DNA from: Chitinophagales bacterium
GTDB lineage: Bacteria; Bacteroidota; Bacteroidia; Chitinophagales; Chitinophagaceae
Length of the DNA stretch: 64,000 nt
Direction: 5' to 3'
NCBI GenBank assembly: GCA_017303395.1
Contig: JAFLBN010000002.1
Coordinates: 1 to 64,000, forward strand
Under the pieces are notes generated by a model. That model did no database searches, was not told the DNA's origin, and worked only from the letters and a program-made list of their open reading frames with translations. Shown in pieces: positions 1 through 64,000 of the stretch. A program made the position numbers and the translations under genes. How positions within the stretch are numbered: position 1 is the first letter of the stretch; every line of letters begins with the position of its first letter.

Positions 1-445
1 GATGAGCATCAAGGGTACTGAAAGTGTTGAAAGCTTCCACAAGCGTTTGGGTAAGATAATGTGGGATAAGTGCGGTATGGCTCGTAACGAAAAAGGCCTG
101 AAAGAAGCTATCGAAGAAATCAAAGCATTGCGCAAAGAATTCTGGAGCAACGTACGTATACCTGGTGAGGTGAACGAATACAATCCTGAACTTGATAAAG
201 CAAACCGTGTTGCAGACTTCCTGGAACTGGGCGAGCTGATGTGTATCGACGCACTGAACCGTAACGAAAGTTGTGGTGGTCACTTCCGCGAGGAGTATCA
301 AACTGAAGATGGCGAAGCAGAACGTCGTGACGATGAATACATGTACGTAGCTGCATGGGAATACAAAGGCGACAGCAACTTCGTTCTTCACAAAGAAGAC
401 CTGAACTACGAAGTAGTACACCCGACACAACGTTCTTACAAATAA
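1..445 (+). CDS. sdhA: Succinate dehydrogenase/fumarate reductase flavoprotein subunit, C-terminal part
   Basis: This is the last ~148 codons of an sdhA gene whose 5' part lies outside the window; the ATG at position 2 is internal. The visible part is the helical and C-terminal domain of the flavoprotein, with the conserved [14 protein letters not shown] segment that in this family contributes the Arg and His around the dicarboxylate and flavin site. The family oxidises succinate to fumarate (or the reverse) on the inner face of the membrane and passes electrons to SdhB. The iron-sulfur subunit follows after 32 bp in the same direction, the usual Bacteroidota sdhCAB order. Family assignment is firm; direction of the reaction cannot be read from the sequence. 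Confidence 0.93.
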
Positions 446-477
446 TAGTTATTAACAGATAGAAAATATTCCGTTTC

Positions 478-1254
478 ATGGAACATTATAATATGAATCT
501 CACACTGAAAGTGTGGAAACAAAAAAACACAAACGAGAAAGGCCGTTTTGAAACATATCACGTTAAGGATATCTCTTCTGAAATGTCTTTCCTCGAAATG
601 TTTGACGTGCTGAACGAGCAACTGATAGCTGAAGGTAAAGAGCCTGTAGCTTTCGACCACGATTGCCGTGAAGGTATCTGTGGTATGTGCAGTATGGTTA
701 TCAATGGCCGTGCACATGGTAAATGGGAACAGACTACTACCTGCCAGTTGCACATGCGTGCTTTCAAAGATGGTGAAACGATTGTTGTAGAACCTTGGAG
801 GGCTAGTGCATTCCCTGTTATTAAGGATCTGGTTGTTGACCGTCAGTCTTTCGACCGTATCATACAGGCAGGTGGTTATGTATCTGTAAACACAGGTAAC
901 GCTGTTGATGCCAATGCTATACCTATAGAAAAACACATGGCAGATGAAGCATTTGCTTCTGCGGCATGTATAGGTTGCGGTGCTTGTGTGGCTGCTTGTC
1001 CTAATGCATCTGCAATGCTGTTCTTGTCTGCAAAGGTATCTCACCTGGCTATGTTGCCACAAGGTTCGCCAGAGCGTAAAGAACGTGTTATGAACATGGT
1101 AAACCAGATGGATAAAGAAGGTTTTGGTAGCTGTACTAACATTGGTGCTTGCGAGGCTGAATGTCCTAAAGGTATCTCTATCGAAAACATTGCACGCCTG
1201 AACCGTGAGTATCTGAGCGCTATGTTTGATGGTGGTTCTAAAAACGCTATATAA
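478..1254 (+). CDS. sdhB: Succinate dehydrogenase/fumarate reductase iron-sulfur subunit
   Basis: Electron-transfer subunit linking the flavoprotein to the membrane anchor. Cys63, Cys68, Cys71 and Cys89 fit the N-terminal [2Fe-2S] site; Cys164, Cys167, Cys170, Cys174-Pro and Cys219, Cys225, Cys229-Pro fit the [4Fe-4S] and [3Fe-4S] ferredoxin-like sites. At 258 residues it has normal length for the Bacteroidota/epsilon type B enzyme. A second ATG five codons later (493) is an equally possible start. It follows sdhA by 32 bp and is closed by a strong terminator at 1274, so it is the last gene of the sdh operon. Confidence 0.95.
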
Positions 1255-1273
1255 TATATCAATTCTATTAACG

Positions 1274-1305
1274 AAGGCTACCTTTTCGGGTAGCCTTTTT
1301 TGTTA
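1274..1305 (+). terminator. Rho-independent terminator after sdhB
   Basis: A 9-bp perfect stem (1274-1282 with 1289-1297, AAGGCTACC/GGTAGCCTT) with a 6-base loop is followed by a T run. It sits 19 bp after the sdhB stop and just before the next gene. Confidence 0.85.
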
Positions 1306-1315
1306 TTTTTACAGC

Positions 1316-2479
1316 ATGTTGAAAAGACTCTTCTCATTATTCGTCACAATACTTTTATTGGCCAATACACTGAAAGCACAAGACAGTGTGCGGGCAGATG
1401 ACAGCCACTTGCAGGTTAGCCTTATTACCTGTGGTACGGGCGATGAGATTTATGAAACATTCGGCCACACAGCCATACGCATTGTAGATAGCGTTGCAGG
1501 TACAGATGTGGTATATAACTACGGTACATTCGACGGATATACCGAGAACTTCGAACTGAAGTTTATGCAAGGGAAGCTATTGTACTATGTAAGTTGTTAC
1601 CCTTATTCTGTATTTCAGCAAGAGTATGCTGTATACCACCGCAGTGTAGAGGAACAAGTCCTACACATCAGTGGTGCATCCAAAAGATCAATTGATTCGT
1701 ATCTTAAGAATAATGCACTGGAAGAAAATAGGTATTACAAATACGATTTCTTCTTTGATAACTGTGCTACCCGTATTCGTGATGTATTTCGTTATGCATT
1801 GGGTGTGAAGTTTAAGTATGGTAAAGTATTGCCGGAAGGGAAGAAGATTACTTACAGGCAAATCATCAACCAATACTTCTATCGTACACACGGAGAAAGG
1901 GTAGGCGTGAACCTGCTGCTTGGCAGCCGTATAGATAAAGTAATGACAGACCTTGATATCATGTTCCTGCCCGATTATTTAAGAGATGGGCTTGCAGGTG
2001 CCACTCTGAAAGGCAAGCCTGTAGCAGGTAAGGCACAGCTCGTTTTAGATGGTTCTCCATACAAACCAGCTGGTTTTAATTGGGTATTGGCGCTTACAAT
2101 TGGTTTGTTGATATTGACTGCAATAGGACTATTCGTACCTAATATGCAGGTGCTTGGCAAGGTAATGTCTGGTTTTATGCTGTTCATAACAGGCTTGCTT
2201 GGTGTATTAATGCTGGTCATGTGGCTTGCTACAGACCATCAGGGTTGCCAGAATAACTATAACATACTTTGGGCATTGCCAACTAACGTTTTCATAGCTT
2301 TTGCCGTTAAAAGAAATAAGAACAGGTATGCAATAGTGGGTATAGCATTGATATTTGTGTCGCTGTTGGTGCATATACTTGGTATACAGGAACAGGCTTT
2401 GTTGGAAATGTCTCCTGTACTATTGTCATTAATACTGATATATCTGCACATCATCAGGATAAACAAGGCTAAAGCATAA
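1316..2479 (+). CDS. DUF4105 / Lnb N-terminal-type periplasmic protein with C-terminal membrane helices
   Basis: About 387 residues from the ATG at 1316, chosen because it begins a clean signal peptide (MLKRLFSLFVTILLLANT..A-Q); the frame is open further 5' but runs through the sdhB terminator. The extracytoplasmic domain carries a His in the FGHTAIRI segment (His51) and a Cys in the FFFDNCATR segment (Cys150), the His/Cys pair typical of the DUF4105 family. That family is related to Lnb, a lipoprotein N-acyltransferase, so a role in lipoprotein acylation is possible but is inference. The last ~130 residues hold about five hydrophobic helices. Its stop overlaps the start of the hydrolase gene by one base. 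Confidence 0.75.
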   Translation: MLKRLFSLFVTILLLANTLKAQDSVRADDSHLQVSLITCGTGDEIYETFGHTAIRIVDSVAGTDVVYNYGTFDGYTENFELKFMQGKLLYYVSCYPYSVFQQEYAVYHRSVEEQVLHISGASKRSIDSYLKNNALEENRYYKYDFFFDNCATRIRDVFRYALGVKFKYGKVLPEGKKITYRQIINQYFYRTHGERVGVNLLLGSRIDKVMTDLDIMFLPDYLRDGLAGATLKGKPVAGKAQLVLDGSPYKPAGFNWVLALTIGLLILTAIGLFVPNMQVLGKVMSGFMLFITGLLGVLMLVMWLATDHQGCQNNYNILWALPTNVFIAFAVKRNKNRYAIVGIALIFVSLLVHILGIQEQALLEMSPVLLSLILIYLHIIRINKAKA

Positions 2480-3291
2480 TGGAAATAAAGGTCATCAGCA
2501 CGGATGTATTTGCAAGCCTGCAGTATCGTAAAACAGGTAGTGGCCCTGCCATTGTTTTATTGCATGGCTTCCCTGTCAGCAGCTTGCTATGGAGCAGGGT
2601 TTGGGATAAGATAGGCGAACATAATACTGTAATAGCCCCTGATTTGCCTGGTAGCGGAGGCAGTGCAGGTGTAGCTAACCTGTCTATGGAGCTGATGGCA
2701 GATGCTGTAAAAGCTATATTGGATGTTGAAAGTATTACCAAAGTAATTGTTGCAGGGCATTCTATGGGTGGCTATGTAGCAATGGCTTTTGCAGATAAAT
2801 ATCAGGAAATGGTATTTGGTATTGCTATGGTACATTCTATTGCATCAGACGATACGGAGGAGAAGAAAGAAACCCGTAGAAAATCGATAGCATTGATAGA
2901 AAAGGGTGGTAAAGAACCGTTTGTTAAGCAAATGATACCCAACCTGTTCTCCCCTAAAAGCAGTCAATTACAACCAGAGTGGGTAAAAGAGCAGATTGAA
3001 GAGGGGTTGAAAGTACCTGCTGACAGCCTTGCAGCTTTTTACAATGCCATGATAAACCGTAAAAATCACACAGAAACCTTATCCAAAGCCACATTCCCAC
3101 TACTTTGGGTGGCTGGAAAGGATGATGGTGTGATTCCGCTTGATAAAGTAATACAACATTCAATGCTTGCAAGCGTTAACTTTGTAAAGGTGTATGACGA
3201 CTGCGGGCACATGGGTATGATAGAACAAAGCACAAGACTGGCAGGTGATATTGTCGAATTTTCAAAATACTGTAGCAATGCAAATGCTTAA
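2479..3291 (+). CDS. Alpha/beta-fold hydrolase
   Basis: A 270-residue cytoplasmic hydrolase. The HG oxyanion motif lies at residues 29-30 (LLHGFP), the nucleophile elbow GHSMGG puts the catalytic Ser at 95, an Asp follows in VAGKDDGV and the catalytic His in CGHMG near the C terminus, so the triad is complete. Substrate unknown; relatives include esterases, haloperoxidase-like and MhpC/BioH-like enzymes. The start codon overlaps the preceding TAA by one base (TAATG), implying translational coupling with the DUF4105 gene, and the 3' end overlaps the following gene. Confidence 0.85.
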   Translation: MEIKVISTDVFASLQYRKTGSGPAIVLLHGFPVSSLLWSRVWDKIGEHNTVIAPDLPGSGGSAGVANLSMELMADAVKAILDVESITKVIVAGHSMGGYVAMAFADKYQEMVFGIAMVHSIASDDTEEKKETRRKSIALIEKGGKEPFVKQMIPNLFSPKSSQLQPEWVKEQIEEGLKVPADSLAAFYNAMINRKNHTETLSKATFPLLWVAGKDDGVIPLDKVIQHSMLASVNFVKVYDDCGHMGMIEQSTRLAGDIVEFSKYCSNANA

Positions 3292-5230
3292 AAGAGCATT
3301 ATTTACCATATTGTTGCTGCTGGGTTTACTACCTATCGCAAATGCAACCCATCTGGTGGGTGGTGAGATGACTTATCGCTATATGGGGCAGGATGGTTCG
3401 GGTAGAAACCTTTATGAAATTACTTTGTACATATATCAGGACTGTCTTACAGGCTTGCCTGATGTAATAGCACAGGATAATCCAGCATATATCGGAATAT
3501 TTACACAAAGTGGCACACCAGTTATACGATTGGATAGTATATTTTCTTCTGAAGCTATTCCTGTACCGCTGAATTTTAGCAATGAATGTGTTAATAATCC
3601 TCCTCCTACATGTCTCAGAAGAACAAGGTTCGTCAAAACATACGCATTAGCTCCAAGTACTTCAGGTTATAGAGTTATACATTCACGTTGTTGCAGAAAT
3701 GAAACGATTAATAATATTAACAGACCGGGGGAAGTCGGGGCAACTTATTTCTGCGACATACCACCTACAACCATAGCTTCGAGCAACAACAGTGCAAGGT
3801 TCAGAACTGCCCCTCCGCAGATTATCTGTATAAACAACCCATTGGTGTACGACCACTCTGCTACAGACGTTGACGGCGATTCACTCAGTTACGAAATTTG
3901 TGATTCATATCCCGGTGGCTCAAGAGATGATTCTAAGCCCGTGCCTAATAATGTACTGCCTTCTCCGCTTAGTATTTACGCAGACAGAAAGCCGAGCCCC
4001 AGTTACGGTTACAGACCTGGTTACAGTCCGTCAAAGCCTATGGGTGGAAGTCCTGTTATTCAGATTAACCCAAGAACAGGTATCATGACAGGAACTCCCA
4101 ATATAATGGGGCGTTTTGTTGTATCCGTTTGTTGCCATGAGTGGAGAAATGGCGTTATTATCAATACCAGCAGAAGGGAATTTCAGTTTGTTGTTACTAA
4201 CTGTTCTAAAGCCGTTGTTGCAGATATTCCACAGTTTAGTAATGAGATAAATACTTATATCGTAAACTGTAAAGATAATACTGTAGGTTTCGTAAACCGC
4301 AGTACAGGCGGGTTCTCTTACTTCTGGGACTTAGGCGTGCCAGGTGCTACTTCTACAGAATTTCAGCCAGTTTATACTTATCCTGACACGGGTACCTATA
4401 GAGTGAAACTTATTGTTAACAGGGGTAGTACTTGTCCTGATAGTATAGACAGGCTTGTAAAAATCTATCCTACGCATACTGCTGCATTCAAATTTGACGG
4501 GTTGTTATGTCCCAATACTCCTATGCAGTTTACTGATTTATCAGATGCAACATACAAACCTATTGTAGCATGGGATTGGGATTTTGGCGATTGGAAACAG
4601 TCTACGGAACAAAACCCAAAGCATAGTTTTGATGTTGGCGGAGATTATACCGTTCGCCTTATTTCAACAACTATAAGAGGATGTGTAGATACTGCATACC
4701 AAACCGTAAAAGTTGAAAAATTTGTACCATTTGCTGGTAATGATACAATCATAGTAAAAGGGGAATCTATCAATTTTAAAGCGTCAGGTGGCATTGAATA
4801 TACTTGGAAACCAGCTGACAGGCTTAATCTTACGAATGTGTTTAATCCTACTGGCTATTACCCTGATACAGGTAGGTATAATTACGTTGTACACATAAAA
4901 AGTGCCAACGACTGCGAGGGTGATGCCAAGATAAATGTATGGGTAGTTAATCAGGCATCTTTATTTGTACCGAGTGCGTTTTCTCCTAATGGGGATGGGC
5001 GTAATGATTTTCTGAAAGTATTGAGTGTTGGTTATGCCAAAGTAAATTTCTTCAGAGTATTTAACAGGTTTGGAGAAGCCGTGTTCCAAACAGATAAAAT
5101 TGCGGAAGGTTGGGATGGCAGATACAAAGGCCAACTTGCTGATATTGGTACATATTTCTGGGTGTTGTCTGTTACGGATAGGTATGGTAAAGAAGAAAGT
5201 ATAAAAGGTGATGTAACGCTTATCCGTTAA
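3278..5230 (+). CDS. Large secreted protein with PKD domains and T9SS type B C-terminal sorting domain
   Basis: About 650 residues starting MQMLKRALF with a signal peptide ending near NA|THLVGG. An ATG six bases later (3284) is an alternative; upstream in-frame codons would enlarge the overlap with the hydrolase gene. The N-terminal half is a Cys-containing domain common in Bacteroidota surface proteins. Two PKD-like segments follow (SYFWDLG... and AWDWDFGDW...). The last ~90 residues (FVPSAFSPNGDGRND ... YFWVLSV ... GDVTLIR) match the gliding-motility-associated/type B sorting domain that directs export by the type IX system and surface attachment. Function otherwise unknown. Confidence 0.88.
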   Translation: MQMLKRALFTILLLLGLLPIANATHLVGGEMTYRYMGQDGSGRNLYEITLYIYQDCLTGLPDVIAQDNPAYIGIFTQSGTPVIRLDSIFSSEAIPVPLNFSNECVNNPPPTCLRRTRFVKTYALAPSTSGYRVIHSRCCRNETINNINRPGEVGATYFCDIPPTTIASSNNSARFRTAPPQIICINNPLVYDHSATDVDGDSLSYEICDSYPGGSRDDSKPVPNNVLPSPLSIYADRKPSPSYGYRPGYSPSKPMGGSPVIQINPRTGIMTGTPNIMGRFVVSVCCHEWRNGVIINTSRREFQFVVTNCSKAVVADIPQFSNEINTYIVNCKDNTVGFVNRSTGGFSYFWDLGVPGATSTEFQPVYTYPDTGTYRVKLIVNRGSTCPDSIDRLVKIYPTHTAAFKFDGLLCPNTPMQFTDLSDATYKPIVAWDWDFGDWKQSTEQNPKHSFDVGGDYTVRLISTTIRGCVDTAYQTVKVEKFVPFAGNDTIIVKGESINFKASGGIEYTWKPADRLNLTNVFNPTGYYPDTGRYNYVVHIKSANDCEGDAKINVWVVNQASLFVPSAFSPNGDGRNDFLKVLSVGYAKVNFFRVFNRFGEAVFQTDKIAEGWDGRYKGQLADIGTYFWVLSVTDRYGKEESIKGDVTLIR

Positions 5231-5250
5231 TTACTATTAAGAATATGATA

Positions 5251-5278
5251 AAAAGGTGCACAACAGTGTGCCTTTTTT
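5251..5278 (+). terminator. Rho-independent terminator
   Basis: Stem of about 11 bp (5251-5261 with 5266-5276, two G-U pairs) with the loop AACA, followed by T residues, 20 bp after the T9SS protein stop. Confidence 0.75.
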
Positions 5279-5299
5279 CGTGTAATACAAGCAGGATAC

Positions 5300-5307
5300 T
5301 ATCTTTA
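5300..5307 (+). promoter_or_regulatory. Possible Bacteroidota -7 box for the SDR gene
   Basis: TATCTTTA, one base off the Bacteroidota -7 consensus TAnnTTTG, lies 20 bp before the SDR start codon and after a terminator. A T-rich stretch about 20 bp further upstream could serve as the -33 element. Confidence 0.4.
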
Positions 5308-5327
5308 TGTGGTAATTAGAACATAAG

Positions 5328-6101
5328 ATGGCTAAAACAGTATTAGTAACGGGTGCAACGTCGGGATTTGGCAAGGCGATAGCAACCGTATTTGCAAAAA
5401 ATGGTTATAATGTATGCATTACAGGTAGACGTGAAGAAAGGTTGCAGGAACTGAAAAATGAACTCGAAAAAACATACAACGTAAATATTACTACACTTTC
5501 TTTCGACATCAGAAAAAGAGAAGAGGTAATTAAAGCTGTTGATGAACTGAAAACCCATTACGATACTATCGATATCCTTGTAAACAATGCAGGCCTGGCA
5601 GCAGGTTTGAGTACGATTGATGAAGGTGATTTGGACGATTGGGATACGATGATAGATACCAACGTGAAAGGCTTGCTATATATCACCCGTCAGGTAGTGC
5701 CTATGATGAAAGCAAAGGGTGGTCATATCTTTAATATCGGTTCTACTGCTGCCAAGATGGTATATAAAAATGGCAACGTTTACTGTGCTACCAAGTTTGC
5801 CGTAGATGCACTTAATCAGGCAATGCGCATTGACCTGTTGCCATATGGTATCAAGGTAACAGGCATACATCCGGGTATGGCAGAAACAGAGTTTTCTATT
5901 GTAAGGTTCAAAGGCGATGAAGACCGTGCAGGTGCTGTATATAGAGGATTTGAACCACTGCACCCCGAAGATATTGCAGATACAGTTTATTACTGTGCTA
6001 CGTTGCCACCGCATGTATGCATCAACGACCTTACCATTACCTGTACCAACCAGGCAAATAGTGTAGTGACAATAAAAGACGCGGAAAGGCTAAACAAATA
6101 G
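5328..6101 (+). CDS. Short-chain dehydrogenase/reductase (NADP-dependent, YdfG-like)
   Basis: A 257-residue classical SDR. The Rossmann motif TGATSGFG covers residues 8-15, NNAG lies at 86-89 and the catalytic Ser139, Tyr152 and Lys156 (YCATK) are all present. GRREERL after the second strand suggests NADP preference. Overall it resembles the YdfG group, which oxidises serine and 3-hydroxy acids, but substrate is inference. It starts a five-gene co-directional run with thioesterase, cinA, aroK and DUF423 with gaps under 10 bp or overlaps. Confidence 0.88.
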   Translation: MAKTVLVTGATSGFGKAIATVFAKNGYNVCITGRREERLQELKNELEKTYNVNITTLSFDIRKREEVIKAVDELKTHYDTIDILVNNAGLAAGLSTIDEGDLDDWDTMIDTNVKGLLYITRQVVPMMKAKGGHIFNIGSTAAKMVYKNGNVYCATKFAVDALNQAMRIDLLPYGIKVTGIHPGMAETEFSIVRFKGDEDRAGAVYRGFEPLHPEDIADTVYYCATLPPHVCINDLTITCTNQANSVVTIKDAERLNK

Positions 6102-6105
6102 AACC

Positions 6106-6519
6106 ATGTACGAATCTACTACAGAGGTAAGGGTACGCTATGGAGAGACAGACCAGATGGGCTATCTCTACTATGGTTATTATGCATTGTATTACGAAGT
6201 AGGTAGGGCAGAGGCTATCCGTCAGTTAGGCTTTACTTATCGTGAGCTGGAAGAAATGGGTATCATGATGCCTGTAGTAGACCTGCACGCACAATACTAT
6301 CGCCCAGCATTGTATGATGATTTGATAACAGTAAAGACAATTCTGAAAGAACTACCCGAATCCCATAAAATACAATTCCATTCAGAACTGTATAATGAAC
6401 AAAAACAATTGTTGAATAAAGGTGTTACTACACTGGTGTTTTACGATCCTGCAACAAAGCAAAAAGTGAATATGCCTGATGAACTGAAAAACAGGCTGCA
6501 ACCTTTCTTTACAAAATAA
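6106..6519 (+). CDS. Acyl-CoA thioesterase, hotdog fold (YbgC/FadM type)
   Basis: A 137-residue single hotdog domain. The N-terminal motif RYGETDQMGYLYYGYYALYY, with the catalytic Asp16 and the following Tyr-rich helix ending in E-V-G-R, is the 4-hydroxybenzoyl-CoA thioesterase/YbgC signature. It hydrolyses acyl-CoA thioesters in the cytoplasm; chain-length preference cannot be told. It starts 4 bp after the SDR stop and ends 4 bp before cinA. Confidence 0.87.
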   Translation: MYESTTEVRVRYGETDQMGYLYYGYYALYYEVGRAEAIRQLGFTYRELEEMGIMMPVVDLHAQYYRPALYDDLITVKTILKELPESHKIQFHSELYNEQKQLLNKGVTTLVFYDPATKQKVNMPDELKNRLQPFFTK

Positions 6520-6523
6520 CTAT

Positions 6524-7780
6524 ATGGCAAATATCAGGGCTTCGATAATTACGATTGGTGATGAACTACTGATTGGACAGACAATAGATACTAATTCTGC
6601 ATGGATAGCCAAACAGCTTAATACACTTGGAATAGATGTAACCAAACGTATAGCCGTAGGTGATAATGAAAAAGATATTACTGAAGCACTGAATAGTGAA
6701 TTGGCAGATGCTGACCTTATATTCCTTACAGGAGGGTTAGGCCCAACAGCCGATGATATTACAAAGCCACTCCTTTGCAGATATTTTGGTGGTAAACTTG
6801 TAATCAATGAACGAGTACTTGCCCATGTAAAGGACATCTTTACCAAAAGAAACAGACCGTTTCTGGAACGTAATATGAAACAGGCTGAGGTTCCGGACAA
6901 TTGTACAGTGCTGTTTAACCCAATGGGTACTGCACCGGGTATGTTGTTTGAAAAAAACGGCAAGAAGGTATTGTCTATGCCCGGTGTTCCTTTTGAGATG
7001 ATGGCTATTATGGAAACAGCCGTATTGCCTATGCTGAAGGAGCATTATCAAAGCGATGCAATAGAACATGCCACTATCATTACCGCAGGCGAGGGCGAAA
7101 GCTTTGTGGCAGAGAAGATACAGGATATTGAATCTGCCATGCCGCCACACATCAAGCTGGCATACCTGCCCAATCTGGGAATGGTAAAACTACGCCTGAC
7201 TGGTAAGGCAAAAGATGCAGTTGCCCTAAAAGCAGAAGTAGAAGCTTGGATGCAGCAAATAAAAGAAAGGCTTGCAAACATTGTAGTAGCAGATGGTGAT
7301 ATAGCCTTCGAACAAATAATTGGCAATTTGCTGCAGCAAAAAGGCAAGACGCTGTCATTGGCAGAAAGCTGCACCGGTGGTTATATATCTCATCTCATTA
7401 CGCAGGTATCAGGTGCCAGCAACTATTACAAAGGTGGTGTAGTTTCTTACCTGATAGAAGTAAAAGAGAATATCCTAGGGGTAAATGCTGAAGACATTGC
7501 AACCAACGGAGCCGTTAGCGAAACTGTAGCCATTCAAATGGCTGAGGGGGTAAGGAAACAACTGCAATCAGATTATGCACTCAGTATTACAGGTATACTG
7601 GATAAACAACCAGTACCAGGAGAAAACGAAGAACCCGGTACTATATGGATGGCAGTAGCCGGACCGGATAAAACAGCAGCAAGGAAGTTTAAAGTATATT
7701 ATGATAGGGTGAGGAATAAAGAAAGTGCCTCTATAATGGGCATGCTTTTCCTTTGGAAGTTTATAAACGATAAACTGTAA
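6524..7780 (+). CDS. cinA: CinA-family protein (NMN deamidase / MoCF domain)
   Basis: 418 residues, the usual full length. The N-terminal MoCF-like domain has the family start (ITIGDELLIGQ), a Gly-rich TGGLGPTADD loop and the SMPGVP segment. The C-terminal PncC-like domain, with LAESCTGGYISH and the GVVSY segment, is the nicotinamide mononucleotide amidase that returns NMN to NAD synthesis. The start ATG follows the thioesterase by 4 bp and the stop abuts aroK, so it is in the middle of an operon. Confidence 0.93.
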   Translation: MANIRASIITIGDELLIGQTIDTNSAWIAKQLNTLGIDVTKRIAVGDNEKDITEALNSELADADLIFLTGGLGPTADDITKPLLCRYFGGKLVINERVLAHVKDIFTKRNRPFLERNMKQAEVPDNCTVLFNPMGTAPGMLFEKNGKKVLSMPGVPFEMMAIMETAVLPMLKEHYQSDAIEHATIITAGEGESFVAEKIQDIESAMPPHIKLAYLPNLGMVKLRLTGKAKDAVALKAEVEAWMQQIKERLANIVVADGDIAFEQIIGNLLQQKGKTLSLAESCTGGYISHLITQVSGASNYYKGGVVSYLIEVKENILGVNAEDIATNGAVSETVAIQMAEGVRKQLQSDYALSITGILDKQPVPGENEEPGTIWMAVAGPDKTAARKFKVYYDRVRNKESASIMGMLFLWKFINDKL

Positions 7781-8290
7781 ATGATACTCTTTCTGATAGG
7801 TATGCCGGGCGCAGGCAAAACATATTGGGGCAAAATATTTGCTCAGGAATATGGCTTGCAACATACAGACCTTGATGAAAGCATAGAAGAAATAGCCTGC
7901 AAGACTATTCCACAGATATTCAGGGAAGATGGAGAAGAAGCCTTCAGGGAGATGGAAGCTACTACATTAAGAAATGTAACACAGTCTGTAAAGGGAGATA
8001 CAATCATTTCTTGTGGTGGTGGTACACCTGTTTTTCATGATAATTTAGCGTACATGAAAGCGCAAGGTTGTATAGTGTATCTGCAAGCTTCCATTAGCTA
8101 CCTGGCAGATAGATTAAAGAATGCTGATACTAAACGTCCGTTGATAGATGATGCAGTAGAGGAAAAGCTGGAGGAATTGTTCAAAAATAGAAAAAATATA
8201 TATGAACAGGCGCATCAGATAGTTGATGCAGAAACATTAACTGTTGGTAATTTTGCAGAAATTATCGCACAATGCAAACATCAGCATTAA
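7781..8290 (+). CDS. aroK: Shikimate kinase
   Basis: 169 residues. The Walker A loop GMPGAGKT spans residues 7-14, the shikimate-binding Asp lies at 32 (TDLDESIE), Arg56 and the GGGT loop at 79-82 complete the binding site, and KRP...  marks the lid. It phosphorylates shikimate in the chorismate pathway. The ATG directly abuts the cinA stop, and the last 19 bases overlap the next gene. Confidence 0.93.
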   Translation: MILFLIGMPGAGKTYWGKIFAQEYGLQHTDLDESIEEIACKTIPQIFREDGEEAFREMEATTLRNVTQSVKGDTIISCGGGTPVFHDNLAYMKAQGCIVYLQASISYLADRLKNADTKRPLIDDAVEEKLEELFKNRKNIYEQAHQIVDAETLTVGNFAEIIAQCKHQH

Positions 8291-8664
8291 GGCTTGGTTC
8301 ATTATTCGCAGCATTAGCTGTTATTCTTGGTGCTTTTGGCGCACATGCCCTCAAAAAGGTTCTTACGCCTGAATTGCTACAAACTTTTGAGACAGGGGTA
8401 AAATATCAGTTTTACCACAGCTTTGCATTGCTGATAACAGGTGTTTTATACAGTAGCTTTGCGAATAAGTTTACCAAACTGGCATCTACATTCTTTACTA
8501 TTGGTATCATACTGTTTTCAGGTTCCATATACGCATTGGTAATGCTGAAATCGAGCGGACAGGTAGGGCTTGGCGGACTGGGAATACTGACACCCATTGG
8601 TGGTGTTTTCTTTATACTCGGATGGTTAATGTTAATATTGGGAATAGGTAATAAAAACAAGTAG
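8272..8664 (+). CDS. DUF423 (YgdD-type) small membrane protein
   Basis: 130 residues with about four hydrophobic helices. The N-terminal sequence LGSLFAALAVILGAFGAHAL and the FETGVKYQFYHS segment are the DUF423 signature. No biochemical function is known for the family. The start lies inside the 3' end of aroK, so it is probably translated with it and closes the run. Confidence 0.88.
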   Translation: MQTSALRLGSLFAALAVILGAFGAHALKKVLTPELLQTFETGVKYQFYHSFALLITGVLYSSFANKFTKLASTFFTIGIILFSGSIYALVMLKSSGQVGLGGLGILTPIGGVFFILGWLMLILGIGNKNK

Positions 8665-8723
8665 AAATACTATTAAGCATTAGCCTTAATCATTAATTTC
8701 ATTTTTATTAAACACAGCAAACT

Positions 8724-9461
8724 ATGAAAGTTGCAGCCTTAATATCAGCACCTGCAGGCAATACAGATTTCTCCGGAAAACTGTTGCTTGAAGTAAATGG
8801 TAAATCTGTTATTGCTAATACAGTAGATTCTGTGAAGCAAAGTGGATTGTTTGCGGATGTTATGGTAGTAACGAACGATGCGGCTGTTGAAGCAAACCTT
8901 TCAGATGCAGGTGTGCAGGTGGTAAAGGTGAATAAAGCGTTTGATAATTATATTGAACGCCTTGCAGAAGCATCATTGCTGGCAGATGCGGACATGTTTG
9001 TTTGCATACCCGGAGATCATTTGCTGCTGAATAAATTGGCTGTAGAACGATTACTACAACTTTTTGAAGGAGCTACTGGCAAGGATGTTCAAGTGGCCTC
9101 TATTGTACAGAAAATACAAAACGACACACTAAAAGAAGATAGGAATACAGTAAAAGTAGTACTTGGCCTGCGTATGCATGCGCTTTACATGTCACGATAC
9201 CCTATACCATATATGCAGCACGATGAAGCAGGTTTTGCTTGTTACGAGCATATTAACATCATAGCATGTCGGAAAGATGCAATGCTGCGTTTCCTGCAAT
9301 GGCCACCATCTCCATTGGAAAGAGCAGAGCAGATACATGCATTGCGTTTTGTAGAAAATGGTGTACAGATAAAAATGCACATTGCACAGTATCCTTATTT
9401 CAAGATTCGTAGCGAAGCTGATGTAGCAGGCGCTACTGCATTTATCAATAACGCAGGATAA
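8724..9461 (+). CDS. Degenerate KdsB-like cytidylyltransferase
   Basis: 245 residues with the length and order of CMP-KDO synthetase: VVTND-like strand, a GDH in place of the usual GD-P at the metal site (CIPGDHLLL), M-S-R-Y-P-I-P-Y, an H-I-N-I-I-A-C-R block where the family has HxGIYAYR, and the C-terminal PSPLERAEQIHALRFVENG matching PSPLExxExLExLRxLxxG. The N-terminal nucleotide loop, normally RYxSxRLPGK, is instead APAGNTDFSGK, so two Arg residues are missing. It may be an inactive or re-purposed paralogue rather than the working KdsB. The deacetylase gene follows at once. Confidence 0.65.
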   Translation: MKVAALISAPAGNTDFSGKLLLEVNGKSVIANTVDSVKQSGLFADVMVVTNDAAVEANLSDAGVQVVKVNKAFDNYIERLAEASLLADADMFVCIPGDHLLLNKLAVERLLQLFEGATGKDVQVASIVQKIQNDTLKEDRNTVKVVLGLRMHALYMSRYPIPYMQHDEAGFACYEHINIIACRKDAMLRFLQWPPSPLERAEQIHALRFVENGVQIKMHIAQYPYFKIRSEADVAGATAFINNAG

Positions 9462-9473
9462 TCCATTATATCG

Positions 9474-10241
9474 TTGCGCCCCTTTATACTTGCAAATATT
9501 ATTCTTGTTCTATGCTTGTTGGGTATAGATGTATTGTACTTGTCAGGTGCAATTGATTGGTGGTGGTTGCTGATACCTGTTGTTATTTACATTCATCTTT
9601 TGGTATTTGGCGCTATCTTTATACAGTGGAATTTCTACGTAAAATCTTACAACAAAGGTGTACAATCTAAGCAAGTTGCTCTGACATTTGATGACGGTCC
9701 TGCACAGTACACAAGTGTTATATTGGATGTATTGAAGAAAGAAGGTGTGCAGGCTGCATTCTTTTCTATTGGTAAAAATGCGGTGGCTAATCCTGAAATA
9801 GTGAAACGTTGGCATTCCGATGGACACTTAATCGGCAATCATAGCTACGACCATGGTTTCAATTTCGATTGGAAAACGAGTAAAGCCATGCAGGAAGAAA
9901 TTAACAAAACCAACAATGCCATCATGCAAATAGCAGGTGTTACACCAAAGTTATTTCGTCCACCATACGGTGTTACCAATCCCAATCTGGCAAAAGCAAT
10001 CACCCGTTCAGACATGTATTCTATTGGCTGGAACGTACGTTCGTTCGATACTACGGCTAAAAACAAGGCAGATTTAGAGGCTCGCATCCTCAACAGGCTG
10101 AAAGGTGGCGATATTGTTCTGCTGCATGATTCTCAACAGATTACCGCCGAAATTTTAACGGATTTAATTAGAACGGCTCGTGAAAAGGGTTTTACCTTTG
10201 TGCGCGTAGATAAACTACTGGATTTAAAACCGTATGCGTAA
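9474..10241 (+). CDS. Polysaccharide deacetylase, NodB domain, membrane-anchored
   Basis: 255 residues from a TTG at 9474; no ATG exists in the first 130 codons and the frame closes 12 bp upstream, so a non-ATG start is required. Two hydrophobic helices (about 5-25 and 30-50) precede a full NodB domain: TFDDGP at 71-76 (Asp73, Asp74), metal His123 and His127 in NHSYDH, RPPYG at 162-166 and the LLHD motif near the end. The enzyme should remove N- or O-acetyl groups from a polysaccharide or related glycan outside the inner membrane. It overlaps the lolA start by 8 bp. Confidence 0.88.
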   Translation: MRPFILANIILVLCLLGIDVLYLSGAIDWWWLLIPVVIYIHLLVFGAIFIQWNFYVKSYNKGVQSKQVALTFDDGPAQYTSVILDVLKKEGVQAAFFSIGKNAVANPEIVKRWHSDGHLIGNHSYDHGFNFDWKTSKAMQEEINKTNNAIMQIAGVTPKLFRPPYGVTNPNLAKAITRSDMYSIGWNVRSFDTTAKNKADLEARILNRLKGGDIVLLHDSQQITAEILTDLIRTAREKGFTFVRVDKLLDLKPYA

Positions 10242-10866
10242 TCTTTTTACAGCTATTTTATGCACTATATCGGTTGGTGCTATTGCACAGCCTAAAGGCT
10301 ATACTGCATTGAAAAACGCCTCTGCCTTTCAACAGGCAATGAGCCAGAACAGTACGAAAGTGCTGACTATAGCCAGCGATTTTACGCAGGTCAAAAACAT
10401 GGCTTTGCTGGAAGAGAAAATCAAATCGAAAGGTAAGTTTTACTATAAAAAAGAAGACAAAGTCAGGATTGAATACACCAGTCCGTATAGCTATCTGTTG
10501 GTGATGAACGCTGGTCAGGTAATGGTTAAAGATGAGCAGAAAACCAGCAAAATCAATACTAAAAACAGTAAAACAATGCAATCTGTCAACAGAATAATGA
10601 TAGATTGTATGAGGGGAACGGTGTTTCAAAACCCGGACTTTAAGGTTGCTGCTTACGAAAGTGGTACAGGTTATTTGCTGAACATGGTGCCGGTAACAGA
10701 TGCTATGAAAAAGATGTTCAAGCAGATAGATGTGTATATGGATAAGAAGACGATGGATGTTGACAGGCTGACAATGACAGAACTAGGCGGAGACTATACC
10801 GACATGGACTTTGCAAATACAAAACATAACACTGCACTGGATGAAGCAATTTTTAAGGTTAAGTAG
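10234..10866 (+). CDS. lolA: LolA-family outer-membrane lipoprotein carrier
   Basis: 210 residues with a signal peptide (MRNLFTAILCTISVGAIA|Q) and the LolA core: ASDFTQ near 48-53, the KGKFYYKKEDKVRIEYTSP strand pair, and a long beta-rich C-terminal half. LolA shuttles lipid-modified substrates through the periplasm. Its position between a deacetylase and a lipoprotein/FabZ-like pair is like the dedicated LolA copies of aryl-polyene and flexirubin clusters, so this may not be the housekeeping copy. Confidence 0.82.
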   Translation: MRNLFTAILCTISVGAIAQPKGYTALKNASAFQQAMSQNSTKVLTIASDFTQVKNMALLEEKIKSKGKFYYKKEDKVRIEYTSPYSYLLVMNAGQVMVKDEQKTSKINTKNSKTMQSVNRIMIDCMRGTVFQNPDFKVAAYESGTGYLLNMVPVTDAMKKMFKQIDVYMDKKTMDVDRLTMTELGGDYTDMDFANTKHNTALDEAIFKVK

Positions 10867-11494
10867 CCTTTTGCTGCTATTTTTTGCTTCGTGCGCGAGC
10901 CCCTATAAGGGCTTAAAACCATCATCTTCTGCAAATAAGACTGCATATCAATACAAGCCACAATTTTTAAAAGAGGTTTACCGTTGTACGGTAAATGGTA
11001 GGGTGCTATTCAAGAAATTTCACCTGAGTGGTATCCTGTTGTTGAAAGAAATGAAAAATGGCACGGTACGTGCTATATTCCAGAATGAAATGGGCTTCAC
11101 TTTTTTCGATTTTGAGTGGGACCGTCAGGATTCATTCAAAGTAAACAGTATTATCGCTCAATTGGATAAACCTGCTGTTGTGAAAACATTGAAGAAAGAC
11201 TTCAACCTGTTCTTAATGAAGGGGTTAGAAAAAGAATCAGAAAAAATCCTGATTCAGGATAGGGGTAAAGAGGTCTTTTACTGTTTTACTATAGGGGAAG
11301 GGTATGTTTACTATGTAGAGGAGGGTAATATGCTACAGCGTATTGAAAATGCGGGTAAGAAGAGAAAAGTAACAACCATAAGCCTGATGGGTAAGCATAG
11401 TGCAAATGATTTGGCAGATAGTGTAATGTTCAACCATCATAAAGCAAACTTTACTATTAGCTTACATAAAATCAATAGCCATGTTGATGAATGA
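10841..11494 (+). CDS. Predicted lipoprotein of the LolA/dehydratase module
   Basis: 217 residues from ATG 10841, selected because it opens a lipoprotein signal (MKQFLRLSSLLLLFFASC); the lipobox FASC gives the lipidated Cys at about 17. The start overlaps lolA by 26 bp and the 3' end overlaps the dehydratase gene, so it is translationally tied to both. The rest is beta-rich and not recognised. A role as an outer-membrane partner of LolA is inferred from position only. Confidence 0.7.
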   Translation: MKQFLRLSSLLLLFFASCASPYKGLKPSSSANKTAYQYKPQFLKEVYRCTVNGRVLFKKFHLSGILLLKEMKNGTVRAIFQNEMGFTFFDFEWDRQDSFKVNSIIAQLDKPAVVKTLKKDFNLFLMKGLEKESEKILIQDRGKEVFYCFTIGEGYVYYVEEGNMLQRIENAGKKRKVTTISLMGKHSANDLADSVMFNHHKANFTISLHKINSHVDE

Positions 11495-11840
11495 TTTTTA
11501 CAGTATTGAATACATGCTCAGGGAGCCCAACAGTGCTTCTTGCAAAGTTGCCTTCAATACTCAGCACGATATATTTAAAGGGCACTTTCCAAGTCAGCCA
11601 GTAGTACCGGGTGTTTGTATGATGCAAATGGTAAAAGAGCTGTTGGAGCAATTGATAGATAAAAACCTCTGGATGCGTGATGCTGGCCAGGTTAAATTCC
11701 TCCAATTGATAACGCCCGATGTGCAGCCTGTTGTCAATATCAGTTGGAAACAAGACGGCCGGGCACTGAATGTGAATGCATCATTCAAAAGCGATAGCTC
11801 AGATTTGTTTAAGTTGACAGGTAACTTCGAAACGAAATAA
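11481..11840 (+). CDS. FabZ-like 3-hydroxyacyl-ACP dehydratase-related hotdog protein
   Basis: 119 residues; ATG 11487 is an alternative start. The segment FKGHFPSQPVVPGVCMMQM at 32-50 is the FabZ/FabA hotdog signature with the catalytic His35. In FabZ the next helix supplies a Glu (or Asp in FabA); the aligned position here is Gln49, so normal dehydratase chemistry is uncertain. Similar short dehydratase-like proteins occur in aryl-polyene/flexirubin clusters beside LolA and lipoproteins. The gene ends at a strong terminator. Confidence 0.78.
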   Translation: MLMNDFYSIEYMLREPNSASCKVAFNTQHDIFKGHFPSQPVVPGVCMMQMVKELLEQLIDKNLWMRDAGQVKFLQLITPDVQPVVNISWKQDGRALNVNASFKSDSSDLFKLTGNFETK

Positions 11841-11845
11841 AAATT

Positions 11846-11874
11846 AAGCAAGGGTTAATATCCCTTGCTTTTTT
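11846..11874 (+). terminator. Rho-independent terminator
   Basis: Perfect 9-bp stem AAGCAAGGG/CCCTTGCTT (11846-11854 with 11862-11870), 7-base loop, then TTTT, 5 bp after the dehydratase stop. Confidence 0.87.
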
Positions 11875-11930
11875 ATATAAAATAATGTTAAACCAAAGTC
11901 GATGTTTATGTATCGATTTTGGTAATATCT

Positions 11931-11938
11931 TACCTTTC
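11931..11938 (+). promoter_or_regulatory. Possible Bacteroidota -7 box
   Basis: TACCTTTC, one mismatch from TAnnTTTG, lies 16 bp before the start of the T9SS type A protein and after a terminator. A TTTATG 21 bp upstream could be a weak -33 element. Confidence 0.4.
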
Positions 11939-11953
11939 TGAATACATTATTTT

Positions 11954-12697
11954 ATGAATAAACTACCTGTACTCTTTTTATTGTTTTTCTGTTCTTTCTT
12001 CACTGCCAACGCACAGCGTTATACTGATCTGGATGCTACATTGTTAAGCCCGCTTGCTAATGATACAGTCATGGTTGATAATCAGTTTGATATTGTACTG
12101 CAAGTAGTAAACAAAGGTGTAGATACGTTTCGTGCAACAGATTCGGCACAGTTTGTATTAGAATTCGATGGCAGTCCTATATTGTTTAGTATTGGCGGTG
12201 GACCGGCGCTACCATACTTGCCTTACAGTGGAGCGGAAATAGTGCCTGGAGATACTGCATTAGTAGGATTTTCATTTACTCTTTTCAGTGGTTGGGATTT
12301 AGGAACTACTGACTTCTGTGCGCGGTTTATACCATATAATGCTGCAGACTCTATTGTAGATACTGTATTAACAAATAATGGTGGCTGCACTAATATTTTG
12401 GTATATGATGGAACTACTGGTATATACAGTGTAAAACAATCTACTCAGACAGTTAGTATTTACCCTAATCCGGCTAAGGAAATAGTGCACATAAAAACCA
12501 CTATTACTAAGCCTGAACATATAATGTTCTCTTTAGTAAATATCATGGGACAAACAATGTTGAAACAGGATATTGGATTAATATCACCAGGAGAACTGGA
12601 TATACCTGTTAGCCTGAATAATATACCAAAAGGTGTTTATGGGTATCAGATATTGGTAGGAAGCGAGATAAAGAAAGGGAAACTTCAGGTAGAATAG
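11954..12697 (+). CDS. Secreted protein with T9SS type A sorting domain
   Basis: 247 residues: a signal peptide (MNKLPVLFLLFFCSFFTANA|Q), a CARDB-like beta-sandwich region of about 130 residues, then a C-terminal sorting domain from VSIYPNPAKE (about residue 168) through NIMGQ and GVYGYQILVGSEIKKGKL, the hallmark of type IX secretion type A substrates. Function of the N-terminal domain is unknown. It stands alone between two terminators. Confidence 0.87.
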   Translation: MNKLPVLFLLFFCSFFTANAQRYTDLDATLLSPLANDTVMVDNQFDIVLQVVNKGVDTFRATDSAQFVLEFDGSPILFSIGGGPALPYLPYSGAEIVPGDTALVGFSFTLFSGWDLGTTDFCARFIPYNAADSIVDTVLTNNGGCTNILVYDGTTGIYSVKQSTQTVSIYPNPAKEIVHIKTTITKPEHIMFSLVNIMGQTMLKQDIGLISPGELDIPVSLNNIPKGVYGYQILVGSEIKKGKLQVE

Positions 12698-12721
12698 GTT
12701 AACTACTGTTTAAGATATCGT

Positions 12722-12749
12722 AAAGCGGAGATACCTATCTCCGCTTTTT
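12722..12749 (+). terminator. Rho-independent terminator
   Basis: Stem AGCGGAGAT/ATCTCCGCT with loop ACCT, flanked by A and T runs, 26 bp after the type A secreted protein gene. Confidence 0.85.
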
Positions 12750-12780
12750 ATTTGCGTATATTTATACAAATAACAATACA

Positions 12781-12897
12781 ATGGTTATACTATATGCAAT
12801 TATTGCGTTGGTTGTATTCGCAGGCTTACTATGGGTGAGTCTTAAATTGTATAAGGCCTTTATAGAAGGTAAGTTTGAGAATAAGCGGGAAGATTAA
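12781..12897 (+). CDS. 38-residue single-helix membrane protein
   Basis: A short frame of 38 codons: an uncharged hydrophobic N-terminal helix (VILYAIIALVVFAGLLWVSL) followed by a charged tail KLYKAFIEGKFENKRED. The frame starts with ATG, has its own intergenic space after a terminator, and stops 4 bp before the convergent DUF2520 gene. The layout, one helix with a cytoplasmic basic/acidic tail, fits a small membrane protein. No homologue is claimed. Confidence 0.5.
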   Translation: MVILYAIIALVVFAGLLWVSLKLYKAFIEGKFENKRED

Positions 12898-12901
12898 CAG
12901 A

Positions 12902-13669
12902 TTACTTGCTATACATCTTTAGTATAGAAGCTGATATGCTTTTATACATTTCTTCCCATTCAGGGTGTTGATTTAATAACTGTAGATGTTCCTGCATGGT
13001 TGCAGTGTCATTTCTTTTTGCAGGTCCCGTTTGTAATGTTGATGGTGATTGACTGTTTATTCTTTCAGCAGTTTGTGCTATGATAGGTATCATAGTGCTG
13101 AAAGGTATACCGTGTTCTGCACACATTTTTTCTGCAACAGCAAACAGATGGTTTGAAAAATTATTACTGAACACAGCTGCAAGGTGCATTTGCTTTCTTT
13201 TATCACTATCAGCTTCGTACACACTATCCGTAAAGCTGGCAGCAATTGTATGAATAAGTGCTGAACTATCTGTGTTATTTATTTCTATTGCAGATGGAAT
13301 GTTTCTTGTTTCAGGTAGCTGGTGTTTTGTTATTGAATATATAGGCCAGATAACACCATAGTTTTTAGCAGCGTCTTTCAATACACTTGAAGATACAGCG
13401 CCTGCTGTATGAAGCAGTAATGTATTATTAAAGCTTAACTTACCAGATATTTCTTCAATTGCACTGTCTGAGATCGCCAAGATACATACATCCGCATTAT
13501 CAGGTATCCCATCAATTAGCTCATATGCATTGGCATTGATTGTATTGGCAAGTTCTTCAGCCTTAGTTATATCCCTGCCATATATCCCTTTACACAGATG
13601 TCCTGCTGCATGTAGTTTTATGGCCATAAACCAGGCTGTATTACCAGTGCCTATTATATAGTAAGTCAT
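12902..13669 (-). CDS. DUF2520 / Rossmann-like NADP-binding protein
   Basis: 255 residues. The N terminus YYIIGTGNTAWF is a GxGxxA-type dinucleotide loop; the HTAGAVSSSVL segment and the GVIWPIYSIT block belong to the Rossmann-like domain of the F420/NADP oxidoreductase-related family, and the helical C-terminal half with AAVFSNNFSNHLF is DUF2520. The reaction is unknown. Start overlaps the plsC stop by 4 bp, so the two genes are coupled. Confidence 0.85.
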   Translation of the reverse strand: MTYYIIGTGNTAWFMAIKLHAAGHLCKGIYGRDITKAEELANTINANAYELIDGIPDNADVCILAISDSAIEEISGKLSFNNTLLLHTAGAVSSSVLKDAAKNYGVIWPIYSITKHQLPETRNIPSAIEINNTDSSALIHTIAASFTDSVYEADSDKRKQMHLAAVFSNNFSNHLFAVAEKMCAEHGIPFSTMIPIIAQTAERINSQSPSTLQTGPAKRNDTATMQEHLQLLNQHPEWEEMYKSISASILKMYSK

Positions 13670-14421
13670 GATAAAGACTGTTTATGAGTTACATAATAGT
13701 CTTCCATAATCATATGAGCCTTTTCTTTAAGAGCAGTAATATCTTCGAGCGTAAGCCCTTTGGTAGATATAGGTTCTAAAAAGTGGAAATGTATGGTCTT
13801 TGGCCTAGCCCATATTTTCTTGTCATGTGGTAGTATGGTTCCGGTATTGAAGATAATACCAGGTATAATATCTTTTTGTGCTTTTACAGCAGTAATAAAT
13901 GCTCCGTCATAAAAGCGTTGAATTGGTTGATCTGTTTTATTACGTGTTCCTTCGGGATAAAGACAAAGGTGTATGCCAAGGTCTAAAATCTCTTGCATTT
14001 TGGTAAAGCTCTCTCTTCTGGAGTTTTCGTTCTTTCTGTTTACCAGTATAGAACCGGCTTTGTATATCACACCAAATAGGGGAATCTTCGACATCTCAAC
14101 TTTTGCCAATGTTTTGTTAGGTCCGGGTATCCATGGCGAAGAAACGGGGATATCTACAAGCGAATTGTGATTAGTGATTACCACATAGTTCTCTCCTTCT
14201 TTGAAATGTTCTGTTCCTTTTCTCACAATCCTGCAACCCACAATAGGCATGAAGAAACCCATCCATGCCCTGAATACAGGATGCAGTGCTTTACTTTTTG
14301 AAGGTTCCTGCAGGTTTGAGATTATCCATATAGGAATGAAAACAATGAGCATAGTTGCAACAAAAAACAACATGCCAACAATGAAGTATATACGTCCTAA
14401 AATGTTACTGATCAGCTTCAT
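13666..14421 (-). CDS. plsC: 1-acyl-sn-glycerol-3-phosphate acyltransferase (PlsC family)
   Basis: 251 residues, N-terminal membrane helix(es) up to about residue 37. The acyltransferase motif NHNSLVD gives His85-x4-Asp90, and YPEGTR lies at 155-160. The enzyme acylates lysophosphatidate at the membrane to make phosphatidate. It overlaps ung by 17 bp at its 5' end and DUF2520 at its 3' end, within a leftward operon. Confidence 0.9.
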
Positions 14422-15091
14422 TTAAATTCCAGTCAATTGGTGTTAAGCCTTTTTGCAACAGCCATTCATTGGCCTTGCTAAAGTGCTTGCAGCCCATAAA
14501 CCCGTTATGTGCCGAAAGTGGTGATGGGTGGGCAGCAGTAAGTATCAGGTGTTTTGTCTTATCTATCAACTCTTGCTTGCTCTTTGCAAAGCTACCCCAA
14601 AGCATGAAAACTACACCATCTTTTTGATCTGAAATAGTTTTGATAACAGCGTCCGTAAACAAATGCCAGCCTATCTTGCTATGAGACATAGGTTTGTTTA
14701 TCTCTACAGTAAGCGATGCATTGAGCATCAGTACGCCTTGTCTGGCCCATTTTTCAAGATTGCCGTGTTTCGGTATCGGAATGCCTAAATCTGTAAATTG
14801 TTCCTTGAAAATATTAACTAAAGAGGGTGGAGCGGATACACCATGAGGCACAGAAAAACTTAGTCCATGTGCTTGGCCGGGATTATGATATGGGTCTTGC
14901 CCCAGTATCACCACTTTTACATCGCTTATTGGGGTAGTGTTAAAAGCGTTGAATATGAGCTTTCCTGGTGGGTAAATAGTTTTTCCTGCCAGCTTTTCAT
15001 GCTTAAGAAATCCGACTATTTCTGCAAAATATGGCTTTGGGAATTCTGCTAATAATGCAGTTTTCCAACTCTCTTCTATCTGTACCTCCAT
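14405..15091 (-). CDS. ung: Uracil-DNA glycosylase, family 1
   Basis: 228 residues, usual length. [18 protein letters not shown] at about 65-82 holds the catalytic Asp66, and [11 protein letters not shown] near residue 188 holds the leucine-loop His. The enzyme removes uracil from DNA at the start of base excision repair. It lies 9 bp from the 3' end of the upstream secreted protein gene and its end overlaps plsC. Confidence 0.96.
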
Positions 15092-15100
15092 GCAGGTAAA

Positions 15101-15652
15101 TTATCTGTTTTGCGGAATGTAACGCGGGTTGTTATTCGCTTTTGCAGGTTGTTGCTTTGGTGTAGTTGCAGGAGCATTTGCTTTTGCCTTACCCGGTTGC
15201 ATGATTGTGAAGCTACCGCAAAGACTTTGTGTGCCTTTTATCTGCGTAAGAATTACCAGATACAAGTCAGTCTTTTCAGGTACAAAAGAATATACTACAA
15301 AGTTTGATACTTCAGGCATTTTGAGAATTTTCTCATCTATTTTTCTGTCTTCACCATCATATAACTCGAAGTTTATTTTATTGGCATCGCGGCTACCTAT
15401 AAATATCATTTGGTAAAGAACACCTTTTGTAAGCTGAACGGCTACAGGTGTAGGCTGACGGGATTCCATGCTTATCATCGCATCGCGATAAACCTCTTGT
15501 CCCTGTGCTTTAAAGTCTTGCTTATATTGCTCTGCCTGAAGCCTGATGCTTTTGTCATTGCAACCTAAAGTAGGCAGTATCTGCGCAGATACGCTGTTGC
15601 TTATTGCTGATAAACAACCAATAACAGACAGGATGATGAACAGTTTGCGCAT
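15101..15652 (-). CDS. Secreted protein of unknown function
   Basis: 183 residues with a signal peptide ending near SVSA|Q. The middle (residues about 70-150) resembles small beta-sandwich pre-peptidase-like domains, including the phrase YQMIFIGSRDANKINFELYDG; the tail is rich in Ala, Lys, Pro and Gln and ends in NNPRYIPQNR. No family assigned. A near-consensus -7 box (TATCTTAG, minus strand, 15675-15682) is 23 bp upstream of the start. It leads the ung-plsC-DUF2520 run. Confidence 0.7.
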   Translation of the reverse strand: MRKLFIILSVIGCLSAISNSVSAQILPTLGCNDKSIRLQAEQYKQDFKAQGQEVYRDAMISMESRQPTPVAVQLTKGVLYQMIFIGSRDANKINFELYDGEDRKIDEKILKMPEVSNFVVYSFVPEKTDLYLVILTQIKGTQSLCGSFTIMQPGKAKANAPATTPKQQPAKANNNPRYIPQNR

Positions 15653-15727
15653 AATAGTATCTCAATAAGTTAGGCTAAGATAATAGAAAACTTCAAGGTT
15701 TTAGCCTTTTGGTTCGTTATCGGCTTG

Positions 15728-16063
15728 TTATTCTATGCCTTTTGTTTTAGAAAAAATATTAATAATTAAAACGCCTAATCCAATGAGTATCATACCAATT
15801 ATAGCAGCAGTATCAGGTACTTGCTTGTACAAAATGATACCGGCTATCGTTACTAATACAATACCCACACCAGACCATATAGCATACGTAATACCTACCG
15901 GCAATACTTTTACTGTTATGCTGAGGAAATAAAATGCCACTGCATAACCCACAACTACCAATATACTTGGCAAAGGCTTTCTGAATTGTTCAGATGCTTT
16001 AAGGCTACTGGTAGCTACGACTTCCCCTACAATAGCTATCAGTAGGTATAAATATTTCATCAT
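15728..16063 (-). CDS. Small multidrug resistance (SMR/EmrE-type) exporter
   Basis: 111 residues and four membrane helices, normal for SMR proteins. The proton/substrate Glu14 is in GEVVATSSLKASEQF, and the third helix has the conserved PVGITYAIWSGVG sequence. These dimeric proteins export quaternary ammonium compounds or guanidinium. Substrate here is unknown. Confidence 0.92.
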   Translation of the reverse strand: MMKYLYLLIAIVGEVVATSSLKASEQFRKPLPSILVVVGYAVAFYFLSITVKVLPVGITYAIWSGVGIVLVTIAGIILYKQVPDTAAIIGMILIGLGVLIINIFSKTKGIE

Positions 16064-16097
16064 GGGATAAAATTAACGAATAATAGCTTGAAGGCTA

Positions 16098-16976
16098 CTA
16101 TATGATTTCTGCAATATGCTTTTCTATGTTGCCTGCAATCTTTTCCATTGGCAGGTCGTTACTATCTTTGCCAAAAGGGTCTTCAATTTCTTCTGCTATC
16201 AGCTCAAGGCTGCCAAGTACGTAGAATACGATAGCAACTACAAGTGTTACCAAATAGCCAAGCGAAAACGAGTAAGCTATTGGCATTGTCATAATATAAG
16301 TGAAAATGAATTTTTTGATAAATGCACTGTAAGAGTAGGGTATTGGTGTGTTTTTAATACGCTCGCAAGCGCCGCATATATCTGTAAAGGAAGATACCTC
16401 GTTATTTATAAACAGAAGCTGCTCTCCATTTATTACGCCTTCTTTATGCAATTGAACGGCACGTGCAATAATAGCTTTTGCTACCTGATTGGGTGCATGT
16501 TTATCACTATCCAGATTTTTTAATTCAGGGTGGTCTGCATCATCCAGCATGTATCGGGTAGATTCTGCTTGCAAATGCTCTTTTAATACAAAAGCATACA
16601 TTGGTATGGCCTTGCGGAAGAAGTCTCTATTATACTCATCGTCTTTGTCTAAAAGGGTAGTGAGTTTTAATGCAAGGTTACGGCTGTTGTTTACTAATGC
16701 ACCCCACAGTTTTCGGCCTTCCCACCACCTGTCGTAGGCTGTATTTGTTCTGAATACCAATAGCAGTGATAATGCCATACCTAATATGGTATGCATTACC
16801 GAAAAGTTCTTCAGTGGGCTGGTTTCGTGTGTTTTGAAGTAGTTAATTTCCAGATACGCAATAATGCCCGAATAGATGGCCATGATAGCAATAAGCCCTA
16901 ACAGCTTGCGCAGCGTGTCGGACTTATGAAACTGAAATAAGATGCCAAACCATTCTTTGGGGTTGTATATGCGCAT
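16098..16976 (-). CDS. Bestrophin-family channel protein (YneE type)
   Basis: 292 residues. The segments SLLLVFRTNTAYDRWWEGRKLWG and the C-terminal SLELIAEEIEDPFGKDSNDLP are the bestrophin signature; four membrane helices are visible (near 22-42, 62-80, 220-260). Prokaryotic bestrophins form pentameric ion channels. The gene ends 1 bp before the FAH-family gene upstream on the same strand. Confidence 0.9.
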   Translation of the reverse strand: MRIYNPKEWFGILFQFHKSDTLRKLLGLIAIMAIYSGIIAYLEINYFKTHETSPLKNFSVMHTILGMALSLLLVFRTNTAYDRWWEGRKLWGALVNNSRNLALKLTTLLDKDDEYNRDFFRKAIPMYAFVLKEHLQAESTRYMLDDADHPELKNLDSDKHAPNQVAKAIIARAVQLHKEGVINGEQLLFINNEVSSFTDICGACERIKNTPIPYSYSAFIKKFIFTYIMTMPIAYSFSLGYLVTLVVAIVFYVLGSLELIAEEIEDPFGKDSNDLPMEKIAGNIEKHIAEII

Positions 16977-16977
16977 G

Positions 16978-17589
16978 TTATCGGATGTCTACGTGGAGTA
17001 ATTTTTGACCTTCAATAAAACCTTCCAGCTTATCATATACGTTGACAGGACCAACGCCTGCAGGCGTACCGGTAAATATTACATCGCCTATGTTCAGGGT
17101 AAAATATTGAGATACGTATTCAAGTATTTGATTGATGTTAAATATCATATCGCTACTGTTACCAACCTGAACTGTTTTGTCGTTCAGTTTCAGCTCAAAA
17201 TTGATGTTGTTTATATTTGAGCCTTCAGGAAAAGGAATAAAATTGCCTATAGCTGCAGACCCATCAAATGCCTTGGCGATTTCCCAAGGCAGGCTTTTTT
17301 CTTTTTGTTTTTGCTGAAGGTCTCTGGCGGTAAAATCAAGACCTACAGTTATAGCATTGTAGTATTTGTGAGCAAATTTTTCCTGTATGTATTTTCCATT
17401 CTTACTGATTTTTACAACCAGTTCACATTCATAATGTAAATCATCTGTAAATTCAGGATAATACAATGGTTTATCCGGGAAAAGCAAGGCGCTTTTCGGC
17501 TTCATAAATATAACCGGCTCTGTGGGTATATCATTCTTTAATTCTTTGGCATGTTCGCTGTAATTTCGCCCGATACAGATTATTTTCAT
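16978..17589 (-). CDS. Fumarylacetoacetate hydrolase-family protein
   Basis: 203 residues from MKIICIGRNYSEHAKEL. Longer in-frame starts would run into the divergent thioesterase gene, so this ATG is preferred. The metal-binding Glu residues are in HYECELVVKI, Asp in GLDFTARDLQ, and IFTGTPAGVGPV closes the fold. Family members hydrolyse or isomerise beta-diketones or decarboxylate oxaloacetate; the exact reaction is not inferable. Confidence 0.88.
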   Translation of the reverse strand: MKIICIGRNYSEHAKELKNDIPTEPVIFMKPKSALLFPDKPLYYPEFTDDLHYECELVVKISKNGKYIQEKFAHKYYNAITVGLDFTARDLQQKQKEKSLPWEIAKAFDGSAAIGNFIPFPEGSNINNINFELKLNDKTVQVGNSSDMIFNINQILEYVSQYFTLNIGDVIFTGTPAGVGPVNVYDKLEGFIEGQKLLHVDIR

Positions 17590-17599
17590 TGTTATTATT

Positions 17600-18034
17600 A
17601 TGAGTCGTGTAAAAATAAAATTTCCTGCCGAAAATCCATTGTTTACTACAACAATAGGGGTCAGAATAGGTGACATAAATTATGGCAATCATCTGGGTAA
17701 CGATTCCGTACTTTCTATAATACATGAAAGCCGCATGCAGATGCTGAAACAATGGGGTGGTAACGAGCTGAATATAGCAGGTAATAGTCTGATAATGGCC
17801 GATGTAATGATAGCTTATAAAGGAGAGGCTTTTTATGGAGAGCAATTAACCGTGAGCATATATGCAGAAGAAGTAACCGACAGGTCTTTCGATTTGTTAT
17901 ATCACATCAGTACAATACGCAAAGGGGCATCAAAAGACATAGCGCACGCCAAAACAGGTATGATATGTTTTGATTATAATACACGTAGAATAGCTACTAT
18001 CACAGAAGAATTAAAAACACTTCTTGAAAAGTAG
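17600..18034 (+). CDS. Thioesterase, hotdog fold
   Basis: 144 residues. The helix and strand pattern GDINYGNHLGNDSVLSIIHE matches acyl-CoA thioesterase/4HBT proteins, with Asp27 and the Asn-His pair where the catalytic residues lie. The start is 10 bp from the divergent FAH gene start. It is the last host gene before the tRNA and island. Confidence 0.83.
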   Translation: MSRVKIKFPAENPLFTTTIGVRIGDINYGNHLGNDSVLSIIHESRMQMLKQWGGNELNIAGNSLIMADVMIAYKGEAFYGEQLTVSIYAEEVTDRSFDLLYHISTIRKGASKDIAHAKTGMICFDYNTRRIATITEELKTLLEK

Positions 18035-18053
18035 TTTTTTTCAAAAATATCAT

Positions 18054-18061
18054 TACCTTTG
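18054..18061 (+). promoter_or_regulatory. Bacteroidota -7 promoter box of the tRNA-Met gene
   Basis: TACCTTTG matches the Bacteroidota -7 consensus TAnnTTTG exactly and lies 13 bp before the mature tRNA 5' end; a T-rich tract about 20 bp upstream fits the -33 position. Confidence 0.7.
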
Positions 18062-18073
18062 CATTCCATTTTT

Positions 18074-18147
18074 GGCGAGGTAGCTCAGATGGTTAGAGCG
18101 CAGGATTCATAACCCTGAGGTCACGGGTTCAACTCCCGTCTTCGCTA
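18074..18147 (+). tRNA. tRNA-Met (anticodon CAU)
   Basis: 74-nt cloverleaf: acceptor GGCGAGG (18074-18080) pairs with CTTCGCT (two G-U pairs), D-arm GCTCAGATGGTTAGAGC, anticodon stem CAGGA/ (T)CCTG-type with loop TTCATAA giving CAU at 18108-18110, T-arm ACGGGTTCAACTCCCGT, discriminator A. CAU may be elongator Met, or Ile if the C is lysidinylated; initiator features (GGG/CCC in the anticodon stem) are absent. CCA is not encoded. Its 3' half is the target of the island. Confidence 0.9.
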
Positions 18148-18156
18148 CGCAGAACA
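18106..18156 (+). repeat. attL direct repeat (tRNA 3' half)
   Basis: Identical to 50860-50910 over 51 bp. It runs from the anticodon loop of the intact tRNA to nine bases past its end. Similarity continues to 18178 with two changes. Confidence 0.9.
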
Positions 18157-18180
18157 GGAGCGGCTTTCAGGCCGCTCCTT
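18157..18180 (+). terminator. Terminator after the tRNA
   Basis: 8-bp stem GGAGCGGC/GCCGCTCC, loop TTTCAG, then TTTG. The homologous hairpin beyond attR differs by one compensatory pair. Confidence 0.7.
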
Positions 18181-18199
18181 TGCTTTTCTAAAAACACGT

Positions 18200-18220
18200 G
18201 GGTACAACATAGGTACAACA
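18200..18220 (+). repeat. Paired GGTACAACA repeats, left end (putative integrase arm sites)
   Basis: GGTACAACA occurs twice in the same orientation (18201-18209 and 18212-18220), 11 bp apart, about one helical turn. The same 21-bp block occurs at 50734-50754 near the other end, beside the integrase start. Confidence 0.6.
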
Positions 18221-18323
18221 TCGTACATTGTTAATACAGCAGAAGTTTTTATTACCTGACAATCATAGTATTACTTCCTCCACCAGATTATTATATTTAT
18301 CAATGAATTATTATCGGTGATAT

Positions 18324-18770
18324 ATGACAATATTTGGTGTTTACCCAACACAAGATAAATGGAATGAAAGACGCGATTGGGTCGAAAAGCAACTTTTAGA
18401 TCGTTCGGAGTCAGGATCTTTTTTAGTCAGCGAACATGCAACGACCCTCTTTATGGATATGCAACTCGCTTTTTGTGCGGGTGCCTGGCTATCAGTAGTA
18501 ATCACGTCTATTTCTGTAATAGATGCGCAATTAAGGGAAACAGAGGCTGCAAACGACAGTATTGGTACTGCCAAATTGCTTAATGATTATTATAAAGGAG
18601 AAGAAATTAATTGGTTACGACAATTAAGGAACAAGTATGTTCATCACAATATTGCAAATCCAACTAATGACACTTCTAATTGGTATAATAATCAAAACGA
18701 ACTTGAGAAGCATGCAACTAAGGCAATGCAGATGACTATACACGCATTCTTTCAAAGCCCCGGTACATAG
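18324..18770 (+). CDS. HEPN-like helical protein
   Basis: 148 residues, predicted all-helical. The segment WLRQLRNKYVHHN contains Arg102-Asn-x3-His107, which fits the R-[polar]-x3/4-H motif of HEPN domains; catalytic HEPN proteins are RNases, but non-catalytic helpers share the fold. It begins an operon with a P-loop protein (1-bp gap), the PIN/GNAT/PUA fusion and an ASCH protein. It could be the effector or an RNA-binding partner of that set. The HEPN call rests on this motif and the helical composition, so it is tentative. Confidence 0.5.
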   Translation: MTIFGVYPTQDKWNERRDWVEKQLLDRSESGSFLVSEHATTLFMDMQLAFCAGAWLSVVITSISVIDAQLRETEAANDSIGTAKLLNDYYKGEEINWLRQLRNKYVHHNIANPTNDTSNWYNNQNELEKHATKAMQMTIHAFFQSPGT

Positions 18771-18771
18771 A

Positions 18772-19290
18772 ATGAAAAGAACTATCGCATTTATCGGTGG
18801 AATACATGGGGTCGGGAAGAGTACTACGAGCAAGCTCATTTGCGATAAGACAGGATTAAATTACCTCTCTGCTAGTGAAATTATCAAATGGGCTGAATTT
18901 AATAATGATTCAGCTGACAAGAAAGTATTCAATGTCGCTCAAAACCAAAACCGATTAATTATCGGGTTAAAAACTATGGTTAATGCGCGTAATAAATATT
19001 TATTAGACGGACACTACTGTTTGGTGAATAAATTGGGTACGGTAGAGCGTATTCCCCTAGAGATATTTACACTGATAAATCCGTATTCTCTTAATTTACT
19101 TATTGATGACGTATCTCTGATTAAAGACAGGTTAGAAAAAAGAGATTTCAAAATTTATGATATAGATTTGCTTCACTATATGCAGGAAACTGAAATATCC
19201 CATGCCAATGAAATAGCTAAAGTGTTGAAGATTCCGTTGAATATTTTCACCGTAAGGGACATTGACAGAATTGTGAATCTATTAAGATAA
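18772..19290 (+). CDS. P-loop ATPase/kinase-like protein
   Basis: 172 residues. Walker A GGIHGVGKST at 9-18 (Lys16, Ser17) opens the chain; FLLDGHYCLV-like strand (YLLDGHYCL, about 77-85) and an R-L-E-K-R-D-F lid-like helix (about 123-129) recall the adenylate/cytidylate kinase-type P-loop fold (AAA_33/AAA_18 annotations). Substrate unknown. It starts 1 bp after the HEPN-like gene and ends 7 bp before the PIN fusion. Confidence 0.7.
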   Translation: MKRTIAFIGGIHGVGKSTTSKLICDKTGLNYLSASEIIKWAEFNNDSADKKVFNVAQNQNRLIIGLKTMVNARNKYLLDGHYCLVNKLGTVERIPLEIFTLINPYSLNLLIDDVSLIKDRLEKRDFKIYDIDLLHYMQETEISHANEIAKVLKIPLNIFTVRDIDRIVNLLR

Positions 19291-19297
19291 TATCACC

Positions 19298-20797
19298 ATG
19301 AGAGTTTTGTTAGATACAAACATTATCATCCATCGAGAAGCAGGTAAGGTTAACAACCCGGATATCGGAATATTATTTAACTGGCTTGACAAACTTAAAG
19401 CCAGCAAATGCGTCCATCCACTTACTATTGAAGAATTACAAAGGCATCTCGACCCCAGTACAGTGCGCACAATGGGGATTAAAGTCGCTAACTATACTAC
19501 GTTAAAAACGCAGGCACCTTTCGATGGTGATATTAAGCAAATTAGTGCCGCTGTAGACAAGAACGAGAATGATATCAATGATTCAAAAATATTAAACGAG
19601 GTCTATTCAGGCCGCGTTGATTATCTCATTTCAGAAGATAAAAAGATTCACCTTAAAGCGCAACTTCTGAACATTGCTGAAAAGGTATATAAGATTGATA
19701 CCTTTCTGGAAAAGGTAACTGCGGAGAACCCTGATTTAGTAGATTACAAAGTACTGGCTGTTAAAAAGCAGTATTTCGGTGAAGTGAATCTGGCAGACAC
19801 GTTTTTTGATAGCTTCCGGGAAGATTACCGGGGATTTGATAACTGGTTCAATAAAAAGGCCGACGAAATTTCATATGTATGCTATCAGAACGAAGTTCTC
19901 TCTGCGTTCTTGTTTTTAAAAGTAGAAGATGAGAATGAGAATTACTCGGATATCACCCCAGCTTTTACAAAAAAACGCAGGCTAAAAATAGGAACTTTCA
20001 AGGTCACAAGTAATGGCTACAAAATCGGCGAGAGGTTCTTAAAAATCATTTTTGATAACGCACGCATGCAACGAGTCAATGAAATCTACGTAACTATTTT
20101 TGATAAGACAACAGAACACCAAAGACTCATTGCATTGCTGGAGGACTGGGGCTTTAGATACCACGGAACTAAAACAACCCCTACTGGTGATGAGAAAGTT
20201 TTTGTAAGAGTATTTGGTAGAGATATTCAGGTTGACATCAATAATCCAAAACTTACATACCCGAACATATCTAAAGGTAGTGATGTTTATATGGTTTCTA
20301 TTTACCCAGCATACCATACTGAACTATTCCCAGACTCAATCCTAAGAACGGAATCTCCCAAAGAGTTTGTTGAAAATGAGCCGCATCGTAATGCGTTAAG
20401 TAAGGTATATATTTCTCGCTCGCACCAACGAGATTTGAAAAGCGGTGATCTTATAGTATTCTATAGAACTGGGGGACTATACGCTGGGGTTGCAACTACA
20501 GTTGGTGTTGTAGAATCCGTAGTTACTGGCATTCAGGACGAGGCTAGCTTTATTGCATTATGTCGTAAACGTAGCGTGTTTACAGATGAACAGTTAAGTC
20601 TGCATTGGAATTACAATAAGTATGATAGGCCTTTCATCGTAAACTTTTTATATGTAGCTTCATATCCTAAAAGACCAAACCTAAAGTGGTTAATAGAGAA
20701 TAATGTAATAGCTTCGGTCAATGACGCTCCAAGAGGGTTTACGAAAATTACAAGAGAAAATTTTGACAACATAGCCAAATACGCATTCGGAAGATGA
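19298..20797 (+). CDS. PIN nuclease - GNAT acetyltransferase - PUA/EVE-like fusion protein
   Basis: 499 residues in three parts. Residues 1-150: PIN-like RNase domain with Asp6 (LLDTNIIIH), Glu45/46, Asp92-95 and Asp114 (ISEDKKI) at the usual acidic positions. Residues about 170-310: GNAT-like acyltransferase fold with strands around VLSAFLFLKVEDE and IYVTIFD...ALLEDWGFRYHG. Residues about 330-499: PUA/EVE-like domain with KSGDLIVFYRTGG and a GVVESV strand, a fold that in other proteins reads modified bases. The stop overlaps the ASCH gene by 4 bp. The fusion suggests nuclease action on RNA guided or gated by base recognition; cellular target is unknown. Confidence 0.72.
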   Translation: MRVLLDTNIIIHREAGKVNNPDIGILFNWLDKLKASKCVHPLTIEELQRHLDPSTVRTMGIKVANYTTLKTQAPFDGDIKQISAAVDKNENDINDSKILNEVYSGRVDYLISEDKKIHLKAQLLNIAEKVYKIDTFLEKVTAENPDLVDYKVLAVKKQYFGEVNLADTFFDSFREDYRGFDNWFNKKADEISYVCYQNEVLSAFLFLKVEDENENYSDITPAFTKKRRLKIGTFKVTSNGYKIGERFLKIIFDNARMQRVNEIYVTIFDKTTEHQRLIALLEDWGFRYHGTKTTPTGDEKVFVRVFGRDIQVDINNPKLTYPNISKGSDVYMVSIYPAYHTELFPDSILRTESPKEFVENEPHRNALSKVYISRSHQRDLKSGDLIVFYRTGGLYAGVATTVGVVESVVTGIQDEASFIALCRKRSVFTDEQLSLHWNYNKYDRPFIVNFLYVASYPKRPNLKWLIENNVIASVNDAPRGFTKITRENFDNIAKYAFGR

Positions 20798-21162
20798 GAG
20801 CATTATTATCAATAAAACCTGAATACGCCTTCAAAATTTTTGATGGTGAAAAGAGATTCGAATTTAGAAAAATCATTTTTAAGAACCCGAATATCAAGAC
20901 TGTTGTTGTCTATGCTTCATCGCCTGTTCAACAGGTAATCGGTGAGTTTGAAATTGATGACATATTCAGTTTCGCCCCTGATATGTTGTGGGAAATGACA
21001 AAAGAATATTCAGGCATTTCAGAAGAGTTCTTCTTTGAGTATTTTGCTAATAGAGAAATCGCTCACGCAATAAAAATTAAGAAAACACGTCGATACAGAA
21101 AACCTCTTTGTATAAAGGAGGCTTTTAATGCGACCCCACCACAATCGTATATGTACATTTAA
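20794..21162 (+). CDS. ASCH-domain protein
   Basis: 122 residues. MRALLSIKPEYAFKIFDGEK followed by RFEFRK gives the ASCH motif GxKxxExR (Gly18, Lys20, Glu23, Arg25), and the VVVYASSPVQQVIGEF strand follows the standard PUA-like barrel. ASCH proteins bind RNA or nucleotides and some hydrolyse modified cytidines. ATG overlaps the fusion gene stop by 4 bp (ATGA), so it should be co-translated with it. Confidence 0.82.
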   Translation: MRALLSIKPEYAFKIFDGEKRFEFRKIIFKNPNIKTVVVYASSPVQQVIGEFEIDDIFSFAPDMLWEMTKEYSGISEEFFFEYFANREIAHAIKIKKTRRYRKPLCIKEAFNATPPQSYMYI

Positions 21163-21171
21163 ACATTAGGG

Positions 21172-21441
21172 ATGAACGTAATCTGCCTTCAGGATGAAGC
21201 GTTTTATACACTGATAGAACAGGTCATCGAGCGTCTGCGGGAAAAACAACCAACGGCGCAAAGCAAATGGATCTCCGGCGAAGAAGCGATGCGGATGTTA
21301 CGCATCACCAGCAAGACCACGCTGCAAAAACTACGCGATGAAGGGAAAATCCGTTTCTCGCAGCCAGAGAAGAAAATCATCCTGTATGATGTCGAGTCGA
21401 TACAGGCCTATTTAGATCACCATGCAAAATCTACTTTCTGA
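21172..21441 (+). CDS. Helix-turn-helix (MerR/excisionase-type) protein
   Basis: 89 residues. ISGEEAMRMLRITSKTTLQKLRDEGKIRFSQ...ILYDVESIQAYL is the HTH_17-type winged helix common in Bacteroidota mobile elements, where it acts as excisionase or regulator. It lies near attL, as excisionases often do. It overlaps the next gene by 20 bp. Confidence 0.82.
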   Translation: MNVICLQDEAFYTLIEQVIERLREKQPTAQSKWISGEEAMRMLRITSKTTLQKLRDEGKIRFSQPEKKIILYDVESIQAYLDHHAKSTF

Positions 21442-21688
21442 TATGGAACAGGATGAACTCACGGTTGACCCGCATTATCTCAAGGGTTTTAACAACGGTT
21501 ATGAACTTGCGAAACATCAGCCAGATTTGATGGAGAAGCTGTTAGCCAACCCCAATGAGCAAAATCCTTATTTCAAGGGACTTGCAGGGGGGAAAGCGGA
21601 ATATGACAAAGAAGTCCGCGAATGGGCGAATAGCTTTTCCAAAGGCAGCCCTGCAAAGGATGACAGGGATATTGGCAAAGAGCGTTAG
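21422..21688 (+). CDS. Small unknown protein with duplicated YxKGxxxG motif
   Basis: 88 residues (or 81 from ATG 21443). It contains two similar segments, YLKGFNNGYELAK and YFKGLAGGKAEYDKE, about 30 residues apart. Similar small proteins accompany HTH genes in Bacteroidota elements, but no function is known. Its start overlaps the HTH gene. Confidence 0.65.
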   Translation: MQNLLSDMEQDELTVDPHYLKGFNNGYELAKHQPDLMEKLLANPNEQNPYFKGLAGGKAEYDKEVREWANSFSKGSPAKDDRDIGKER

Positions 21689-21894
21689 GCTTTTGTTATT
21701 ACTCTAAAACTCACAATGCCTAAATTTTTATGAAATTCTAGGCGATTAGAGGCTCTGAAAATCTCCTTTTGCATTAAGCAATTCTTAATCTTCCCTGTGT
21801 ATAACTTAGGATAACAGGGGCGAGTACCCTTCGTGGGTAGAAAGACCTCTGACCAAGCAAACTGCGTTGCGGATGAACAACGAAGGTAAGCAAG

Positions 21895-22878
21895 GTGAGC
21901 ACAGGGGATAACACAGATTTCAGCAAGCTTTCGGGTTTGCTTGAGCTTCAGGAAGCTGCACGCCAGCTATTCAGTGCGTATGTGCTGACGGACGAGGAAT
22001 ATCGTACCGGAAGGATTGCTCCCACTTTCAGTAATGCCTCCTTACAGTTAGTGGCAGCCACTACTTCTCAATCACAAGACATCGAGGCGCAGCGTGCCGC
22101 TGCCATTCAGAAATTACAGGGCGCCCTGAGCAAGGTGCCGCACGACCAGCGTGCCGACCTGCAAGCACGCATCGATGCTGTGGTGGGTGCTACCAATCCG
22201 GCCCAGATCGATGCGCTGACGACGGAAGCCCTGCGTGATATCGAGGCTGCAGCTCAGTTCGCCGCCACGGGTACTAATATTCAAGACCTCCAGAACAGGG
22301 AGGATGGGTTGGCGTATCGTCAGAAAGCCTTCCTGAAAGAATGGGAAGAGTATAAGAAGGACAGCCAAAAGATGCGTAGCGAACTTGGCGACCAAGGCTA
22401 CCGCGATACGCCGGAGAACGAGAAAGAACTCGCAGACCTCTATACTAAGCTTGAGGTACTGCAGCCCTTCTCGCCAGAATGGCGACAAACGATTGAGAAA
22501 ATTTACACGATGGATGAAGATTTCTTCCATAGGACAGAAGACCAGCTACGCAAAAACGGGAAGTACTCTGAAGCAGACAAAGTGCACAAGATGTGGGAAG
22601 AAACCCAGAAATCACGTGATAATCTAAGCAAACTCGGTGAAGATCAAGAGCGGAGCATTGCTGCTGATAGGGCGGAGAAAGCGACTACTAAAAAAGGTCG
22701 AATTTCGGAAGATGAAGAACCTATAATGGCAATGCAAGAGCCTGAACAAAAGCCATACGTGACAGAGAAAAAAGCCACAGTTACGTTGGCTCATGCCGAA
22801 ATTGACACATCAGAGACTGGAAACTTGACGCCTCTATCAGTTGGAACAAAAGCGACTGACAGCAGAACTCTCAGCTAA
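21895..22878 (+). CDS. Unknown 327-residue helical/coiled-coil protein
   Basis: GTG start at 21895 with a GGTAAG-like site 9 bp upstream. The protein is Ala/Gln/Glu-rich and almost entirely helical, with a charged, Ser/Thr-rich tail from residue ~245. Codon choice (GCC, CTG, CGC) is richer in GC than the preceding Bacteroidota-like genes. Not recognised. It converges on the next gene across a strong hairpin. It may belong with the other unknown proteins of this segment (22.9-31.9 kb). Confidence 0.65.
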   Translation: MSTGDNTDFSKLSGLLELQEAARQLFSAYVLTDEEYRTGRIAPTFSNASLQLVAATTSQSQDIEAQRAAAIQKLQGALSKVPHDQRADLQARIDAVVGATNPAQIDALTTEALRDIEAAAQFAATGTNIQDLQNREDGLAYRQKAFLKEWEEYKKDSQKMRSELGDQGYRDTPENEKELADLYTKLEVLQPFSPEWRQTIEKIYTMDEDFFHRTEDQLRKNGKYSEADKVHKMWEETQKSRDNLSKLGEDQERSIAADRAEKATTKKGRISEDEEPIMAMQEPEQKPYVTEKKATVTLAHAEIDTSETGNLTPLSVGTKATDSRTLS

Positions 22879-22885
22879 TAAAAAA

Positions 22886-22911
22886 GAACCCCGCCATTTC
22901 GGGCGGGGTTC
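22886..22911. terminator. Bidirectional hairpin terminator
   Basis: 10-bp perfect GC-rich stem GAACCCCGCC/GGCGGGGTTC with a 6-base loop between two convergent genes. On the minus strand it is followed by TTTTTT, an ideal terminator for the leftward gene. Confidence 0.85.
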
Positions 22912-22935
22912 CGTTCTTCTCGCACAGAAGAATCT

Positions 22936-23559
22936 TTAAGCAGCGCGTACCGCGCCTTTGATGTTTTTCACCACGTCCAGCGCAATCGCTTTCGGGTCAG
23001 GCGACTTTAGAGAATGTTCGTCATCCATTTTCACCGCGTTCTTGTCGAGCAGTTCCAACGCTTTTTGCTGGTCAAGTACATCCATCGGGTCGCCAGCAAT
23101 ATCGCCGAACTTGTTTAAATCCATCAGTGCGCCGGATTTGCCGCGATTCCTCGCTTCTTGCTTGCGCTGTTTGAGAACTGCGCGGTCAGCTTCAGTCGCT
23201 TCTTCTACATCCACAATCATATTGTAAAAGCTTTTCCAACTTTTGCACTGATTGGGCTTTAAGAAATCAAGAGCCTTCTGCGCATCTGCGATGTCCTTCT
23301 CGGTGAGCTTCCCGTTTGGTTCACTTCCTGCTGCATCTTTCAGCAGAACCAACGATTCAAACATTTCAAGGCTGTTAAAGGCTGTGGCAATGACACGTAT
23401 ATCGTTCTCCGTCCATTGCTTGTAGTCATAGCTGCTAACCCCGACACCATGATTCATCTTATCGCGGTCATGCCTTGGCAATACGGCTTTAAAGAAATCA
23501 TCAAAAATGATAACGCGTCCAGTCCAATAACCGAGATCTGGAATTTCATTTTTAGGCAT
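22936..23559 (-). CDS. Unknown 207-residue protein with possible host-type leader extension
   Basis: From ATG 23559, preceded at 6 bp by GGAGAA, the chain is MPKNEIPDLGYW..., helical, with an EF-hand-like stretch DAAGSEPNGKLTEKDI; no family recognised. The frame is open 53 codons further to ATG 23718, where it would begin with a signal peptide-like MRKSIILIGVFGHLMHCYSM and abut the upstream gene stop. The SD favours the shorter form, but the longer, exported form cannot be excluded. Confidence 0.6.
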   Translation of the reverse strand: MPKNEIPDLGYWTGRVIIFDDFFKAVLPRHDRDKMNHGVGVSSYDYKQWTENDIRVIATAFNSLEMFESLVLLKDAAGSEPNGKLTEKDIADAQKALDFLKPNQCKSWKSFYNMIVDVEEATEADRAVLKQRKQEARNRGKSGALMDLNKFGDIAGDPMDVLDQQKALELLDKNAVKMDDEHSLKSPDPKAIALDVVKNIKGAVRAA

Positions 23560-23718
23560 AGTTTTCTCCGTGTGCGAGTGGTTAACTACAGGCATGGTAG
23601 CACTGTTATTTTTGCCGTGTATTACAGTTTTGTGAAGATTGCTGCTTTGTTGGGCTTTCATTGAATAACAATGCATTAGATGTCCAAAAACTCCTATTAA
23701 TATGATTGATTTTCTCAT

Positions 23719-24222
23719 TTAACGACGAATTGTTTTGTTATTGAGCATGAATTCGTAATAATCGAGATTGAGTGCGAACACTGCCCACATTTTTCCAGTC
23801 CAACGTTCAAAATCTGTCCCGAACTCCTCTTGCACGGAAGCACGTATCTTTTGATAACTGGCTTGGTCGATGGATTTTGTGAGAACAAGCAGCAGGTTTG
23901 CTTGCAGCCCGAATGCCTCGAATGGAGGAACGATATCGTTATCCTGTTTATTGATGATGTCGCTGAAATATAAATCACCTACACCCCTTACTATTCGTAA
24001 GTCTGTGGTGATTACCTTGCCGAATGTATTATCCTTGCTGGTGATGGATATATCAATGTATCCATCCTTTATGGCGTATGCACCATCGATGTAGTCGTTG
24101 GTGGGGTGTGCGGCTTCACATAAACTATTGATGCCTTTTGTGTAAAAATACTGCTCCAGATTTTGAGCAAATACTTGGTTGCCTATCACAATGCAGGCAA
24201 GAAGCATGATTAGTTTCTTCAT
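23719..24222 (-). CDS. Secreted/periplasmic protein of unknown function
   Basis: 167 residues. A signal peptide (MKKLIMLLACIVIGNQVFA|Q) of Bacteroidota type begins the chain; the mature part has no recognised domain but is mixed alpha/beta with TGKMWAVFALNLDYYEFML near the end. The stop directly precedes an in-frame ATG of the neighbouring leader sequence (TAAATG). It lies between a recombinase and SD-type unknown genes, so its Bacteroidota character marks a mosaic joint. Confidence 0.65.
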   Translation of the reverse strand: MKKLIMLLACIVIGNQVFAQNLEQYFYTKGINSLCEAAHPTNDYIDGAYAIKDGYIDISITSKDNTFGKVITTDLRIVRGVGDLYFSDIINKQDNDIVPPFEAFGLQANLLLVLTKSIDQASYQKIRASVQEEFGTDFERWTGKMWAVFALNLDYYEFMLNNKTIRR

Positions 24223-24246
24223 GTTTTATGTGTTTAATGTTAGTGC

Positions 24247-24924
24247 TTACTCTATACAGTTTTCAGCATCCCTGTTCAGGTGTTTAAGGCGTTTGAGCAT
24301 GTTGTAAACCGTGCTTATGTGCCAGCGTGCATTGCTGCGATAGGTTGGTATGCCCCTGTCGTTCAACCCGTCGGTGATTTCACGGATGGTCGTTATCCCG
24401 TCACGTTTGAACGCATCAATCAAAGGCAGAAGCGTTAGCGCAAATGCGTCTGCCTGACGTTTATTTGCAGCCGAAAGCACATGCCGACCATAACTGCCCA
24501 ATTCCACGCCCTTGCCTTTAGCAACGCTGAGTGCGGCTTTGGTGCGTTCACTAATCAGGTCGCGTTCATGCTCTGCGAATGCAGCCATGATATGCACCAC
24601 CAGCTTGCTTGCATAGGGGTTATCGACCGCTTTGAAATCTACCCCTGCTGCCATCAGTTGCGAGATAAACGCTACATTGCGCCCCAATCGGTCGAGCCGT
24701 GCAATCAGCAAGGTTGCCTGTTGTTTTTTACATGCCGCCAGTGCTTCCGACAGCACGGGTCGCCTGTTGTTTTTGCCCGACTCGATCTCCACCATCTCAG
24801 CATTGACGTGGTAGTCGTTTGATGTCGCGAACCCATGCACTGCTATTTGCTGGGCTGATAGTCCCAAGCCGCTAATGCCTTGCTTCTCTGTAGATACCCG
24901 GTAGTACGCGATCGCTTCTTTCAT
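24247..24924 (-). CDS. Serine recombinase (resolvase/invertase family)
   Basis: 225 residues. The catalytic Ser is in YYRVSTEKQG (about residue 11), LIARLDRLGRN and AAFAEHERDLISERTKAAL are the resolvase-domain hallmarks, and a C-terminal HTH (EITDGLNDRGIPTYRSNARWH) binds DNA. It may resolve dimers, invert a segment or move a nested unit. The 250 bp upstream (24925-25177) have an inverted 8-mer pair ACGAACGT/ACGTTCGT that could be recombination sites. Confidence 0.92.
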   Translation of the reverse strand: MKEAIAYYRVSTEKQGISGLGLSAQQIAVHGFATSNDYHVNAEMVEIESGKNNRRPVLSEALAACKKQQATLLIARLDRLGRNVAFISQLMAAGVDFKAVDNPYASKLVVHIMAAFAEHERDLISERTKAALSVAKGKGVELGSYGRHVLSAANKRQADAFALTLLPLIDAFKRDGITTIREITDGLNDRGIPTYRSNARWHISTVYNMLKRLKHLNRDAENCIE

Positions 24925-25177
24925 GGTTTATCTTTTTATGTGAAATCCTTCATTCACCAGATAACCGTGTTCGGAAGTAGACGAACGTTTACCTTTGAAC
25001 AGGGTGTGGGAGTTAGATGGGTTGGGGTAGTAGTTCTTTAGTTGTAGAACCTTGTCTACAGCAAGGTTTGAGGGTTGACTATCTTGTTTGTTAGACCTGA
25101 GAAGGGATGGTTTTGTTCGTATACATACGTTCGTTTACACATAAACAAATCAGATAGGTTGGGTAAATCGAACTAGC

Positions 25178-26758
25178 TTAAGTCCTGGCAATTCCGTATA
25201 GGACTTTCTCAATTAGTTCTTTCAGAGGTTTGTGCAGAAACTCTGGCTTTTTTGACCACATAATTGCGCCCCCAACAGCAACAACTGTTGCTGTGGCGAA
25301 GGCAATTGGCTTGAGAGGATTTCTCTTATTGGTTCGTGATTCAGAAGAACGATCTCTTGAACCGTCCTTATGGTTGGAGGTAGTGCCTGAAAATGCAAGG
25401 CCAGCTAACGCAGCGGCTCCCACAAGAGTAGCTACTTTAGTAGCTGCATTAGTAGGAGGCTTAGCATTTTTGCTAGCGTCCGCAATCGAATGACCGCCAT
25501 CATCTATAATTTCGGCATCGACAACTTCATCTTTCTTTTTAGGATCGACAGGATTTTGCGTTTCCTCAATAATCTCTGCGTCTTCGATATTTGCGGTATT
25601 CCTTTGTGGCAAAGTGGGCTTAGGCTCACTTGCCAATACTAATGCATTGGTGGTGTTTTCGTCTTTGGGTGTTGCATCAACAGCGTCAAGTTTTTCCTCA
25701 GGATGCACCACCTTAAATTTGGGCTGCTTGACCTCCTTCATTTGGTGACGAATCTTAGCCGCATATGTATTGCGTTGAGGATGGTTAATAGCAATGCCAT
25801 CGTGAATTAGGAAATTTGCGAATTTGTCTTTATCGTGAAAAAAATACTCACTCATATTTTTGGAGATATTTTTCAGATCTCCAAGTGTAGTCGAGCTGTT
25901 TAAGCCTTTAATTTTCCCGTTGCTGATGTGTCGGCTGCGTTCTTCGTCAGAAGGCTCAGTCAGTTCGTGTACATGCACTGCTATCTGATGGTCTTTCTCC
26001 GTCCCCAAAGCCTTAAATCTAGGGTCGATAATATCTTGTCTGACTCGGCTCAGAATCCATGCCGATGAATTGAATTGGGCACAGCGGAGTTTTTCAACGT
26101 TATAAGCTGCGGCGCGTGTCTTTTCAGCGTTCCAAGCTTGCCCGGTCATATGGCCTACTTTGATAACGCGGATATCATGCTGGATAAATTCTTCCAGTTC
26201 AGGTTTTGATTCAAATAGACGATCCACGCCGTTGATACCTACACGATCCATACAACTATTGATTTCTTTCAGCGCAAAATCGTGTTCTTCTTTGTTAAGC
26301 TCACCTTTGCGCGCCAACTCTTCGACCAACGCCATATCGCGGATAGCTGCCATAGCAATGGCAATCATCATATTGCCTACGACCTGAGGATTTTCATAAA
26401 TCTGCCAATCATATAATTTCATTGTATGTAGTGGTGCGTAAGCCGCGTTGAATTGATTCACGAGTTCTATAGTGTAGCTGTCGTAGGGGTCAGCATGTTG
26501 ATCGTAAAAGACTCGATAATAGGACTCTGCTTCCTTAGCCAAAAGGTTTAAAAATTCTTGATGCCCCGCATGAATTTTATCTAAAAATTTGTGGTCTTTA
26601 ATATCCGGTAAAAGACCTTGTGAGAATTGCGATACGTAAACTACTACATCGTCATACGCGATATGATGACGCGAGGGATGCTGTGCTTTAGAGCGACTAA
26701 CGAGGAGAAGCCACAAAGGGCTTTCTCTTTCCCGCCAAAGTTCGCTTGCAGTTGCCAT
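25178..26758 (-). CDS. Unknown 526-residue protein with two C-terminal hydrophobic segments
   Basis: ATG 26758 chosen (a GTG three codons upstream is possible). Residues ~1-340 are helical and soluble; residues ~350-430 are acidic and low-complexity, with DAEII twice; two hydrophobic segments follow, ATKVATLVGAAALAGLAF and PIAFATATVVAVGGAIMW. The layout suggests a cytoplasmic body tethered at its C terminus to the membrane. Not recognised. It is divergent from the 1023-residue gene across 160 bp that contain a TGCCA-caaat-TGGCA palindrome (26800-26814), so the two are probably co-regulated. Confidence 0.7.
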   Translation of the reverse strand: MATASELWRERESPLWLLLVSRSKAQHPSRHHIAYDDVVVYVSQFSQGLLPDIKDHKFLDKIHAGHQEFLNLLAKEAESYYRVFYDQHADPYDSYTIELVNQFNAAYAPLHTMKLYDWQIYENPQVVGNMMIAIAMAAIRDMALVEELARKGELNKEEHDFALKEINSCMDRVGINGVDRLFESKPELEEFIQHDIRVIKVGHMTGQAWNAEKTRAAAYNVEKLRCAQFNSSAWILSRVRQDIIDPRFKALGTEKDHQIAVHVHELTEPSDEERSRHISNGKIKGLNSSTTLGDLKNISKNMSEYFFHDKDKFANFLIHDGIAINHPQRNTYAAKIRHQMKEVKQPKFKVVHPEEKLDAVDATPKDENTTNALVLASEPKPTLPQRNTANIEDAEIIEETQNPVDPKKKDEVVDAEIIDDGGHSIADASKNAKPPTNAATKVATLVGAAALAGLAFSGTTSNHKDGSRDRSSESRTNKRNPLKPIAFATATVVAVGGAIMWSKKPEFLHKPLKELIEKVLYGIART

Positions 26759-26799
26759 TGTTATCACTTTCTGTTGCTACAATTTCGTATCTTAGTTTA

Positions 26800-26814
26800 T
26801 GCCACAAATTGGCA
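26800..26814. promoter_or_regulatory. Palindrome in the divergent promoter region
   Basis: TGCCA and TGGCA arms separated by CAAAT between the divergent starts of the 526- and 1023-residue genes; a possible operator. Short arms, so weak evidence. Confidence 0.3.
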
Positions 26815-26880
26815 TGCAATTACATAAAAACCTGATTTTTATGGTCAATCTTCATGAAACTGTAACAATTCTCTGTTATG

Positions 26881-26886
26881 TATAAT
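26881..26886 (+). promoter_or_regulatory. Sigma70-like -10 box before the 1023-residue gene
   Basis: TATAAT, a perfect sigma70 -10 hexamer, 41 bp before the start codon; the -35 region is weak. Such a box is not the Bacteroidota consensus. Confidence 0.45.
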
Positions 26887-26927
26887 TTCATCCGAAAGTT
26901 TTTCGATTTATTATTCTTGGAGGTTTT

Positions 26928-29900
26928 ATGAACGGACAACCTACAGACAAGAATTCTGAACGCGCCTTTGAAGCACTAGTGCTTACCAACAAAGACTTTC
27001 AATTGCTCAAGTTAGATAGAAATGAGCTATTGAAGCTTATCAAGAATGAATGGAGCCACAATGGGTTCACGCTTGCCCAAACTCTTAGGGAACATATTCA
27101 GAATATAGAGAAGAGTGATAAGCCATCTGAAATTTATAAAGAATTTCAGATGGTAAAATCAAAGGGCACAGATTTAGAAGGCTACTACAAGACGTTAGGA
27201 GAAAAAGTAGGAACTAATTTTGCAGAGTATTTAAATAAGCATGAACAAGATATTGCACCTAGACGAGATTCACTTAATACCAGAAAAGATGAACTCACCA
27301 CAAAATCAAATGATGGTGCCGGAACTGCTGGTAAGGGATTTCTCCTCATAAGTGCTGCTACAGCATTTGCCATTATATCTGGCGGTACAGGCGCGCCGAT
27401 GCTTGCATGGGCTCTAGGAGCTGGCATGACCGTAAGCGGGGGGGGGAAAGCTATTAGCGCAGAATCATCAATTGATTCCATAAATTGGGATCTCAAAAAA
27501 TTGGATGAGTTCATTGAAGGAATTCAAACAAAACACAAAACAGATCTCGTCGCATTAAATAAAGATGAGTTTGTCACACTGCTTGTGAACCAAATAATGG
27601 AGCAACGTTTTATACAGAGTAAAAAGACGTTCGATGTGCTGACACAATATGCAGTTCAGCATCATACTACCAATGACGAAATCACGCTCTATTTACAGAA
27701 AAAAGCTCCTCACTGTGCTGCAGCGTTATTGGCTTTGCTTCGGGCAGACTTTACTACTAAAGACCTACAGCTTTTAAAGGAGTATGCTGCAAGCGCTTCT
27801 ATTGACGATTCGCCAGAGAAGCTTGCAACACTTCAATTTCTAAATCACTCAGTACTTAATCATATAGATTTCTTTGAAATATGGGCAAGTAAAATTCATG
27901 ATATAGAGAATAGAAAAGATAAAATTCGAAAAGCTTTAAAGGAGTATAATACAACGGAAATCCCCAAACTGGAAATACTTGGGGAAACGGCACTCAAGCT
28001 TTCAGGAACAAAACAACCTAAACCTTCCAGCCCACACGCAAGCAAACACGGAGAAATTCGTGCTCTTGATGATGGCACGAAAGCAAAGACAACGGCGCAA
28101 CAGAATGTTACCTCGGTAGTAGCGCAGCTCAAGGATACCAGCCAAGGAGATCTAAAACAGCGTCACCAAAAGGCATGTGAAGAAATTGCTGAATATCAAA
28201 ATCGGTTTACACACTTCTTTTCTGGAATTAATAGTGCACTGAAAGATATCGATGTTCGCCTTGATCGCGCTGAGATGAAGGCCGATAGCGCGTGGAATGC
28301 CTTTGCCAGTGCTGAGGGCTTGGCCAATGCAATTGCAGTTGCTGAGTTCAACTCGCCAGAAGCAATTCGCGATTTTAATAGAAAACTCTTGTGGTCTGGA
28401 GTGGTTGCACAAAGCATTGGGCATGGAGCTGTCGCTGCAATGACTGGAGGTGGTTCGCTTGCTGCTCAAGGAATTCCTGTTGGTGAGTTACTTGCTGGAG
28501 AGGTCCGAACCCATCTGCAATACGAACGAAATAAAGAGCTATATAAACTTCAGATGGACAGTCTCTTGCGACGTCAACGCAGGGATCCAAGTGAATTGCA
28601 TGATTCCTATAAAAAACTCGAAGAGGAAGTAAATAAACTCGCTGATAGCAAGGAGTTCTGCACTTACATTACTAACAGTGGTTTGCTACAGGATATTCAG
28701 GCGACCTATTTTCTCCTGCCTCGCCTGCGAGCTGGCGCCATCAATATCAATGCTATCGAAAAACGTACACAAAAAGCAGGATACGCAAAAATTGACGATT
28801 TTATTAATGATCTAAAAAGCAGCAATGCACGTCTTGCGGAAGCTATGGAGAATTCGCTTTACGGGATTGCTAACTCCAATGATCTCCAAGTGCTATTAGC
28901 TGATGCGAATCGCATAGGAGAACCCCAAACTCCCAAGGAAACTGTCTTGGTCGAATACGTCGAAACCACAGTTAAGAAATATTATCCCGATCAAAGTAAG
29001 CAAGCATCAATCATTGATCATCTTCAAGCTCGCAATGCACTCTATACAGGTCATCCGTTCCACTCTTTTAGCGAGGTAGTCAAGCTTGAAACAGATAGTG
29101 CATTAAAAGCCTTATTTGCTGGCGAAGGCGAATTCAGCTTGGTTGGTAGTAACGACGTGCATCGTATGTTCAGCTATTACCAAGCGCGACACGGGGACAA
29201 GCGGTTCATTAAATTACTGGACAATGTTCAAACATTGGATGGTCATAATCGTGATGATAAGGCCACCAAAATCATGGACCAGACTGAACTCGACATTTTA
29301 GTTTCGGACCCGGAAAATAGGCATAACAAAGAAACGCTCATTCCAAGAGTGCCGATCTTTCTTGAAATTTGCGCCTATGAATATCTCCTGAGCCAAGGAG
29401 CTAATATTATGAAGGACCGCAGGCTCATTAATACACCGGAGGTGCTTGGTACTTACAAAATGATTAACCAAACTACGGACTATTTCTTAGATAAGATCGC
29501 GCTTAGGCAGGCACGTAATGGTAAGCTTTTAGGCCACCAAATTGAAAGCCTTATTGCTCAGACTTTTGTTGACTTCTATGCGGAGCTAGGTGCAGCCCAT
29601 GTTACGGATCCAGATATCATTAAACATTCCAAGAACCTCAAGAGCATGTATACCGATGGCAACTTTCCACAGGCAAGCGGGCAGTATGCTGATGATATCA
29701 CTGAAAAATCTGCTGATTCGTTTGAGCTTTTCCTACGAGTCTATAAACATAATCTTGAGCATTATCTTGAAGTTGCAACCAAAGAAAATAAGTCTGCACT
29801 TTTAGAACAATTGGCAGGCGTAAAAGAAATGATGAAAGATATACAGATCGGTGATGACATTCTTCTACCAAATTCCGAAGGAGCACGCTTACGTGCGCAT

Positions 29901-29999
29901 TATCGGAACCACACGCTGAATAATACAGGAATAAGTCACGACACCTGGGTTATGCGAACGGATGCTATCTACAAGGGTGGCCGGGAAATTGGATCATGA
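26928..29999 (+). CDS. Giant unknown protein, 1023 residues
   Basis: Start ATG is preceded by a strong SD (GGAGGT, 26920-26925). The protein is mostly helical. A Gly/Ala-rich hydrophobic patch at about 128-175 (FLLISAATAFAIISGG, MLAWALGAGM) and a weaker one near 485-510 (AAMTGGGSLAAQGIPVGELL) could insert in a membrane. Coiled-coil stretches occur near 420-480 and 545-575. No enzymatic motif seen. It leads an operon with a small membrane protein and a repeat-rich protein. It may be a secreted effector, contact toxin or structural protein; that is speculation. Confidence 0.75.
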   Translation: MNGQPTDKNSERAFEALVLTNKDFQLLKLDRNELLKLIKNEWSHNGFTLAQTLREHIQNIEKSDKPSEIYKEFQMVKSKGTDLEGYYKTLGEKVGTNFAEYLNKHEQDIAPRRDSLNTRKDELTTKSNDGAGTAGKGFLLISAATAFAIISGGTGAPMLAWALGAGMTVSGGGKAISAESSIDSINWDLKKLDEFIEGIQTKHKTDLVALNKDEFVTLLVNQIMEQRFIQSKKTFDVLTQYAVQHHTTNDEITLYLQKKAPHCAAALLALLRADFTTKDLQLLKEYAASASIDDSPEKLATLQFLNHSVLNHIDFFEIWASKIHDIENRKDKIRKALKEYNTTEIPKLEILGETALKLSGTKQPKPSSPHASKHGEIRALDDGTKAKTTAQQNVTSVVAQLKDTSQGDLKQRHQKACEEIAEYQNRFTHFFSGINSALKDIDVRLDRAEMKADSAWNAFASAEGLANAIAVAEFNSPEAIRDFNRKLLWSGVVAQSIGHGAVAAMTGGGSLAAQGIPVGELLAGEVRTHLQYERNKELYKLQMDSLLRRQRRDPSELHDSYKKLEEEVNKLADSKEFCTYITNSGLLQDIQATYFLLPRLRAGAININAIEKRTQKAGYAKIDDFINDLKSSNARLAEAMENSLYGIANSNDLQVLLADANRIGEPQTPKETVLVEYVETTVKKYYPDQSKQASIIDHLQARNALYTGHPFHSFSEVVKLETDSALKALFAGEGEFSLVGSNDVHRMFSYYQARHGDKRFIKLLDNVQTLDGHNRDDKATKIMDQTELDILVSDPENRHNKETLIPRVPIFLEICAYEYLLSQGANIMKDRRLINTPEVLGTYKMINQTTDYFLDKIALRQARNGKLLGHQIESLIAQTFVDFYAELGAAHVTDPDIIKHSKNLKSMYTDGNFPQASGQYADDITEKSADSFELFLRVYKHNLEHYLEVATKENKSALLEQLAGVKEMMKDIQIGDDILLPNSEGARLRAHYRNHTLNNTGISHDTWVMRTDAIYKGGREIGS

Positions 30000-30025
30000 T
30001 TCTATTATACAAATAGGAGCAGGCA

Positions 30026-30463
30026 ATGAATACTTTCGTTCTAAAACAAGTCGTCAGTTCTGCAAAAAAAGCATGGCGGGGTGAGGAACGCTTATTAGTT
30101 GCTTTCTGGGGATGGTTTATCTGCCCACTGATACTCCTTATGGGGTTACATATCCTTACCCAGCCCATCGTACATTTGCTTATTAATCCGGTAGCCCCCG
30201 AATATCTGTATTCTTTGTATATCCTTGACACAGTACTTTCCATTGTACCTCGGATACTACTGGCTTTAATTATTTGGCGTTGTGCACGCAATATAGATAG
30301 ACACATCTGGTTCTACATAGCTCGCACTATGTCAGCTCTTTACATATTTCTTTTAGTAGGCGGAGCCGTATTACAGTTCGCTAAAGTATCCAGCGAAAAA
30401 CGGTCTTTAAATATTTCAGCTGCCACAAAAACAGGAATCCAAAATGAGCGATATGATCACTAA
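30026..30463 (+). CDS. Small membrane protein, three helices
   Basis: 145 residues. SD AGGAG 6 bp upstream of the ATG. Hydrophobic helices at about 25-50, 67-85 and 98-118; a positive N terminus before the first. Not recognised. It sits 26 bp after the 1023-residue gene and overlaps the next gene by 20 bp, so it belongs to that operon. Confidence 0.7.
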   Translation: MNTFVLKQVVSSAKKAWRGEERLLVAFWGWFICPLILLMGLHILTQPIVHLLINPVAPEYLYSLYILDTVLSIVPRILLALIIWRCARNIDRHIWFYIARTMSALYIFLLVGGAVLQFAKVSSEKRSLNISAATKTGIQNERYDH

Positions 30464-31919
30464 TCCCGGCGATATTATCTTCGTTAGTGTAAGTAAGGAC
30501 AATAATGGCAATCAGGTATGCTATATTGATCCTGAACTAAATAAAAATACCGATCCTAGTTTCTGGGGAAAAGCTCAAAACTATTGGCACGAACTAACCG
30601 AATATGCGCGCACTCACGATCTTGGTAGTGAGAAGCTGAATATGTTCACAGGTTATTATGCATATAACATTAACGAGCGTCATGACCACCTGGCAAATGA
30701 GCTAGCTATCCAACATCCAGAGTTGTCACATGAACAAATCGAGCACATCACGTTTGCAGATGCACTTGCCAAATTTGGTATGGGCGAGCTGGCGAAAGAA
30801 GCTTATGGTGAAGCCAATACTAGCGCGTCCTCATTGAATGCGACTTATGATGGAATTGTCGGGGTAGTTACAGAGCCACTTTCCGAGGCCACTGCAGACG
30901 GAGTAAGAAATTATTACCTTTCGTATGTATTGGATCAGCTAACGCCAAAAGAGCACCAGATGCAAGAGAATGTGGCGCCAGACACTAATGACAATCTTCT
31001 GCCACAACCAAACCCTATCATGGATGTGATACATAAAATTACTGACGAGCTTACTCCGCCAAACTACGGCCCAATGGTGATGAATGAAGGAAACGACTAT
31101 GTCGAGCCATCGAATCCGCTTCAAGTAGCCTCTGAAACCCAAGCCTCTTCTGTCAACTTAGGTGCCGATCCGGGTGTTATTATCGACCCTGCGGACGGGG
31201 TAACAACAATACCTGCTTCAAACCAAGCATCGGATGATATAGGTTCGACCTATGTTCGTGTTGAACCAGTTTCTAATGAAACGGTTATCCCATCCGATAC
31301 TATTTTCCCATCACCTGAGAGTGTATTCCACGGAGAGCAGCAACCAGTAACTACGCCTCAAGACGAGCCTGTGATCGTGGCTCAAAACGATATATATACT
31401 GAGCAGCCAGTAGTAACTGCGAACGACGTGTATGCGCCGCAGCCTGTTGTTGAAGATAATACGTCAGCGACCAACGCGGAGCAACCCGGTATTCCAGTAG
31501 CAGATATATTTGCGACGACACCAACAATCGGTTCGGATAATGGCAACTGGGGAATTCAGCCTAGTGATGAGCATCTCTCAGTGCCTGTTGCAGATATATT
31601 CGCAAATACACCGACGATAGGATCAGGCGGCGATAATTGGAGTCAGCCAGTCGAGCAGCCATCCATACCTGTGCAAGATATGTTTGCAAATACTCCTTAC
31701 ATTGAAACCGGCAATATACAAACTAGTGAGCCAACACCAGAGGTGCAGTCTGTATTCCATGTTGATACGGTGACGCCATCAAATGAAATTGCGGCAACTC
31801 CTCTTGATAATTCCTGGGTAGAATCTGCCTCAAATACTAGTCCGACAGATAGTTGGACGAATAGTGTTAGTGATAATTCCCAAACACATTCGTCAAGCGA
31901 CAATAACCTATCCATTTAG
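30444..31919 (+). CDS. Repeat-rich unknown protein, 491 residues
   Basis: N-terminal ~170 residues look globular (NPGDIIFVSVSKDNNG..., HELTEYARTHDLG). The rest is Pro/Thr/Val/Gln-rich and likely extended. Three ~30-residue repeats with core P-V-A-D-I-F-A-x-T-P-T-I-G begin at about residues 349, 379 and 408, and looser copies (DIYTEQP, DVYAPQP) precede them. The tail is Ser/Thr/Asn-rich. Start overlaps the membrane protein gene by 20 bp. It resembles a stalk, adhesin or intrinsically disordered scaffold, but no signal peptide is seen. Confidence 0.7.
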   Translation: MSDMITNPGDIIFVSVSKDNNGNQVCYIDPELNKNTDPSFWGKAQNYWHELTEYARTHDLGSEKLNMFTGYYAYNINERHDHLANELAIQHPELSHEQIEHITFADALAKFGMGELAKEAYGEANTSASSLNATYDGIVGVVTEPLSEATADGVRNYYLSYVLDQLTPKEHQMQENVAPDTNDNLLPQPNPIMDVIHKITDELTPPNYGPMVMNEGNDYVEPSNPLQVASETQASSVNLGADPGVIIDPADGVTTIPASNQASDDIGSTYVRVEPVSNETVIPSDTIFPSPESVFHGEQQPVTTPQDEPVIVAQNDIYTEQPVVTANDVYAPQPVVEDNTSATNAEQPGIPVADIFATTPTIGSDNGNWGIQPSDEHLSVPVADIFANTPTIGSGGDNWSQPVEQPSIPVQDMFANTPYIETGNIQTSEPTPEVQSVFHVDTVTPSNEIAATPLDNSWVESASNTSPTDSWTNSVSDNSQTHSSSDNNLSI

Positions 31920-31944
31920 CAACACCCTAGTTTCTAAGAAATAT

Positions 31945-32553
31945 CTAGGTCAGTATTTTCTTTACGATGGTATGAATGCAGGGAGCGGTTACGCCATAGA
32001 AATCGGCAATAGCTTGAAATGTCTGTCCCTCACTGCGGCGGGTCTTTATGTCTTCTATCTGTTGAGGAGTGAAGTTCCTTCGGCGGCGGCGAGGTAATTT
32101 AAGGTGCTTTACGATCTTGTGAATGGCAACAGAGCTGACACCATACCTTTTTGCAATGTCGTCTAATGTTTCTCCATCCAATCGCCTGCTGACTATTTCA
32201 GCCTTTTGAGTCTCTGATAATTTGCCGAAAGGTTTGGGGCGAACACTCCATCCTTCTGTGGGTCTTGCTTTACGAAGAAAATGTGCAACTGAGTACTGAC
32301 TTACGTTTAGTTTTGCCGCAATTTCTTTATATCTCATTGTAGCCAGAAGGCTGAGAATTTCTTTTTTGTGTTCGACGGTCAACTGGCTTTGTCGCGTGCG
32401 CTTCCAGCCGCTATCGGGTTTTGGAATATCAACCGTCAACGTGCGTATTGTATGTTTACTTAACCCGGTTGCTTTTCTGATAGTCTCAAGATTTTCGCCA
32501 CGCAGACGGCGAGCGATTACTTCTTTTCGTTGGTCAGGTGTAAGTTTGCTCAC
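31945..32553 (-). CDS. Protein of four tandem helix-turn-helix repeats
   Basis: 202 residues (GTG start). Four copies of a ~45-residue Hin/resolvase-type HTH begin at about residues 4, 58, 111 and 158; each has a L(T/S)xxQ/HKxEI start, an xxIAxxxGVS turn and a xxIHxIVKxL recognition helix. No catalytic domain accompanies them. Such an array should bind a long DNA site. It converges on the 491-residue gene with a 25-bp gap. Likely regulator or DNA architectural protein of the element. Confidence 0.72.
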   Translation of the reverse strand: MSKLTPDQRKEVIARRLRGENLETIRKATGLSKHTIRTLTVDIPKPDSGWKRTRQSQLTVEHKKEILSLLATMRYKEIAAKLNVSQYSVAHFLRKARPTEGWSVRPKPFGKLSETQKAEIVSRRLDGETLDDIAKRYGVSSVAIHKIVKHLKLPRRRRRNFTPQQIEDIKTRRSEGQTFQAIADFYGVTAPCIHTIVKKILT

Positions 32554-32669
32554 GGCTTTGGCAATCCTCGTCCTTCATTCTAACGACGAGGCAGTATATT
32601 ACCGAGGTTATATGTAATCAACCTGAAGCATATCTTGAATAACTAGAGCGGATAGAGCGTTTTCTTTTG

Positions 32670-32703
32670 CTACTTTTCTTGCCGCATGAGCAAAGAAAAG
32701 TAG
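32670..32703. repeat. Inverted repeat, 11-bp arms
   Basis: CTACTTTTCTT (32670-32680) and AAGAAAAGTAG (32693-32703) form a hairpin with a 12-base loop in the 220-bp gap between the HTH and ssb genes. Similar CTTTTCTTTGC palindromes are common extragenic elements in Proteobacteria. Confidence 0.5.
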
Positions 32704-32773
32704 ACCGCACGGCGTGAGGCAGCAAGCCTTTCAGCCCTGCCACCTCATGGAGCAATGCTGCTGTTATTTCGTG

Positions 32774-33091
32774 CTATGCGCTTTTCATCTTGGTGATGAA
32801 TTTGATGGCATTAACATGGTAGTATAGCACGGGCTGTGCTTCGCCGTTCTGGTCGATATATGCCTTGCTTGACAGGCTGCCATAGAGAGAGACAATTGCG
32901 CCTTTGTGCAGATGTTCCGCTACTTTTGCACTAAGCCAATACGAACAATTAATATAGGCGGTGTGTTTTTTTGTTTCACCCTGACGGGTTTTGTAGCGTT
33001 CATTGATGGCGATGCAGAAATTCACCACCGCCCTGCCATCGTTGAGCGTATTGATTGTCGCCGTGTCTGTTAGTCTTCCTACGATTTCCAT
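32774..33091 (-). CDS. ssb: Single-stranded DNA-binding protein, mobile-element type
   Basis: 105 residues, one OB fold (MEIVGRLTDTATINTLNDGR, AVVNFCIAINERY, TAYINCSYW, VSLYGSLSSKAYID). It lacks the acidic C-terminal tail of housekeeping SSB, as do the short SSBs of Bacteroidota conjugative elements. It probably protects ssDNA after transfer. The 69-residue gene upstream ends 24 bp before its start. Confidence 0.88.
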   Translation of the reverse strand: MEIVGRLTDTATINTLNDGRAVVNFCIAINERYKTRQGETKKHTAYINCSYWLSAKVAEHLHKGAIVSLYGSLSSKAYIDQNGEAQPVLYYHVNAIKFITKMKSA

Positions 33092-33115
33092 TGGTTTGAT
33101 TTTTAAAGTGAAACA

Positions 33116-33325
33116 TTAGCGGGTAAATAGCCCCATTTGGTTCAATGTTTTTTCGTTCACGGGTTTGTGGTGGTTCAGCTTCTTGGTGAGGTAGAACACA
33201 GTTATGTCTTCATTGCTGAAAATCGCCCATGCGCTTTGCAGGGCTTTTGCCCGTGTGCTGCATTTTGCTTTCTGAATTGCCCAAGACAGTTTCATCAGTC
33301 TTGAGAGCTTCGCTTTCTTTTCCAT
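33116..33325 (-). CDS. Small conserved element protein upstream of ssb
   Basis: 69 residues, basic and helical: LMKLSWAIQKAKCSTRAKALQSAWAIF followed by NEDITVFYLTKKLNHHKP and ending NQMGLFTR. I recall similar short proteins beside ssb in Bacteroidota mobile elements, without known function. It is likely co-transcribed with ssb. Confidence 0.65.
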   Translation of the reverse strand: MEKKAKLSRLMKLSWAIQKAKCSTRAKALQSAWAIFSNEDITVFYLTKKLNHHKPVNEKTLNQMGLFTR

Positions 33326-34014
33326 TGGTCTTAAATTTTAAATGTTAGAAAATCCATTACGGCTAAACGCCTTCTCTGGCCTATTGATAAGCAACCCAAA
33401 TGGACGCAAGGAGGGATGACAAGGTTTTACGAAAAAGAATACGACCTGGAAGCGCAGTGAACTTCGCGACAGCACACACGCAGCAAAAAAGGTGGAGATT
33501 GTTTTTTGTAAACGGGATGCCAGCGTAACAACGAGGCACGAGGCGGGCGCGCAGACCTTTTCTGCCCCGACCAGCGGGAATATCTTGCTTACTCAATAGG
33601 CGGAACAAAAACCCATCTATGGCAGCTTCAATCATCGCACAACATCGCAAGGGTAGCAGTACTACGCTTGCAGCGCGGAGTGAAATGCGGGTCTGAGAGA
33701 GCTTCACGAAATGCAATGCAGTGATCGTGAGCGAAGATGCGCATCACGGTGCTTGTGGGTGGGTTTTAATGGGATGGAGAGGTGCAGGCTTCCCCCGCTT
33801 CTCTTGCCGCTTGATGAGCAAAAGCGGTTTGCATAAACGGCTTTTGCGTTGCCCAATCTAAGCGGGAACGATGAACGGTGCTATCGCCACCCATGCCACA
33901 TAGGCACGAAAAATCCCACGCTCAAAATTCACAGAACCATTTTGCAAGTCTAAGACCTGATGATTTCGGGTAACAATTGTAGGATGTAACGACGCAACCC
34001 ATATCAACCTATGG
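33326..34014. other. 690-bp stretch without a supported gene
   Basis: Contains only weak overlapping frames. The part 33381-33720 is unusually rich in GC for the element and reads as an untranslated or decayed sequence; 33790-33870 holds loose palindromic sequence around AAAAGCGG/CCGTTTATGCAAACCGC. No tRNA or clear RNA fold identified. Confidence 0.4.
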
Positions 34015-34020
34015 GTGTGT

Positions 34021-34323
34021 ATGAAATTGCATCATATTGAGTATCGAGGGCGTTTGAACCGCTCGACAATGCCAGATACCATCATTGAGGTAGACCAGCA
34101 TGCGTTGCGTATCGCTTCGGAAATAATCTGCACCGAATGCCGTTACCCATTGCTCGCGCTGCGCATATTCATCCATGTATTATGCGGCATCAATGAATAT
34201 GGACATATCAGTATCAGCGCACGCCACCTCGCAAAAAAGCTGGATGTAAACTACGACACCGTAACCAAGTGCCTCAAATTTCTGAGAGAGAATGGATTGA
34301 TTACAAGGGAGTACGCCAAATGA
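34021..34323 (+). CDS. Winged-helix DNA-binding protein
   Basis: About 100 residues (ATG 34021; GTG 34015 or ATG 34072 are alternatives). The C-terminal half HISISARHLAKKLDVNYDTVTKCLKFLRENGLI is a clear winged helix, as in plasmid replication or MarR-like regulators; the N-terminal part has no recognised domain. It precedes the MazEF-like genes by ~110 bp. Confidence 0.6.
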   Translation: MKLHHIEYRGRLNRSTMPDTIIEVDQHALRIASEIICTECRYPLLALRIFIHVLCGINEYGHISISARHLAKKLDVNYDTVTKCLKFLRENGLITREYAK

Positions 34324-34378
34324 AAAACGCATATCATTCAATATGTTTTGAGAGTATCAGGCTGCACTCGCCGAATGA

Positions 34379-34416
34379 TTGCAGGTTGGCGCATTCTATG
34401 TTATACTCCAATATAA
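34379..34416 (+). promoter_or_regulatory. Sigma70-like promoter and possible operator of the MazEF-like pair
   Basis: TTGCAG (34379-34384), 17 bp, then TATACT (34402-34407): a sigma70-type pair. The -10 box lies in the imperfect palindrome TTATACTCCAATATAA (34401-34416), a plausible autorepression site; a canonical AGGAGGT SD follows. Confidence 0.5.
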
Positions 34417-34430
34417 CTAGGAGGTGGAAT

Positions 34431-34688
34431 ATGTTGACGGCAACATTACGCAATGTGGGTGGTTCGGTCATGGTGGTCATTCCCAAAGCCTTGCTGGATG
34501 GGCTTGGACTCACCGCAAACACCAAAGTCAGCATGTCGCTAGATAATGGCCGCCTACTGGTCGCGCCATTGGAAAAGCCACGTTATACGCTTGCACAGCT
34601 ATTGGCAGAGTGTGGTGCAAACGCAGAAGCTTTTGCCGATGATGCCGCTTGGCAAGATATGCAGCCTGTGGGTCGTGAGTTTTGGTGA
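34431..34688 (+). CDS. MazE/PemI-like antitoxin (AbrB fold)
   Basis: 85 residues from ATG 34431, chosen for the AGGAGGT site 5 bp upstream. LRNVGGSVMVVIPKALLDGLGL is the SpoVT/AbrB swapped-hairpin DNA-binding segment of MazE/ChpS; the acidic C-terminal half (LAECGANAEAFADDAAWQD) should wrap around the toxin. The TGA overlaps the toxin ATG by one base. Confidence 0.88.
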   Translation: MLTATLRNVGGSVMVVIPKALLDGLGLTANTKVSMSLDNGRLLVAPLEKPRYTLAQLLAECGANAEAFADDAAWQDMQPVGREFW

Positions 34689-35017
34689 TGGAGAGAGGTG
34701 AAATCTGGCATGTTGACCTTAATCCAATCAAAGGTCGGGAACAGGCAAATCCACGTTATGTACTCATCCTTACACCACGAGCGTTCAATAAACTTGGCAC
34801 GCCCGTCGTAGCACCCATCACCTTAGGCGGGAACTATGCCCGTATGAAGGGATTTGCAGTTTCATTGCAAGGTGCGGGTACGAATGCAGAGGGCGTAATA
34901 CTTTGCCATCAACTGCGTGCATTGGATGTTCATGCACGCAATGGCAGGTTCAGTGAAAAAGCACCCGATTTCATTATCGATGAAGTGCTGGCAAAAGTGG
35001 CAACATTGTTTGCATAG
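34688..35017 (+). CDS. MazF/PemK-like endoribonuclease toxin
   Basis: 109 residues from ATG 34688. RGEIWHVDLNPIKGREQANPR and the PITLGGNYARMKGF...VILCHQLRALD segments are those of MazF/ChpB, which cut mRNA at short sequences. It is translationally coupled to the antitoxin. It may stabilise the element. Confidence 0.92.
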   Translation: MERGEIWHVDLNPIKGREQANPRYVLILTPRAFNKLGTPVVAPITLGGNYARMKGFAVSLQGAGTNAEGVILCHQLRALDVHARNGRFSEKAPDFIIDEVLAKVATLFA

Positions 35018-35028
35018 TTGAATACGCA

Positions 35029-36222
35029 CTATTCGACGTGAGCACTTATCTGCGCTAGCAAATAATCACTCCACCATTGCATCATGCGTGTACGTTCATC
35101 CATATATTCAGCCCGATTGTAAGGCTTGCGGCTATTGCTTTTCTCGACGTGTGCCAGTTGTATTTCAATGACATCAGGTCGAAATACCGCGCTTTCGTTT
35201 AGCACGGTAGATGCAATAGCCCTGAAACCGTGACCAACCTGTTTGCCACCATAGCCCATATTCGTAAGCACTTTGTTAATGGTGTTTTCACTCATCACCG
35301 GATGGCGGCGGCGTTGCTGTGATGGGAAAAGATAGCTGCTATAGCCCGTAAGTGTTTGCAATTCACGAAGCAAGGCAAGTACAGGTTCAGAAAGCGGTAC
35401 AATATGCGGTCGGCGTTTTTTCATACGCTCTGCTGGAATAGTCCAACGTTTTTCCTGCCAGTCTATCTCTGCCCATTTGCCATAACGAAGTTCTCCAGGT
35501 CGTAGGAATGTATGCATTAACAGTTTTACTGCCATGCGGTTTTGTTCACTGGTGGTGACCGTTTCTAACTTCTTCAGCAATAGGTGAAGCCCAGATGGAT
35601 GCACTGCTGCAAAATGGGTTGTCTTGTGCGGCGTAATGACCCCATGCAAATCGGAAGCTGGATTATTCTCGATGATACCAATATGCACAGCATGGCGAAA
35701 TACCGCATTAAAAGTCTGCGCCAGTCTTCGTGCCGTTTCCGATTTCTGTTGCTGCTCAAGTTTTCGCATTAACACAATAAGTTCTGGAGTCTTTATTTTC
35801 GCAATAGGACGTGAACCAAGCTGGTTCATCGCATGTAGTTCCAACCTCCTCCAAATACGCTCGCGATGTTCAGGCACTTTCATTTTATTACAGGTTTTGT
35901 GCCAATCCTCTGCTACTGCGCGGAAGGTATTATTGGCATCGAATAGTACAGCTAGCTTCGCCTCTTTTTTATGACCATTCGGGTCAATATTCGCTAATAG
36001 CTGTTTTTTGGCTTCATAGCGACGGTCGCGAGCCTCGGCAAGTGATACTAACGGGTACTTGCCGATAGAGAGCACATTTTCCTTTCCTACATAATAATAC
36101 TTCAACCGCCATAGCTTTGAGCCTGACGGCTGCACCAGCAGGTATAACCCATCACCATCCGACAATTTGTATGGCTTGTTTTTTAGGCACGCATTTCTAA
36201 TCATCTTGTCAGATAAAAACAC
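35029..36222 (-). CDS. P4-type tyrosine integrase (DUF4102 N terminus)
   Basis: About 397 residues. The GTG at 36222 (V-F-L-S-D-K-M-I-R-N) is preferred: GGATGGAG lies just upstream, and relatives start a few residues before LSD. KPYKLSDGDGLYLLVQPSG and LSIGKYPLVSLAEARDRR are the P4 arm-binding domain. Catalytic residues: Arg in FLRPGELRYG, His-x2-Arg in HGFRAIAST, His in LAHVEK, Tyr in KPYNRAEYM. Such integrases insert islands in tRNA or ssrA genes of Proteobacteria. Here it is internal, 14 kb from the nearest tRNA repeat, so it probably belongs to a nested or fused element. Confidence 0.93.
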   Translation of the reverse strand: MFLSDKMIRNACLKNKPYKLSDGDGLYLLVQPSGSKLWRLKYYYVGKENVLSIGKYPLVSLAEARDRRYEAKKQLLANIDPNGHKKEAKLAVLFDANNTFRAVAEDWHKTCNKMKVPEHRERIWRRLELHAMNQLGSRPIAKIKTPELIVLMRKLEQQQKSETARRLAQTFNAVFRHAVHIGIIENNPASDLHGVITPHKTTHFAAVHPSGLHLLLKKLETVTTSEQNRMAVKLLMHTFLRPGELRYGKWAEIDWQEKRWTIPAERMKKRRPHIVPLSEPVLALLRELQTLTGYSSYLFPSQQRRRHPVMSENTINKVLTNMGYGGKQVGHGFRAIASTVLNESAVFRPDVIEIQLAHVEKSNSRKPYNRAEYMDERTRMMQWWSDYLLAQISAHVE

Positions 36223-36243
36223 CACGAAACTCCATCCAAATCC

Positions 36244-36285
36244 TACCCCTAAAAATACCCCCAAGTTTTACCGTTTCACGGTAAA
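36244..36285. repeat. Arm-like repeat and palindrome upstream of the P4-type integrase
   Basis: TACCCCTAAAAATACC (36244-36259) recurs at 36454-36469. Beside the first copy lies TTTACCGT-ttc-ACGGTAAA (36267-36285), an 8-bp palindrome. Both are upstream of the integrase start and may be its binding and control sites. Confidence 0.5.
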
Positions 36286-36453
36286 CTGAGAAAGTATGCG
36301 GTTACAAAAAAGGACTATTGTTCTGTCCTTTTCAGTATGTTGTCGGAATCAATGGAATTTTCTGAAATGAGCCTTGGTGACCTCTACGGCTACCGAATCA
36401 GACTATTATCCATCTGTCCGTAAATAATAATTTGTCGTTCGATAATCTCGACA

Positions 36454-36469
36454 TACCCCTAAAAATACC
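36454..36469 (+). repeat. Second TACCCCTAAAAATACC copy
   Basis: Exact copy of the 16-mer at 36244-36259, same orientation, 210 bp away; putative arm-type site of the P4-type integrase. Confidence 0.5.
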
Positions 36470-36603
36470 ACGGAAGCGATTGCCTCACAAGAAATCAAAC
36501 ATGCACAGCACTATAGTGCAAAAAAATAAATTGTCATTATCTTTTCTCGAAATTGCATGTATCTCGACAGCAAGTAGCAATCACAATGCAAATAGAGAAA
36601 TAT

Positions 36604-36768
36604 ATGAAAACAGAGAAAGAGAAAGCACCTGCCACGATTTCTCCTTATGGCAAGAAAACCTATCGCATTCAAACTGCCATAGCTCGAAGAAAAGTTGCTA
36701 TGCCTCAATACCAGAAAGAAGATATCTATACTGACGATAAGGCGCAATCAGTCCAACAAAAGAAATAA
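36604..36768 (+). CDS. Possible small basic protein
   Basis: 54 codons, MKTEKEKAPATISPYGKK..., Lys/Gln-rich and with a GAGA upstream; ATG 36586 is also possible. Nothing else supports it. Located between the P4-type integrase control region and the caspase-like gene. Confidence 0.3.
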   Translation: MKTEKEKAPATISPYGKKTYRIQTAIARRKVAMPQYQKEDIYTDDKAQSVQQKK

Positions 36769-36952
36769 TGAAAAAGGGGAAAATATCTTATATCGCCGAG
36801 GCGGACAGATTTAAAAAGATGGCAGCCGCGTTATAGGATGACCAAGACTTTTTGAATGCCTATCGAAAATGATTCTTTTCGTGTGTAGCTGTACTAAGGG
36901 GTATGCTTAGGAAATGCTCAATCCATTATCTTAATCAAAGAAGAGGAAAGTC

Positions 36953-37735
36953 GTGAAGAAAATACATATAGATAGCAGTATTTTATCTACTCTTTCGAAC
37001 GTATCTGATTCAGCAATAACCTTTGAGCCAGAAGCCCCAATTGATGAAGGTAAGACTGACCCCAAGTATTGCAGAATATCATTGTTTGCAAAAGGTGATG
37101 ATGAACAAGTTAGCCTTCATGTAACCAAAACCATTCCTGCAGTTACAATCTATCGAATTAAGAATTATTTCTTTGCTGGTGAAACCCCATCTCAAACGGA
37201 ATACCAGAAAAGAATTTTACAAATAATTAAGAACCATGTCCAAAAGTATGGAACCATTGAAGAGATTCGTATCGTTGGGCATGGTTCACAAGAGTGGGTA
37301 CATAGTGAACGGGACTCGTCTGGAGGCGAACGGCTATCAACAGGATTATTCTTAATAGATTTAGAACAACTAGGAAAAGATATCGGTGTAAAAATTACAA
37401 ACCGAATAGTTTTTGACGCTTGTCAAACCTTTGTAAGCTTAAACGACACTGAAATTCGATATTATAGTGAGTACGCAAAAAAATATAAGGTACAAATAGT
37501 AGGAACAACCTCAAATACAGAGACGCTACCAGTATTGGGCTTGTATATTCGTGCTGGAAGGTACGTTCAATTCTCCCCGAATGGAAAAATTATTTGGGAC
37601 AAACTTGATGCACCATACAAAGCTTTCTTTCTAAATACAGAAAGTGACAAAAGCTGGACAGGGCGTTATATTAACCATACTCCTAAAGAAGGAGAACCTG
37701 TTGGGAAATCTAATAAAATGGAGCAAGAACGATAA
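36953..37735 (+). CDS. Caspase-fold (clan CD) peptidase-like protein
   Basis: 260 residues from a GTG with an AGAGGA site 4-9 bp upstream. IRIVGHGSQEWV (His near residue 110) followed after ~50 residues by NRIVFDACQTFVS (Cys near 160) reproduces the His/Cys dyad spacing of caspase-like, gingipain, CHAT and DUF4347 proteins. The strands before both residues fit that fold. No signal peptide, so it should act in the cytoplasm. The next gene encodes a membrane-anchored FISUMP protein. The peptidase call rests on the two motifs only. Confidence 0.58.
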   Translation: MKKIHIDSSILSTLSNVSDSAITFEPEAPIDEGKTDPKYCRISLFAKGDDEQVSLHVTKTIPAVTIYRIKNYFFAGETPSQTEYQKRILQIIKNHVQKYGTIEEIRIVGHGSQEWVHSERDSSGGERLSTGLFLIDLEQLGKDIGVKITNRIVFDACQTFVSLNDTEIRYYSEYAKKYKVQIVGTTSNTETLPVLGLYIRAGRYVQFSPNGKIIWDKLDAPYKAFFLNTESDKSWTGRYINHTPKEGEPVGKSNKMEQER

Positions 37736-37840
37736 CCCAATTACATAGTACAGAAAGCTTACAGGAATACGCAGCGATCACTAATACTACTCAAGAATAT
37801 TTAATTCAGTGGCAGCAAAATTTATATTATTTTTTCAATA

Positions 37841-37867
37841 AATTAGTATTGTATATGAATACTAATT
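37841..37867 (+). promoter_or_regulatory. Inverted repeat directly before the FISUMP gene
   Basis: AATTAGTAT (37841-37849) and ATACTAATT (37859-37867), 9-base loop; it ends one base before the start ATG at 37869. It may be an operator or a translation-controlling hairpin. Confidence 0.5.
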
Positions 37868-37868
37868 A

Positions 37869-38885
37869 ATGAATGAACATATTCCTTTAGGATACGAAGA
37901 ATGGTCGCATAAAAGCCGTGGCTGGAAGTGTCCACAATTGTCAAAACCTGGTGTTAAATTTGTGGAAATCAAATTTGAAGGTCCGGGGAAATGTACATAC
38001 CTCCCCAAGCGTCTTCTTATCAGGAATGTGCCAATAATACGATGGGACGGTGAAAGTCAACCACCTGCTTTAATAACAGTTATTATTTCAGATACTTTAA
38101 CCACATATGAACGCATTACTATTAGGTTAACTAAATGGTCGATGGTTATTGCATTAATTGGGGTGTTAATTTCAGCTCTCGCGCTTGATATTCCTGAGTG
38201 GATAAAGAGAAGAAAAATTGCTGACAACAATATGTCAGCTATACAACCTATCGGGCGAGGCAATCATTTTGAAGAATCTGAAACTAAATGGATAAAATGG
38301 GGGGACAATAACCTAAAAGTGACAATAAAAAATTTGAGTTTTGAGAAATATAATGATGATAGCGTTATTGTTTATGCAGAAAATAAAGAAACATGGGATA
38401 GTTGTAATAAACGAGGCATCGGTTGTTGGTGTTATTATGATAATGACCCACACAATGGAATTACATATGGGAAAATATATAATTGGTATGCTGCTTTAGA
38501 TGATAAACATGGTGGTGTAGTTCCGCAGGGGTGGCACATAATCAACATTGACGATATAGGAAAATTGCCCAGACCAGCTCGCGATTTAAAGAGTGTATTG
38601 AGTTGGCGTAATCGTAAAGATGGCACAACTGGTAATGGTACGGATTATTATAGTTTTAATGCATTATCAGGTGGGTTTGTTAAGCCTGATTTTACGTTTA
38701 CAGGAAAAGATTCTATTGGAGCTTGGTGGACATCTAATCCGGCAAGTGATTACAGTTATCCCGATTATAAATTAGAGTATTTCTGGCATATGCAGTATGA
38801 CAGAGATGATTCAGTGTATTGGGATGAAGTACAGAGACAGTATGGTTTTTACATACGTTGCGCTAAAGACAACAATGCAGAATAG
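37869..38885 (+). CDS. Membrane-anchored FISUMP-domain protein
   Basis: 338 residues. Residues 1-90 form a small beta-rich domain without signal peptide; one membrane helix follows (TKWSMVIALIGVLISALALDI, about 88-108) with a basic stop (KRRK). Residues ~190-334 are a FISUMP domain (Fibrobacter succinogenes major paralogous domain): GITYGKIYNWYAAL, PQGWHI, FNALSGGF, AWWTS, YGFYIRC. That domain is typical of Bacteroidota surface proteins. N-in topology would put it outside the inner membrane; the caspase-like protein would be inside. Confidence 0.75.
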   Translation: MNEHIPLGYEEWSHKSRGWKCPQLSKPGVKFVEIKFEGPGKCTYLPKRLLIRNVPIIRWDGESQPPALITVIISDTLTTYERITIRLTKWSMVIALIGVLISALALDIPEWIKRRKIADNNMSAIQPIGRGNHFEESETKWIKWGDNNLKVTIKNLSFEKYNDDSVIVYAENKETWDSCNKRGIGCWCYYDNDPHNGITYGKIYNWYAALDDKHGGVVPQGWHIINIDDIGKLPRPARDLKSVLSWRNRKDGTTGNGTDYYSFNALSGGFVKPDFTFTGKDSIGAWWTSNPASDYSYPDYKLEYFWHMQYDRDDSVYWDEVQRQYGFYIRCAKDNNAE

Positions 38886-38966
38886 CTTATTACACTTATC
38901 AATTTTGCAATAACCTAGCGCGTATAAGGGAAGATGTCTGTTCCAAATGATTAAGGATTTGGTTTA

Positions 38967-40055
38967 TTAAGCATTGCGTATTTTCTCAATAATAAACTTT
39001 GCAAAATCTTCAGATAGATTCAGTTTGTCTTTACCAAATTGCAATGCACCTAATGTCTTTCCACCAACAGCGGTGATGTCTCCTTCAGGGTATTGATTTA
39101 GAAAATCCTGCCGAAGCCCCCCGATAGTAAAATTGTGATATGACCATCTTGCACCGTATGACGTGGTCATATTTTCAGCAGTGACGTACCAAGGCCATCG
39201 TTCAAGCCATTCTTCTTCCTCCATTTCTTCTTCGCTAACATAAAGCGGATAAGAGGTTGCTCGGTATATCGAAAGTATTTTTGTCGTGCCGACACCATAG
39301 GTTATTAAAATGTCTCCTGGTTTGACACCGTTTGGGCGTTGTTTAGAGAAATGAAGACGTTCTGTTGCTCTGTTAAAAAGTCTGTTTGTCTCTACTGGTG
39401 CGTCAGTATATCCGATTGGTTTTAAAAAATAGTCGATATTTTCATCGAGTTTCTGGTGCCAATTATAAGCAGAGATATGTTCTGTTAGGTCTAAGTCTAT
39501 CTTCCTTTCCTCTGTTTCGGGCTGCTGGTTTAGAAAATCGTTTGCTGCCTCGTGCATCCGGTGGATTTGGTCAAATTCGATTTGTCTGACTTCCAGAGTA
39601 TTTAATATGTCCTGCTCAAGCTTTGCGATGGTTTCACCATCTGAAAATTCAATCCCCCATTCGTGGTTACGCGCTAACCCGCTGTCGGTAAAATTTGCAG
39701 AAGACACAATTGCAGCGATATGCTCGTCATTATTCTTTAAAATATAAATTTTGCCGTGTAACTTGTTATTCAGCGAAACTTGACAGGCTATTTCTCCACT
39801 TTTTATTTTCGGAAAATCAATCAGTGAAACAAGTGAATTTATTTTCTTAATCTGGTCAAATGATCGAGGGGGTAAGGTGGTGACCAAATGAATTTTCTTC
39901 AAAGCGTGAAGTTCTAACTCACTCAGAAAGTCCGTAAAGTCTCCCATCAGGAATGGGCTGACAATAAGCACGCTGTCGCTTTGTGAAAATAGCTCCTTCA
40001 ATCTAATTGAGTGATTTTGGGAGGCAGTTAGATTGTTGATTATTGAGAATGTCAT
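38967..40055 (-). CDS. PLD-family nuclease-like protein with PUA/EVE-like C terminus
   Basis: 362 residues from ATG 40055 (MTFSIINN); an in-frame ATG 17 codons upstream lies before a -7-like TACCTTTA. One HKD motif: His100-x-Lys102 in KLHGKIYIL, with SSANFTDSG (Asn121) and EWGIEF behind it. One HKD implies a dimer, as in BfiI-type restriction nucleases. Residues ~235-330 (VKPGDILITYGVG, IYRATSYPLYV, WPWYV) look like a PUA/EVE-type beta barrel, a fold that can read modified bases. Together this suggests a modification-dependent nuclease. Confidence 0.65.
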   Translation of the reverse strand: MTFSIINNLTASQNHSIRLKELFSQSDSVLIVSPFLMGDFTDFLSELELHALKKIHLVTTLPPRSFDQIKKINSLVSLIDFPKIKSGEIACQVSLNNKLHGKIYILKNNDEHIAAIVSSANFTDSGLARNHEWGIEFSDGETIAKLEQDILNTLEVRQIEFDQIHRMHEAANDFLNQQPETEERKIDLDLTEHISAYNWHQKLDENIDYFLKPIGYTDAPVETNRLFNRATERLHFSKQRPNGVKPGDILITYGVGTTKILSIYRATSYPLYVSEEEMEEEEWLERWPWYVTAENMTTSYGARWSYHNFTIGGLRQDFLNQYPEGDITAVGGKTLGALQFGKDKLNLSEDFAKFIIEKIRNA

Positions 40056-40148
40056 CGCGTCTGTATATATTACAATAAAGGTATCAAACAATAGCACTCT
40101 GCGCACATATGATTTGGTAAATTGCCAAATTGAATTTCTATAAACAAG

Positions 40149-40817
40149 CTACAATCCTTGAGGTTTGGGCTTGCTTTGAAGTCGCAGGCCCTCAATGATT
40201 TCCATTGATGTGTAAATCTTAGCTATTCCTTTAAGGCTGCCGATTTTTAATATTAAAGGTGAAATTTCTTCTCGTCGCACATAAATTCTGAATTCTTTTT
40301 GATGCGCATATTCCAAGGGCTTTCTGAAAACCCCCACCTCTCCATTGTACGTCTCTTTATCGTAGTAATCGATAAATCCGTCGTCATATGGATAGCCTAA
40401 TTCTTTTACTGCTTGTTTGATGCGATTTAGAAATTCGGGATTGTTTTTGACCATTAAGCAGTGATCGCCGAAGCCGTGATTACTGATATGCGCGGCAAAG
40501 TCTTCTGGATTTGGGAAGCCATGTGAGGAAACACAGTACAGGCTGTAAATATTTCCGATAGGGTTTGCATCATACTCGTATGTTTGCAGGGCTTGGTATT
40601 TAACGGTATGATTTATCTCTGGGATGGTGAATTCACCCGGAAGGTAATTGGTAATCCTTGATATGCCTTCGTATTTATCGCCGCGCAATGGGTCATCTTT
40701 GCAATCTCTGAAATATTGAATGGAGTTCATATAGACCGTGCCGTTTTCATAGAGGTCTTCTATATGCTCTCTAGCTCCAAATCTTAAAAACATGAGTATT
40801 GTGTGCGTTTCTCCCAT
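40149..40817 (-). CDS. DUF2971-like protein
   Basis: 222 residues from ATG 40817; an ATG 8 codons upstream would overlap the promoter. VYMNSIQYFRDC followed by RGDKYEGIS and the later QKEFRIYVRREEI are in the style of DUF2971 proteins, which are scattered near defence genes and have no proven activity. It is upstream of the PLD gene on the same strand. Confidence 0.6.
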   Translation of the reverse strand: MGETHTILMFLRFGAREHIEDLYENGTVYMNSIQYFRDCKDDPLRGDKYEGISRITNYLPGEFTIPEINHTVKYQALQTYEYDANPIGNIYSLYCVSSHGFPNPEDFAAHISNHGFGDHCLMVKNNPEFLNRIKQAVKELGYPYDDGFIDYYDKETYNGEVGVFRKPLEYAHQKEFRIYVRREEISPLILKIGSLKGIAKIYTSMEIIEGLRLQSKPKPQGL

Positions 40818-40838
40818 TCTTGAAAAATAATGATAGAG

Positions 40839-40846
40839 CAAAAGTA
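40839..40846 (-). promoter_or_regulatory. Bacteroidota -7 box of the DUF2971-like gene
   Basis: On the minus strand TACTTTTG, an exact match to TAnnTTTG, 22 bp upstream of the chosen start. Confidence 0.55.
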
Positions 40847-40864
40847 AAGAGATTGGGAGGAAGT

Positions 40865-41224
40865 TTAGTATTGAATCTCAAGCTCATTTGCAATAGCCCG
40901 TGCAGTTTCTTCAAAGGCAAACCAAGCGTACCAGTTTTTGAGGTCGCCGTTAGGTTGCAATGGCACGCCTAATTGTTGCCCGTATTCATAGCGCAGTTCT
41001 TCAATCTCGCGATAATGCTTGTCGAAGAAAGCATGGGTGTCAGAATAATAGATGAGCGAACCGACCATACCGGACTGGCATCCATGGTGCAGCAGGTCGT
41101 TAAAGAAATCACGGATATCGTGATAGTCAAGTGCCTCTGTGGCGACTGCAGCCTTGATCGTGTCAGGCTCGCTATTGATGATGTCTTTCAGTTTTCTTTT
41201 GAGATGCGATTGTTTTGCACACAT
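40865..41224 (-). CDS. Small conserved plasmid/element protein (DUF7222-like)
   Basis: 119 residues from ATG 41224 (MCAKQSHLKRKL); a start 11 codons upstream exists. Acidic helical protein with ALDYHDIRDFFNDLLHHGCQSGMVGSLIYYSDTHAFFDKHYREI, resembling a small family met on plasmids next to conjugation genes. Function unknown. Confidence 0.65.
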   Translation of the reverse strand: MCAKQSHLKRKLKDIINSEPDTIKAAVATEALDYHDIRDFFNDLLHHGCQSGMVGSLIYYSDTHAFFDKHYREIEELRYEYGQQLGVPLQPNGDLKNWYAWFAFEETARAIANELEIQY

Positions 41225-41257
41225 AATTTTAACCCGTTTAAAATGAATAATGCACAT

Positions 41258-41635
41258 CGCAGCAGTGAGGAAAGAGCCATTCAGTCAAGGAGGAACTCTT
41301 GGCAAATCCTTTACGGATTGGCGACCTCACTAGCTTTGCATCTATTCATGTGGCGGGTTATGGGTGCAGGTAAACCATTAGAAAAACTGAGACATACAAT
41401 AGCATAAAAGCGTATCAAGTATCACGTAACGGCCAAAGGTTATGTGCGAATCCTCCGCGCAATAGTGCCGCTTTTCAGAATTGGGATTTGTGCGAGGCGG
41501 CATGTGAATTAGTGCTGCTCGCATCAGCGGAAAACCGCGTGTTTCAAACAACCATATCAGACCACGTTGCACCATATTGCTACGTTTTTTTGTCATACAA
41601 AAAAGCCTCCGTAGTATGCGTGAAAATGAGGAGCA
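41258..41635. other. Gap upstream of the relaxase, candidate oriT region
   Basis: No supported gene. It contains GCGG-aaaa-CCGC (41527-41538) and TTTTTTGT-cat-ACAAAAAA (41586-41604), and an AGGAGG (41290-41295) without a convincing frame behind it. MobF-type systems often have oriT next to the relaxase gene, so this is where a nic site would be sought. Confidence 0.3.
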
Positions 41636-44407
41636 ATGCTGCGCATTACCATGAGCAAATCTGCCGAAGGAGCAAAGAAATATTATAGTGAGCCTTACTA
41701 TAAGGAAGGCGCATCGGCGGCGCATGATTATTATGCGGAACGTAATGAAGCGATTGGACGATGGGGTGGGAGAGCCGTAGAATTACTAGGCTTATCAGGC
41801 GATATTGCACGGCATGATTTTGCGATGCTGTGCGATAATATAAGCCCCCTCACCCACAAAACATTAACGGGTAGGCAAGATAAAGACCGCACGGTTGGAT
41901 ATGATTTCACGTTCAATGCCAGCAAGTCCGTAAGCCTCGCCTATGCGCTTGGCGATGCTGCGCAAAAGCAAACCATCCTCAATGCCTTCCATCAATCCGT
42001 TGATGACACGATGCAAGAGATTGAAACGGGCATGCAAGCACGGGTGCGTGCGAGAGGCAAAAATGAAAACCGACTGACGGAGAATATCGCTTATGGAGAG
42101 TTTACCCATTTCACCACCCGACCTATCGACGGTGTTCCTGACCCTCATCTACACAGCCATTGTTTTGTATTTAATGCGACCTATGACGCACAGGACAAAA
42201 AATGGAAAGCAGGACAGTTCCGACAAATAAATCAGGATGCGCCCTATTACGAAGCCATTTTCCATTCCAAGTTGGCGCAGCGTTTGCAAGCCGCTGGCTA
42301 TCGCATCGAGCGCACAGAGAATGGTTTTGAGCTTGTAGGCATAACGAAGGAAACGATTGAAAAATACTCACGTCGCACATTGGAAATTGAAGACTATGCA
42401 CGTGAGCATCATATCACCGATGACAAAAAGAAATCGAATGTAGGTGCGAAGACGCGTGAAGCGAAACGCACGCTTTTATCTCCCGAAGCGCAGGAGACAG
42501 AATGGTTCAGCAGGCTCACGTCGGAGGAATTGACTTCTATTCTGAGCCTCGCGCAACACAGCCCTGTGGTGCGTGATAATTATGCAGCTGTGAATGCTGT
42601 TGACTATTCTCTAAAGCATCATCTGGAGCGCAAGTCGGTTGTGAGCGACAAAGAGATCCTCGCAACGGCGATAAAATCTTCCATCGGTAGTGCAACACCC
42701 GAAGCTATTAAACATGCTTTTGCGGCTGATAATACCATCCTATCCGCTACGGAGAAGCTACGCACGTTTATCACCACGAAAGACGCTTTGCAGGAAGAAC
42801 GCGAACTAATTCGCCGTTGCACGGCATCACGCAATCGATACCGCCCAATTAATGAAAACCACACATTGCAGAACACGCAACTGAATGACCAGCAACAGGC
42901 GGCGGTGCATCATGCGCTTTGCTCGACCGATGGGATTATCCTTATCACAGGCAAGGCTGGAACGGGCAAGACCACCTTGATGAAAGAAGTACAGCAAGGG
43001 ATTCTTGCCAGCGGCAAACAAATCTTTTCGTTTGCACCATCCAGCGAGGCAAGCCGGGGCGTACAACGCAACGAGGGCTTTTCGGATGCCGATACGGTTG
43101 CTAAACTCCTTACGGATATGCGGCTGCATCCTCAACTGAAGCACCAAATCATCTGGGTAGATGAGGCAGGTTTGCTTTCCAATCGCGACATGAATGCGGT
43201 GCTGGCAATTGCAGAAGCGCAGAGTGCGCGGGTGATTCTGTCGGGCGATAGCAAGCAGCATCGCAGTGTGGAACGTGGAGATGCGTTGCGCATCATCCAG
43301 CAGGAAACGGCTATTAAGCCCGTCACGGTCGATAAAATCCAACGCCAACACCATGCAGCGTATAAAGAAGCCGTGCATTTGCTGTCGCACGGCAAGGTGG
43401 AGCAAGGCTTTGCGAAGCTAGACCAGATTGGCGCCATTCATGAAATGCCCGATAGCAAGGAACGCATCGAAGCCATTGCGGATGAATATTATCGCACAGC
43501 GTATGACAGATACAACGCGCCCACGAAGGAAGTGCTGGTGATTGCACCAACCCATGCGGAGGGCGATGTTGTGACCGAGAATATACGTGAGCGGTTACGT
43601 GAACATCAGCTTATCGGGCAGGAAGAGCGCAGCTACACAACACTTAAAAACCGCAACTTAACCGAGGCAGAGAAACAACGCCCTGAGAATTACAACGCAG
43701 GGGATGTGGTCGCATTCCACCAACATTGCAAAGGCATTAAAGCGGGTAAGCGGCTGGAGGTGCTGAAAGCCGATGACACGAATCTCTTTGCTAAAGACAC
43801 GAGCGGAACGGATTATGCCATCGCATACTCCGAAGCGAAAAAATTCACAGTGTATGAACCTCGGCAACTGCATGTTGCAGAGGGCGATAAAATCCGCATC
43901 ACGGGCAATGGCAAATGCCTCGATGGGAAGAGCCTGTTTAATGGCTCGACCTACCATATCGAGGGGTTTGACGCACAAGGCAACATCACACTTTCTAACG
44001 GGTCATCCATTTCGCCGGAGTATGGACATTTTACCATGGGGTACGTCGGCACATCCCATGCCTCGCAAGGCAAAACGGCGGATAAGGTTATCATTTCGCA
44101 AAGCTCGGCCACCTTCCGTGCATCTTCGATGGAACAATTTTATGTGTCCGTATCGCGTGGGCGACAAGCGGTCTCGATCTACACCGATGATAAAGAGCAG
44201 TTGCTCGATGCGGTCAGCCATTCATCCGAACGCATTTCCGCCAGTGAGTTGATGGAAAAACGACAAGCGCACACGCAGGAAGTCAACCGCCTTGCGCAAT
44301 TGCGACGATGGCAGGAACAACCATACATGCAAACATTAAGCCCTCAAATCAGCAATGATGGACTTCAGACAACGGCTAGACCAGAGCAGAACGAAGCTTG
44401 CAGGTAG
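41636..44407 (+). CDS. MobF-family relaxase-helicase (TraI/TraA-like)
   Basis: 923 residues; SD GAGGAG 2-8 bp before ATG. Relaxase domain: N-terminal Tyr pair (Tyr16/17) and the three-His metal site DPHLHSH (His171, His173, His175). The RecD-like helicase has Walker A GKAGTGKTT near residue 440, Walker B VDEAGLL and later helicase motifs (SHASQGKT, YVSVSRGR). The protein nicks oriT, binds covalently to the 5' end and unwinds the strand for transfer. It is directly followed by a small overlapping gene; TraD is on the opposite strand. Confidence 0.95.
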   Translation: MLRITMSKSAEGAKKYYSEPYYKEGASAAHDYYAERNEAIGRWGGRAVELLGLSGDIARHDFAMLCDNISPLTHKTLTGRQDKDRTVGYDFTFNASKSVSLAYALGDAAQKQTILNAFHQSVDDTMQEIETGMQARVRARGKNENRLTENIAYGEFTHFTTRPIDGVPDPHLHSHCFVFNATYDAQDKKWKAGQFRQINQDAPYYEAIFHSKLAQRLQAAGYRIERTENGFELVGITKETIEKYSRRTLEIEDYAREHHITDDKKKSNVGAKTREAKRTLLSPEAQETEWFSRLTSEELTSILSLAQHSPVVRDNYAAVNAVDYSLKHHLERKSVVSDKEILATAIKSSIGSATPEAIKHAFAADNTILSATEKLRTFITTKDALQEERELIRRCTASRNRYRPINENHTLQNTQLNDQQQAAVHHALCSTDGIILITGKAGTGKTTLMKEVQQGILASGKQIFSFAPSSEASRGVQRNEGFSDADTVAKLLTDMRLHPQLKHQIIWVDEAGLLSNRDMNAVLAIAEAQSARVILSGDSKQHRSVERGDALRIIQQETAIKPVTVDKIQRQHHAAYKEAVHLLSHGKVEQGFAKLDQIGAIHEMPDSKERIEAIADEYYRTAYDRYNAPTKEVLVIAPTHAEGDVVTENIRERLREHQLIGQEERSYTTLKNRNLTEAEKQRPENYNAGDVVAFHQHCKGIKAGKRLEVLKADDTNLFAKDTSGTDYAIAYSEAKKFTVYEPRQLHVAEGDKIRITGNGKCLDGKSLFNGSTYHIEGFDAQGNITLSNGSSISPEYGHFTMGYVGTSHASQGKTADKVIISQSSATFRASSMEQFYVSVSRGRQAVSIYTDDKEQLLDAVSHSSERISASELMEKRQAHTQEVNRLAQLRRWQEQPYMQTLSPQISNDGLQTTARPEQNEACR

Positions 44408-44735
44408 TGAAGAACCTGTCGAACACGAAGAGCGTACAAGCTCTCCTTTTTTCGCGACCGATAGGGCAGGCACACCCTCATGCCTTGATTTGCGATTGCC
44501 TGATGGTGTGCGCAAAGCGTTGCCCTATGCATATTTCACGGAAATCAATTTTGATATGGATGCTGGTATTGAAATACTAACGACTGGAAAACGTATTCGC
44601 ATTATCGGCAGAAATCTCACCAGCCTGTTCGACCAGCTTATCACTTATCGCGTGCGTTTTGTCCAAGCCAATATCGGCAGCAATGCCAACGAAGATGGAC
44701 TGTTTGTGAAGGAGATAAGGGTGGAGGATGTGTGA
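44355..44735 (+). CDS. Unknown protein overlapping the relaxase 3' end
   Basis: 126 residues, overlapping the relaxase gene by 53 bp. N-terminal ~40 residues are charged; the rest (SCLDLRLPDGVRKALPYAYFTEINFDMDAGIEI and IRIIGRNLTSLFDQL) is probably a small beta-rich domain. Coupled to the relaxase gene and likely an accessory factor. Not recognised. Confidence 0.6.
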   Translation: MMDFRQRLDQSRTKLAGSEEPVEHEERTSSPFFATDRAGTPSCLDLRLPDGVRKALPYAYFTEINFDMDAGIEILTTGKRIRIIGRNLTSLFDQLITYRVRFVQANIGSNANEDGLFVKEIRVEDV

Positions 44736-44742
44736 TTACAAC

Positions 44743-45696
44743 CTAGATTTTAATTGGATGCTTTTCCAAATGCACCCAATCAATAATCGTTGCTAAATCA
44801 GGATAGTGGATTGGCACTTTTGGCACGAGCGGCGGTGCGTTTTTCTTACCCTTTGTCGCTTTCTTTTCCTCCATTTTGTTCTGTTGCATGCTCTTGTGTA
44901 ATTCGCGCATGGCTTTGGCTTCTATCGCACTGTCTTTGAAGTCCAGTATTTTGCCTTCTTTCGCCATTTCCCTGCGGCTGGCATGAATGGCGACGGCAAA
45001 CCCCATGATATAAAACAGGCATTTCCCCAGAAGAAACGGATAGTCATAGGCGAACCAGAAAAAGAATAATGGTTCGAGAATCATGTTAGTGAAGGCTGTT
45101 TTGTCCGTAACTAATTTCGGGTGAGGCATATCCTTTTTGGAATCTGAATTTAAAGGATCACCTATAATATCGACAATTATCCATGCAATCCCGTTGATAA
45201 GCCATATGACTGGCTCTGCAACATGTTCTAGCCATGAAATACCATCGTCGTAGGAGTGAATATCGTCTTTGGTTTTATTTCTAAACCATATGTAGAATAG
45301 GCGAATGACGCCGAGAGCTGCGTAAAGGGAAAGTAGGTAAAACAGGTCCACACTAGCGGCAAAATTTCCTACTGCATCTTTAGAATAAAATGGATTGAAG
45401 GTGCTTTCGAGCGTTGTAAGCCAGTAGCAAACATAATCGAATACATATTGCAGCGCAAAGAACGCACATATCAGAAGTGCTCCTGCATAGAAGTTCATCG
45501 GGGTGAACCAACGACGACCGAACCTGTACCTGAGAAAGACTTCAGCAGGGATGGTGAACCAACCAAGGATGCTTAACATGCGCCCGAATGCGTGTGATTC
45601 ACGCGCCCATTTACGCAAGCCGCTCATGTCACGCGCTTTGCTTACAACATCGCCACTTTTAATTGGCTTGATGGGTATTTTTACGGTCTCGCTCAT
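44743..45696 (-). CDS. Multi-helix membrane protein next to traD
   Basis: 317 residues with about five hydrophobic segments (near 70-92, 115-135, 160-180, 215-235 and others), a long basic C-terminal tail (KMEEKKATKGKKNAPP). The gene overlaps the traD-like 3' end by 4 bp (ATGA), so it is translated with it. Probably a conjugation accessory membrane protein by position only. Confidence 0.65.
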   Translation of the reverse strand: MSETVKIPIKPIKSGDVVSKARDMSGLRKWARESHAFGRMLSILGWFTIPAEVFLRYRFGRRWFTPMNFYAGALLICAFFALQYVFDYVCYWLTTLESTFNPFYSKDAVGNFAASVDLFYLLSLYAALGVIRLFYIWFRNKTKDDIHSYDDGISWLEHVAEPVIWLINGIAWIIVDIIGDPLNSDSKKDMPHPKLVTDKTAFTNMILEPLFFFWFAYDYPFLLGKCLFYIMGFAVAIHASRREMAKEGKILDFKDSAIEAKAMRELHKSMQQNKMEEKKATKGKKNAPPLVPKVPIHYPDLATIIDWVHLEKHPIKI

Positions 45697-47116
45697 GATT
45701 TCTGTTGTTTGAATTGTGCGAATAGATGTGTTTTCTCATTGTCCCACATACGCCCGTTCTGGAAAACGATCGCCTCAACAATATGGTCATTCACTGCACC
45801 CCCTTTTTTGAGTTTGGTGAAGGATTGCGGCGGCACGTCGTAATCAAAACTTTCGTTCTGCCCATTGCTGACATTAAAATGTTCACCGCCATAGCTCTCG
45901 CTGGATGTTTGCCGTATTTGCCAGCTTCTGCCGATGGTTTCGGCTGCGTGTTCGTTGGTCATGGGATCGCTGTTGGCGTGCCATATCTTGGTTTGTAAAT
46001 TGCCAATCAACGAATCTACACGATACTTGCTTTGCGCGCCGCCCATGACTGCATAATAGTTCGGTAGGTTCTGTGTAAGATACACCGTGCAAGCACGCGA
46101 GCTGCGTGCGGTTGCCTGAAACTGCATGTCGTATTCGGTCACAAAATTCTGCGCCTCATCCACCCATAAAAACACAGGGATGGTTTCATTTGTAACGGCA
46201 CGTCGCTCTGCCGCTTGCTGCCAAAGATATTTATAGACCACCTGGGCAGCCCTGCCCGCATCGCCAAATTCTTTTACAGGCAGGTTCATCACAATGATAA
46301 CCCCACGATGAGAGAGTTCCGGGTAGGCAATTTTACGAGAGTCGCTAGGCTGTTCAGAAAACAGCCTGCGGAATGGACGCGTAAGAAAATATCGAGCATG
46401 GTCGAGAGGGTAGAAACGATGCTGGAACGTGTTTTGTCGGCAAGGTTGGGATATTCCTCCAGCCAGAAGGATGCCGTACTATCAAAATCATGCTTTGCCC
46501 ATTGGTCTAGCTGCTGCGCATGGCCTTCCAGTAGTAACTTCCAGCACAGACTTTTATTTTTCCATTCGTCCGTATCGATCTGCGCAACGCTTGTTGGAGC
46601 TGATAAGATAATATCGTGTATGAGTGGCACGGATACTGTGCCGCGAGCAATCATGCAGAGGTCGATCGTGTTACGTAAAAGCTGCTGCATGGCACGTGTC
46701 CAATAGGGGTCGCTGTCACCCTCGATGCTGCGGTCAATCGCTTCATAGACCGTGGTAAACAACCTCACGAGATTATCGGTGTAACCAGCGCCCTCACCTT
46801 CACGCTCTATTTCGTATTGCAGGAATGGGAACACAAAATCGCCTGAGGCATCAAACACAAGGACTTGCTTGTCGCGTCCTGTTTCTTTGGCGTAGCGCTG
46901 CCAATCATTGAGTACATCTTTTTTCGCACAGAGGACTAGTCCGCCGAATCCTGCTTCAAGGAATGCTTTAGCGATGGATTCACCACTGCCGCTTGTCTTG
47001 CCGGAGCCGATGCCGCCGAATATCTGTATGCCCTCACAGGCATTAGCGATGGTAAATGGTTCTTCCTCATTGAAAGCGTAGATCACACGCTCAAGGCTGA
47101 AATCTGGTGATGGCAT
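45693..47116 (-). pseudogene. TraD-like coupling ATPase, frameshifted
   Basis: Two frames make one coupling protein. The 5' part has Walker A GGIGSGKT (residues 34-41); the 3' part has Walker B VFLWVDEAQNF and the LTQNLPNYY sensor region. The join is at a run of four A on the plus strand (46386-46389; T on the coding strand). One more T there would read through as D-I-F-L-T-R-P-F-R-R-L-F-S-E-Q into the second frame, whereas the present frame ends in a nonsense tail. This is a one-base deletion, a sequencing error, or programmed slippage. The protein would carry relaxase-DNA to a mating channel. Confidence 0.8.
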
Positions 47117-47169
47117 GGTGTTATTTTGTACAGCAATATAATTATGCTGATTTTATTCTCCAAAACCTA

Positions 47170-47616
47170 CTACCGACCCATTGCCTGCTGTTGTTGCTGC
47201 TGCTGTTCCCATACTTGCGCTTGTGTTTCCTGTGATTGCCGTGCCATAGCGCGATCGACAGCATTATCATTGAGGTAGTTATTTCCGCCACCCTGCTCAA
47301 TCTGCTCTATATTCTCCTGTGTGTCGGGATGTAGCTGCACAACATTCGCCTGAAACTGTGCTTGCTTCGTTGGCGGCGTGGGGAGTGGTGGGGTTATTTC
47401 GTCCACGTCCTGCATGGTTTCAAATGGGATATGCTGGCGTGCTTCGGCGATAATTTGTTTATTTTTCTCAACGCTATCTACGTCCATTTGGGTGATATTC
47501 TCACCGCGCATAGATACAAGTTTGATATTCTGTCTTGCTTCCTGAATCGCTTGCAGTGCTTTGGCACGTTGTTCTTCGTTGGCTCGATTGAGTGCGTCCT
47601 CAACAGCATTCCCCAT
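47170..47616 (-). CDS. Unknown Gln-rich protein
   Basis: 148 residues, helical and hydrophilic. It ends in a run of seven Gln (EQQQQQQQAMGR) and contains a Pro/Thr-rich linker (EITPPLPTPPTKQ). It lies 54 bp upstream of the traD-like gene in the same direction, so it may be a conjugation accessory protein. Confidence 0.55.
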   Translation of the reverse strand: MGNAVEDALNRANEEQRAKALQAIQEARQNIKLVSMRGENITQMDVDSVEKNKQIIAEARQHIPFETMQDVDEITPPLPTPPTKQAQFQANVVQLHPDTQENIEQIEQGGGNNYLNDNAVDRAMARQSQETQAQVWEQQQQQQQAMGR

Positions 47617-47938
47617 GGCTATGTATTTATATAGCTAAAGTACGTTATCTGTTGTGACTTTGTATGCTTTGAATGTCTAGAGCACTGCTTTGTTGGTTCA
47701 TTTCAGTATGTATAAGGGTACTCATAGTACCCTTATTGATACTATTTTAAACAAATCCCATTTCTAAGAGCCATATGAATCGCATCCTTCTGGTGAACTT
47801 GATTGATATTACTCTACGAGTTCAACGCGATATTATAATGCTAAAATCAATAGTATAGCCATTTACTTTGCATGAATTTTTAATTCCAATTCTTGCAATT
47901 CGAATTAAATATGCTATCTTTGCATAAAGTGAGGAATC
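47617..47938. other. Intergenic region before the AbiE-like pair
   Basis: About 320 bp, AT-rich. A partial direct duplication of the word AGGGTACTCATAGTACCCT-like inverted sequence lies near 47715-47740 (GGGTACTCATAGTACCC). No gene seen; promoter at the right end. Confidence 0.4.
47915..47922 (+). promoter_or_regulatory. Bacteroidota -7 box of the AbiE-like operon
   Basis: TATCTTTG matches TAnnTTTG exactly, 17 bp before the antitoxin ATG; TTG at 47893 is at the -33 distance. Confidence 0.65.
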
Positions 47939-48532
47939 ATGGCACGGTTGGATGAATTTAAAAGCCACCTGAAAGCAGGTAAAGTCTATCGCCGGTCAGA
48001 ACTGGCCCGTTGGTCTAATGCTGTCGATAGACAGCTTAGTTTGCTTGTAAAAGACGGGACGTTAGAAAAATTATCTCAGGGAATGTACTACGTTCCCAAA
48101 AAGACGGTATTCGGCGTAGCTCCGCCGGATGAGGAAACACTTGTCCGTACGTTTTTAAAGGATGATGATTTTCTGCTGACCTCTCCTAATGCCTATAACA
48201 GTCTGGGTGTCGGCACAACACAGCTATACAATAAACGTGTCGTTTATAATCATAAACGCCATGGGGAATTTGTTTTGGGTGGCAAGAAGTTCTTTTTTCA
48301 TGCCAAGCATCGTTTTCCTAAAGAAGCTACCCCAGAGTTTCTGCTGGTTGATCTGGTCAACAATCTGGGAAGTTTAGCCGAAGATAGAGAGTATGTTTTG
48401 AGCAATGTAGTTGCAAAAGCAAGGACTATGCCGTTGCCCAAATTAAAGCGTGCTGTTTTAAACTATGGCAATACAAAAGCAAAAGCATTGCTGACACCAT
48501 TATTCACCGAAAACAATGAACATGCCCACTGA
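47939..48532 (+). CDS. AbiEi/DUF6088-type antitoxin
   Basis: 197 residues. N-terminal winged helix (LKAGKVYRRSELARWSNAVDRQLSLLVKDGTLEKLSQGMYYVP) followed by the DUF6088/AbiEi C-terminal domain (LLTSPNAYNSLGVG). It represses its own promoter and neutralises the AbiEii transferase in known systems. The end overlaps the toxin gene by 17 bp. Confidence 0.85.
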   Translation: MARLDEFKSHLKAGKVYRRSELARWSNAVDRQLSLLVKDGTLEKLSQGMYYVPKKTVFGVAPPDEETLVRTFLKDDDFLLTSPNAYNSLGVGTTQLYNKRVVYNHKRHGEFVLGGKKFFFHAKHRFPKEATPEFLLVDLVNNLGSLAEDREYVLSNVVAKARTMPLPKLKRAVLNYGNTKAKALLTPLFTENNEHAH

Positions 48533-49478
48533 GTATCTTCACGAGAGAAAAGACTTCCCCGATTTGCTACAAATCATTGGCAAAGAAATGGGCATTTTGC
48601 CTTATCTCATCGAAAAAGATTACTGGATCATGCATGTGCTGCATGGCCTGCAAAAGCAGGGGTTTAAGTTCGAGCTAAAGGGTGGTACTTCCTTGTCCAA
48701 AGGCTACGGCATTATTGACAGATTTTCGGAAGATATAGACATTCATATTACACCTCCGGAAGGCTACGAAGTAAAAACTAACCCAAAGAATACAAAGGGT
48801 GCTGCGGTTGAATCACGCAAGCTGTATTACGATAGGCTCGCACGTGAGATACAAATTGATGGGATAATCAACATCGAGCGCGATACCGCCTTTGATAATA
48901 CGAATACATATAACAGTGGTGGTATTAGGCTCCATTATCACAGCCATACCGAAAAGATTGAAGGCGTGAAGGAAGGTATCTTGCTGGAAGCAGGGTTTGA
49001 TACCGTTACGCCCAATGAAAAATTGACTATCAGCTCGTGGGCTTACGATACTGCCTCCAAAACTGATGGCGTTATCATCCAAGATAACAGAGCAATTGAT
49101 GTTTCATGTTACCACCCAGGCTACACCTTCGTTGAAAAACTACAAACCATTGCAACGAAGTTCAGGCAAGAGCAGGAAGAAGGTAAAATCAATCAGAACC
49201 TGATGCGACAATATTATGATGTCTATAGCCTACTTGCGGTTCAGAAAGTACAAGACTTTATCGGCACAGATGCCTACCATAAACATAAAGAAGCAAGGTT
49301 TACAGGAAAGGAAAGAGGGCTCGTCATTGCAGAGTCTGAGGCATTATTTTTAAGTGACCCAGAGTTACGATCACAATATGCTCAAAGATATAAGGGTACA
49401 GCAACGCTCTATTATAAAGGGCAGCCCGCTTTTGAAGAGTTACTAGCAAGAATCAAAGCTAATATTCATAAGCTGTAA
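48516..49478 (+). CDS. AbiEii-type nucleotidyltransferase toxin
   Basis: 320 residues. ELKGGTSLSKGYGIIDRFSEDIDI gives the GGT/S motif at 56-59 and the two catalytic Asp at 73 and 75; the C-terminal DUF1814-like part follows. AbiEii toxins transfer nucleotides to tRNA or other targets and abort phage infection. Overlap with the antitoxin gene implies coupling. Confidence 0.9.
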   Translation: MNMPTEYLHERKDFPDLLQIIGKEMGILPYLIEKDYWIMHVLHGLQKQGFKFELKGGTSLSKGYGIIDRFSEDIDIHITPPEGYEVKTNPKNTKGAAVESRKLYYDRLAREIQIDGIINIERDTAFDNTNTYNSGGIRLHYHSHTEKIEGVKEGILLEAGFDTVTPNEKLTISSWAYDTASKTDGVIIQDNRAIDVSCYHPGYTFVEKLQTIATKFRQEQEEGKINQNLMRQYYDVYSLLAVQKVQDFIGTDAYHKHKEARFTGKERGLVIAESEALFLSDPELRSQYAQRYKGTATLYYKGQPAFEELLARIKANIHKL

Positions 49479-49482
49479 GGCA

Positions 49483-50694
49483 CTATCCGCTAATCACCGC
49501 CTCCAGCGCATCATCTGCACTTTTGTTGATGAAACTGGACTGGTAGCCTATCGTTGTAAGGATATTGCTGTGGCGGTATAGTTTCTGCAACATCTGCACG
49601 GGTATTCTATCGCCTGACACATTGCCAAAAGTATGCCGCGATATGTGCATGGAAATCGTCTTATTGACACCTGCTTTTTTCGCCACTTCTTTCAGGTCTC
49701 TATTGATTGGGCCTAACTTGGTTTTTATCCTGACCTGCACGGCAAATGTATCATCAAGATTTGCAAGCCCTTTCAGGTCGGGGAATACCAGATCGGTTTC
49801 ATCCTTTTCGTTTCGGTACTGGTCTAGAATCTGCATAGCTTTGTCGGGCACTTTCAGGCTGTCGACTTTGTTGTTCTTACCCATCATGTAAAACAGCCTG
49901 TCATTCTGAAAATCAGACCATTTGAGGCGCATTACATCCGAAACGCGCATTCCGGCGAAGTAAAAAGAAAACAGCCAGATATTGCGGGCATGGTTCTCGT
50001 TTGGCACATCCGATAAATCGACATTCTCAAATGCAACAACATCCTCGATATTGCAGCCGACCTTCATGCTCTCCAGCATCTTGATGCTGATATTACCCTT
50101 GCCAAAAGGGTAGTACTTTGGGTCGCACAGTTTTTCCTCGATAGCCTGATTGAATATTCGGCGTATCAGCGCAAGATAGTTCATTGCAGTGCGCTCTGAA
50201 ACGTTACGTTCGGATTTGAGCCATGCTTTAAAACGCTTGATAAGCGGTATCGTAAAATCCGAGAATGCGATATCGTTTTTGAGAAATTGCTTGAGATATT
50301 TTATACGCGGTTCTTCCGCTTGTAGTTGGTTATATTTTTTGTCTTTCTTTAGTCGCTCCAGAAATAGATCCGCCTGTGCGAACACTGAACCATTTGCATA
50401 GGGTTTGATTTTTTTACGAACGGATTTTGCGGTAACATCTGGCTGTGTTGTTTCAAGTTCCAGTGAATGATTATTGGCTTCCGCTTTTTTTGTGAGCAAA
50501 AAATTGTTGAGTCTCACTGAATTTGGGTGCGACTTTTTTACCCGTTCGTTAGTTGCATCCCAATCTTTCTCGTGGATGTAATATCCGGTATGTATGAAGG
50601 CGGATTTTCTATCTTTGGTGATACGTATTGCAAGGGGATATGTATCGTTTGTTTTCTGCTTTTTGCGTAATACGATTTTGATAGTTGTTCCCAT
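49483..50694 (-). CDS. Bacteroidota-type tyrosine integrase of the island
   Basis: 403 residues. N-terminal arm-binding domain (TIKIVLRKKQ...YPLAIRITKDRKSAFIHTGYYIHEKDWD), SAM-like core-binding domain (FLKNDIAFSDFTIPLIKRFKAWL), and a catalytic domain with Arg in FAGMRVSDVMRLKW, HxxR in HISRHTFG, a second His and Tyr in ILTTIGYQSS. It should recombine attP with the tRNA-Met site; it sits 166 bp inside attR, the usual position. Paired GGTACAACA repeats lie upstream of its start. Confidence 0.95.
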   Translation of the reverse strand: MGTTIKIVLRKKQKTNDTYPLAIRITKDRKSAFIHTGYYIHEKDWDATNERVKKSHPNSVRLNNFLLTKKAEANNHSLELETTQPDVTAKSVRKKIKPYANGSVFAQADLFLERLKKDKKYNQLQAEEPRIKYLKQFLKNDIAFSDFTIPLIKRFKAWLKSERNVSERTAMNYLALIRRIFNQAIEEKLCDPKYYPFGKGNISIKMLESMKVGCNIEDVVAFENVDLSDVPNENHARNIWLFSFYFAGMRVSDVMRLKWSDFQNDRLFYMMGKNNKVDSLKVPDKAMQILDQYRNEKDETDLVFPDLKGLANLDDTFAVQVRIKTKLGPINRDLKEVAKKAGVNKTISMHISRHTFGNVSGDRIPVQMLQKLYRHSNILTTIGYQSSFINKSADDALEAVISG

Positions 50695-50717
50695 GTTTCT
50701 AGTGCATTTTAGTACAC

Positions 50718-50725
50718 TAAAGATA
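50718..50725 (-). promoter_or_regulatory. Possible -7 box of the island integrase
   Basis: Minus-strand TATCTTTA, one base off TAnnTTTG, 24 bp upstream of the integrase ATG. The -33 position (23 bp further) is inside the GGTACAACA repeats. Confidence 0.45.
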
Positions 50726-50733
50726 CGGAAAAT

Positions 50734-50754
50734 GGGTACAACATAGGTACAACA
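50734..50754 (+). repeat. Paired GGTACAACA repeats, right end (putative integrase arm sites)
   Basis: Same 21-bp block as 18200-18220: GGTACAACA at 50735-50743 and 50746-50754, same orientation. Lies between the integrase start and attR. Confidence 0.6.
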
Positions 50755-50859
50755 TTTTGCGGTATTGCCTGAATTTTTATGAATTGATAAAAATTAGAAG
50801 TGCCTACCAGAAAGGCTTTTAGCGCCATATCGCATCATATCACACCATCTATATCAGCC

Positions 50860-50910
50860 TTCATAACCCTGAGGTCACGGGTTCAACTCCCGTCTTCGCT
50901 ACGCAGAACA
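50860..50910 (+). repeat. attR direct repeat (tRNA-Met 3' fragment)
   Basis: 51 bp identical to 18106-18156. The first 42 bases are the tRNA 3' half (anticodon loop to discriminator) with no 5' half, so this is a non-functional tRNA remnant. Confidence 0.9.
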
Positions 50911-50936
50911 AGAGCGGCTTTCAGGCCGCTCTTTTA
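50911..50936 (+). terminator. Hairpin beyond attR (original tRNA terminator)
   Basis: AGAGCGGC/GCCGCTCT stem, loop TTTCAG, then TTTT. Homologous to 18157-18180 with a G-C to A-T pair exchange. Confidence 0.7.
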
Positions 50937-50975
50937 TTTTTATCCCTTCGATTTTCTGTAATCTTTATAGATGTA

Positions 50976-51740
50976 CTAATTGTATATGCCATTCATGGCT
51001 GTCAGTATTAGCGGTTTGCCATCTGTTACCACAATAGTATGTTCGTGTTGGGCCATAAAACCACCTTTATTGCCAACCATTGTCCAATCATCACTAAGCG
51101 TTATAGCCATGGTAGATTTTGTAGAAATGAAAGTCTCTATCGCTACAACAGCATTTTTCTTAAATCGCTCTCTGTTGAATCTGTCTCTGTAATTCGCAAT
51201 TTCAAACGGTTCCTCATGCAGGCTGCGGCCAACACCATGACCTGTAATATTTTTTACTACTGTAAGTCCTTTCTTTTTTGCTTCCGTTTCAATCAACCAA
51301 CCTATATCAGCAATTTTTACACCACCTTTAATATTGTTGATTGCTTTTTGAAGAATGTATTTTGACGCATCTACCAACTGTTGGTATCCGTGTATATCTC
51401 GGCCCAAAACAAATGACGAACCATTGTCTGACCAGAAACCATCAAGTTCTGCAGATACATCTATATTAATGAGGTCCCCTTCTTTTAGTATTCGTTTGTC
51501 GGATGGTATTCCATGACAAAATTCATTATTGACACTGATGCAAGTATAGCCAGGGAAGCCATAGGTAAGATATGGGGCAGACTTGGCTCCGTATGACTGT
51601 AGTATACTGTTGCCAAACTCGTCCAACTCTTTTGTTGTAATGCCGGGCCTGGCATATTTTACCATTTCTCTGAGAGTGACAGCTACTGCTTCACTCGCTT
51701 TTTTCATCCCGACTAATTCCGCTTCGTTTGTTATGGACAT
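50976..51740 (-). CDS. map: Type I methionine aminopeptidase
   Basis: 254 residues. Metal ligands: Asp in LINIDVSAELDGFWSDNG (two Asp), His in GHGVGRSLHEEP, Glu in VVAIETFIS and Glu in QHEHTIVV. It removes the initiator Met from nascent proteins. Compared with the standard sequence, the metal-ligand region has DGFWSDNGSSFVLG rather than DGYYGDTSRTFxVG, which suggests a variant paralogue rather than the ribosomal-operon copy. It ends 17 bp after the next gene upstream. Confidence 0.93.
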   Translation of the reverse strand: MSITNEAELVGMKKASEAVAVTLREMVKYARPGITTKELDEFGNSILQSYGAKSAPYLTYGFPGYTCISVNNEFCHGIPSDKRILKEGDLINIDVSAELDGFWSDNGSSFVLGRDIHGYQQLVDASKYILQKAINNIKGGVKIADIGWLIETEAKKKGLTVVKNITGHGVGRSLHEEPFEIANYRDRFNRERFKKNAVVAIETFISTKSTMAITLSDDWTMVGNKGGFMAQHEHTIVVTDGKPLILTAMNGIYN

Positions 51741-51757
51741 AACATGTGTCTTGAGTT

Positions 51758-52624
51758 TTACTTAATAGGTGTTACTGTATACCCTGCTTTTTTCAATAAG
51801 GAGATTAGACCATTCTCACCGTAAAGATGACCTGCGCCAACTGCAAAGAATACCGATGTTTTATCCATCTTCTCTATCATTCGTGGTATCCATTTCTCAT
51901 TACGCACGTCAAGAAAGCCGTCAATGTCTTTATCTGATGCGCCAGATTCTTTTATCAGCTTGCCGAGTGCAGGAAGGTCTTGATTTTTGTAGGCGGTAGT
52001 CAGCTTTTTGAAATCGCCCTTGTCTGTATTTTTACCATTCAACAGGTCTACAATGTCTTTTATGACAGAATCAACCGGCAGGTTGTCAAACAAATCAAGT
52101 TGTTCACTAACGGTTTCTAACCCTGTAATTTCTTTCTTATCAGTTTTGGCAGCTTCCATGATGTTGTTTTCATAGGATATAGGATTGCTACAGTCTGAAG
52201 ATTGAGTGGAGAAGAGTGTTTGCAGTGCAACAGGTTTCATTTGCTGAAACAATTCGATATTCATACCCAAACTGTCTTTCACATACTTTTCGAGCTTCTC
52301 ATAATCAGCGGGAGAGAAGTAGTCTTTCAATTTCTTGCCACTCTGGTCTATCATGCCTGCAGCTATCTGCATCATAATGTTAGGGTCGTCCATATCCATT
52401 TCAAAGCATACTTCTTTACTTTTCAGCAGGCTTTGTTTCATAGCATCTGTCCATATATAGTCTTGTGGGCAGATGAGGTGTATGGTACCGAACAGGTAGG
52501 ATTTCTCTTTCATGCCCTTACCCGAAACAGCCCATAGCAGTGACTTTGTGTTTTGTGCACCTGCTGTAAAGGATACAATGAATATGATTATGAGGGTTAA
52601 TATATTACGGAGGAAAGTTTTCAT
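51758..52624 (-). CDS. TraB/GumN-family protein
   Basis: 288 residues with a signal peptide (SFTAGA|Q). SYLFGTIHLI near residue 42 and FFAVGAGHLYGENGLISLL near the C terminus are the two conserved GxxH motifs of the TraB/GumN (PF01963) family, thought to be Tiki-like metalloproteases. Probably periplasmic or outer-membrane facing. It follows the ZIP gene at a 1-bp gap. Confidence 0.85.
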   Translation of the reverse strand: MKTFLRNILTLIIIFIVSFTAGAQNTKSLLWAVSGKGMKEKSYLFGTIHLICPQDYIWTDAMKQSLLKSKEVCFEMDMDDPNIMMQIAAGMIDQSGKKLKDYFSPADYEKLEKYVKDSLGMNIELFQQMKPVALQTLFSTQSSDCSNPISYENNIMEAAKTDKKEITGLETVSEQLDLFDNLPVDSVIKDIVDLLNGKNTDKGDFKKLTTAYKNQDLPALGKLIKESGASDKDIDGFLDVRNEKWIPRMIEKMDKTSVFFAVGAGHLYGENGLISLLKKAGYTVTPIK

Positions 52625-52625
52625 G

Positions 52626-53360
52626 TTATTCGAATAATAAAGTGATCAAACCGATACTCATACCACCAATAATGGCGAGTATTTTTTGCTTGGTAAGCAT
52701 ATGGTGCTTTGTGCCACTCTCAAAGAAAATAGTGGTTGATATATGTATGAAAGCACCTGCAACAACAGGTATCAGCATTATCACCAATTGCGACATAGCA
52801 TAATAACTCTGCCCAAGTTTTGTAGCTATAATGGCCCCAAGCGGTGTTATTAAAGAAAATAACAAGAGCATCAACCAAGACTTTGATTTGGTGCTGTTAT
52901 TGGCAAATAAAGATGTAATCAATAAAGCCTCAGGCAGCTTGTGTGCTGCTACCGCCATATACAATGATGGTTCTGTGCCAGACATCCTGTAGTTGAAACC
53001 CAAAGGCAGCCCCTCCATAAATGCATGTAGCGATAAGCCGATCATTATAGACATCAGCGGTACATGATGGTGATGATGATCGCCTTCGTGTATATGTACA
53101 TGCCCGTGTTCTAAACCGTGTGTGAAACGTTGCAGAATGAGCTGCAGGAAGAAGCCTATTAATAAATAAAAGCCTGCTTTGCTACCCAGCTCTGTAAACG
53201 TTTCTGGCAACAGATGTAGAAAAGTAATGCTTAACAAAAATGAGCCCGAAAAAGCAAGCAGTAGATGCATTTGCTTATCATTCAGGTTTTTGAACCATAA
53301 AGGCAGGCTACCACCTATAAATGTAATGGCAAACAAAAGGAGTATGTACGTAGCATGCAT
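52626..53360 (-). CDS. ZIP-family metal transporter
   Basis: 244 residues and about eight membrane helices. The cytoplasmic loop has a His cluster EHGHVHIHEGDHHHHH. Helices 4 and 5 contain SLHAFMEGLPLGFNY and AVAAHKLPEALLI, the metal-binding H-x3-EG and H-K-x-PE motifs. It should move Zn2+ or Fe2+ inward. Confidence 0.9.
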   Translation of the reverse strand: MHATYILLLFAITFIGGSLPLWFKNLNDKQMHLLLAFSGSFLLSITFLHLLPETFTELGSKAGFYLLIGFFLQLILQRFTHGLEHGHVHIHEGDHHHHHVPLMSIMIGLSLHAFMEGLPLGFNYRMSGTEPSLYMAVAAHKLPEALLITSLFANNSTKSKSWLMLLLFSLITPLGAIIATKLGQSYYAMSQLVIMLIPVVAGAFIHISTTIFFESGTKHHMLTKQKILAIIGGMSIGLITLLFE

Positions 53361-53485
53361 CGGGCGAGAAAAACTAAATTAACTGTAAAAATAACGCCAT
53401 TTATTCAACCATTTACTACTAAATAGTTAAACCGATGGCGTTATTACTTATGATAGTATCGGCAAAAAGTATGTTGCCGCACTTA

Positions 53486-54970
53486 TTATTTCCTTTTCAG
53501 CTTCCAGTTAGATACCCCGTTTGATGTGGCTGTAGTAGCTGTAGCTGTTTGTGTTTTCTCCTTAGACCATACATAACTGCCCAATAATGCAGCTACTTTT
53601 TCCCCCTCCGGATTTTCTTCCATCAGGTATTCAGGCTTAAAATACTTTTCGATGAATTTGGTATCAAAGTTACCCGACCTGAAAGGTTCAGACCTTACAG
53701 CCCATTTGCCAAAGCTGAGCGTAGTCTGTATGCCTTTGATGTAATATTCATCAATAGCTCTGCAAAGGCGTTCTATCGCTTCATCGCGCGTAGCAGCGTG
53801 TACTACCAGTTTAGCAATCATAGGGTCGTAGAATATAGGAATATCCTGACCTTGTTCATAACCGTCATCTACACGTACACCCGGACCTTTTGGAGGTTGA
53901 TACATTTCCAGTTTACCTGTATCAGGCAGGAAGTTGTTCATCGGGTCTTCTGCACACACACGCAGCTCAAGGCTGTGACCGTTAATCTTCAGGTCTTCCT
54001 GCGAGAATGAAAGCTTTTCGCCACGAGCTATATTGATTTGTTCGCGAACTAAGTCTATACCTGTAATCATTTCAGATACACAGTGTTCTACCTGCAGACG
54101 GGTATTCATTTCCAGGAAGTAATAGTTCAGGTTTTCATCAACCAGAAACTCTACAGTACCCGCACCGTGGTAGTTGCAAGAACGTGCAACGGCTACGGCA
54201 CTTTCGCCCATTGCTTTGCGAATGTCAACAGTCAAGCAGCTTGATGGTGCTTCTTCAATCAGTTTTTGGTGACGACGCTGAACAGAACATTCCCTTTCAA
54301 AGAGGTATACATAATTGCCATGCTGATCGCCCAATAGCTGTATTTCTATATGTCTTGGAGCACCTACGTATTTTTCTATAAACACCGCATCGTCACCAAA
54401 AGCACTCAGCGCTTCGCTTTTTGCCATGCGCATTTGCTCTTCCAGTTCTTCTGCGTTATTTACTACACGCATACCTTTACCACCACCACCGGCAGATGCT
54501 TTTATGAGTATCGGGAAACCAATACGCTTGGCTATTTCAATAGCTTCCGCGGCATTGGTTACTGGGTCTTCCGTTCCCGGTACCATTGGTACATTGAATT
54601 TCTTAGCAGCTTGTTTTGCGGCAATCTTGCTACCCATCATTTCGATAGAGTAGGCAGAAGGGCCTATAAATATTAACCCTGCGTCTGCAACGGCTTTAGA
54701 GAAGCCTGCATTCTCGCTAAGGAAGCCATAGCCCGGGTGAATAGCATCAGCACCGGTTTCTTTGGCAACCTGTATTATTTTATCTGCACGGAGGTATGAT
54801 TGAGAAGAAGGAGCAGGGCCAATGCATACAGCCTCATCGGCATATCTTACAAATGGCATATTACGGTCTGCTTCAGAATAAACGGCAACGGTCTTGATTC
54901 CCATTTCTTTAGCCGTACGCATCACTCGCAGGGCTATCTCGCCACGATTGGCAACCAGTATTTTTTGCAT
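53486..54970 (-). CDS. accC: Acetyl-CoA carboxylase, biotin carboxylase subunit
   Basis: 494 residues. ANRGEIALRVMRTAKEMG opens the chain; ATP-grasp motif KASAGGGGKGM at ~162, EKYVGAPRHIEIQLLGD, EMNTRLQVEHCVSE and GHSLELRVCAEDP are all biotin carboxylase landmarks. The last 30 residues (KTQTATATTATSNGVSNW) are a variable tail. It carboxylates biotin on AccB, or, in the absence of accB nearby, may serve a propionyl-type carboxylase. A -7-like box TATCTTCG is at 54976-54983. Confidence 0.95.
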   Translation of the reverse strand: MQKILVANRGEIALRVMRTAKEMGIKTVAVYSEADRNMPFVRYADEAVCIGPAPSSQSYLRADKIIQVAKETGADAIHPGYGFLSENAGFSKAVADAGLIFIGPSAYSIEMMGSKIAAKQAAKKFNVPMVPGTEDPVTNAAEAIEIAKRIGFPILIKASAGGGGKGMRVVNNAEELEEQMRMAKSEALSAFGDDAVFIEKYVGAPRHIEIQLLGDQHGNYVYLFERECSVQRRHQKLIEEAPSSCLTVDIRKAMGESAVAVARSCNYHGAGTVEFLVDENLNYYFLEMNTRLQVEHCVSEMITGIDLVREQINIARGEKLSFSQEDLKINGHSLELRVCAEDPMNNFLPDTGKLEMYQPPKGPGVRVDDGYEQGQDIPIFYDPMIAKLVVHAATRDEAIERLCRAIDEYYIKGIQTTLSFGKWAVRSEPFRSGNFDTKFIEKYFKPEYLMEENPEGEKVAALLGSYVWSKEKTQTATATTATSNGVSNWKLKRK

Positions 54971-55039
54971 GAATGCGAAGATAAACCTTTCGGCAATTAT
55001 ATAAATGTGTCAGGAGCTAATTTGGTATAGTAAGAAATA

Positions 55040-55453
55040 CTATCCTTCAGCTTTCAGGCGTTCGCCTTTGCCATATTTGACAAACATGTACAGGTATAGA
55101 ACCCTCGATATACGCATCAGCCAGGGCTGTAGTAGTAAAACTATGGCTGTACTGGTACCAAGCGCATAAAATATGCTATAATCTTCATATGATAGCCCGA
55201 TTAATATCCAATACCATGCAAAGTTGAAAACATATAATGCCACAGACAATGCGTAACTAACATAACCTGTACCATAATAAAAGCCTACTTCCAACTCAAA
55301 TTTCTGACCGCACACTTCACATTTTTCAGGCATTTCAAGCATAGATGACAATGGGAATACACTTTTGTTGCAGAACATGTGCCCCTTTCGGCAGTTTGGG
55401 CATTTCATGGTAAGAATGCTTGGTACTAATGCCGGTTTATTATTGTCTGCCAT
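55040..55453 (-). CDS. DUF983 zinc-ribbon membrane protein
   Basis: 137 residues. N-terminal zinc ribbon (CPNCRKGHMF, then CEVCGQKFELEVGFYYGTGYVS), followed by two membrane helices (about 68-90, 96-115). The family is widespread in Bacteroidota; function unknown. Confidence 0.9.
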   Translation of the reverse strand: MADNNKPALVPSILTMKCPNCRKGHMFCNKSVFPLSSMLEMPEKCEVCGQKFELEVGFYYGTGYVSYALSVALYVFNFAWYWILIGLSYEDYSIFYALGTSTAIVLLLQPWLMRISRVLYLYMFVKYGKGERLKAEG

Positions 55454-55470
55454 TGCTAATGGATTTTATG

Positions 55471-55478
55471 CAAAGATA
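55471..55478 (-). promoter_or_regulatory. Bacteroidota -7 box of the DUF983 gene
   Basis: Minus-strand TATCTTTG, an exact match to the consensus, 18 bp upstream of the start. Confidence 0.6.
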
Positions 55479-55516
55479 AACTATTACTAGGTGCACTAGA
55501 TGTAACAATCGTTACA

Positions 55517-57349
55517 CTATTCTGAAATTTCTTTCAGTTCACCATCTTCGTTATGAAAATAGCTCCATACAATACGTGCTTTTGAGGCGCCTATTACTTT
55601 GGTTAGTTCTCTTTCCGTAAGTGCTTTGATGTTTTTTACAGACCGGAATGTTTTAAGCAATTCAGTAGCTGTTTTTTCACCAATGCCAGCAATGCCTTCC
55701 AGCTCGTTCTTAAATGTACCTTTGCTGCGTATCTGTCTGTGGAATGTAATACCGAAGCGGTGTACTTCGTCGCGTATGCGTCTTATCAGTAAGTGGGCAG
55801 GACTGTCAAAAGGTAATTGTATAGGTTCACTATCTCCCGGGAAGAAGATAGATTCTTCTCTCTTTGCAAGGCCTACTACCGTCATACTACCTGTAAGCCC
55901 CAGTTTCTCTATACTTTCCATAGCTGCACCAAGCTGTCCTTTACCACCATCTATTATTACTAACTGTGGCAAAGCTGCTTTGTCTTCCATCAGGCGTTTG
56001 TATCTGCGATACACAACCTCGCTCATAGAGGCAAAGTCGTTGATTCCTTCTACTGTTTTAATATGAAAATGCCTATAATCTTTTTTTGACGGTAATCCGT
56101 TTTTAAAACATACCATGGCAGAAACAGGGTAGGCTCCCTGAAAGTTGGAATTATCGAAACACTCAATATGTACAGGCAATTCAGTCAGTTGTAAAGAGTC
56201 TTGCAACTCTTCCAATACAGTAGCTGCATTTTCTTCTGTTGCTTTACCAAGCATCAGTGCATCATTTTTGCGAAGTTCCTGTTTGGTAATCTCCGCGTTT
56301 TTATAACTAAGGTCTAGCAGCTTTTTCTTGTCTCCTGATTTTGGTACTGTTACTTTAATGCCTTCATCTGCCACTTCTACCTCAAATGGAGCAATTACTT
56401 CTTTTGCATTGCTTTGAAATGTGGTACGCATTTCTTCCAATGCCAGCGACAGTATATCAGCATCCTCTTCTTCTATCTTCTTTTCTATACGCAGTGTTTT
56501 AGCATATACTATGGCACCATTTGCAATCATCATATAGTTGACAAAAGCATATTGTTCATCGCTGATGATGGATGCTACATCCAGATTGCCAAGGTGTGCG
56601 TTTACTACAGTAGAGCGTACCTGATAATTATTCAGGTCTTCAATTTTCTGCCTTACAATCTCTGCTCTTTCAAAATGCATATCAGCTGCTTGCTGCTGCA
56701 TTTCTTCTTTCAGGTATTTTATTACTTCGCCCGTGTTGCCCTTTAGTATGTGCCTTACGTTGGATATGTTCGCTGCATAGTCTGTTTCTGATTGCAAGCC
56801 TTCGCACGGTCCGCTGCAGTTACCCAAATGATATTCCAGACATACTTTGTATTTGCCTTTGGCAATATTGGCAGCAGAAAGATTCAGGCTGCAAGTGCGT
56901 AGTGGTATGTTTTGTTTTATCAGGTTCAGCAATTCTTTTACTTTGCCAACACCTGTAAATGGTCCAAGGTATTCAGAGCCGTCGCGTATTACTCTGCGTG
57001 TAAAAAATACCCTAGGAAATGGCTCTTTTTTTATAACAATAAAGGGATATGTTTTATCATCCTTCAGGTCTATATTAAAGCGTGGTTGATAGTGTTTTAT
57101 CAACGTATTCTCTAACAAGAAAGCATCATGTTCTGTATTTGTAACAGTATAGTCTATACTATTTATCAGTGATACAAGTTTGCGGGTTTTGTAATTATCA
57201 ACCGTTTTGTTGAAATAGGAACTGACACGCTTTCGCAGGTCTTTTGCCTTACCTACATACAGCAGATTATTATCCTCATCAAAGTATTTGTAACACCCCG
57301 GCTGGTGTGGTATAGATGATGCAATATTTGAAAATTCCTCTCTTGTCAT
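55517..57349 (-). CDS. uvrC: Excinuclease ABC subunit C
   Basis: 610 residues. GIY-YIG nuclease domain (QPGCYKYFDEDNNLLYVGKAKDL), Cys cluster region, UVR motif near 205-240 (EEMQQQAADMHFERAEIVRQKI), RNase H-like second nuclease (IECFDNSNFQGAYPVSAMV, LVIIDGGKGQL) and C-terminal HhH (LEGIAGIGEKTATELL). UvrC makes the dual incisions in nucleotide excision repair. Confidence 0.97.
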   Translation of the reverse strand: MTREEFSNIASSIPHQPGCYKYFDEDNNLLYVGKAKDLRKRVSSYFNKTVDNYKTRKLVSLINSIDYTVTNTEHDAFLLENTLIKHYQPRFNIDLKDDKTYPFIVIKKEPFPRVFFTRRVIRDGSEYLGPFTGVGKVKELLNLIKQNIPLRTCSLNLSAANIAKGKYKVCLEYHLGNCSGPCEGLQSETDYAANISNVRHILKGNTGEVIKYLKEEMQQQAADMHFERAEIVRQKIEDLNNYQVRSTVVNAHLGNLDVASIISDEQYAFVNYMMIANGAIVYAKTLRIEKKIEEEDADILSLALEEMRTTFQSNAKEVIAPFEVEVADEGIKVTVPKSGDKKKLLDLSYKNAEITKQELRKNDALMLGKATEENAATVLEELQDSLQLTELPVHIECFDNSNFQGAYPVSAMVCFKNGLPSKKDYRHFHIKTVEGINDFASMSEVVYRRYKRLMEDKAALPQLVIIDGGKGQLGAAMESIEKLGLTGSMTVVGLAKREESIFFPGDSEPIQLPFDSPAHLLIRRIRDEVHRFGITFHRQIRSKGTFKNELEGIAGIGEKTATELLKTFRSVKNIKALTERELTKVIGASKARIVWSYFHNEDGELKEISE

Positions 57350-57354
57350 TACAA

Positions 57355-57924
57355 CTACATAAACTTGTATTCAACCCTTACCTCTTTTTCATCTCCTGTC
57401 TTACCTGTTTCAAACTCTTGTATAGTAATGCTTGTGGCAGGTATATAATACAATCTTTGTGTACGCTTGTTCATAGACTTGTTGCTGAATGTTTCTATGT
57501 ACACGGATGTAATTTTATTATTGCGCGGATTGGTAGTGATATGTAGTTTTTGAGTGAACAGGTCTTTTTCTTTTGCTTCGTAATAATAGTTGTTTGTATT
57601 GCTGAGCGTATCTGCAAACTCTGAAAAATTGTATTTATCCAGGTATTTCTTGTCGCTGATGTCTGTTGCAAAGAATATGCGTAGCACAGCTGCCCAATCT
57701 ATCTTTTCAATATTTGTATGTAGTGTATCAGTCTTTCCATCCTGATATGTGATTTTCTCAATACCATATGGCTGACCATAGTAAACATCTACCTGATCTA
57801 TTGCATAGTCTGCAACAGAAAAGTATCTGCCATCTTCTTCGGTCAGTTTATTATCAGCTTGTTTTGTTTTACAAGCAGTTATGAATATAAGACCAATAAT
57901 TACATATGCTAAACTACGGTTCAT
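57355..57924 (-). CDS. Predicted lipoprotein
   Basis: 189 residues. Lipobox FITAC gives the lipidated Cys at ~18. The mature part is mixed alpha/beta with a Tyr-rich N-terminal strand (YFSVADYAIDQVDVYYGQPYG); unrecognised. It ends 5 bp from the uvrC start in the same direction. Confidence 0.72.
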   Translation of the reverse strand: MNRSLAYVIIGLIFITACKTKQADNKLTEEDGRYFSVADYAIDQVDVYYGQPYGIEKITYQDGKTDTLHTNIEKIDWAAVLRIFFATDISDKKYLDKYNFSEFADTLSNTNNYYYEAKEKDLFTQKLHITTNPRNNKITSVYIETFSNKSMNKRTQRLYYIPATSITIQEFETGKTGDEKEVRVEYKFM

Positions 57925-58090
57925 TGTAAGTGTATTGCAGCCTGCAAATATAACCTAAAAACAAAGGATATTATTTTATTAGGACAGACATAATCCTTTC
58001 GCATTTTTTTAACAGAAAACTGCCTGATAGTTGTAATACTACTATTAAACTAATTTGTCTTTTTATTGTCTTACTAGTAAATGAGGTGTT

Positions 58091-58345
58091 ATGAAAACAA
58101 AAATGATAATCGCCGGTTTGTTAACTGTATTTACAGTGCTTTCATTTTCTAACGATGCCAATGCACATTGGGGTAGACGCAGAGGATATTGCAGGCCTGC
58201 GAGGGTAGTGGTAGCTCCTCCTATAATAGTTCCGAGAGTGGTAGTAGCTCCTGCTCCTATTGTAAGAAGGCATTATTATGATGGCAGAAATTATTGCCGT
58301 CCTCGTCATCACGCAAGGGTTTGGCATGGCAGGCGTTGGAGATAA
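58091..58345 (+). CDS. Small basic secreted protein
   Basis: 84 residues: signal peptide (MKTKMIIAGLLTVFTVLSFSNDANA|H), then a His/Arg/Tyr/Pro/Val-rich mature part with VVVAPPIIVPRVVVAPAPIV. Small Arg/His-rich proteins of this kind are common in Bacteroidota; function unknown. A GAGGTG lies 4 bp upstream of ATG. Confidence 0.7.
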   Translation: MKTKMIIAGLLTVFTVLSFSNDANAHWGRRRGYCRPARVVVAPPIIVPRVVVAPAPIVRRHYYDGRNYCRPRHHARVWHGRRWR

Positions 58346-58376
58346 ATAATTGTATAGTTGGTTTGTTGGTTAATGA

Positions 58377-58406
58377 AAGAAGCCTTTCCATATGGAAAGG
58401 CTTCTT
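58377..58406. terminator. Bidirectional terminator
   Basis: 14-bp perfect inverted repeat AAGAAGCCTTTCCA / TGGAAAGGCTTCTT with a 2-base centre between two convergent genes. Confidence 0.85.
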
Positions 58407-58425
58407 GAATATAAAATGAATTGAT

Positions 58426-59244
58426 TTAGAATCTGTATCCAAGTTTGAAGGCAAACTGTCCCAGAAAATCTTCGCTACCGTTATTACGACCATTTGTTTG
58501 GTTGATATAGCTCATACCCAAACCTAATTCAAGACCCAGATACAGATGAGCTGTTGGCTGAATGTTTAATGAGTTATTGACAACTATACCCAATGCGAAA
58601 TTATCTTGTTTGCCTGTTGTATATATTGGGTAGCCGTATACATCATATCCCATAAATACATTGTAAGCATCGGTTTGAGCATACCTTGCTGCAATAGCAG
58701 GTCCTACTGCATATTTCACTTTACCTTTACTACCTGTAGGATATATTTTAATACCCACCATGCCGGTATAGGATGTGTATTCGTTATAGTTATAATAACT
58801 GCTGGTAAGAGGCATTACATCACTGTTGTTGTTAAAGCCAACCATTAACGGCATGTAAAAGCTAACAATGCCCTTTTTATCCAGCATCCTTTCGTAGCTA
58901 AGGCCTACACCTATACCATCGCTTATTTGCAATGGTGCAATGGCCAGTATGTTTTTGCCGTATTTTACTTTCGGAGCGTCAGGCTTGCCTTCACGTACAC
59001 GACCGTGCATACCGAATACATCTTCAGAACCATTTTCATACTCAATTCTGCTGATTTCTCCTTTACCCAGACGATAGCTTGGACCATCGGGATTCTCTGC
59101 TTTTTTGTAAGAGATATCTCTTGTGCCTACTTCCGATACTTTGCCATCTATTACATCACCATTGCGCAGGTGAATTCTATCTTGTGCGTTAGCTGCAAAT
59201 GATAACAAAGCAGCAGAGCCTAACAGGAGTGATTTGATTTTCAT
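58426..59244 (-). CDS. Outer-membrane beta-barrel protein (unknown family)
   Basis: 272 residues. Signal peptide (SLLLGSAALLSFAANA|Q), a short domain with HLRNGDVIDGKVSEVGTRDISYKKA, then amphipathic strands and a C terminus GQFAKLGYRF-like (FLGQFAFKLGYRF) ending in Phe, as in barrels. Membrane-facing strands alternate hydrophobic residues. Ligand unknown. Confidence 0.75.
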   Translation of the reverse strand: MKIKSLLLGSAALLSFAANAQDRIHLRNGDVIDGKVSEVGTRDISYKKAENPDGPSYRLGKGEISRIEYENGSEDVFGMHGRVREGKPDAPKVKYGKNILAIAPLQISDGIGVGLSYERMLDKKGIVSFYMPLMVGFNNNSDVMPLTSSYYNYNEYTSYTGMVGIKIYPTGSKGKVKYAVGPAIAARYAQTDAYNVFMGYDVYGYPIYTTGKQDNFALGIVVNNSLNIQPTAHLYLGLELGLGMSYINQTNGRNNGSEDFLGQFAFKLGYRF

Positions 59245-59312
59245 ATATGTTATTGGTTGTCTGATGTTTTATAGCACAGATTGTGCCAAATATTAATAAT
59301 ATTAACTATTAG

Positions 59313-60485
59313 TTATTGATAGCTGAAAGTTCCGTATGGACTTTCCACTATCACTTCTTTTTTATCAGCAGCCTCTACATAACCGGAAACCTGTGCATCT
59401 ATGTTGAAAGATTTTGATATTTCAACGATAGCAGCGGCAGTTCCTTTATCTGTATATATTTCCAGCCTTTGCCCCATATTAAAAACCTGATACATTTCCT
59501 TCCAGTCTGTACCTGCAGATTGCTGAATCATGGTAAATAACGGAGGAACTGGCAATAAATTGTTCTTCACAACCCTTAATGCTGATGGCAGGTAGTGAGA
59601 AACTTTACTTTGACCACCACCACTGCAGTGTATGATGCCATGTATCTTGTCAAAATACTGTTCTAATACCTTCAAAACCACTGGTGCGTATGTACGGGTA
59701 GGAGAGAGTATCATTTTACCAACGTTCAGCGGTGTTTCAGTCGGGTCAGTCAGGCCATATTTACCATTATATACTACTTCTGATGGCAGATTAGGATCTA
59801 CGCTTTCAGGATATTTTGTAGCATATTCTTTCTTCAGCATTTCGTGGCGTGCACTGGTAAGCCCATTGCTGCCCATGCCGCTGTTATATTCAGTTTCGTA
59901 AGTGGCCTGTCCGTAGCTTGCCAAGGATACTATCACATCGCCCGGAACCATTTTTTCTGTGGTTACCAGTTTGTCCCTACGCATACGACAGCTCATTGTA
60001 CCATCTACAATCACAGTACGTACCAAGTCGCCCACATCGGCAGTTTCGCCTCCCATCAGTTTTACGTCGATGCCATAATCTGCAAGTGTATCGAAATAAG
60101 CCTGTGTACCATTAATAATTTCAGAAATAACCTCACCAGGTATCAGGTTCTTATTACGGCCTATTGTAGAAGAATATGTAAACGGCCCTGTAGCACCAAC
60201 GCACAGCAGGTCGTCAATATTCATTACTATACTATCTATAGCTATGCCTTTCCACACGCTCAGGTCGCCTGTTTCTTTCCAATACAAATATGCCAGCGAC
60301 GATTTTGTGCCTGCACCGTCAGCATGCATCAGGTTGCAATATGCATCGTCACCACCCCAGTAATCGGGGTATATTTTGCAAAATGCGTTAGGATATAAGC
60401 CCTTGTCTAGCTTGGCAATGGCTTTGTGTACATCTTCTTTCTGCGCAGAAACACCGCGCAGATTATATCTGTTATTATCTGACAT
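59313..60485 (-). CDS. purM: Phosphoribosylformylglycinamidine cyclo-ligase-like (AIR synthase)
   Basis: 390 residues. ADGAGTKSSLAYLYW, GIAIDSIVMNIDDLLCVGATGP and KLMGGETADVGDLV match the PurM ATP and metal sites; MNIDDLLC carries the Asp cluster. Length exceeds the E. coli enzyme by about 45 residues, as in other Bacteroidota. It catalyses the fifth step of purine synthesis. Confidence 0.92.
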   Translation of the reverse strand: MSDNNRYNLRGVSAQKEDVHKAIAKLDKGLYPNAFCKIYPDYWGGDDAYCNLMHADGAGTKSSLAYLYWKETGDLSVWKGIAIDSIVMNIDDLLCVGATGPFTYSSTIGRNKNLIPGEVISEIINGTQAYFDTLADYGIDVKLMGGETADVGDLVRTVIVDGTMSCRMRRDKLVTTEKMVPGDVIVSLASYGQATYETEYNSGMGSNGLTSARHEMLKKEYATKYPESVDPNLPSEVVYNGKYGLTDPTETPLNVGKMILSPTRTYAPVVLKVLEQYFDKIHGIIHCSGGGQSKVSHYLPSALRVVKNNLLPVPPLFTMIQQSAGTDWKEMYQVFNMGQRLEIYTDKGTAAAIVEISKSFNIDAQVSGYVEAADKKEVIVESPYGTFSYQ

Positions 60486-60502
60486 GTGTTGGAAACAATG
60501 CG

Positions 60503-60510
60503 CAAAGATA
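60503..60510 (-). promoter_or_regulatory. Bacteroidota -7 box of purM
   Basis: Minus-strand TATCTTTG, exact consensus, 18 bp upstream of the start codon. Confidence 0.6.
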
Positions 60511-60878
60511 ACTGTAAAGCCCGAGCTTAAAAACCCCGAAACCGGTACGGGTAATAAAATCTGTTAAAGAATATAAAATATGGTATGCTTTTTGCAATAT
60601 ATCTCCCCGTAAACAACGAACTATATAACATGTGTATTTATACACAACCGACAAGAACAACCCTCACTTATTTCTTACCAATGGCTAAGATTAGCCGTAT
60701 TTGCAAGTTTGTCTACTTCGTGAAAGAGACAATGGTGAACCACAAGAAAATGGTACACCCACCTTGTATAGCTGCATAAATAGCAAGTATTCGCTCATAC
60801 GACTCTAAATCGTAATTGGCATTCTTGTGTCATGGTATCAATTATTGTCATTTTTTAACCAATCAATCATAAACAATT
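60511..60878. other. Intergenic region between purM and the flotillin gene
   Basis: About 370 bp. I see no supported gene; a 65-codon frame at 60585-60779 has a mixed hydrophobic composition, no RBS and no recognised motif. Confidence 0.4.
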
Positions 60879-62804
60879 ATGAGTTTCACAGATGTACTCA
60901 CCAACTACTGGTGGGCAGTAGTATTAGTTTTGGCGCTGGTGTTTTACAAAGTCATCCTGCGCGTAATTTTTGGTATGGTAATAGTGCCTGAAGACAGGAT
61001 AGGGCTTGTTACAAAGAAGTTCGTCCTCTTTGGTTCGAACAGAGAATTGCCTGACGGTCGCATCATTGCAACCAATGGCGAGGCAGGTTTTCAGGCAAAA
61101 ACATTAGCTCCGGGTTTGTTCTGGTTTATGTGGCCATGGCAGTATAGTGTAGATATGGTGCCGTTTACTGTAATACCCGAAGGCAAGCTGGGCCTTGTAC
61201 TTTCAAAAGACGGTGCGGAGATACCTACTGGTCGTATCCTTGCCCGTAAGGTTGACTGCGACAACTTTCAGGATGCTGAAAAATTCTTGCAGAATGGCGG
61301 ACAGCGTGGTAGGCAAACAGCTTTCATTACTGCCGGTTCGTACCGTATCAATACTTTTTTATTTGATGTTGCCATTACCGAACAGGTAAGCATTAATGAA
61401 AACAGGGTGGGTATAGTAACCACGCTTGACGGTGAACCATTGCCGCAAGGACAGATAGCAGGTAAAGACGTAGCAGGGCATAATAACTTTCAGGATATTG
61501 ACTTTTTCCTGAACAATGGTGGTAACCGTGGCTTGCAGCCACAGGTGATACTTGCAGGTTCTTACTACATAAACCCATGGGCGGTGCAGATAGAAGAACG
61601 TCCGATGACAGACGTACCTATTGGTCATGTAGGTGTTGTTATCAGCTATATGGGCGAGGATGGTAAAGACCTGACCGGTGAAAACTTTAAGCATGGCAAC
61701 ATCGTGTCTAAAGGATACCGTGGTGTATGGATGGAGCCATTAGGGCCAGGTAAATATCCTATCAATGTTTATACTATGAAAGTTGAAGTAGTCCCAACTA
61801 CCAACCTTGTACTGAACTGGGCCAATGCACGTAGCGAGGCACATGCACTGGATAAAAACCTGAGCACAATAACAGTTCGTTCTAAAGACGGTTTCCCGTT
61901 CAATCTGGACGTTGCACAGATTATACACATACCGGCAAACGAAGCACCTAAAGTGATAGCGCGTTTCGGTAGTATGAATAATCTGGTATCGCAGGTATTA
62001 GAGCCTACCATCGGTAACTACTTCCGTAACTCTGCACAGGACAGCGATGTTATTTCGTTCCTTTCTACACGTAAAGAAAGGCAGGACGCTGCAAAGCAAC
62101 ACATACAACTTGTTTTAGAACAGTATAATGTGAATGCAGTAGATACGCTGATAGGCGACATCGTGCCACCGGAGGCATTGATGAAAACACTTACAGACCG
62201 TAAGATTGCACAAGAGGAAGAAAAGACCTACGAAACACAACGTATGGCGCAGGAAAAACGTCAGGGTGTTGAAAAAGAAACAGCTATTGCCGATATGCAG
62301 AAAGATATAGTAAAAGCACAACAGAGTGTTGAGATTGCACAACGTACTGCTGATGCTACTGTTAAGAAAGCAGAGGGTGACGCAACCAGTATGAAACTGC
62401 AGGTAAATGCTGAAGCTGAGGCCACTAAAATGCGTGCAAACGCTGAGAGTGAAGCGACAAAACTGCGCGCTGCAGCACAGGCCGAATCTACTAAACTGAA
62501 CGCTGTGGCAGAGGCTGAAAGAATTGCCAAAACAGGTTCGGCTGAGGCTGAGAAAATCTTAGCTATCGGTAAGTCAACAGCAGAAGCTTATGAGCTACAG
62601 GTACGTGCTATGGGTGGTGACAACTTTACCCGATATAAAATTACCGAAGAGATAGGTAAAAACAGTATCAAAGTAATACCTGATATCATCATCAATGGTG
62701 GTAACGGCACTGAAGGCTCTATGAGTGGCTTACTTGGTCTGAAACTGATGGAGATGATGGATGCTGACAAACGCATCAAGAAAGAGGATAACAAAGCTGA
62801 ATAA
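60879..62804 (+). CDS. Flotillin-like SPFH-domain membrane protein
   Basis: 641 residues. One N-terminal hydrophobic helix (WWAVVLVLALVFYKVILRVIFGMV), an SPFH/Band 7 domain in the middle (residues ~50-420) and a long Ala/Glu-rich coiled coil (~440-590, with EAEATKMRANAESEATKL repeats). Flotillins form membrane scaffolds. The N-terminal part has two similar segments, DCDNFQDAEKFLQNGGQRGRQ and GHNNFQDIDFFLNNGGNRGLQ, an internal duplication. Confidence 0.88.
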   Translation: MSFTDVLTNYWWAVVLVLALVFYKVILRVIFGMVIVPEDRIGLVTKKFVLFGSNRELPDGRIIATNGEAGFQAKTLAPGLFWFMWPWQYSVDMVPFTVIPEGKLGLVLSKDGAEIPTGRILARKVDCDNFQDAEKFLQNGGQRGRQTAFITAGSYRINTFLFDVAITEQVSINENRVGIVTTLDGEPLPQGQIAGKDVAGHNNFQDIDFFLNNGGNRGLQPQVILAGSYYINPWAVQIEERPMTDVPIGHVGVVISYMGEDGKDLTGENFKHGNIVSKGYRGVWMEPLGPGKYPINVYTMKVEVVPTTNLVLNWANARSEAHALDKNLSTITVRSKDGFPFNLDVAQIIHIPANEAPKVIARFGSMNNLVSQVLEPTIGNYFRNSAQDSDVISFLSTRKERQDAAKQHIQLVLEQYNVNAVDTLIGDIVPPEALMKTLTDRKIAQEEEKTYETQRMAQEKRQGVEKETAIADMQKDIVKAQQSVEIAQRTADATVKKAEGDATSMKLQVNAEAEATKMRANAESEATKLRAAAQAESTKLNAVAEAERIAKTGSAEAEKILAIGKSTAEAYELQVRAMGGDNFTRYKITEEIGKNSIKVIPDIIINGGNGTEGSMSGLLGLKLMEMMDADKRIKKEDNKAE

Positions 62805-62821
62805 CAGTTTTGTGTAAATGA

Positions 62822-62846
62822 AAAAGCCGGCAAATAGCCGGCTTTT
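62822..62846. terminator. Bidirectional terminator
   Basis: GCCGGC/GCCGGC stem extended by AAAA/TTTT with loop AAATA, between the convergent flotillin and T9SS genes. Confidence 0.85.
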
Positions 62847-62849
62847 GTT

Positions 62850-64000
62850 TTATCTCATTAGATGGAAAGTCCCCTTTTTCTCGATTACTTCTTTATCCTG
62901 ACAAATATATTTTATGTAGTAAATATACGAACCGGGTTCTTGTGGTTTGCCGTTAAATGTCCCATTCCATCCTTCCTGACCATTGGTAGTTTCAAATACT
63001 GTTTGTCCCCAACGATTTTTAATAACGAATGTGTGGATTTTATGGTTCTCAAGATTAATGCATTTATATATATCGTTTCTGCCATCTCCGTTTGGAGTAA
63101 AAGCATCAGGTAAGATTACCCTGCAACATAAATCCGCACCAACAAATGTAGAATCTGAGCCATAGCAACCGTACAAATCACTTACGTTTAGTTTTACCAT
63201 AGCAGGTTTCTCCATATGATATACTACTTTATAGTAAGCGTTATTATCAAAATATACAGCTGGTTGCCAATCGTAATTGTAATTACTTCCTTTGTCTTCA
63301 GTTAGCAGGGTTATACGGTCACCTATACATATCTTTTCATTAACATCCCGTTCAATTTTAGCTTTTGGATTATCATGTATGTTTACGTTTGCAATGTACG
63401 AATTTGACACACACCCGTTAGTGCCTATAAGTGTAAACGATACTTTTTTTAGCCCTGTACTGTTCCATGTCAGGTAATATTTGTTTTTATATAGCGTATC
63501 AGTTATTGTTTGTTCATCGATAGACCAATGATAAATACCAGCGTCTTTTCTTGGTGTCAACTCAAGCGGATAACCAATACAACCATGTTGTTTAATGTCA
63601 AAAGATGCCATAGGTCTTGGTTTAACATAGACAAGAACGGAGTCAGATATTTCACATTCTGAATTGACTACACGAAGTATGACTTTTTTAAGACCATAAC
63701 CAGACCATCGCAGCTTGGCATATCCACGTGCTGTATCTACATCCAGAATTTTAGCAGTATCTGTATTCCAAAAGAAGTTTGTACCCGAAGGGTTGCTAAG
63801 AAGGTTTTTAATCCACACTTCTTCGTTTTCACAAACTGTATCTTTCTCTGTACTAAGATCTACAAATACTGATGGTGCAACTATTACAGTTACAGTGTCA
63901 CTTCTTGTGCATTTAGAACTGTCTGTTACTGTTACTACATAATTGGTAGTAGTACTTACTGTGGCTAGTGGGTTAGAGCAGGTAATGCAACTAAGCCCTG
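62850..64000 (-). CDS. T9SS type B sorting-domain protein, C-terminal part
   Basis: The frame is open to the window edge (at least 383 codons; the GTG at 63818 is internal). Repeated PKD/Ig-like segments (SDTVTVIVAPSVFVDL, SGYGLKKVILRVV, HNDPKAKI-like) lead to a C-terminal sorting domain from PDAFTPNGDGRNDIYKC through GQTVFETTNGQEGWNG to KGTFHLMR. This directs type IX secretion with surface attachment. The rest of the gene, with start and signal peptide, lies beyond the window. Confidence 0.85.
   Translation of the reverse strand, partial: GLSCITCSNPLATVSTTTNYVVTVTDSSKCTRSDTVTVIVAPSVFVDLSTEKDTVCENEEVWIKNLLSNPSGTNFFWNTDTAKILDVDTARGYAKLRWSGYGLKKVILRVVNSECEISDSVLVYVKPRPMASFDIKQHGCIGYPLELTPRKDAGIYHWSIDEQTITDTLYKNKYYLTWNSTGLKKVSFTLIGTNGCVSNSYIANVNIHDNPKAKIERDVNEKICIGDRITLLTEDKGSNYNYDWQPAVYFDNNAYYKVVYHMEKPAMVKLNVSDLYGCYGSDSTFVGADLCCRVILPDAFTPNGDGRNDIYKCINLENHKIHTFVIKNRWGQTVFETTNGQEGWNGTFNGKPQEPGSYIYYIKYICQDKEVIEKKGTFHLMR

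Follow-up and report, generated by a model that had tools for sequence, protein, structure and literature searches.

The four genes between positions 18324 and 21162 of the window (the whole analysed stretch of 64,000 nucleotides, from a Chitinophagales bacterium) can, with about even confidence, be read as an island-borne member of the (PIN)-GNAT-EVE/ASCH toxin-antitoxin family (PDC-M11, GevT/GevA), to which an AAA_17 protein and the HEPN-like product of gene 1 belong as optional accessories. Genes 2-4 are an already predicted toxin-antitoxin/phage-defence module, and the variant part of the locus is the HEPN-like gene 1. This reading is based on the family membership of genes 2-4, the pairing of genes 3 and 4 in nearly all close relatives, the conserved acidic residues of the PIN domain, the frequent presence of AAA_17, and the recurrence of gene 1 beside such modules.

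All four genes lie on the forward strand: gene 1 (18324..18770, 148 aa), whose product is weakly HEPN-like; gene 2 (18772..19290, 172 aa), encoding an AAA_17/adenylate-kinase-like P-loop protein; gene 3 (19298..20797, 499 aa), encoding a PIN-GNAT-EVE/ASCH-like protein, the predicted GevT-like toxin; and gene 4 (20794..21162, 122 aa), encoding an ASCH protein, the predicted GevA-like antitoxin. The open reading frames, of 148, 172, 499 and 122 codons, are separated by 1 bp (genes 1 and 2), 7 bp (genes 2 and 3) and a 4-bp overlap (genes 3 and 4), as the sequence-only reading had stated. Its placement of the operon next to attL in a mobile island also holds. The island is delimited by an 87-nt direct repeat, with attL at 18101..18187 (forward strand, 93% identical to 50855-50941) and attR at 50855..50941 (forward strand), and carries a tyrosine integrase at its far end (49483..50694, reverse strand; Pfam Phage_integrase). 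Its integration target is a tRNA-Met (CAT) gene identified by ARAGORN at 18074..18148 on the forward strand, 175 bp upstream of the start of gene 1, with a stem-loop followed by T residues (18156-18179) in the intervening stretch.

The product of gene 3 comprises a PIN domain (residues 1-134), a GNAT domain (151-308) and an EVE/ASCH-like domain (327-498), and it matches the PADLOC family PDC-M11A over 495 residues (E 1e-216); PDC we take to stand for phage-defence candidate. The PIN-GNAT-PUA/EVE architecture proposed earlier is borne out by this match, by a Pfam PIN_3 match above the curated cut-off and by a predicted structure resembling VapC, the NAA/RimI acetyltransferases and ZmASCH (ranked with VIA-align within Foldseek's own top chains only); the Pfam EVE match, however, falls below its curated cut-off. 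Conservation was assessed in an alignment of 96 rows (97 loci minus L001, which is the window again, and L097, in which the gene is in two pieces, plus the window protein), of which four short ones, at most 480 aa long (L008, L012, L016, L018), were left uncounted, leaving 92. In these, the PIN aspartates D92, D95 and D114 are invariant, D6 is retained in 90 with a gap in the other two, and E46 is a glutamate in 87 and an aspartate in five, so that the VapC-type acidic active site, whose conservation bears directly on the earlier proposal of a PIN nuclease, is kept. Further, the same 92 rows show no variation at G240, G244 and E245 of the GNAT loop. A tyrosine in a YxxxGF motif is a defining trait of the GNAT toxins of the TacAT/AtaRT type, which acetylate aminoacyl-tRNA; unlike these, gene 3 has a leucine (L281) at the position of the corresponding NAA50 tyrosine, as do 83 of the 92 rows. 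On account of this substitution the GNAT chemistry of gene 3 may differ from that of the toxins acetylating charged tRNA, or may have been lost.

Gene 4 matches PADLOC PDC-M11B (E 2e-50) and Pfam ASCH above the curated cut-off, which confirms its earlier assignment as an ASCH gene. Residues K20, E23, R25, Y40, P44, W66, Y83 and P116-Q117-S118 are invariant in 95 aligned ASCH rows. The nearest solved ASCH protein is ZmASCH of Zymomonas mobilis (5GUQ; E 2e-30 with the gene 4 family profile), described as a nuclease with weak activity on single-stranded RNA, for which Tyr47, Lys53 and Ser128 are important (PMC5615036). The positions of Tyr47 and Ser128 are kept in the gene 4 family, whereas that of Lys53 is occupied by Gln46 in the window protein. 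YqfB, an N4-acetylcytidine amidohydrolase with, in the account of its active site, a Lys21, Thr24, Glu74 triad and an essential Arg26 (PMC6972931), shares with gene 4 the ASCH superfamily and the lysine and arginine of a K-x-x-T-x-R stretch; the position of its catalytic Thr24, however, is Glu23 in gene 4 and glutamate in 95 of 95 rows. Since the catalytic threonine is replaced, YqfB chemistry is not expected of gene 4, and the idea that it erases an acetyl-cytidine mark in the manner of YqfB was set aside.

The earlier identification of gene 2 as a P-loop ATPase is upheld by a match to Pfam AAA_17 (E 3e-10, above the curated cut-off) and a Walker A motif (GGIHGVGK) together with a DGH motif, of which G10, G15, K16 and D79-G80-H81 are invariant in 45 AAA_17 rows; among solved structures, adenylate kinases come closest (2bwj, E 1.5e-8). 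In three loci, L009, L010 and L012, all from one genus, the AAA_17 and ASCH parts form a single protein, and this fusion suggests that AAA_17, an optional accessory, acts on the ASCH side.

A scan of genome contigs with a gene 3 profile confirmed 296 relatives, of which the best 80 were kept. In these 80, the closest relatives, so that pairing counts may be lower in more distant ones, an ASCH gene adjoins the fusion gene in 70 loci and lies within 1.5 kb in seven more, while in the remaining three the contig ends 83, 824 or 1180 bp downstream of the fusion gene. In the same best 80 of 296, a homologue of gene 2 adjoins the fusion gene upstream in 36 loci and is near it in two more; five of the 42 loci without AAA_17 have less than 700 bp of contig upstream. 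The sequence-only reading had made co-occurrence of the four genes in other genomes a point to be checked: the homologues do co-occur, though as no fixed set, AAA_17 being optional and gene 1 rare. The window locus helps to tell the core of the module, i.e., the fusion and the ASCH protein, from exchangeable parts, namely AAA_17, the HEPN-like protein, an HNH protein and a family whose C-terminus is hydrophobic.

The (PIN)-GNAT-EVE/ASCH family is present in bacteria, archaea and phages, and the GevT/GevA pair occurs in 274 of 5426 complete E. coli genomes. In phage records, some of them duplicates, 14 of 16 gene 3 matches start after residue 136 and hence lack the PIN domain, in IMG/VR 11 of 14 start at residue 152 or later, and in plasmid records 15 of 33 start at residues 1-4. 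This pattern agrees with the split described in the relevant passages of Bell et al. 2020, in which prophages carry GNAT-EVE and PIN-GNAT-EVE lies close to restriction systems, including type I restriction-modification (RM; PMC7641849).

Assignment of gene 1 is less firm. The HEPN superfamily motif is defined as Rx4-6H, and gene 1 fits it: the residues R102, N103 and H107 of an RNxxxH motif are invariant in all four family members found, so that the motif residues pointed out in the earlier reading are conserved. A model folded from the single sequence is all-helical, with a mean pLDDT of 50. Against this, the match of gene 1 to Pfam HEPN_Cthe2314 (PF18730), which spans the motif region, reaches 18.4 bits where the cut-off is 27.1, and is confined to one of the four members, the other three having no Pfam match even at E 5. 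Likewise, a Foldseek search with the model of pLDDT 50 returned no structure that reached E 0.001, none of the hits of a PDB profile search fell below E 0.3, and hhalign of the four-member family against PF18730 matches yielded 0.3% for the one in L119 (above the Pfam cut-off) and 0.1% for the one in L120 (itself below it). The earlier description as HEPN-like is accordingly retained on the motif, the helical model and the sub-threshold Pfam match; gene 1 may well be a HEPN protein, with a putative RNA-cutting function.

Gene 1 is also rare. At the level of the class, 18 of 395 genomes match it at E 0.1 or better, comprising the window's own, two strong matches (E 1.7e-57 and 1.2e-51) and 15 weak ones (E 0.005-0.1), which were dropped; of the two weak matches inspected, that in L104 is an 814-aa ORF and that in L106, lipoprotein-like by eye, was rejected as a chance match. 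A third strong relative was found in the order of one of the two strong class-level relatives. Only the window's own copy was recovered from 395 genomes of the phylum and from 298 of the window's own order, and searches of the orders of genomes G343, G651 and G397 gave 0 of 296 (a set without a positive control), 2 of 87 (including G651's own copy) and 1 of 7 (G397's own copy), respectively, the genome sets of these searches overlapping. Plasmids, phages and IMG/VR yielded no homologue, and a four-member profile run against 142 loci gave no further convincing copy, the match to the AAA_17 ORF of L004 (E 0.013) being taken as chance.

The searches located gene 1 in four places: the window and the loci L111, L112 and L118. 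L112 reads, 5' to 3', HTH, type IIG restriction-methyltransferase, a 711-aa protein, ASCH and gene 1; L118, whose parts are named from their 75-93% identity to those of L112, reads HTH, type IIG-like (78% identical to the L112 gene), gene 1, a 691-aa protein and ASCH. A canonical GNAT domain stands at the N-terminus of the 711-aa protein (Pfam E 8.5e-13) and of the 691-aa protein (E 2e-11); in the 711-aa protein it is followed by a PDC-M11A-like PIN part at 184-384 (E 5e-12), in which the acidic PIN positions line up. Over 313 columns the C-terminal part of both proteins aligns colinearly with the fusion family without reaching significance (E 0.011, probability 3.8%), and for this reason the GNAT and EVE-like parts assigned to their interior are tentative. 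AAA_17 was not found in the 17-kb stretches of L112 and L118, and among the four places gene 2 stands beside gene 1 in the window only.

Gene 1 thus accompanies a PIN-containing GNAT protein and an ASCH protein in three of its four places, in two lineages, L112 and L118 being of the same genus and not independent, as L118 was sought in the order of L112. A somewhat unlikely alternative is that gene 1 is unrelated defence-island cargo, inserted upstream by chance and without a role in the module. In keeping with this, the L111 copy of gene 1 is flanked by other defence candidates, a SIR2-like DUF4917 gene (PDC-S21) preceding it and PDC-M19A/B following it, and the 17.5-kb stretch of L111 showed no fusion gene; further, gene 1 is absent from the 80 best of the 296 fusion loci and from the stretches L138-L142, which represent four other genomes with a 711-type protein (L138 and L139 being two contig ends of one genome). 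However, its position within the operon differs in all three module places, and chance co-location within 10 kb is roughly 1e-4 per copy, taking strong fusion matches in 12 of 395 genomes and a genome size of 4 Mb, a figure that defence-gene clustering would raise. Additionally, gene 1 of L112 is no closer to that of L118 (68.5% identity) than L111 is to L118 (68.9%), whereas the proteins around it share 75-93% identity between L112 and L118; this fits, without proving, the view that gene 1 entered such modules on more than one occasion. As observed in these loci, gene 1 is a rare, optional accessory that occurs with or without AAA_17.

In the preferred reading of the operon as a toxin-antitoxin module, the fusion protein is most likely the toxin and the ASCH protein the antitoxin, with a use in defence. 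The VapC-like PIN domain, the ASCH relative that cuts RNA and the GNAT fold directed at amines make tRNA, or else another RNA of translation, the most likely target. In the uninfected cell the ASCH protein would restrain the fusion, its binding partner being either the same RNA or the fusion protein itself. Infection would upset this balance, whereupon the EVE-like domain could take the fusion to a structured RNA with a modified base, most likely a tRNA; the GNAT domain would acetylate a primary amine, either of the amino acid of a charged tRNA or of a base, and the VapC-like PIN domain would cut the RNA, such that translation stops. AAA_17 might work on the ASCH side, perhaps as a nucleotide-dependent switch, and gene 1 might supply a second RNA-cutting or RNA-binding activity. 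The earlier proposal of an RNA-targeting toxin or defence module that uses acetylation is matched, as to its toxin/defence type, by the PDC-M11 and GevT/GevA labels and by the sections of Bell et al. concerned with these modules, whereas RNA cleavage and acetylation are what we infer.

The same domains could instead act on modified DNA, the EVE and ASCH domains reading bases of phage DNA and the GNAT domain acetylating a base, in partnership with RM systems. The passages of Bell et al. 2020 that report PIN-GNAT-EVE with type I RM, and that cite Iyer et al. 2013 for base acetylation (PMC7641849), speak for this, as do the type IIG RM gene in the operon of L112, its counterpart in L118, and the Calothrix locus L141, with a cytosine methyltransferase and an Eco29kI-type endonuclease. 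The PIN domain is, however, VapC-like, the best solved ASCH relative is described as cutting single-stranded RNA and not DNA, though it binds single-stranded DNA (PMC5615036), and the window operon contains no RM gene; we regard a DNA target as unlikely.

A bolder version of the RNA reading, to which we give little credence, makes the operon a system acting on tRNA in which the GNAT domain would write an acetyl mark, the EVE-like domain would read a modified base, the PIN and HEPN-like proteins would cut, and the ASCH protein and the kinase would guard or erase the mark, the HEPN-like family then being a new interchangeable effector of PDC-M11. On this view L112 and L118 would have gained the canonical N-terminal GNAT while their internal GNAT-like region, judging from the tentative alignment, seems to have lost the acetyl-CoA loop, as would be expected if acetylation were essential to function.

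That genes 1-2 (HEPN-like and kinase) and genes 3-4 are two independent modules brought together by chance at an island end, where unrelated cargo often gathers, is very improbable: genes 1 and 2 are only 1 bp apart and a promoter-like 11/12 match lies directly 5' of gene 3 at 19262-19291, but the sigma-70 scan that gave it found 7 matches overall against 11.7 in shuffles, i.e., below chance, 38 of the 80 loci (best 80 of 296) combine AAA_17 with the fusion gene and lack gene 1, the 17-kb stretches of L112 and L118 combine gene 1 with a PIN-containing GNAT protein and ASCH but show no AAA_17, and kinase and ASCH are one protein in three loci. A scan with a Bacteroidota-type promoter pattern gave no site near the four genes and no excess over chance.

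The operon as read here, a toxin-antitoxin module with optional accessories, belongs to a family that is widespread, yet our literature searches found no published mechanism or measured activity for it and no relevant paper on PDC-M11, GevT/GevA or PhiR47. The window locus helps to separate core from exchangeable parts, with the kinase-ASCH fusions placing the kinase on the ASCH side, and specific questions can now be asked regarding the substrate of the GNAT domain, the target of the PIN domain and the way in which ASCH protects. The new part is the rare HEPN-like gene 1, found beside related modules in two other genomes; the rest has already been predicted in print.

In comparison with known systems, VapC toxins have a VapB-type neighbour, whereas the PIN domain of gene 3 is fused to GNAT and EVE and its gene directly adjoins those of AAA_17 and ASCH; Pfam searches of the neighbours found no small VapB-type DNA-binding antitoxin beside it, and the HTH_17 gene 9 bp past gene 4 is not of VapB type by Pfam. 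The record of Escherichia phage PhiR47_2 (PV340567), a lambda-like phage, labels relatives of the GNAT-EVE/ASCH pair as 'GevT toxin' and 'GevA antitoxin': its GevT is a GNAT-EVE protein 36% identical to residues 154-492 of gene 3, with an ASCH gene (GevA) overlapping its end, but it has no PIN domain, and its annotated neighbours include neither a kinase nor a HEPN-like gene. The closest precedent is found in those parts of Bell et al. 2020 that treat EVE fused to the GNAT C-terminus, often with an N-terminal PIN, in operons that almost always contain ASCH and often AAA_17; these are predicted there to be toxin-antitoxin systems, possibly targeting charged tRNA, none of which is presented as characterised (PMC7641849). 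The sequence-only suggestion that no described defence system has this gene set was thus mistaken for three of the four genes, and as genes 2-4 are already part of described modules, a claim of novelty can hold only for gene 1. These modules, together with PDC-M11, and the window operon are alike in the domain order of gene 3, the adjoining ASCH gene, AAA_17, and the mobile or defence contexts; the window operon differs in its additional HEPN-like gene, the word HEPN being absent from the main text of that paper (PMC7641849).

The gene immediately following the operon encodes an HTH_17 protein (window 21172-21441), with its start 9 bp past the ASCH gene (gene 4), and is itself overlapped by an 88-aa ORF (window 21422-21688). 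This HTH_17 gene may share a transcript with the operon, and it looks like an ordinary regulator of the island. Further cargo of the island includes a protein with a PLD nuclease domain at its N-terminus (window 38967-40106; RE_NgoFVII, E 8e-11), whose C-terminal region resembles EVE by eye only. At higher coordinates lie a TrwC-type relaxase (window 41636-44407) and, nearby, a TraG/TraD-like coupling protein (window 45693-47116); the latter gene is apparently split in two, being represented by two overlapping ORFs in different frames, with a Pfam match in the C-terminal ORF only. The attR end of the island also carries an AbiEi/AbiEii toxin-antitoxin pair (window 47939-49478), situated just ahead of the integrase gene.

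Beyond the island, among the loci of the best 80 of 296 relatives of the fusion gene, 16 have a member of a recurrent accessory family close to their PIN-GNAT-EVE/ASCH genes. Two families, A (L021, L034-L037, L043, L045, L062, L066, L080 and L093) and B (L085, L092, L094, L096 and L100), can be distinguished among these loci and are related to each other by profile comparison (E 1.6e-4). A hydrophobic stretch is found close to the C-terminus in 12 of the 13 members scanned; the L036 member, a shorter ORF, is without it. In a Pfam search, none of four representatives reached a cut-off.

A separate architecture of 685-712 aa places a canonical GNAT domain ahead of the PIN part. It is seen in two loci that belong to one genus (L112:9141-11276 and L118:5879-7954) and in other records (L138/L139, L140, L141 and L142), with Prevotella, Calothrix and Nostoc replicons also carrying it. 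Each of the six genomes in which it was seen has an ASCH gene next to the one for this protein, and in L112, L118 and L141 restriction genes lie alongside as well. An HNH_5-type endonuclease gene (L140:6127-6999), recognized by sequence likeness, lies directly upstream of the 685-aa version; at another locus, one identified by Pfam (L044:5657-6457) directly precedes the AAA_17 gene.

In an archaeal prophage, psiM100 (L017:2554-5346), the annotated inserted fragment IFa contains most of a PIN-GNAT fusion, ORFD. For the GevT/GevA pair (L016:3983-5411), a predicted GNAT-EVE toxin and ASCH antitoxin named in the record of Escherichia phage PhiR47_2, a search of 5426 complete E. coli genomes that detects near matches only gave a match in 274 of them, with all matches having at least 99% identity and being single-copy per genome and chromosomal.
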